In this document: piece by piece, positions 1 to 21,188 of the stretch | How the letters are laid out: each line of letters starts with the position of its first letter | How positions within the stretch are numbered: the first letter of the stretch is position 1 | Source of the DNA: Minisyncoccota bacterium | Lineage (GTDB): Bacteria; Patescibacteriota; Minisyncoccia; Phycocordibacterales; UBA2100 | Direction: 5' to 3' | DNA: 21,188 bases | Assembly (NCBI GenBank): GCA_016763615.1 | Contig: JAESTJ010000017.1 | Coordinates: 1-21,188, forward strand | Translations under genes and position numbers: made by a program | Notes under the pieces: generated by a model | Told to the model about the DNA's origin: nothing | Seen by the model: only the letters and a program-made list of their open reading frames with translations | Database searches by the model: none

Positions 1-3
1 AAT

Positions 4-46
4 TGGCTAAATCGCTAAAACGCCCTGCGTTTTAGCGATTTAGCCA
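4..46. terminator. Perfect 20-bp stem-loop at window start
   Basis: Positions 4-23 and 27-46 are exact reverse complements with a 3-nt loop (24-26). No T-run follows on the plus strand. It lies between whatever precedes the window and murB, so it may be a terminator for the upstream gene or a palindromic repeat. No other copy is seen in this window. Confidence 0.4.
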
Positions 47-112
47 TATTTGAGATATTTTAGGCGGTACTACTCATAAGATTTGTCTCTACCAACAGGG
101 TACTATTCCCTA

Positions 113-118
113 TATACT
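113..118 (+). promoter_or_regulatory. Probable -10 box of murB (leaderless)
   Basis: TATACT sits 7 nt before the murB ATG, so transcription would start at or next to the start codon. There is no Shine-Dalgarno sequence before the ATG. No convincing -35 box is seen at 16-18 bp; TTGTCT at 83-88 is too far away. The same short -10-to-ATG spacing recurs at many genes here. Confidence 0.5.
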
Positions 119-125
119 TGCGATT

Positions 126-1055
126 ATGAATATACTGGAAAACGTGGAACTTGCACCTTTAACCACTTTTGAAATTGGCGGTCCTGCAAAATATTTTATT
201 GAGGTAAAAAATTCTGACCAACTTGGAGCAGCTCTGGACTACGCGCAAACAAGAAAGCTTCCATTTTTTGTTCTCGCAGGAGGTAGCAATGTTTTGATAG
301 CAGATACTGGATTTAACGGAGTGGTTATAAAAATTGCATTCAAGGAACTCAAAGTCGATACCCTAAATAGTCAGGTGTACGCTGAAGCAGGGTCTTCCCT
401 TATGGACTGCATTTTTGAAAGTGCTGGTGCAGGATTAAGTGGAATGGAATCGATGTATGGTATCCCCGGAAGTGTTGGAGGGGCGGCTCGTGGTAATGCA
501 GGGGCATTTGGTGCAGAAATGGTTGATGTGGTGAAAGAGATAACTGCACTTAATATAGAAACGCGTGAAATAAAAACTTTCGCTAACGAAGACTGCTTTT
601 TCTCATATAGAAACTCTTTTTTTAAGAAAAATACCGATTGGATAATAATTTCAGTTTTGTTGCAACTAGAAAAAGAGACTGGCGGGAGTGCTCTTAAAAG
701 AGCTGAGGAAATACTAGCATTAAGAAACGAGCGTCAAATCCAAAATATTCAGTCCGCGGGCTCATTTTTTATGAATCCCTCAGTGAACCAATCTATACAA
801 GACTCTTTCAGAAAGGAAAAAGGCACAGAGGCTCGTGAGCGACGAGTACCAGCTGGTTGGCTCATAGAAAAAAGTGGCTTTAAGGGAGTATGTGAAAATA
901 ATGTGTGTACAGGGAAGAGAAGTCCTAATTACATTATTAATAGCGGGGGAGCTTCTGCTAGTTCTGTTAGGAACCTGGCTGAATCTATACGAAATAAGGT
1001 TTTGGAAAAGTTTGCAATTGAATTGCATGAAGAAGTAATGCAAGTTGGATTCTAG
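126..1055 (+). CDS. murB: UDP-N-acetylenolpyruvoylglucosamine reductase MurB
   Basis: MurB is a cytoplasmic FAD enzyme that reduces UDP-GlcNAc-enolpyruvate with NADPH to UDP-MurNAc, the second committed step of peptidoglycan precursor synthesis. The 309-residue protein is of normal family length. The FAD-binding motif AGGSNVLI is at residues 51-58, the glycine-rich GIPGSVGGAARGNAGAFG segment at about 112-129, and YRNS at 161-164. The conserved serine of AGSFF is S213, the substrate-region motif AGWLIE is at about 243-248, and the C-terminal HEE carries the expected catalytic glutamate (E302 or E303). ATG 126 follows a -10-like TATACT by 7 nt and gives a start typical of the family. The D-Ala-D-Ala ligase gene follows after 30 nt, so this is a cell-wall pair. 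Confidence 0.95.
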   Translation: MNILENVELAPLTTFEIGGPAKYFIEVKNSDQLGAALDYAQTRKLPFFVLAGGSNVLIADTGFNGVVIKIAFKELKVDTLNSQVYAEAGSSLMDCIFESAGAGLSGMESMYGIPGSVGGAARGNAGAFGAEMVDVVKEITALNIETREIKTFANEDCFFSYRNSFFKKNTDWIIISVLLQLEKETGGSALKRAEEILALRNERQIQNIQSAGSFFMNPSVNQSIQDSFRKEKGTEARERRVPAGWLIEKSGFKGVCENNVCTGKRSPNYIINSGGASASSVRNLAESIRNKVLEKFAIELHEEVMQVGF

Positions 1056-1085
1056 CTACTTTGAGCAACATGCTACACTAGTATA

Positions 1086-2075
1086 ATGTCGCGATTGCAC
1101 GTTGGAGTATTACGAGGTGGCCCCTCAAGCGAGTATGATGTTTCACTTGCTAGTGGAGCTGCAGTTTTAGAAAATCTGTCAGAGGATAAATACGACGTAA
1201 CGGATATACTTATTTCTAGGGACGGAAAATGGCACTCACGTGGACTTCCTATACCACCAGAAAGGGCTCTACAAAAGCTTGATGTAGCTCTCATAGCTTT
1301 ACATGGGGAATATGGAGAAGACGGTTCCGTACAAAAAATTTTGAACGCGTACAATATTGCTTACGCTGGTTCTGGTGTACTTGGTTCTACACTAGCTATG
1401 AATAAAGGGCAAGCAAAAACTCGTGTGGGAACTTTGGATGGCGTTAAAATGCCAGGGCACGTTGTTTTGCATCTTGAAGACGTGCAGGACTCCCTACAAG
1501 AAGCGGTGCAAAATGTGTTCTCTAAATTTGGTCCAGGATATATTGTTAAACCCCTTCGCGGTGGTTCGTCGGTGGGTATTTTGGTTGCAGACTCCATTTC
1601 AGCTCTCCCTGATGTTTTGGCAGAAGCTTTTGAAAGTACCGATTCTGTTATTGTAGAACAATTTATACAAGGAAGAGAAGGAACTTGTGGGATTGTTGAG
1701 AATCTTCGAAATGAGCAGCTGTACAGTCTACCTCCTGTAGAAATCATAGCCCCTAAAACAGAAGGATTTTGGGACTATGAATCCAAATACGATGACGAAC
1801 ATGAGCTTATATGCCCGGGAAATTTTACTACTGCAGAGAAACAAATCATGCAAAATGCAGCACGTTCTGTGCATAACACACTTGGATTACGTCACTATTC
1901 CCGCTCTGATTTTATAGTAGCTCCTTCAGGGATTTATTTTCTTGAAGTGAACACCCTTCCTGGTCTTACTCCGACATCGTTATTGCCCAAGTCTCTTGAA
2001 TCTATCGGCATGACATTTCCAGATTTTCTCGATCATTTAGTAGAGTTGGCACTAATGCAACATAGAGTAGTGTGA
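1086..2075 (+). CDS. ddl: D-alanine--D-alanine ligase
   Basis: Ddl is an ATP-grasp enzyme that joins two D-alanines for the peptidoglycan stem peptide. The 329-residue protein shows the N-terminal GGPSSEYDVS motif (11-20, catalytic Glu 16), LHGEYGEDGSVQ, the ATP-binding VKPLRGGSSVGI segment, and the C-terminal EVNTLPGLTPTSLLPK motif that supplies Mg and substrate ligands. All the main family motifs are present. TACACT at 1074-1079 lies 6 nt before the ATG and could give a leaderless transcript separate from murB. It sits beside murB, which supports a peptidoglycan role, and it ends about 80 nt before a tRNA gene. Confidence 0.95.
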   Translation: MSRLHVGVLRGGPSSEYDVSLASGAAVLENLSEDKYDVTDILISRDGKWHSRGLPIPPERALQKLDVALIALHGEYGEDGSVQKILNAYNIAYAGSGVLGSTLAMNKGQAKTRVGTLDGVKMPGHVVLHLEDVQDSLQEAVQNVFSKFGPGYIVKPLRGGSSVGILVADSISALPDVLAEAFESTDSVIVEQFIQGREGTCGIVENLRNEQLYSLPPVEIIAPKTEGFWDYESKYDDEHELICPGNFTTAEKQIMQNAARSVHNTLGLRHYSRSDFIVAPSGIYFLEVNTLPGLTPTSLLPKSLESIGMTFPDFLDHLVELALMQHRVV

Positions 2076-2089
2076 TGAGCACAAAACTG

Positions 2090-2118
2090 TTGTATGTCCA
2101 CTCTCTTGCTGCTAGAAT
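2090..2118 (+). promoter_or_regulatory. Promoter of the tRNA-Ala gene
   Basis: TTGTAT (2090-2095), a 17-bp spacer, then TAGAAT (2113-2118). The predicted start near 2125 leaves a leader of about 32 nt containing a 6-bp hairpin (AGAAAC / GTTTCT with a 6-nt loop, about 2127-2144) before the tRNA. Confidence 0.6.
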
Positions 2119-2156
2119 GCTCCCGTAGAAACGACTCAGTTTCTAAGATTAATGTT

Positions 2157-2230
2157 GGGCCAGTAGCTCAGTTGGCTAGAGCGCCTCATTTGCACTGAGG
2201 AGGCCGGGGGTTCGAGTCCTCTCTGGTCCA
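2157..2230 (+). tRNA. tRNA-Ala (anticodon TGC)
   Basis: The full cloverleaf can be folded by eye. The acceptor stem is GGGCCAG / CTGGTCC, the D stem GCTC / GAGC, and the anticodon stem CCTCA / TGAGG around the loop TTTGCAC (anticodon TGC, alanine). The T stem is GGGGG / CCTCT around TTCGAGT, with discriminator A. The third acceptor pair is G-T, matching the G3-U70 identity element of tRNA-Ala. CCA is not encoded at this 3' end (CAT follows). CCA is present after a second copy of the 3' end 200 bp downstream. Any primary transcript would run on into the structured element that follows. Confidence 0.95.
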
Positions 2231-2433
2231 CATAGACAAGCAAAAGTCGATGCATCGCATCGGCTTTTGCTTTGTCTTGGACTCCAGAGAGGACTCGAAA
2301 AGAGTCGCTGGTACACAAGACGAGCGGAGCGAGGGCTTGTCAGCGACGGCAGGCCTGTGTCACTTAATAGAATTGAGTCCGTAGGACGAAAATTATATTT
2401 AGTATAGATAGGCGAGTCCTCTCTGGTCCACCA
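2213..2433 (+). repeat. tRNA-3'-end-bounded structured element, copy 1
   Basis: The last 18 nt of tRNA-Ala (2213-2230, cgagtcctctctggtcca) recur exactly at 2413-2430, 200 bp away, and the second copy is followed by CCA (2431-2433). In between are a long hairpin (arms 2234-2252 and 2258-2277), an inverted copy of 14 nt of the tRNA end (2284-2297), and a second stem (GTCGCTG 2304-2310 with CAGCGAC 2341-2347). There is no ORF with plausible coding character. This accounts for the gene-free stretch 2231-2479. The arrangement resembles integration at a tRNA 3' end, but the insert is far too small to carry an integrase. Confidence 0.8.
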
Positions 2434-2456
2434 ACAAGCCAATATGAACCAATATA

Positions 2457-2473
2457 TACCATTATGGTAATAT
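2457..2473 (+). promoter_or_regulatory. Palindrome and -10 box before the flavin-protein gene
   Basis: TACCAT-T-ATGGTA (2457-2469) is a perfect 13-bp palindrome, with GAAC to its left and GTTC to its right extending imperfect symmetry. It overlaps TAATAT (2468-2473), a -10-like box 6 nt before the ATG at 2480. An operator role is inferred from the position. Confidence 0.4.
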
Positions 2474-2479
2474 GTTCGT

Positions 2480-2938
2480 ATGGTTGAAATAAACTTAGAA
2501 GAACTTCTAAACGAATATCTAAAGGATAATCGGCTAATGCAACTCGCCACGGTTGCGGATGGCTATCCGTGGTTGTGCAATCTATACTTTGTACATGACG
2601 ACGACAATAATATTTATTGGACATCAGCTAAAATACGCCGTCACTCTAAGGAACTTAAGGCTGATTCAAGAGTTGCCGCAACAATACTTCGTGACGAAGA
2701 TAAGAAACAAGCTTTGCAAATAACTGGTGATGCGTTTGAGGTACCTCTTAAGGACGTTGAGTATGTAGACAAACTCTATGCATCTAAGTTTGGTGATAAA
2801 TCAAGAGCAGCTGAGGTTTTGGCCAATGACCCAGACGGTAGAGCTTTCTGGGTTTTGAAACCTAAACTAATCGAATTTTGGGATGAAGTGAACTTTCCAG
2901 ACGCTCACAAGCAAACAATAGTAAATATTGGTAACTAA
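2480..2938 (+). CDS. Pyridoxamine 5'-phosphate oxidase-like FMN split-barrel protein
   Basis: This 152-residue protein has the PNPOx-like flavin split-barrel pattern. An N-terminal helix is followed by LMQLATVADGYPWLCNLYFVHDD, a strand with IYWTSAKIRRHSKEL (the usual phosphate and FMN contact region), VAATILRDEDKKQALQITGDAFEV, and a C-terminal segment ending in VLKPKLIEFWDE. Members bind FMN, F420 or heme, and some reduce or oxidise small molecules; the substrate cannot be read from sequence. It lies just after the tRNA-bounded element, with the EEP-family gene 12 nt downstream, so both may form one accessory unit. Expression is probably leaderless from TAATAT at 2468-2473. Confidence 0.8.
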   Translation: MVEINLEELLNEYLKDNRLMQLATVADGYPWLCNLYFVHDDDNNIYWTSAKIRRHSKELKADSRVAATILRDEDKKQALQITGDAFEVPLKDVEYVDKLYASKFGDKSRAAEVLANDPDGRAFWVLKPKLIEFWDEVNFPDAHKQTIVNIGN

Positions 2939-2950
2939 AATATTCCAAAT

Positions 2951-3697
2951 ATGAAAATTCTGCAGTGGAACGTTTGGTATAAAGAGAATATTGATAATAT
3001 TTTAGGTTTACTTAAGGAAGTTGATGCAGATGTAATATGCCTACAGGAGATTACAGATGACAGTGACTACAACACAGGCATAAATACTGCCACATATCTT
3101 GCCGATAAACTCGAATATAATTTATTTTATAAAGACGCACAAACAAATACAGTTGACGGACTGAGTAAGGGTTTGGGTAATGCAATACTTAGCAAATCTC
3201 CAATTGTCTCTTCTAATTTTTTCCACATTCAAGAGCCTACAAACCCCGAAGCAAAGGACGTAGATTACTCAAAAGAGGGGCGTCTCTACAGCGAAATAAC
3301 TGTGTCAGTGAATAATAGGGAGTTCACCATAGGAACAACTCACATGTCGTACACATATGCATTTCAAGAAACTTCAGCAAAAAGGGACGAAACTGACAAT
3401 TTATTAAAAATTCTCAAAGGTAAGACTTCAAATTTCTTAATTACTGGTGATTTTAATGTTCTACCAGATTCGTATACAGTAAACGAAATACAAAAGATGT
3501 TCAAAAACGTAGGTCCGCCCATAAATGAAAACACATGGACAACAAAACCATTCTCATATAATGGCTTTGAGGCAAAAACACTTGACTGGAGGTTGGATTA
3601 TTGTTTCGCCACAGCTGATGTAGAAGTAATCTCAGCACAGATACTTAAGACTGAATTTTCCGATCATCTACCAATTTTGATAGAACTTAAAGATTAA
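2951..3697 (+). CDS. Endonuclease/exonuclease/phosphatase (EEP) family protein
   Basis: The 248-residue protein has the EEP fold signatures: the start MKILQWNVW with Asn 7, LQEIT with metal-binding Glu 33, GTTHMSYTY with the catalytic-type His, GDFNVLPDS with the Asp/Asn pair, LDWRLDYCFA, and the terminal SDHLPILIEL with the active-site Asp-His. The length suits a single-domain member. These enzymes are Mg-dependent phosphodiesterases or phosphatases acting on DNA, RNA, phospholipid or nucleotide substrates, and which applies here is unknown. There is no signal peptide, so it is cytoplasmic. It follows the flavin-protein gene by 12 nt and probably shares its transcript, although TAAAAT at 2936-2941 could serve as its own -10. 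Confidence 0.85.
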   Translation: MKILQWNVWYKENIDNILGLLKEVDADVICLQEITDDSDYNTGINTATYLADKLEYNLFYKDAQTNTVDGLSKGLGNAILSKSPIVSSNFFHIQEPTNPEAKDVDYSKEGRLYSEITVSVNNREFTIGTTHMSYTYAFQETSAKRDETDNLLKILKGKTSNFLITGDFNVLPDSYTVNEIQKMFKNVGPPINENTWTTKPFSYNGFEAKTLDWRLDYCFATADVEVISAQILKTEFSDHLPILIELKD

Positions 3698-3716
3698 GTA
3701 AAATCTTTTACTTAAT
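3693..3716. terminator. AT-rich hairpin at the end of the EEP gene
   Basis: ATTAAGTAAAA (3693-3703) and TTTTACTTAAT (3706-3716) are exact reverse complements and overlap the stop codon. The stem is AT-only apart from one G-C pair and has a 2-nt loop, so its strength as a terminator is uncertain. The right arm runs into the direct repeat that starts at 3713. Confidence 0.35.
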
Positions 3717-3782
3717 ACGTACCAATATTCTCATATATAACAGGTACTAACGTTTTCCCTGCATCTGCGATTGTCTCCACAT
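3713..3782. repeat. Direct repeat R1, left flank of the metal-resistance operon
   Basis: About 70 bp that recurs at 6790-6858 with only a few differences. Both begin taatacgtaccaatattctc, share GTACC...GGTAC inner inverted arms and acaggtactaa, and end in cgattgtctccacat. Each copy lies directly after the last gene of a transcription unit. In R1 the end TTGTCT-ccacat-AGACAA makes a short inverted repeat with the start of element copy 2. Confidence 0.85.
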
Positions 3783-3963
3783 AGACAAGCAAAAGTCGAT
3801 GCATCGCATCGGCTTTTTGCTTTGTCTTGGACTCCAGAGAGAACTCGAAAAGAGACGCTGGTACACAAGACGAGCGGAGAGAGGGCTTGTCAGCGACGGC
3901 GGGGCTGCGTCACTTAATATTTTTGCTAAAATATTTAGTAAAGGCAACCGAGTCCTCTCTGGT
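3777..3963. repeat. tRNA-3'-end-bounded structured element, copy 2
   Basis: Near-identical to copy 1 from ccacatagacaagc through cagcgacggc and on to cacttaata, with a few substitutions and one extra T in the hairpin. It ends in the same tRNA-Ala tail sequence (cgagtcctctctggt, 3949-3963), but there is no tRNA gene here. The inner inverted copy of the tRNA tail is kept with one change (near 3836-3847). The right-hand part (tttagtaaaggcaaccgagt, 3934-3953) matches the relic at 9532-9551 with one mismatch. With R1 and the hairpin at 4012-4028 it fills the gene-free stretch 3698-4118. Confidence 0.8.
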
Positions 3964-4011
3964 GCCTCTATTTTACCAAATCCAAACCTATTTTCAAAAC
4001 AAACACTAACT

Positions 4012-4028
4012 CACGCGCGGAGCGCGTG
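4012..4028. repeat. GC-rich hairpin upstream of the arsR-type gene
   Basis: CACGCGC and GCGCGTG form a perfect 7-bp stem around GGA. It is strikingly GC-rich in an AT-rich intergenic region and has no T-run after it. Function unknown. Confidence 0.4.
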
Positions 4029-4083
4029 GTAATTCCAAACCCACCCAATGCGTGCGCAAATGTTGCTCCCTGTGGATAAAAGC

Positions 4084-4118
4084 TTGCGTCAAAAATCAAT
4101 ATGAATTATAATTCATAT
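4084..4118 (+). promoter_or_regulatory. Promoter with overlapping ArsR-type operator
   Basis: TTGCGT (4084-4089), a 17-bp spacer and TATAAT (4107-4112) form a near-consensus promoter. The -10 box lies inside a perfect 20-bp palindrome, atatgaattataattcatat (4099-4118). The palindrome resembles the inverted repeats bound by ArsR/SmtB regulators. The predicted transcription start falls at about 4119, the second ATG of the regulator ORF, so a bound repressor would block the -10 and the transcript would be leaderless. Confidence 0.75.
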
Positions 4119-4430
4119 ATGAAAAATATTGACTTGGATAAACCACACAAATTTTTCTTTGAGACTCTGGGCAATCAGGCGCGCTGGGATATTATTCATC
4201 TTCTCCAAAAAAAGTCTCACAGGGTTACTGATATTGCAAAAGAATTAGATTACGAACAAAGTCTAGTATCTCATCATTTGAAGCGCCTTGGAGCGTGTGG
4301 GTTTGTTACGTTTACAGAAAATGGGAACGAACGTATTTACAACCTTAACAAGGAGACCATAGAACCAATTATAACGCTTATGGAAAAGCATATAAATAAG
4401 TTTTGTAAAAAACTATGTTGCAAAACGTAG
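4119..4430 (+). CDS. ArsR/SmtB-family winged-helix metal-responsive repressor
   Basis: Counted from ATG 4119 the protein has 103 residues. It shows the ArsR winged helix: FFETLGNQARWDIIHLLQ, then SHRVTDIAKELDYEQSLVSHHLKRL as the recognition helix-turn-helix, then the wing FVTFTENGNERIYNL. The tail HINKFCKKLCC holds three cysteines that could bind a soft metal. An ATG also exists at 4101, but it lies inside the palindromic operator and upstream of the predicted transcription start, so 4119 is preferred. It heads an operon of MerC/MerF-like genes and probably represses it until a thiophilic metal binds. Mercury operons classically use MerR, so an ArsR-type controller is a departure. The actual inducer is not known. 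Confidence 0.85.
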   Translation: MKNIDLDKPHKFFFETLGNQARWDIIHLLQKKSHRVTDIAKELDYEQSLVSHHLKRLGACGFVTFTENGNERIYNLNKETIEPIITLMEKHINKFCKKLCCKT

Positions 4431-4460
4431 TGTTAAAAAATTATTAAGAATAATATTAGT

Positions 4461-5060
4461 ATGAAAAATATAACAATAGCAATCGTTGCATTAGTGATAG
4501 GTATAATCGGCACAGTATTAGTCACCAATAGTCCTAAAGAATCAGCACCCACGATAGCACAGGAAAGCGAAATTTCTTCGGAGAACCCATATGAACGCCT
4601 TCCAGTTATTGATGGTTATTATGAGGGTGAAAAAGTGTGGTTTATCCACACCGATGTATCAGATGAGGGCATGGCAAAACGATTAACAAACATGGTCGGG
4701 TTCAATACTGTGCACGTACCGAAATTAACTGATGTTGATGCGTCAAAACTTAGTAAGCTCTATGTCTTTACAAACGGGCTCAAACAAGTTGGTGTTGCAC
4801 CATGGGAGGGTGGACCATTTGGATATCAAATTGATATTTTAGATTCAATTCCAGGAGACTCGACATACACATCACTTCGAAATCCGAACCTTGTAACATG
4901 GAGTGACGACGCGACTCCGCGCCTTCTAACTTCAATGGAGGAACTTTTAAAAGCCAAGAAAAATGGAGAACTTTTCATCAAGCCAACAGATATCGTCGTG
5001 AACGTTCCTATGATGAAGTGGCCGGGTAAATATTTAGGAGGAGAAAGTAAAATTAGATAG
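4461..5060 (+). CDS. Membrane-anchored DUF7482-like protein of the metal operon
   Basis: This 199-residue protein has an N-terminal hydrophobic segment (about residues 4-22) that should act as a signal anchor, placing the rest outside the membrane. The body has YYEGEKVWFIHTDVSD, MVGFNTVHVP, LYVFTNG, GPFGYQIDILDSIPGD, NLVTW and a C-terminal VVNVPMMKWPGG-type ending. I recognise this layout from proteins annotated as DUF7482, recalled rather than searched. No enzymatic motif is evident and there are no cysteines, so it is not a Cys-based metal binder. TAATAT at 4451-4456 lies 4 nt before the ATG. The MerC-like gene follows after 4 nt. Function unknown; a periplasm-side accessory role is only a guess from context. 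Confidence 0.65.
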   Translation: MKNITIAIVALVIGIIGTVLVTNSPKESAPTIAQESEISSENPYERLPVIDGYYEGEKVWFIHTDVSDEGMAKRLTNMVGFNTVHVPKLTDVDASKLSKLYVFTNGLKQVGVAPWEGGPFGYQIDILDSIPGDSTYTSLRNPNLVTWSDDATPRLLTSMEELLKAKKNGELFIKPTDIVVNVPMMKWPGKYLGGESKIR

Positions 5061-5064
5061 TCAT

Positions 5065-5460
5065 ATGAAAACAACAATTTGGAAAAAACTATTAACTCAA
5101 CTATCTCCAATCTTAGGAGCAGGTGCAGTAGGGGTGTGTCCGTTTTGTTGGGTTGGTTCAGCCTCACTGCTAACATATCTCGGGTTAGGGGCATTGATAT
5201 CTGCGTGGTTGTGGGTGGTAGCTATTTTTGTTTTACTCGGCTTAGTCGGGTTTGCTTTCGATTACAAAGCACACAAAAATATACGTCCTTTGGCTCTGCT
5301 AATAGTAGGTGCCCTTTTATTGTATGTGGGCAGGTATGTATTAGTCGGTACCGGTTTTGGTTATTGGCCAATTTGGGGTAGTGGTGCTGCACTTATTGTG
5401 ACAGCAGTTGTACTTAATAAAAAAGAATTTAAAAAGACAAAAGTTGATGAAAAAAACTAA
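5065..5460 (+). CDS. MerC-like membrane protein
   Basis: A 131-residue, very hydrophobic protein with about four membrane spans. The CPFCW motif (C25 and C28) lies in the first span, as in MerC/MerT-type mercury transporters, where a membrane cysteine pair receives Hg(II) and passes it inward. The later part is hydrophobic with the lysine-rich tail KKEFKKTKVDEKN, expected in the cytoplasm. It overlaps the merF start by 14 nt, so the two are translationally linked. The family call rests on the cysteine placement, length and partner gene. Transport of mercury is inferred from family and context; another soft metal or metalloid is possible. Confidence 0.7.
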   Translation: MKTTIWKKLLTQLSPILGAGAVGVCPFCWVGSASLLTYLGLGALISAWLWVVAIFVLLGLVGFAFDYKAHKNIRPLALLIVGALLLYVGRYVLVGTGFGYWPIWGSGAALIVTAVVLNKKEFKKTKVDEKN

Positions 5461-5698
5461 ACCCTCAAAAAAAGGACTCTACACTGCTGCTACAGGAACA
5501 GTGATTGTAGCTCTATGCTGCTTCACCCCTATCCTTGTGGTTACAGTTGGAATAGTTGGTTTGAGTGCCCTAACACCGTATCTTGATTATGTACTCTATC
5601 CTGCGCTCGCAGTCATGCTGGTGGTAACCTACTTAGCGTATAAAAAATGGAAACAAGGGTGCAATAACAATGAAATAGAAGAAAAAGATAATATATAA
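5447..5698 (+). CDS. merF: MerF-family mercury transport protein
   Basis: MerF is a small inner-membrane protein that moves Hg(II) into the cytoplasm. The 83-residue product from ATG 5447 has two spans and the diagnostic ALCCFTPIL segment (C24, C25) followed by VGIVGLSALTPYLDYVLYPAL, very close to the known MerF pattern and length (about 80). Known MerF has a second cysteine pair near the C-terminus; here only one cysteine (C72) is seen, so the hand-off step may differ. An earlier in-frame start at 5408 would add 13 residues read inside the upstream gene and is unlikely. No merA reductase or merP is found in this window. Confidence 0.85.
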   Translation: MKKTKPSKKGLYTAATGTVIVALCCFTPILVVTVGIVGLSALTPYLDYVLYPALAVMLVVTYLAYKKWKQGCNNNEIEEKDNI

Positions 5699-5709
5699 AT
5701 ATATAACAT

Positions 5710-5897
5710 ATGAACAATGCAAACCTAATTTGCCCAAAATGTGGGAACAACCAAGAGACAGATATACCTCAAGATAAATGCCTGGCATCGTATCAGTGTG
5801 AAAAATGTAAAGAAAAATATCAGTCCCAAAAGAAAGTAAAAATTGTTGTGTCATCTGTGAGTATTCAGACACCAAGTGCCCTGTTGCGAACAAATAA
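5710..5897 (+). pseudogene. GDCCxC-type zinc-ribbon protein, frameshifted
   Basis: From ATG 5710 the first 44 residues form a zinc ribbon: C8-x2-C11, then DKC (C24), then C30-x2-C33. This matches the small mercury-associated GDCCxC family. The open frame then leaves the family pattern. Adding one A to the A5 run at 5838-5842 restores NCCVICEYSDTKCPVANK and a stop at 5895-5897, giving a 62-residue protein with nine cysteines and the expected CCxxC signature and length. As written, the frame instead runs on into the next gene as a 232-residue fusion. The lesion may be real, a sequencing error in a homopolymer, or a site of slippage. The family name is recalled, not searched. Confidence 0.75.
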
Positions 5898-5907
5898 GAG
5901 AGGTAGT

Positions 5908-6408
5908 ATGAAATCAATCTACTTAATAGTTTGGTTTGGTGTAAAGGAAACGCTGACACACAAAGGTTACCGTGTTTTGTTTTTACTTGCGCTTGTTGTG
6001 ATGTTCATACTCTTTACTCTTATTCCAGCAATTTCTGTTCCAGGAAACGATTTTTTTTACCAACTTACTCTTTTCTCCCCTCTCGACTTCCTTGTAACAG
6101 TCCTGCTTTCTTTTACGTATGCTCTTTTCGTAACAATGCAGATATATTCGATGAAAAACAAGCGGAAAATTACTGACGTGGGAACAACTGTCGGAGGAGG
6201 AATTGGAGCTTTGGTTGCGGGCGTTGCAGGCACTGCTTTCTGTGCTTCGTGTTTAGCCCCTTTGTTTGCACTGTTTGGAATAGGGTTCGGAGGAGTTCTC
6301 TTTGTTCTTGAATACCGTCTATATTTCGTAATTGGTATTCTAGTACTTATGATTGTTGCCATTTATCTAACTGCACGTAAAATACAGAGAGTTTGTGAAA
6401 ATTGTTGA
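5908..6408 (+). CDS. Membrane protein with intramembrane and C-terminal CxxC pairs
   Basis: This 166-residue protein starts at ATG 5908, preceded by a Shine-Dalgarno-like GAGAGG (5898-5903) 4 nt upstream; the same frame is also open from 5710 because of the upstream frameshift. Hydrophobic spans lie at about 23-45, 57-80, 93-125 and 135-153. A CASC motif (C112, C115) sits within a glycine-rich span, and the protein ends CENC (C163, C166). A membrane cysteine pair plus a terminal pair resembles the general plan of Mer transporters, but I cannot place it in a named family. Its position between GDCCxC-type and rhodanese genes supports a metal or thiol role, which is inference. Confidence 0.7.
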   Translation: MKSIYLIVWFGVKETLTHKGYRVLFLLALVVMFILFTLIPAISVPGNDFFYQLTLFSPLDFLVTVLLSFTYALFVTMQIYSMKNKRKITDVGTTVGGGIGALVAGVAGTAFCASCLAPLFALFGIGFGGVLFVLEYRLYFVIGILVLMIVAIYLTARKIQRVCENC

Positions 6409-6440
6409 ACTTATTAACATTACCAATTAATTATTACATT

Positions 6441-6782
6441 ATGTTGAATACGATAACAACCGAAGAAGTGAGGAAGAAAATAGACGCAGGCGAGGATTTT
6501 ATTCTTACAGACGTACTAGCTGCTAACAGCTTTGAAGCTAGACATATCCCGAACGCAAAAAGTGTGCCGTATAGTACAAACTTTCTCGAGGATTTTGAAA
6601 AAACAATAAACGCTGCGAAGGACGCAGATATTGTTGTCTACTGTGCGAGTAGCGGATGTCAGTTGAGTGTTCTAGCTGCCAATCTGCTAGTTGATGCAGG
6701 ATATAGTAATGTTTCCCATTTTGTAGATGGTCTAGCAGGCTGGATGCAAGCAGGAGAAAAATTTGAAGGTGAAGCGGTCTAA
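6441..6782 (+). CDS. Single-domain rhodanese-like sulfurtransferase
   Basis: The 113-residue protein has the rhodanese fold markers: an N-terminal ITTEEVRKKI helix, ILTDVLAANSFEARHIPNAKSVPY, and the active-site loop YCASSGCQLS with C68 as the likely persulfide cysteine and a second cysteine (C73) nearby. It ends LVDAGYSNVSHFVDGLAGWMQAG, the usual C-terminal motif. Rhodaneses carry sulfane sulfur on the active cysteine and pass it to thiols or cyanide. ATG 6441 gives the normal length; a further in-frame ATG at 6402 would overlap the upstream gene. It is the last gene of the metal operon and ends just before direct repeat R2. Confidence 0.85.
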   Translation: MLNTITTEEVRKKIDAGEDFILTDVLAANSFEARHIPNAKSVPYSTNFLEDFEKTINAAKDADIVVYCASSGCQLSVLAANLLVDAGYSNVSHFVDGLAGWMQAGEKFEGEAV

Positions 6783-6789
6783 CCTATGC

Positions 6790-6858
6790 TAATACGTACC
6801 AATATTCTCATATATGACAGGTACTAAAGTTTTCCAAGCTTCTCGATTGTCTCCACAT
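6790..6858. repeat. Direct repeat R2, right flank of the metal-resistance operon
   Basis: Matches R1 (3713-3782) over its length, with a few substitutions and one indel. Same orientation, 3077 bp from R1, starting 8 bp after the rhodanese stop codon. Unlike R1 it is not followed by the tRNA-tail element but by a GC-rich terminator hairpin. Confidence 0.85.
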
Positions 6859-6861
6859 TTG

Positions 6862-6896
6862 TTAATAAAACCGCCGCGATCAAAAATCACGGCGGT
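6862..6896 (-). terminator. Terminator of the histidine phosphatase gene
   Basis: ACCGCCGCGAT (6870-6880) pairs with ATCACGGCGGT (6886-6896) around a 5-nt loop. On the minus strand the one non-Watson-Crick pair becomes G-U, and the stem is followed by TTTTATT. It sits just past the end of the minus-strand gene. Confidence 0.8.
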
Positions 6897-6906
6897 CTTG
6901 CTTGCT

Positions 6907-7575
6907 TCAAAGTTTTCCATCCCAAGGAACGTAATTGTCGAGTTTGCATTCCAATGTGCCTTCAGAACAACACTGAAACGCTAGGACTGACGCATTTTTG
7001 AAAGTATTTCTACTCTCGTAGCGAGAGTACCACTCTTGCACCGTCGATTTCGAGAGGATCCGCCACATGCACATCAACCACATACCGTGAGCTGCTACTA
7101 AGACCTTTTCTCCACCGTGGAAAAGCCGAATGTCGGTGTAAAAACTGTGTGCGCGCACTTCTACATCAGAGCATGATTCTCCACCCTCCGCCGCAACATG
7201 ATGATAGTAGCCGTCTCGCTTCGATAGTTTTTCAGCATCTGGATACCTAGTAATAACTTTCGCACGTGGATACTGGTGCCAAGCTCCCATGCGACGCTCA
7301 TCTAGTCTGGCGTCTTCTATATACTCTCGGCTAGGACTCATAACTTCCATGAGTCGTTTGGTGCGAAAATATGTTGAAGTAAAGCGTGTGTCAAACTCGC
7401 CAAACCGGGAGCGCACAAACTCTCCGGTTATGGCAGCTTGCTCCTCACCACGTTCAGTTAGCTCAGCAAGATGATTGGGTATATCACCTGAAACAAACTT
7501 TTGATGGTTTGTGTTGTGTTTTCCTTCTGGGTGTCGCACAAAAACCAATATTTCTGGTACGTCAATCTGTGTCAC
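6907..7575 (-). CDS. Histidine phosphatase superfamily protein (phosphoglycerate mutase-like)
   Basis: This 222-residue protein has the catalytic R14-H15 in VRHPEGKHN (a proline in place of the usual glycine of RHG), LTERGEEQA, a STYFRTKR segment supplying a phosphate-pocket arginine, E93 in DERRMG, GESCSDVEVR, and the second catalytic histidine H163 in AAHGMW. It forms a phosphohistidine intermediate to remove or move phosphate from small molecules; the substrate is unknown. The start is GTG at 7575: an in-frame stop lies just upstream, and AAAGGA is placed as a Shine-Dalgarno sequence. There is no signal peptide, so it is cytoplasmic. It is transcribed divergently from the secreted metallopeptidase, with about 190 bp between the starts, and it is the only minus-strand gene in the accessory region. 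Confidence 0.85.
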   Translation of the reverse strand: MTQIDVPEILVFVRHPEGKHNTNHQKFVSGDIPNHLAELTERGEEQAAITGEFVRSRFGEFDTRFTSTYFRTKRLMEVMSPSREYIEDARLDERRMGAWHQYPRAKVITRYPDAEKLSKRDGYYHHVAAEGGESCSDVEVRAHSFYTDIRLFHGGEKVLVAAHGMWLMCMWRILSKSTVQEWYSRYESRNTFKNASVLAFQCCSEGTLECKLDNYVPWDGKL

Positions 7576-7764
7576 TGCCTATTCCTTTCATATATCTATT
7601 CGTTAGAGTACTCCATTTGTTTACCTTTGCAAGAAACCGATATGAACGGTGGGCAGCGAGTACTTAACGAGGTACGAGTTTTCCAATTTCAAAATATACG
7701 AGTAACTCAAATTAAACCCACTCTTCAATCTACTTTTTCGGTTTCTGTGTCATAATTGTTGCAT

Positions 7765-9432
7765 ATGACAACTGGTGCATACAAAAAGTTGTTTGCCTTT
7801 GTTTTTGGTTTGTTTTTTATACTTTCACCAAATACTGCCCAAGCACAAACATTCAATTCTAACCTATTGGCACAAATTGAGAGCTTACTGCAAACAGTAT
7901 TGGAACTACAAAATAAACTTATTAAAATTGAGGGTGGAGACGCAACCGCTAACTCGTTACATGAGTCTATAAATCAGTTAAATATCCAGTCCGAGAATGT
8001 GATTTGTCGTGGAATTAATATCACACTTTGGCGTGGAATACAGAATAAAGAAGTTTCTGATTTACAAACGTATTTACGTTCAACTGGTGATTATATATAT
8101 CCTGAAATTACTGGTTATTATGGGCGCGTTACAGAGAGTGCTGTAAAACTATGGCAGTCGAGAAACAATGTCGTGACCAGCGGAACCCCCGAGTCTACCG
8201 GTTTTGGCGTCTTCGGGCCTGCTTCTCAAGCTAAAGTTAAATCGCTTTGCCAAAAGAGTAATTCCCTTGCTACTGTGACAACAACTCAGACAAAGTGCGT
8301 TCAATATTACAACCCAGTTTGTTCTGTAGGCACTATTAGCTTAAGTGCTGGACTCGACTATCAGGGCTGCCTACTACCACGACGATGTGTTTCTACTTCA
8401 TCTGGTAGTGAATATTTTAAGGGTATTCAAAGTGGTGGTATTGCGCGTACTTTGAGAGCTCCAGTTTCCAATCGAGGTAGAGAGGTATCTTCTGTGGGCA
8501 AAAATACGTGTCGCGATTTCGAATATTATGATTCCCGAATTGGTTTATGCCGTGCGAACAACGGAGTGATAGGGAGTAATCCTACTGAAAGCAGTGATTC
8601 TTACGTTCAAACGTTTGATCATAAAGGTGTCTACGAGGATGATGAAAGCCCTTTTGTGGTTTATTCAGTACGCAACGGAGACTTTGCGTTAGTGCAGGAA
8701 GCGTATAACCTTACACAAAGCGAGAGAACTCTTGCGGAAAATATGCTTCAACACAGAGCTATTTGGGATTTAATCAAATTAATTTTCGGAAATGTCACCG
8801 TGTTCGATGGGGTTGTTGAATTCTCAATATTTAGTGACGGAAACGGAGGTACTTTTGCGTACGTCGCCAAAGCAATAGAAGACATTAGAAACTGGGCTCT
8901 TGCAGTTGATCCTGCAGATATTATACAGAGCGATGGACATGAGTTTTTAGATTTGGAGGACTTCTTAGAAACACTGCTACATGAGTTTACACATGTGTTT
9001 ACGCTTGATGGCGCTCAACTGAACCCTTATGCTACGGAAAGTGAATGCACATCGACCTATTTTGCTGGGGAAGATTATGGATGTAGTAATAAGAATTCTT
9101 ATATGAATACTTTTTACAAAAGATTTTGGGAAGGTGCACTCTATGACGAATATCAATATGCTGTCGGTACGTGCCAGGGAGAAACTTGCTTAGATACCGA
9201 ATACGATTTTTATGCTAGGCACGAAGAAAAATTCGTAAGCCCTTTTGCATTTCGCGGTCCTGAGGAGGACATTGCCGAGTCGTTTACTTATTTCGTTCTT
9301 GCTGAAAAGCCGGAAAACAACTCAATATGGGAACGAAAGCTTCTTTTCTTCTATGAATTTCCAGAAATGGTTAGTCTCAGGCAAGAATTACAGAGAGGTT
9401 TGCTCAAAGTTCACGAAACAATATCAAGGTAA
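7765..9432 (+). CDS. Secreted peptidoglycan-binding zinc metallopeptidase
   Basis: The 555-residue protein has a signal peptide (1-27, ending AQA) and a short coiled-coil-like segment (about 33-55). A peptidoglycan-binding domain follows at about 81-162, with VSDLQTYLRSTGDY and YYGRVTESAVKLWQ. Next comes a six-cysteine-type module (178-208, CVQYYNPVC...CLLPRRC) that recalls Kazal-like inhibitor repeats. The C-terminal region carries HEFTH (406-410) and a downstream glutamate (E505 in EEDIAESFTYF), the layout of a gluzincin-type zinc peptidase. ATG 7765 is preferred over a TTG at 7756, because CATAAT (7751-7756) would give a leaderless transcript. It probably acts outside the cell on its own or a neighbour's wall or surface proteins. 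The exact peptidase family is not recognised. Confidence 0.8.
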   Translation: MTTGAYKKLFAFVFGLFFILSPNTAQAQTFNSNLLAQIESLLQTVLELQNKLIKIEGGDATANSLHESINQLNIQSENVICRGINITLWRGIQNKEVSDLQTYLRSTGDYIYPEITGYYGRVTESAVKLWQSRNNVVTSGTPESTGFGVFGPASQAKVKSLCQKSNSLATVTTTQTKCVQYYNPVCSVGTISLSAGLDYQGCLLPRRCVSTSSGSEYFKGIQSGGIARTLRAPVSNRGREVSSVGKNTCRDFEYYDSRIGLCRANNGVIGSNPTESSDSYVQTFDHKGVYEDDESPFVVYSVRNGDFALVQEAYNLTQSERTLAENMLQHRAIWDLIKLIFGNVTVFDGVVEFSIFSDGNGGTFAYVAKAIEDIRNWALAVDPADIIQSDGHEFLDLEDFLETLLHEFTHVFTLDGAQLNPYATESECTSTYFAGEDYGCSNKNSYMNTFYKRFWEGALYDEYQYAVGTCQGETCLDTEYDFYARHEEKFVSPFAFRGPEEDIAESFTYFVLAEKPENNSIWERKLLFFYEFPEMVSLRQELQRGLLKVHETISR

Positions 9433-9463
9433 CAGCGAAGGTAGAACTCTAAAAAATAGACAC

Positions 9464-9556
9464 CGAGCCATCTTTGGTCCACTAGAATGACAAAGTCCCG
9501 AAGCGGTTAGCTTGTGGGGCCTTTGTTATTCTTTAGTAAAGGCAGCCGAGTCCTCT
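9464..9556. repeat. Degenerate relic of the tRNA-3'-end element
   Basis: The left edge cgagccatctttggtcca (9464-9481) matches the 18-nt tRNA-Ala tail at 15 of 18 positions. A terminator-like hairpin follows. The right edge tttagtaaaggcagccgagt (9532-9551, continuing cctct) matches element copy 2 at 3934-3958 with one mismatch. The whole is about 93 bp, less than half of copies 1 and 2, and lacks their middle part. The rest of 9433-9659 shows nothing else except the promoter of the next gene. Confidence 0.6.
9490..9530 (+). terminator. Terminator after the metallopeptidase gene
   Basis: ACAAAG-t-CCC (9490-9499) pairs with GGG-c-CTTTGT (9517-9526), with an inner AAGC / GCTT stem, followed by T-rich TATTC. 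It lies inside the element relic, so the relic may serve as the gene's terminator. Confidence 0.6.
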
Positions 9557-9659
9557 GTACTCTTGTGCAAGTATTTACATAGTAAGGATTCAATTTTCCA
9601 AAAAACAATATAAACTTTACATAATCTCTTGCCCCTCAAATTTGCTACAATGACACGGA

Positions 9660-11261
9660 ATGTGGCCATTGAAGGTAAAAAATGCGGTGATACTCTTATT
9701 CCTTACGGTCGTAGGACTACTTATTTTAAGCGGTGCAATAATATCGAGAGGTAAAACTACACCGATAGCCTTTACTAACGTGGCTGAAAAAATGGACATT
9801 GGGAATGGACGTATTAACGGCATTGCTTGGGTAGATTACGACAACGACGGTGATTTGGACTTATTCTCTGCACGGTTATATAGAAATGATGGCGGCTCTT
9901 TCACGGATGTCACCGTAGAATCTGGACTAGATCCAGAAGACTACGGACAAGGAATTGCAGCAGCAGATATCAATAACGACGGTTGTCTCGACGTGTACGT
10001 GACCCGTTCGTTTAAGAATGACCGCCTCTGGAAGAACAACTGTGATGGAACATTTACCGATGTAGCACTTGAATCCGGAATCGAAAACTACTCGGAACCT
10101 ACTGGAGTAGCTTGGAGCGATTACAACAATGACGGGTTTATTGATATTTACGTTGCAAATAATTCTGGCCTAGCTGACCCGGCAAACTACACTGCAGACC
10201 TTTACGTTCCAAATAGGCTCTTTAGGAATAATAAAGATGGGACATTCACTGAGGTTGCACAGACATCTGGAGTTACTGGACTCACTACGTGTTATCCAAA
10301 AGAACTCCGCAAAAAAGGTGATTTTGGGCAATTATTGAAGGACAATTTCAAAGTTGCTTTTCAACCAATCTGGGTAGATTACAATGATGATTCACTTCCT
10401 GATCTTTTTGTGGCAACCGATACTTTTGTAAGCCCTTTATATAAAAACAATGGAGATGGAACATTCACCGATGTAACAGAGGAGAGTGGGCTATGTCGTC
10501 TTAATACGGGAATGGGAGTTACTGTGTCTGACGTTGATAATGATGGTGATATGGATATATACGTTGCAAACTCAAGTGAAAATTATCTTTGGATAAATGA
10601 AGGAGGCTTTTTTACTGAATCTGCCAAAAAGGCCGGTATAGCAGAAATTGGCGTAGGCTGGGGCTTAAACTTTTTCGACTACGATAACGATGGCGATGAA
10701 GATTTGTACGTGGCAAATGGACGCTTGATGGCAGGCGATCAGTACACTGATAATAAAGGGTCGGACCTCGACGTGCTTTATGAGAACTTAGGTGGATTAT
10801 TTTTTAAAGAAGTATCTTCTGAGGTTATGCAAATAGCAAACTACCCAAGCACTGGGTCAGCGGTGGGTGACTACAACAATGATGGTTTCGTTGATCTCTT
10901 TGTAACGCATTTTATAAAGAATTCCGAAGAAGCCAAACATAACCTATGGAAGAATAGTGGGAATGACAACAATTGGATTACCATTATTGTTGAAGGGACA
11001 ACGACTAATCGAGCAGCTATTGGGGCGAAAGTAGTATTAATGACCAAAGATGGAAAAACCCAAACAAGAGTAGTGCGAAGTGGCGAATCATTCAACTCTC
11101 AAAATTCGCTGTGGCTTACATTCGGACTCGGTAAGAATCGAGGAATTAAAATACTTACCATATATTGGCCTAGTGGAGTTACACAAATAATAGAAAATCC
11201 AAAAATAAATGAGATACTACGAGTACTAGAAAGGCAACAGTCCACTAAAAGTGCTCTGTAG
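9660..11261 (+). CDS. VCBS/FG-GAP repeat protein with C-terminal ASPIC/UnbV domain
   Basis: The 533-residue protein has an N-terminal hydrophobic anchor or signal (about 9-30) and seven calcium-binding-type loops of the DxDNDGDxD kind, such as DYDNDGDLDLF, DINNDGCLDVY, DVDNDGDMDIY and DYNNDGFVDLF, spaced as blades of a beta-propeller. It ends with an ASPIC/UnbV-like domain (NWITIIVEG, AAIGAKVVL, GESFNSQNS, LTIYWPSG), as in CRTAC1-like proteins. Such proteins sit on the cell surface or are secreted and bind ligands or other cells; no enzymatic residues are known. TACAAT at 9646-9651 lies 8 nt before the ATG. It is a single-gene unit ended by the hairpin at 11351-11378. Confidence 0.9.
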   Translation: MWPLKVKNAVILLFLTVVGLLILSGAIISRGKTTPIAFTNVAEKMDIGNGRINGIAWVDYDNDGDLDLFSARLYRNDGGSFTDVTVESGLDPEDYGQGIAAADINNDGCLDVYVTRSFKNDRLWKNNCDGTFTDVALESGIENYSEPTGVAWSDYNNDGFIDIYVANNSGLADPANYTADLYVPNRLFRNNKDGTFTEVAQTSGVTGLTTCYPKELRKKGDFGQLLKDNFKVAFQPIWVDYNDDSLPDLFVATDTFVSPLYKNNGDGTFTDVTEESGLCRLNTGMGVTVSDVDNDGDMDIYVANSSENYLWINEGGFFTESAKKAGIAEIGVGWGLNFFDYDNDGDEDLYVANGRLMAGDQYTDNKGSDLDVLYENLGGLFFKEVSSEVMQIANYPSTGSAVGDYNNDGFVDLFVTHFIKNSEEAKHNLWKNSGNDNNWITIIVEGTTTNRAAIGAKVVLMTKDGKTQTRVVRSGESFNSQNSLWLTFGLGKNRGIKILTIYWPSGVTQIIENPKINEILRVLERQQSTKSAL

Positions 11262-11342
11262 TGGCAATCGAATTCCTTGAACTCTCCGCGTGATTCCAAT
11301 CGAAAGTGTTCTGAGAAACTATTTCTTTACTGCTCTCAATAA

Positions 11343-11383
11343 TAAAAAGACAGGCTGATATTTTCTAATATCAACCTGTTTTC
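11343..11383. terminator. Bidirectional terminator between convergent genes
   Basis: CAGGCTGATATT (11351-11362) pairs with AATATCAACCTG (11367-11378) around a 4-nt loop. T-runs lie on both sides: TTTT after it on the plus strand and TCTTTTTATT on the minus strand. The stem is perfect on the minus strand when one G-U pair is allowed. Confidence 0.75.
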
Positions 11384-11398
11384 ATCATTTGTCTTATT

Positions 11399-11992
11399 TT
11401 ATGGTTGCACGTCTGGAATAGAAGTCCCTCTAACTTGCATAAAAGGTCTTTTGGCGCGCACGAGAAGCGTGCCTAAAACCCAATCAGCAAGAGGAACAAC
11501 CGTATTAAAGTTGGATCCCATATGCCGATGATGCAGTATATGGTGGGCATTAAGTTTTTTAAAAACCCACGTTCCTTCAAGCCATCCATCTCTTGGAGCA
11601 TGCATGCGCCAATGAAGGTATTCATAAAGTGCGAAGTAGCAGCTAAATGTTAAGAAGCTAACTGTACACAACAGAATAGCTTCTGTTTGGTATCCAAACT
11701 CGTACACCCATATAGCAATGGGTAAAGGTCCTAATAGCATGCCCACTATTATAATCACAGGGCCATTCCACCACGCCATAGGTATTTTACTTCGACTTTT
11801 CTTATCACGAGTGTGATAGGTATCGTCGGCTTTGAAAACTTTATGGTGTACTAAAGCGTGCGTCTCGAACGGATAGGAGAAGCCTCCCACCACTTGATGC
11901 ATGATTTTTTTGTGTAACACCCACTCAAAAAATGAAGCATAGATCACACCCAAGATGAATGTCTTCAGAACAATAACGAAAAGAAAAAACAC
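11399..11992 (-). CDS. Fatty acid hydroxylase / sterol desaturase superfamily membrane enzyme
   Basis: The 197-residue integral membrane protein has the di-iron histidine boxes of this superfamily: HKKIMH (27-32), HALVHH (45-50), HWRMH (127-131) and HHILHHRH (150-157), with hydrophobic spans between them. These enzymes use O2 and a di-iron centre to hydroxylate or desaturate lipids or carotenoids. The short length fits the carotenoid-hydroxylase-like subgroup, but the substrate cannot be told. The start is GTG at 11992, with AAGGAG (minus strand, 12004-11999) 6 nt upstream, one of the clearest Shine-Dalgarno sites here. It is convergent with the VCBS gene and shares its terminator. An oxygen-using lipid enzyme is noteworthy in a reduced genome. 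Confidence 0.85.
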   Translation of the reverse strand: MFFLFVIVLKTFILGVIYASFFEWVLHKKIMHQVVGGFSYPFETHALVHHKVFKADDTYHTRDKKSRSKIPMAWWNGPVIIIVGMLLGPLPIAIWVYEFGYQTEAILLCTVSFLTFSCYFALYEYLHWRMHAPRDGWLEGTWVFKKLNAHHILHHRHMGSNFNTVVPLADWVLGTLLVRAKRPFMQVRGTSIPDVQP

Positions 11993-12230
11993 CGTGTACT
12001 CCTTCCATAATTCTCATTTACAAAGAACCAACTTTGATTGTAGCAGTATTTGGGGATTTATAGGTTAATAAATTTATTTTTCCTGTGTAACTATTTATGG
12101 CGTAAATTGAGTCAAATCTTCGAAATTTTGCAAGTGCATTGTTGCACAAGGTCGTTGCAAAAGGTTAAAATTAGGAGCACCATTACAAGGCACCTAGCAA
12201 ATCAAGGTGCTTATCAGCTAAAGAAATACT
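11993..12230. other. Intergenic stretch without a recognised gene
   Basis: No convincing gene. It contains a small GTGCA-TTGT-TGCAC hairpin flanked by TTGCAA repeats (around 12127-12160) and an imperfect stem AAG(g)CACCT / AGGTGCTT (12188-12213). These could structure the leader of the small ORFs that follow. Longer open frames crossing it have no coding character. Confidence 0.4.
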
Positions 12231-12308
12231 ATGGAAGAAAACACAGAGAACAACGAAAGTGGGGAAGACACCACTGGAGAAGAAAAGAAAGAGGAAGGCG
12301 GAGAATAA
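12231..12308 (+). CDS. Very small acidic ORF (25 residues)
   Basis: ATG 12231 to TAA 12306-12308 encodes 25 residues, mostly Glu, Asn, Gly and Thr, with no hydrophobic segment. It ends 36 nt before a second small ORF of similar composition, and both precede a strong terminator. No family is recognised. A coding role is supported only by the tandem arrangement and the terminator. Confidence 0.35.
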   Translation: MEENTENNESGEDTTGEEKKEEGGE

Positions 12309-12344
12309 GTACCGCTGCTCCTGCTTACTAATAAATAAAACACT

Positions 12345-12428
12345 ATGTGCGAAGGATCCGACACATGTAATTGCCACAAGGAGGCATCTACAGAAGAAAA
12401 TTCCGAAGCAGAAACTGCAACTGAATAA
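12345..12428 (+). CDS. Very small Cys-rich acidic ORF (27 residues)
   Basis: ATG 12345 to TAA 12426-12428 encodes 27 residues. The N-terminal part has C2, C8, C10 and H11 (CEGSDTCNCH), a possible soft-metal or zinc site, followed by a Glu/Thr/Ala-rich tail like that of the preceding small ORF. The stop codon lies inside the left arm of the terminator at 12421-12470. The CNC pattern echoes the Cys-rich tail of the DoxX protein downstream. No family is recognised; it may be a small metal-binding peptide or not translated at all. Confidence 0.45.
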   Translation: MCEGSDTCNCHKEASTEENSEAETATE

Positions 12429-12470
12429 CAAAAAACCCCGCATTTTATTGCGGGGTTTTTTGTTATTCAG
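12421..12470. terminator. Strong bidirectional terminator
   Basis: Two perfect 22-nt arms (12421-12442 and 12449-12470) with a 6-nt loop. The core is AAAAAACCCCGCA / TGCGGGGTTTTTT, with A-runs and T-runs on both strands. It serves the small ORFs on the plus strand and the membrane-protein gene on the minus strand. Confidence 0.9.
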
Positions 12471-12480
12471 TAGAAAAAAC

Positions 12481-12837
12481 CTACCGATTCTTACGAATTA
12501 ACTGCCCAAGACGTACTGGCATCATTACTAGTGCCATTAGAATGGCTAGTAAGATAAGGAAAATTCCAGTGAGGATTTTTCCCACTCCAACCAACTTGAG
12601 CTCAAGTAGGGCAGAGGGGTAGTTTTTAATCTCGACAAGCTGAGCGTTGAGTTGTGAGCCTGTGGCAGCACTATCTCGCTCTGCTTTACTAATACTAAAG
12701 TAAGCGTCTTGTGCCGCGTGGAAGCTATCTTCAGCTGCTGGGATTCGTCCCTGCATTGCTACACCTTGATATGCATAAAATGCAGCACCTAAGACGATAA
12801 GAATCATCACGAGCATCATTGGCATCATTTTTTTCAT
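12481..12837 (-). CDS. Small membrane protein with two spans
   Basis: From ATG 12837 the protein has 118 residues, beginning MKKMMPMMLVMILIVLGAAF. It has an N-terminal span (about 4-22), an extracytoplasmic part of about 60 residues containing AAEDSFHAAQDAYFSISKAERDSA, and a second span (about 86-108) before a basic tail. An in-frame ATG at 12885 would add 16 residues, but it overlaps the predicted transcription start for the -10 box TATAAT (minus strand, 12893-12888), so 12837 is preferred. No family is recognised. It is divergent from the XRE regulator gene, with an inverted repeat between them that could control it. Confidence 0.6.
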   Translation of the reverse strand: MKKMMPMMLVMILIVLGAAFYAYQGVAMQGRIPAAEDSFHAAQDAYFSISKAERDSAATGSQLNAQLVEIKNYPSALLELKLVGVGKILTGIFLILLAILMALVMMPVRLGQLIRKNR

Positions 12838-12864
12838 AAATGTGAAAACTTTATTACTTATTTG

Positions 12865-12893
12865 AATATATGAACGACCTTTCATATATTATA
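12865..12893 (-). promoter_or_regulatory. Inverted repeat overlapping the membrane-protein promoter
   Basis: AATATATGAA (12865-12874) and TTCATATATT (12881-12890) are exact reverse complements around 6 nt. The right arm overlaps TATAAT on the minus strand (12893-12888). A 10-6-10 inverted repeat in this place suggests a repressor site; the regulator is unknown. Confidence 0.5.
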
Positions 12894-12935
12894 TCTCTTT
12901 GCCCAGGCTTGTATAGTGTTTATCCCCATAGAGTA

Positions 12936-12977
12936 TGTAAAGTATTCTTTACACTTATAGGGTACGCAATATATACT
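12936..12977 (+). promoter_or_regulatory. Promoter and palindromic operator of the XRE-redox operon
   Basis: TGTAAAG-tatt-CTTTACA (12936-12953) is a perfect 7-4-7 inverted repeat. Its right half contains the -35-like TTTACA (12948-12953), which is 18 bp from TATACT (12972-12977). The predicted start near 12984 leaves only a few nucleotides before the XRE ATG at 12990. The XRE protein is the natural candidate to bind it. Confidence 0.65.
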
Positions 12978-12989
12978 GATGTTACATGT

Positions 12990-13205
12990 ATGACAGTATC
13001 ACGGGGAAACATAAAAACTGTACTCAAAGGAATCCGTTCCGAATCTTCTGTGACGCAAGAACAATTGGCCGATGCGGTGGGAGTTTCGCGTCAAACAATA
13101 ATTTCTATAGAAAAAGGAAATTACACTCCTTCAGTATTACTGGCTCTACGCATCGCAATGCATTTTGATACTCCCGTAGAAAAAATATTTATCTATGAAA
13201 AATAA
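12990..13205 (+). CDS. XRE-family helix-turn-helix regulator
   Basis: The 71-residue protein is almost entirely a Cro/C1-type [63 protein letters not shown]. The start at 12990 gives the usual length for these small regulators; reading from 12870 would add 40 residues encoded by promoter sequence. It overlaps the next gene by 11 nt, so the two are translationally coupled. Pairs of such small XRE regulators with a DUF2178-like membrane protein are common in bacteria and archaea. It probably represses its own operon through the TGTAAAG palindrome; the signal is unknown. Confidence 0.9.
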
Positions 13206-13563
13206 TTTATTTATTGAAATTGGAATAAGTGTGCTCTTGGTAATTTTGATTGGGATACTTACGTATGCTCATAATACTTGGATGCCAAACATGGCGACCA
13301 TGGTAACGCTCACTCTTACGGTGGTAGCGTTTGGTGTATTTTCCATTTTTATCTGGCGCGAAAAAGACGGGGATGAACGTGAACAGTTGATTCGATTCAT
13401 TGCAGCTCGCAGTGCATTTCTCGCCACTGGGTCTATTCTATTAATAGGCATTGTGGTTGAAACATTTATTCAAGGTGCACCTAATCCTTGGCTTAGCTTA
13501 GCTCTAATAGTCATGGTCGGAGCAAAAATTATCGGTCATGCTTACGGTCGCAATAAATATTAA
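13195..13563 (+). CDS. DUF2178-like membrane protein
   Basis: The 122-residue protein has four hydrophobic spans: two near the N-terminus (about 7-24 and 33-54), then a central cytoplasmic [22 protein letters not shown] stretch, then two more (about 75-92 and 98-113). The DERE...A.R.AF signature and the partnership with a small XRE regulator match the DUF2178 type. Its role is unknown; it may be a membrane sensor or antagonist for the regulator. It starts inside the xre gene and ends 2 nt before ccdA, so the four genes form one operon. Confidence 0.65.
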
Positions 13564-13565
13564 TC

Positions 13566-14279
13566 ATGCTCGGTGGTGAAGTTACATTGCTAATAGCATT
13601 CATTGCAGGAGTAGTTTCCTTTTTATCTCCCTGTGTATTGCCAATTATTCCTGGTTTTTTGGCGTATTTAACAGGAACTTCTGCTCGGGAAAAAGCACCG
13701 AAGAGAAGTCAAATAATACTTCATAGTGCCCTTTTTGTTCTTGGGTTTTCGATTATTTTTGCCCTTTTGGGCGTATTGCTTAATAGTGTCCTACAGCACG
13801 TTGCATACGATACTCAGATTTGGTTTTCACGAGTAGGTGGCGTAGTAATAATATTTTTTGGTCTCTTTTTGATGCAGCTTATACGAGTACCATTTTTGGA
13901 ACGGGCACATACTTGGAATGTAGCAGGAAAGTTTAAATCAAAACATATAACATCAGTGCTGTTTGGTGCAGCTTTTGCTGCAGGTTGGACACCCTGTGTG
14001 AGCGCTGCTCTTGGTGCTATTTTAGGGCTTGCAGCTACTAATCCAGGTGTTGCCTTCTGGTTACTGATGTCGTACTCGTTTGGTCTTGGTGTACCGTTTC
14101 TCATCATCGGTTTCTTCGCATCTGACGCCGGCCGATTGATTCAAAGATACTCAGAATCTTTAAAATATATCAATATAGGATTCGGTGCTCTTTTGATTGT
14201 CCTTGGTATACTGATATTTACACAAGATTTAACTTTGCTGGCAAATTTTGAAATTCTAAACAGAGTCTTGTTACAATAA
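13566..14279 (+). CDS. ccdA: CcdA-type thiol-disulfide membrane electron transporter
   Basis: CcdA carries reducing equivalents from cytoplasmic thioredoxin across the membrane to thiol-disulfide proteins outside. The 237-residue protein has about six spans and the two conserved cysteines, in SPCVLP (C23) and TPCVSA (C144), each at the start of a matching three-helix half. The length is typical. It begins 3 nt after the DUF2178-like gene and is followed 3 nt later by the thioredoxin-like gene, its likely partner. With the regulator in front, the module is a self-contained extracytoplasmic reducing system. Confidence 0.92.
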   Translation: MLGGEVTLLIAFIAGVVSFLSPCVLPIIPGFLAYLTGTSAREKAPKRSQIILHSALFVLGFSIIFALLGVLLNSVLQHVAYDTQIWFSRVGGVVIIFFGLFLMQLIRVPFLERAHTWNVAGKFKSKHITSVLFGAAFAAGWTPCVSAALGAILGLAATNPGVAFWLLMSYSFGLGVPFLIIGFFASDAGRLIQRYSESLKYINIGFGALLIVLGILIFTQDLTLLANFEILNRVLLQ

Positions 14280-14282
14280 AAT

Positions 14283-15398
14283 ATGCATCGCAAAACAATA
14301 TATTTAATACTGGTTGTTCTCGTAATAACTATTGCTATAGTATTTCTGCAAAGTAGAAAGGGTGTCGTGGATGTGGCAGAAATCTCGGATAATGCTGAAA
14401 TTATTCTATCCAATCTGGATACTTCAGAAAAAAGTGGTTTGTACGATAGAGCACGAGAGATAACGCAGCCAACAGGTCTTATAAACTCACTTCCATTCGA
14501 ACTTAAAGATGTAATAGGAAAGAAGGTTATTCTTTTAGATATATGGACCTATAGTTGCATTAATTGCCAAAGAACCTTACCTTTTATTACCGAGTGGGAT
14601 GAAAAATACCGTGATAAAGGACTTTTAATAGTTGGTATTCATTCCCCTGAATTTGAATTTGAAAAGAAACTGGAAAATGTGGAGGCTGCCGTGGAAAGAT
14701 TTGGTATTGAGTATCCAGTCATTTTAGACAATGATTTTGGCACTTGGCATGCATATCGCAACCAATATTGGCCTCGAAAATATCTTATAGATATTGATGG
14801 TTTTGTGGTCTACGACCATATAGGCGAAGGTGGTTACGTCGAAACAGAAACAAAAATCAAGGAACTACTTGCCGAAAGGGCAAAAAAACTAGGTGAGAAG
14901 GTTAATCTCACAGCAGAACTTAGCGATATAATTGTTCCAGAAGCAATTACTGATCTGGCTCCGAGAAGTCCTGAGGTTTATTTTGGAGCACTACGCAATA
15001 GTACGTTAGGCAATGGAGACCCCGGGATGCTCGGAGGATTTGAACTTAAAGCGCCCAATGTCTTTATACGTGATATTGCTTATCTAGTGGGTTCTTGGAA
15101 TATTTTCCCTGAGTATGCTGAGAATGCCGTTCAAGATGCCCGAATAGTTTATCGCTATACCGGCGACAAAGTATTTATGGTTGCACGCGCAGAAAATGGG
15201 GCTGAAATTACAATCCTACAAGATGGAGAGCCGATTGGAGATGCTGCTGGAAGTGACGTTGATTCAGAGGGGCAAGTTCAAATTAACGAGGAACGTCTGT
15301 ACAAAATAATAGATAATTCAGGTGAGGTAGGCGAGCATACACTTGAAATTCTTATAAAAGACTCAGGATTCCATGTGTTTACCTTTACTTTCGGATGA
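14283..15398 (+). CDS. Membrane-anchored DipZ-like thioredoxin with C-terminal beta domain
   Basis: The 371-residue protein has an N-terminal membrane anchor (about 5-22) and a thioredoxin-like domain with WTYSCINCQRTLP, active-site C92 and C95. The following VGIHSPEFEFEKKLENV and WPRKYLIDIDGFVVYDHIGEGGY are typical of the TlpA/DipZ branch. The last 150 residues match the extra C-terminal domain of DipZ (APNVFIRDIAYLVGSW, IVYRYTGDKVFMVA, HVFTFTFG), probably a beta-sandwich ligand-binding module. In DipZ the CcdA part is fused to the same chain; here it is the separate gene just upstream. It would receive electrons from CcdA and reduce exported disulfides. Its stop overlaps a 23-codon ATG frame of doubtful reality. 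Confidence 0.88.
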   Translation: MHRKTIYLILVVLVITIAIVFLQSRKGVVDVAEISDNAEIILSNLDTSEKSGLYDRAREITQPTGLINSLPFELKDVIGKKVILLDIWTYSCINCQRTLPFITEWDEKYRDKGLLIVGIHSPEFEFEKKLENVEAAVERFGIEYPVILDNDFGTWHAYRNQYWPRKYLIDIDGFVVYDHIGEGGYVETETKIKELLAERAKKLGEKVNLTAELSDIIVPEAITDLAPRSPEVYFGALRNSTLGNGDPGMLGGFELKAPNVFIRDIAYLVGSWNIFPEYAENAVQDARIVYRYTGDKVFMVARAENGAEITILQDGEPIGDAAGSDVDSEGQVQINEERLYKIIDNSGEVGEHTLEILIKDSGFHVFTFTFG

Positions 15399-15473
15399 TA
15401 TCAAAGCTCACTGGTCGCTATACCCCTGTTTGTTGGTATACTTTTGGTATTACTATTTTTATTTAATAATCGC

Positions 15474-15968
15474 ATGACTCATTCAAAAATTAAGTATTAC
15501 GGTCCCTTAACGGCTCGAATACTACTTTCATTGTTATTCATAGTTAGCGCACTCGGAATTCTTGCTAACTTAAGTGGAACTGCAGGTTACTTTGCAGCCA
15601 TAGGTATTCCTTTAGCAATGCTGGTCGCTATTCTGGTGGTGGTTTGGCAAATAGCTGCAGCATTGATGGTTGCCACTGGTGTCCATGCCAAGGAAGGTGC
15701 GTGGGCTCTTATAGCATTTACTATTCTAGCGACTCTAGTCGCATACACTGGTGAAGGTCAACTTATTCCTGCCCTTACGAATCTCTCAATCATTGGTGGA
15801 CTCTTAATGGTCATCATATATGGAACGGGACCTCTATCTCTTGCAAAGAAGTGTCCTTGCCCGAAATGCAAGGTCTCTCATGACAAAAACATGGGGGCTG
15901 CAGGCGGAGTATGTAATTGTGGAAGCTGCGATGCGTGTCGCATCGCACGTGGAAACTCAAGTGAATAA
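15474..15968 (+). CDS. DoxX-family membrane protein with Cys-rich C-terminal tail
   Basis: The 164-residue protein has four spans with the DoxX pattern: ARILLSLLFIVSALGIL, GIPLAMLVAILVVVWQIAAALMVATG, WALIAFTILATLVAY, and LSIIGGLLMVIIYGTGP. DoxX proteins are linked to thiosulfate or quinone redox and oxidative stress. The tail is unusual: CPCPKC (C127, C129, C132), H136, then CNCGSCDAC (C147, C149, C152, C155), seven cysteines in 30 residues. It probably binds a metal such as zinc or copper, or an iron-sulfur centre. ATG 15474 is chosen because TTTAAT lies 6 nt upstream; a start at 15444 adds unlikely residues. It follows the CcdA/thioredoxin genes and ends at a terminator. Confidence 0.85.
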   Translation: MTHSKIKYYGPLTARILLSLLFIVSALGILANLSGTAGYFAAIGIPLAMLVAILVVVWQIAAALMVATGVHAKEGAWALIAFTILATLVAYTGEGQLIPALTNLSIIGGLLMVIIYGTGPLSLAKKCPCPKCKVSHDKNMGAAGGVCNCGSCDACRIARGNSSE

Positions 15969-15989
15969 AGAAAATTTTCAAGTTGAGAC

Positions 15990-16019
15990 AAAAAAGAGCA
16001 TCAGACGGTGCTCTTTTTT
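15990..16019 (+). terminator. Terminator of the redox module
   Basis: AAAAAAGAGCA (15990-16000) pairs with TGCTCTTTTTT (16009-16019) around an 8-nt loop. The T-run follows the GC core directly. Confidence 0.9.
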
Positions 16020-16086
16020 GATATACTCTTACGTAGTTAAGGAACGATTCGATTCCCTACGTATACGTAATTATGAATAGATCGTA

Positions 16087-16116
16087 TTGGTTTAAAAACA
16101 GACGTCTTGGTATAGG
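16087..16116 (+). promoter_or_regulatory. Possible promoter of the HAD phosphatase gene
   Basis: TTGGTT (16087-16092), an 18-bp spacer, then TATAGG (16111-16116). The predicted start near 16123 leaves a leader of 16 nt or more, depending on which ATG is used. Confidence 0.4.
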
Positions 16117-16138
16117 AGTGGCGCACTGATGAGCCATT

Positions 16139-16939
16139 ATGCTGGAGATGAAAAGTTTCCCCATGAAAAAAATATCCATGAAACTTAAAAAAGTTCACAT
16201 AATTGTCGACATGGATAACACTCTTCTTTCCATGGAATGTCTTAACGCTGTTATAGAAACAGCCCTTAGTGCTCAACTACATCCCGATGCCATAGCTAAA
16301 GCGATGGAAAAAATACATGCAGAAATGGATAAGGGTATGGACGGCCGCTCTAAATTGAGTGAAACCATACCGGCTCGGCTGAGTATGGCAAAGCAGTTAG
16401 GTGCGCCTGTTGCATTGAAACATTTTGAGATAGTTTCCAAAATAGTACCGAACACCCTAACCCAAGGAATCGTAACCGCTCTCCGTGATGCATGTGCAGT
16501 ACAGCCAGAACATGCGATTTCTCTCTCCATTGTAAGTGGTGGGCCACAAATTTGTGTTGACGCTGCAGTCAAAGAGCTGAAACTTCAATTACATGCTGAT
16601 AATGGAACACAAATAGCAGTGTCAGGTATAGGAAGCAAGATACTACTAACCGAAGACGGAGATTTGGACCAAATTCACTCGAGAATACAAGATTCTAAGA
16701 TAAACGCTGTCAAAGAAATAGTCAACAATCCTGCCCGAGCAGTAATGTTGGGTGATGGGTCTATGGATATAGAAGTATACGATGCAGGAATAGTTAACTA
16801 CTTTATCGCAGTGGGACTTTGGGTACGACGCCCATTGCTGTTTGATAGAGCAGATAACCTCCCATACTATATAAAAGCCGATCAGAAGGAGATATTATCT
16901 AGCTCTCTTCACACTGTTTTACATGCCATACAAAGTTAG
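16139..16939 (+). CDS. HAD-superfamily phosphatase (SerB-like)
   Basis: The 266-residue protein has all the HAD motifs: DMDNT with nucleophile D24 and acid/base D26, S133 in IVSGG, a lysine in SKINAVK (K187), and GDGSMD (205-210). The layout matches the phosphoserine phosphatase-like branch, with a cap helix region at about 32-115. The natural substrate may be phosphoserine or another small phosphate ester; no serA or serC lies nearby. The start is uncertain. ATGs at 16139, 16148, 16163 and 16178 are all in frame, and the homologous part begins about MKLKKVHIIVDMDNT (16178). GGAG directly precedes 16148 but is too close to act as a normal ribosome site. Confidence 0.85.
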   Translation: MLEMKSFPMKKISMKLKKVHIIVDMDNTLLSMECLNAVIETALSAQLHPDAIAKAMEKIHAEMDKGMDGRSKLSETIPARLSMAKQLGAPVALKHFEIVSKIVPNTLTQGIVTALRDACAVQPEHAISLSIVSGGPQICVDAAVKELKLQLHADNGTQIAVSGIGSKILLTEDGDLDQIHSRIQDSKINAVKEIVNNPARAVMLGDGSMDIEVYDAGIVNYFIAVGLWVRRPLLFDRADNLPYYIKADQKEILSSSLHTVLHAIQS

Positions 16940-16994
16940 CCGGTAATCTAATACCTTGAATTACCTGCTCAAAATCTGTACAGTTAAATAAACT

Positions 16995-17678
16995 ATGCAG
17001 GCAATATTTCTTACAGCAGGAGAAGGGACACGTATGCGTCCGCTCACCTATCATGTTCCAAAATCCATGGCGCGCGCGGGAGGAAAAAATTTAATTGAAC
17101 ACAATATTGCAAAACTTCCTCCAGAAATAACTGAGATAATTTTCGTAGTTGGTTATCTAAAGGAACAAATAATGAATCACTTTGGCGATACGTTTGATGA
17201 CAGGAAAGTTACGTACGTACAACAGAAAAGACCTCTAGGAACTGCTCATGCTCTCTCGTTGTGTCAAAAACACATACACGGTCGCTTTCTTGTTCTTATG
17301 GGAGACGACATGTACGGCGAGGATGACATTGAAAGTTGCCTCCAACACGACTGGGCATGGCTAGTAAAGGAAATTAGGGGAAAGTTTGTTGGAGGTCGCA
17401 TCGTGTATAACAAAGTAGGCAATGTATCTGATGTAGTTGAGGGGGTTCACGAAGTTCAAAGAGGGTACGTTGGTACAAATCTTTTTGTACTTGGTGAGGA
17501 ATATTTTGATTATCCCATGGTGTCAATCAAAGGTGGTGCAGAATTTGGGTTACCGCAAACTGTAGCTCTTGCAGCAACTGACTACGACATTAAAATAGTG
17601 GAGGCAACAAACTGGAAACAAATAACAGATATGGACGACTTGAAGCGTCTCCACGGCTCCTTCTCTAAAGGACATTAG
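16995..17678 (+). CDS. Sugar-phosphate nucleotidyltransferase (RmlA/GlmU-like)
   Basis: This 227-residue single-domain enzyme has the nucleotide-binding signature LTAGEGTRMRPLT (6-18), the P22-K23 pair, RPLGTAHAL (79-87), and the metal-binding MGDDMY (G103-D105). It would join a nucleoside triphosphate with a sugar 1-phosphate to make an NDP-sugar for the cell envelope. The short length means there is no left-handed beta-helix acetyltransferase domain, so it is not a full GlmU. The sugar and nucleotide are undetermined. A possible promoter is TTACCT (16961-16966), 17 bp, TTAAAT (16984-16989), with ATG 5 nt later. Confidence 0.88.
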   Translation: MQAIFLTAGEGTRMRPLTYHVPKSMARAGGKNLIEHNIAKLPPEITEIIFVVGYLKEQIMNHFGDTFDDRKVTYVQQKRPLGTAHALSLCQKHIHGRFLVLMGDDMYGEDDIESCLQHDWAWLVKEIRGKFVGGRIVYNKVGNVSDVVEGVHEVQRGYVGTNLFVLGEEYFDYPMVSIKGGAEFGLPQTVALAATDYDIKIVEATNWKQITDMDDLKRLHGSFSKGH

Positions 17679-17715
17679 TCCCTATAAAAACAGGGTGATT
17701 CTCAGCTTAATGTCC
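17670..17715. terminator. Nested hairpin after the nucleotidyltransferase gene
   Basis: GGACATTA (17670-17677) pairs with TAATGTCC (17708-17715), and an inner CCCT / AGGG pair lies between them. It overlaps the stop codon. There is no clear T-run, so termination is uncertain. Confidence 0.35.
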
Positions 17716-17751
17716 GTGAGAAAAAACTTTCACAGCAGGTTGTTACTATTC

Positions 17752-17781
17752 TTGACATCCTTTAGGTGTACGACCTATAAT
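17752..17781 (+). promoter_or_regulatory. Near-consensus sigma70-type promoter
   Basis: TTGACA (17752-17757), an 18-bp spacer and TATAAT (17776-17781) match the bacterial consensus exactly in both boxes. A short inverted pair, TAGGT...ACCTA, lies in the spacer. The predicted start near 17788 leaves about 75 nt before the next gene, which also has its own close -10-like TACAAT at 17853-17858. Confidence 0.8.
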
Positions 17782-17862
17782 CCTTGTACTAGTGGCTCTT
17801 TGCTTGCTCCTTTTTCTTATTATCGACCCAATTTTATTGGATTATTTCTAAATACAATCAAA

Positions 17863-19038
17863 ATGAGTGTGCTAAAAATCTCCACGCTTTCGCGTGCATT
17901 TAAAATTACTTTATTCGCAGTCTCTATTATTTTCTCTTTACTCCTTCCTCAATCCGTATCTGCAGATACCCTTCCATCTGGAGTACTTGAGCGTGAATCA
18001 TGCGGTGCTTCTACAGTTGATATTTACGGTTATGGAGCTGGCATGATGCAAAGTGCTGAGCCTATAATAATTAGTAATCAAAGAGTGAGCTTTATAAGCT
18101 CTACTGAAGGGTGTGCAGTGGTAGAGTGGCAAAGTACTACGCCCGCTGCTACACAAGTTTTGTTTGCTCCACTGACTGAAGAACCGATAAGTATTGTATT
18201 GGGTGAGGCAAATTTTGGCTATCCATTTGCATCGCAACAAAACAATGCTGGCGTGGCAGATCACAGAGCTATTCTTACAGGACTTGAAACTGGAAAAGCA
18301 TACTCGTATCGCCTAGTGACGCGTTCACACCCTAGTGCTATTCCCACTATTAGTGATTCTCGAGTTCTCATTGCTGGGCCATCAGTAGCCTTTACTCCAC
18401 CATCAATAACTCCTCCAGTTGTGCCAATAACTATACCTGTAACTCCCACTCCTTTATTCGATGCGGAGAAATTTCCTATAATCCCCAGCCGTGTGGAAAT
18501 TCCAGAGACCACTATTCCAACCGCTCCAACCCAAGCTATCTCTGACGATACTGTTACAGTAACTGTTCCGGCTGCCATAGTTGCAGCGAGCGAGGCTCTC
18601 GGAGGCGTATCACAGGAGAAAGCGCTATTGAAAAATATTGGAGGTTTTTTCTCGAATCTAGTGCCAAAAGCTGAACGTCTAAGCTTCTCTTCGAGCATTG
18701 GCCTCTTCGATAAAGATCGTTACATTATTCCTACTCTCTTTTTTCTGGGACTTCTATTTTTGCTGCAGCAATTAGTTTTGCCTGCATTTAATGTAAATCT
18801 AAAAAATCCTACACTCTATTGGTTACTTGGAGCAACCGTCCTTAGCGTAGTATCGGCGGTATTTATGCTTTATTACGTGACACTTATTGGTATTGCTCTC
18901 TTTTTGGGGCTTCTAGCCTGGTACTTAGTAAAAAATGTTCCAGAAGAGGATTCCTCTGCTGCTTTACCAAAATTACTTAGCCAGATAAGTACTACTACTA
19001 AGGGTACAAAAAACAATAAGGAGAAAAGTAAAAAATAG
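17863..19038 (+). CDS. Exported FN3-like protein with three C-terminal membrane spans
   Basis: From ATG 17863 the protein has 391 residues: a signal peptide (1-34, ending SVSA) and a region with GCAVVEWQSTTPAATQVLF and LTGLETGKAYSYRLVTRS that reads as a fibronectin-III-like domain. A Pro/Thr-rich linker (PPSITPPVVPITIPVTPTP) follows. After an Ala/Thr-rich region come three hydrophobic spans (YIIPTLFFLGLLFLL, YWLLGATVLSVVSAVF, IGIALFLGLLAWYLV) and a lysine-rich cytoplasmic tail. It is probably a surface protein with its head outside. No enzymatic residues or named family are recognised. Reading from 17695 would add 56 residues encoded by promoter and leader sequence, so that start is rejected. 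The ATP synthase operon follows after about 70 nt. Confidence 0.75.
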   Translation: MSVLKISTLSRAFKITLFAVSIIFSLLLPQSVSADTLPSGVLERESCGASTVDIYGYGAGMMQSAEPIIISNQRVSFISSTEGCAVVEWQSTTPAATQVLFAPLTEEPISIVLGEANFGYPFASQQNNAGVADHRAILTGLETGKAYSYRLVTRSHPSAIPTISDSRVLIAGPSVAFTPPSITPPVVPITIPVTPTPLFDAEKFPIIPSRVEIPETTIPTAPTQAISDDTVTVTVPAAIVAASEALGGVSQEKALLKNIGGFFSNLVPKAERLSFSSSIGLFDKDRYIIPTLFFLGLLFLLQQLVLPAFNVNLKNPTLYWLLGATVLSVVSAVFMLYYVTLIGIALFLGLLAWYLVKNVPEEDSSAALPKLLSQISTTTKGTKNNKEKSKK

Positions 19039-19062
19039 TCTGGAATTGCTTTCATATCATGC

Positions 19063-19102
19063 TACAATGCGCGCGCCTCTTGCTTCTAAAAGAGGCTATA
19101 CG
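19063..19102 (+). promoter_or_regulatory. Promoter region and leader hairpin of the ATP synthase operon
   Basis: TACAAT (19063-19068) is a -10-like box. It is followed by a hairpin, GCCTCTT (19075-19081) with AAGAGGC (19090-19096), and then a second -10-like TATACG (19097-19102) 5 nt before the atpB ATG. Either a hairpin-bearing leader or a leaderless start is possible. Confidence 0.5.
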
Positions 19103-19107
19103 CATTC

Positions 19108-19938
19108 ATGGAAGACGGTATAACAGCAATTGAACATGGCGCAGATGCAGCAGCGGCCGTCGCCGAAGCAGCTGGGGCGCACGCAGACTCAGGAATACAC
19201 ATCGCGTTAGCGGCTGAACAACTGGGAGTGTTTTTTGGTATCCCCATAACAAACACTCTAATAACCAGCTGGGCTGTTATTTTAATTCTTTTTGTTATCG
19301 CCTTTTTTGTTGGACGGAGCATTAAAATGATCCCAGGGAGAGTGCAGACTCTTTTCGAAACAATGATTTCGTTTATTTTGGACTATATGACAGAAGTACT
19401 CGAGGATGCAAAGCTTGCTCGTAAATTGTTCCCACTTATAACAACTCTCTTCTTGTTTATTTTTGCTTCTAATATTTTAGAGTTTACCCCCGGTATAGGA
19501 AGTTTTGGTCTTATTGAGCACACTGCACTCGGAGAAGTCTTTACTCCAATCTTACGCAGTGTTAACACCGACCTGAATGTGACGTTGGCACTAGCTATTA
19601 TAGCTTTTGTTACTATTGAAGTAGTGGGAGTTGCGACTTTGGGCTTTGTTAAGTATACGAAGAAATTTATTAATTTTTCCTCACCACTGGCATTTCTTGT
19701 GGGAATTATCGAACTGTTCAGTGAAGTTGCTCGATTGATTTCCTTCTCGTTCCGTCTTTTTGGAAACATTTTTGCGGGAGAAGTGCTCATTCTTGTAATC
19801 GTATCTTTCGTTCCATACTTTATACCTGTGCCGATGATGTTATTCGAAGTTTTTGTCGGTCTTATTCAAGCAGCTATTTTTGCATTACTCACTTTATTCT
19901 TTGTAAAAATGGCAATCACCCCAGTACCAGAGCACTAA
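19108..19938 (+). CDS. atpB: F-type ATP synthase subunit a
   Basis: Subunit a forms the ion half-channels of the membrane Fo sector, facing the c-ring. The 276-residue protein has about five to six spans, the segment RSVNTDLNVTLALAI, and SEVARLISFSFRLFGNIFAGE, where R216 of FRLFGN matches the essential arginine (E. coli R210). The C-terminal FVGLIQAAIFALLTLFFVKMAI is typical. An unusual N-terminal region of about 35 residues is Ala- and His-rich (HGADAAAAVAEAAGAHADSG) and soluble. It heads the a-c-b-delta gene order, but 221 nt separate it from atpE. Confidence 0.95.
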   Translation: MEDGITAIEHGADAAAAVAEAAGAHADSGIHIALAAEQLGVFFGIPITNTLITSWAVILILFVIAFFVGRSIKMIPGRVQTLFETMISFILDYMTEVLEDAKLARKLFPLITTLFLFIFASNILEFTPGIGSFGLIEHTALGEVFTPILRSVNTDLNVTLALAIIAFVTIEVVGVATLGFVKYTKKFINFSSPLAFLVGIIELFSEVARLISFSFRLFGNIFAGEVLILVIVSFVPYFIPVPMMLFEVFVGLIQAAIFALLTLFFVKMAITPVPEH

Positions 19939-20045
19939 AACGTGCTCGCTACGGGGCACGCCGAACCACATTAAAATTAAATGATAAATACTACATGAGA
20001 TTATAAACATAAAAATAATGACACATTAGATGCTTGTTTTGTTGC

Positions 20046-20084
20046 TCAAAAAGGCAAAGGAATGATATTGTTTTACCTTTTTGA
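20046..20084 (+). terminator. Hairpin between atpB and atpE
   Basis: TCAAAAAGG-c-AAA (20046-20058) pairs with TTT-a-CCTTTTTGA (20072-20084) around a 13-nt loop, with a T-run on the 3' side of the stem. It may partly terminate or process the transcript. A very AT-rich stretch follows (20115-20159) with several possible -10 boxes before the atpE ATG at 20160. Nothing else is seen in 19939-20159. Confidence 0.5.
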
Positions 20085-20114
20085 CCAATAATACTTTCCG
20101 TAGATTTGGTCTGA

Positions 20115-20387
<273 letters not shown>

Positions 20388-20390
20388 TTT

Positions 20391-20837
20391 ATGGAAGAGA
20401 TTGCTAGTGTATTCGGACTAAATTGGAAACTGCTTTTGATACAAGCGGTTAACTTCGGAGTGCTTCTTTTGGTATTGCGATACTTCCTTTATACACCTGT
20501 ACTAAAAATGCTTGATGAACGTCGTGAAAAAGTTGAAAAAGGTGTAAAAGATGCAGAGGCAGCTGGTGTGCGCATCCAAGAAATAGAAGACGAGCGCGAC
20601 GGGGTACTTAAAGAGGCTAGTAACGAAGCGAGTAACATTCTTTCAAACTCAAAAGAAAGATCTGTTGAACAAGCTTCACAAATTACCACTGATGCTAACG
20701 CGCAAGCCGAGACAATCCTCGAAAGCGCTAATTTACGAAGCCAGGAACTAAAAGAGCAAGCTCTTCGTGAAAGCAAAGAGGAAATCGGTAAGGCTGCAAT
20801 TTTAGCAGCCGAGGTAATACTTCGAGATAAAAAGTAA
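20391..20837 (+). CDS. atpF: F-type ATP synthase subunit b
   Basis: Subunit b is the peripheral stalk that holds F1 against Fo. The 148-residue protein has one N-terminal span (about 13-33, LLLIQAVNFGVLLLVLRYFLY) followed by TPVLKMLDERREKVEKGV, the usual start of the long charged helix. The rest is Glu/Lys/Ala-rich coiled coil to the C-terminus (AAILAAEVILRDKK). It starts 3 nt after atpE. The length is at the short end of the family. Confidence 0.93.
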   Translation: MEEIASVFGLNWKLLLIQAVNFGVLLLVLRYFLYTPVLKMLDERREKVEKGVKDAEAAGVRIQEIEDERDGVLKEASNEASNILSNSKERSVEQASQITTDANAQAETILESANLRSQELKEQALRESKEEIGKAAILAAEVILRDKK

Positions 20838-20841
20838 CACT

Positions 20842-21188
20842 ATGCCTACCGAATACGCACAGGCATTAGCCAACTCACTCACAGGTGCCACTGAAAAAGC
20901 TGACGCAATGGAACGAGTGGACTCGATGGTTACCGCCCTTGCAAAAGTTGGGAAGTTAAAGGCTCTTCCTGCAATTCTAAAAGAATACGAACGGATTGAA
21001 TCTCGAAAAGCATCCGTGCAGCCCACACTCACCGTTGCTCGACAAAGCGACGGAGATGAAGCCCTAAAAGAATTGATGGACACCCTTGGTGCCGTTCCCA
21101 AAAATATTACAGTTACCATTGAAGACAACCTCATTGGTGGTTGGCGTTACTTATCAGGGGACACATTAATAGACTCAAGTCACAAAGC
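20842..21188 (+). CDS. atpH: F-type ATP synthase subunit delta (partial, runs off the window)
   Basis: The frame is open from ATG 20842 to the window edge, giving 115 residues. It starts MPTEYAQALANSLTGATEKADAME, then a helical N-domain, then LKELMDTLGAVPKNITVTIEDNLIGGWRYLSGDTLIDSSHKA. The GGW...GD.LIDSS stretch is the C-terminal delta/OSCP signature. Delta links F1 to the b stalk. The N-terminal domain looks short compared with E. coli delta (about 177 residues), as expected for a reduced-genome lineage. It lies 4 nt after atpF; alpha and the other subunits are expected beyond the window. Confidence 0.85.
   Translation, partial: MPTEYAQALANSLTGATEKADAMERVDSMVTALAKVGKLKALPAILKEYERIESRKASVQPTLTVARQSDGDEALKELMDTLGAVPKNITVTIEDNLIGGWRYLSGDTLIDSSHK

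Follow-up and report, generated by a model that had tools for sequence, protein, structure and literature searches.

Why does a tRNA gene carry a second, exact copy of its own 3' end a short distance downstream? The question is raised by a tRNA-Ala(TGC) gene in the window (the whole stretch of DNA analysed here, 21,188 nucleotides from a Minisyncoccota genome that is 62% complete), where CGAGTCCTCTCTGGTCCAC at 2213-2231 recurs at 2413-2431 as an exact 19-nt repeat with a start-to-start spacing of 200 bp. An exact 19-mer at this spacing is not a product of chance, and the duplication described in the first-pass annotation is confirmed, here with a length of 19 nt. That annotation had also suggested that the 200 bp could be a non-autonomous mobile element, which the results below support; movement we infer from the distribution of the copies. 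More specifically, we lean slightly towards a non-autonomous element resembling an integron cassette, which would have been inserted into the T loop by way of a folded single strand.

The duplicated tRNA-Ala end and the surrounding window

The tRNA gene, the 200-bp unit (unit 1), a second copy of the site and the genes between them are arranged as follows, all on the + strand:

2157..2231, +: tRNA-Ala(TGC), with T-loop C56 at 2213 and R57 at 2214
2214-2231, +: proximal tRNA 3' half (to C74), part of tRNA-Ala(TGC)
2214..2413, +: unit 1, 200 bp, non-coding, in the order tRNA 3' half, hairpin H, inverted copy, core
2232..2283, +: hairpin H, which resembles a terminator; its stem pairs 2234-2253 with 2257-2277
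2284..2299, +: IR, an inverted copy of the tRNA 3' end that is complementary to 2211-2226 at 16/16 positions
2297..2415, +: conserved structured core, a match to model R1 at 101.6 bits (this core belonged to the training set of the model)
2304..2347, +: hairpin B of a three-way junction, in the fold of the unit 1 core
2353..2413, +: hairpin C, apical loop C(GTA)G, in the same fold
2413..2433, +: distal copy of the tRNA-Ala 3' end, CCA included, probably the original 3' end
2480..2938, +: PNPOx_N family protein gene, between the two sites
2951..3697, +: Exo_endo_phos family protein gene, between the two sites
3776..3963, +: second site copy, 85% identical to unit 1, with no adjoining tRNA; TCCAC, hairpin H, inverted copy 3834-3849, core 3847-3951, truncated tRNA end 3949-3963

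The region 2210-2435 folds far more stably than shuffled sequence (z -10.0 with DNA parameters, z -8.9 with RNA parameters), and 0 of 200 shuffles equalled it in either case. This fold, the inverted copy and the second site are additions to what the first-pass annotation described. At this tRNA-Ala, CCA (2431-2433) continues the distal copy only, as the first-pass annotation had pointed out; as a general rule, however, the observation fails, since in the 46 units with both copies comparable a CCA is found behind 3 of the proximal and 4 of the distal copies. No PF00589 gene adjoins the site array in the window. Further downstream (4101-6782), a row of genes for an ArsR-type regulator, a DUF7482 protein, a protein with weak likeness to MerC, a MerF transport protein and a rhodanese is, judged by its encoded products, a predicted mercury- or thiol-related cluster.

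A family of units in related genomes

Used as a DNA query, unit 1 gave partial matches in 23 of 146 relatives, nearly all adjoining tRNA genes of varied isotypes. The general unit comprises a tRNA 3' half, a terminator-like hairpin, a partial copy of that 3' half in inverted orientation and a structured core of 100-130 nt; other units whose distal repeat matches at 15/17 positions or better measure 160-242 bp (median 192, n = 53). A covariance model was built from 16 aligned cores and then run on the 146 relatives, scoring at most 25 candidates per genome, and on 379 genomes, scoring at most 9, so that all site counts are minima. This search, of the kind that the first-pass annotation had proposed, revealed a unit that is multi-copy across relatives, with core matches in at least 67 of the 146. 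Among the matches listed, five genomes of the window's genus hold at least 12-18 sites each and the other three hold 1, 1 and 0. The G006 genome, a single contig of 687,746 bases, yielded 21 distinct matches at E <=1, of which 19 lie 45-135 bp past a same-strand tRNA or tmRNA gene, occupying 19 of the 39 such genes.

The family appears largely confined to one part of the bacterial tree. At least 8 of the 379 genomes in a phylum-wide sample have matches, 7 of them in the same order and 1, a weak match (30 bits), outside it. The hairpin B pattern was found at 79 loci in genome contigs; several of these are named just 'bacterium', and those with a named lineage are of Patescibacteria type (Kaiser-, Yonath-, Nomura-, Campbellbacteria and others), with a Bacteroides record (21.8 bits) as the lone exception. 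Viral contigs gave 0 matches to three exact patterns, a search whose reach stops short of diverged copies. No published description of such elements was found among the titles and opening lines of abstracts searched, a body of text in which few subscription journals are represented.

Two observations concern the variety of units. At L226 and L015, tRNA-Leu units have another core between the inverted and direct copies, and these may represent additional families of this type. The trailers of L043, L068, L199 and L211, belonging to different tRNAs and mostly from Kaiserbacteria records, have in their hairpin H a common AAAAATAANGAG ... GCGACTATATTTTT; because this is common to different tRNAs, hairpin H may in these cases belong to the mobile unit.

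Sites lie behind tRNA genes and carry direct and inverted copies of them

To describe placement, we pooled 58 of 77 model-match rows (the rest being the same places), 22 sites from G006 and 114 from the hairpin B search, which after removal of identical sites left 170 distinct sites. Counting same-strand neighbours only, 130 of the 160 sites with at least 250 bp of upstream sequence have a tRNA within 450 bp, at a modal distance of 61-67 bp, and the tRNAs at pooled sites represent 20 isotypes. At least one of the 30 sites without a tRNA by this test is the G006 tmRNA, which is too long for it.

Repeats were analysed at 105 of the 170 sites, the other 65 being left out for want of a same-strand tRNA within 140 bp or of a T loop that could be recognised. 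The distal repeat matches its own tRNA at 13.1/17 positions on average, as against 8.1/17 for other isotypes; it is a perfect 17/17 at 44 of the 105 sites, a level never reached by the other-isotype pairings, which stayed at or below 15/17 in 200 draws per site. Across sites, distal repeats fall into two classes, near perfect and lost. The inverted copy is likewise closer to its own tRNA (11.3) than to other isotypes (7.7), mainly at positions 57-64 and down to background level by 73 (103 sites, 2 of the 105 lacking downstream bases). At the 44 sites with a decayed distal repeat, the better partner of the inverted copy is the proximal copy in 25 and the distal copy in 7, with no difference between them in 12. 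The inverted copy is only partly faithful to the tRNA of its site: a different tRNA fits better at 43 of the 105 sites, and where the distal repeat is at least 16/17 (n = 49) the best fit is own tRNA in 20, another in 21 and a tie in 8. One tRNA-Leu(taa) site, L223, has an inverted copy that fits tRNA-Cys of the same genome at 15.5 and its own tRNA at 8.0, with a distal repeat that is Leu (15/17); this inverted copy is possibly a memory of a donor tRNA.

Empty sites and the displaced 3' end

A relative of the same genus, G003, has 0 core-model matches among the matches listed, and all 30 of the tRNAs examined there (39 found) are without an inverted copy; the single direct match, of 9 nt at one tRNA, is located in the next tRNA gene. 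These empty sites support an insertion into the tRNA 3' end, as first proposed, and they exclude a normal conserved tRNA trailer; the insertion reading thus passes both of the refuting conditions set in the first-pass annotation. A BLAST alignment among close relatives contained no clean empty site at base resolution. As a separate observation, an OLD-like AAA_15/TOPRIM gene lies 3' of the empty G003 tRNA-Ala (L105, 1416-3143), and tRNA-Ala seems to be a hot spot for defence genes whether or not sites are present.

The first-pass annotation further held that the element rebuilds the tRNA end and moves the original downstream. Among the 49 units whose distal repeat is good, 43 have a strong hairpin behind the proximal copy and 27 have one behind the distal copy; the corresponding figures are 17 of 30 for native G003 tRNA trailers and 26 of 96 for windows 300 bp further on. 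Hairpins are thus as frequent behind distal copies as behind native tRNAs, so that the distal copy has in most cases the appearance of the original 3' end, and on average the data support its being the displaced one. This part of the claim stands as an average, but the tRNA-Thr locus differs. With the same downstream gene, this locus is empty in G003, holds a full unit in G000 and a unit without core in G006; hairpin H occupies the position of the native terminator of the empty genome, and nothing resembling a terminator comes after the distal copy. The arrangement of this one locus suggests an insertion that may have occurred after the native terminator.

The tRNA-Thr locus is in keeping with an alternative in which the unit arrived by transposition and duplicated about 18 bp of its target (57-74), and in which the inverted copy travelled with it and was later corrected by hairpin template switching. 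Distal repeats that are near perfect or lost agree with this, as does L223 with its Cys-like inverted copy beside a Leu repeat. The native-rate terminators and the occasional CCA behind the distal copy, on the other hand, fit displacement of a whole 3' half, and no transposase was found. We regard such a transposition as unlikely, and continue to prefer a cassette-like insertion.

Probable movement between tRNAs, and cargo

Nearly identical cores occur at different tRNAs, with different flanks. In genomes with at least two sites (84 sites in all), the core nearest to a given one belongs to another tRNA of the same genome in 28 (shuffled mean 2.9, maximum 9), to the same tRNA of another genome in 4 (shuffled mean 2.1), to neither in 51 and to both in 1. 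As nearest cores are mostly not those of the same tRNA across genomes, cores do not follow the tRNA.

Units also occur in tandem (L012/L032), and cargo lies between two sites in two cases, namely the two genes in the window and a Gabija system in G123. At the latter locus (L036, G123:C1:12600-17600), a tRNA-Ala(TGC) is broken at the T loop and two site copies flank 3.8 kb encoding Gabija GajA and GajB (PADLOC E 1.8e-153 and 3.5e-184). No intact tRNA-Ala was seen among the 36 distinct tRNAs of 30 loci, nor at 4 further places, of this assembly, which is 89% complete; excision may restore the gene, or else a copy is missing from the assembly. Most sites examined in G006 are without cargo. In that genome, a stretch of about 8.7 kb that encodes a large serine recombinase lies between two copies of the tRNA-Gln(CTG) 3' half (L102/L103, G006:C1:656236-664986) and ends in one of the family's sites.

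Genes of another type were seen near tRNAs. At L029 (1802-2524), where sites are present, a LAGLIDADG_3 protein is encoded between tRNA-Met and tRNA-Asp, and small ORFs that by eye resemble other homing-type nucleases adjoin tRNAs in G006.

The predicted fold of the core favours one strand

Compensatory changes were found in 36 of 36 core pairs across 114 matches, counted in a model-fitted alignment, which leans towards the structure. Paired cells make up 91.1% of this alignment as against 69.6% when shuffled, and the covariation score is 0.42, compared with 0.12 after shuffling and no more than 0.063 when the partners were slid. The top strand folds more stably in 147 or 149 of 152 sites. C(GNA)G apical loops account for about a quarter of those on the tRNA-sense strand (79/306 with RNA parameters, 72/353 with DNA parameters) and for none on the opposite strand (0/308 and 0/350, respectively). 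According to the available portion of PMC4686876, G-C-closed GNA and GNNA loops are extraordinarily stable in DNA. Loops limited to one strand of the predicted folds point to a folded single strand of DNA.

The covarying structure could also serve an RNA, all the more as the folded strand is the tRNA-sense one, that is, the would-be transcript strand. The core would then be a cis-acting 3' extension of the tRNA transcript, involved in processing, in regulation or as a decoy, and duplicated by gene conversion. Many tRNAs of one genome have the core, and the inverted copy still matches the tRNA T arm after decay of the distal repeat, both of which are in keeping with such a role. Typical RNA tetraloops are scarce, though (GNRA 4/306, UNCG 0), and G-U pairs have a raw share of only 4.1% of pairs in the cores alone. 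The same genus includes G003, which is without any core; two sites lie away from tRNAs with cargo between them; and at the gathering score Rfam 15 matched only tRNA and tmRNA in the loci given, so that no known RNA family accounts for the core. We think a cis-acting RNA improbable, and return to the folded DNA strand of a cassette-like element.

Which enzyme could act on the sites?

The first-pass annotation had looked to a tyrosine integrase. The unit itself carries none, and PF00589 proteins are present in 138 of the 146 relatives, mostly as a single copy and with or without sites, site-rich G006 and empty G003 alike having one each; a dedicated tyrosine integrase was therefore dropped. Reverse transcriptase was set aside as well, being found in only 1 of 8 genomes of the genus.

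Within the genus, the Y1 transposase family PF01797 is present in 5/5 site-rich and 0/3 site-poor genomes, which raised the prospect of a REP/IS200-like element that is mobilised by a HUH transposase of the Y1 type and guided to its target by the inverted copy. The hairpins, the loops of single-strand type and the guide-like 8-nt match of the inverted copy are all compatible with this. Yet the split vanishes over the 146 relatives (47/67 with sites, 54/79 without; p 0.86), and G012, G081, G090 and G107 have at least 5 sites each with neither Y1 nor a large serine recombinase. Nor would the long target repeat be expected, as HUH transposition is not known to produce one. The Y1 enzyme is thus rejected as a candidate, and an element of this type is very unlikely.

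It is just as improbable that the units are relics (solo att sites) of tRNA-targeting islands, since lost, of a large serine recombinase or another integrase: the 8.7-kb stretch of G006, with such a recombinase and a tRNA-Gln(CTG) 3' half at both ends, is what such an island would look like, but PF07508 shows no positive correlation over the 146 relatives, being rarer with sites (38/67 vs 59/79, p 0.024) and missing from site-rich G004 and G005, and the short double-stranded sites that large serine recombinases use would leave the covarying folds unexplained.

For a cassette-like element, our first guess at the acting enzyme, and a doubtful one, is a host Xer-type tyrosine recombinase, a candidate because it is the sole recombinase tested that is nearly universal.

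A model for insertion into the T loop

In the model we favour, insertion would take place in the tRNA T loop, between C56 and R57, and the insert would supply a replacement tRNA 3' half and the terminator hairpin H, leaving the tRNA functional. The tRNA-sense strand of the site would fold into a short outer stem, formed by the inverted copy and the tRNA 3' half, with hairpins B and C, and this attC-like single strand would recombine with the double-stranded, attI-like T loop. Downstream, the displaced 3' half of the tRNA would persist as a direct repeat, in many cases together with the terminator that belonged to it. Recombination between attC-like and attI-like partners would make units stackable and able to carry genes, and may also allow their excision. 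We counted against this cassette reading that one core is combined with many different tRNA 3' ends, that the inverted copy often fits some other tRNA at least as well as the one at its site, that none of the enzymes tested correlates with sites, that close relatives yielded no clean empty site at base resolution, and that the tRNA-Thr locus differs.

More tentatively, and somewhat less likely than the element itself, an order of Patescibacteria may possess integron-like cassettes with no dedicated integrase, for which nearly any tRNA T loop would be the insertion site and the folded tRNA-sense strand the recombination site; most cassettes would consist of just a replacement tRNA 3' half sparing the host tRNA, and some would bear defence genes such as Gabija. 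If this is right, the tRNA genes of a large uncultivated group with reduced genomes serve as a dispersed docking platform for very small elements of folded DNA, linking tRNA integration with the single-stranded recombination of integrons, and this could explain defence-gene exchange in cells with few integrases. The family also offers a clean test bed, in which a single structure is combined with twenty target tRNAs, with relatives both empty and filled, and with a loop signature specific to one strand.

Comparison with known systems

Like REP elements with their RAYT transposases, the units are short, non-autonomous, multi-copy and built of hairpins; REP elements are not tied to tRNAs, and the Y1 enzyme lacks any correlation here. 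The E. coli tyrT repeats (rtT RNA) are about 180 bp long and each contain 19 bp of tRNA 3' end, and are similar in that the repeat unit contains a tRNA 3' end. They are confined to one operon and one tRNA, unlike the present family, which has no Rfam match; no papers on them were found in our literature search. With tRNA-targeting islands and satellites the family shares insertion at tRNA 3' ends, a tRNA rebuilt by the element and a displaced original as direct repeat. It differs in its size of about 200 bp, twenty isotypes with one common core, the inverted copy and the conserved fold, and the non-coding units lack the integrase gene of their own by which tyrosine-integrase elements are defined.

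A folded single strand borrowing a housekeeping enzyme has a precedent in the attP of CTX phage, which in the passages available of PMC4246890 and PMC3089051 can use the host's Xer recombinase. CTX, however, targets dif, and no link to a phage or to dif was seen here.

The closest parallel is with integrons. As attC is described in the accessible text of PMC2727003, from which the features compared were taken, it shares with our sites a fold on one strand, a short outer inverted pair, a bulged base and a variable terminal structure; the units, like cassettes in that source, lie in one orientation, are stacked and in some cases bear genes. Our sites have two hairpins in a three-way junction where attC is a simple stem, the target is a T loop, most units carry no gene, and no IntI or integron platform was seen. 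The R box pair of attC is GTTRRRY and its inverse. Such boxes are absent from our sites, in which the outer stem is tRNA-derived and, by reading, consists of GANTCGAA and C|GANTCC. Since the R-box sequence and IntI are missing, we do not file the family as an integron. The layout of a gene-carrying cassette, with the site closing the unit, fits both G123 and the window.
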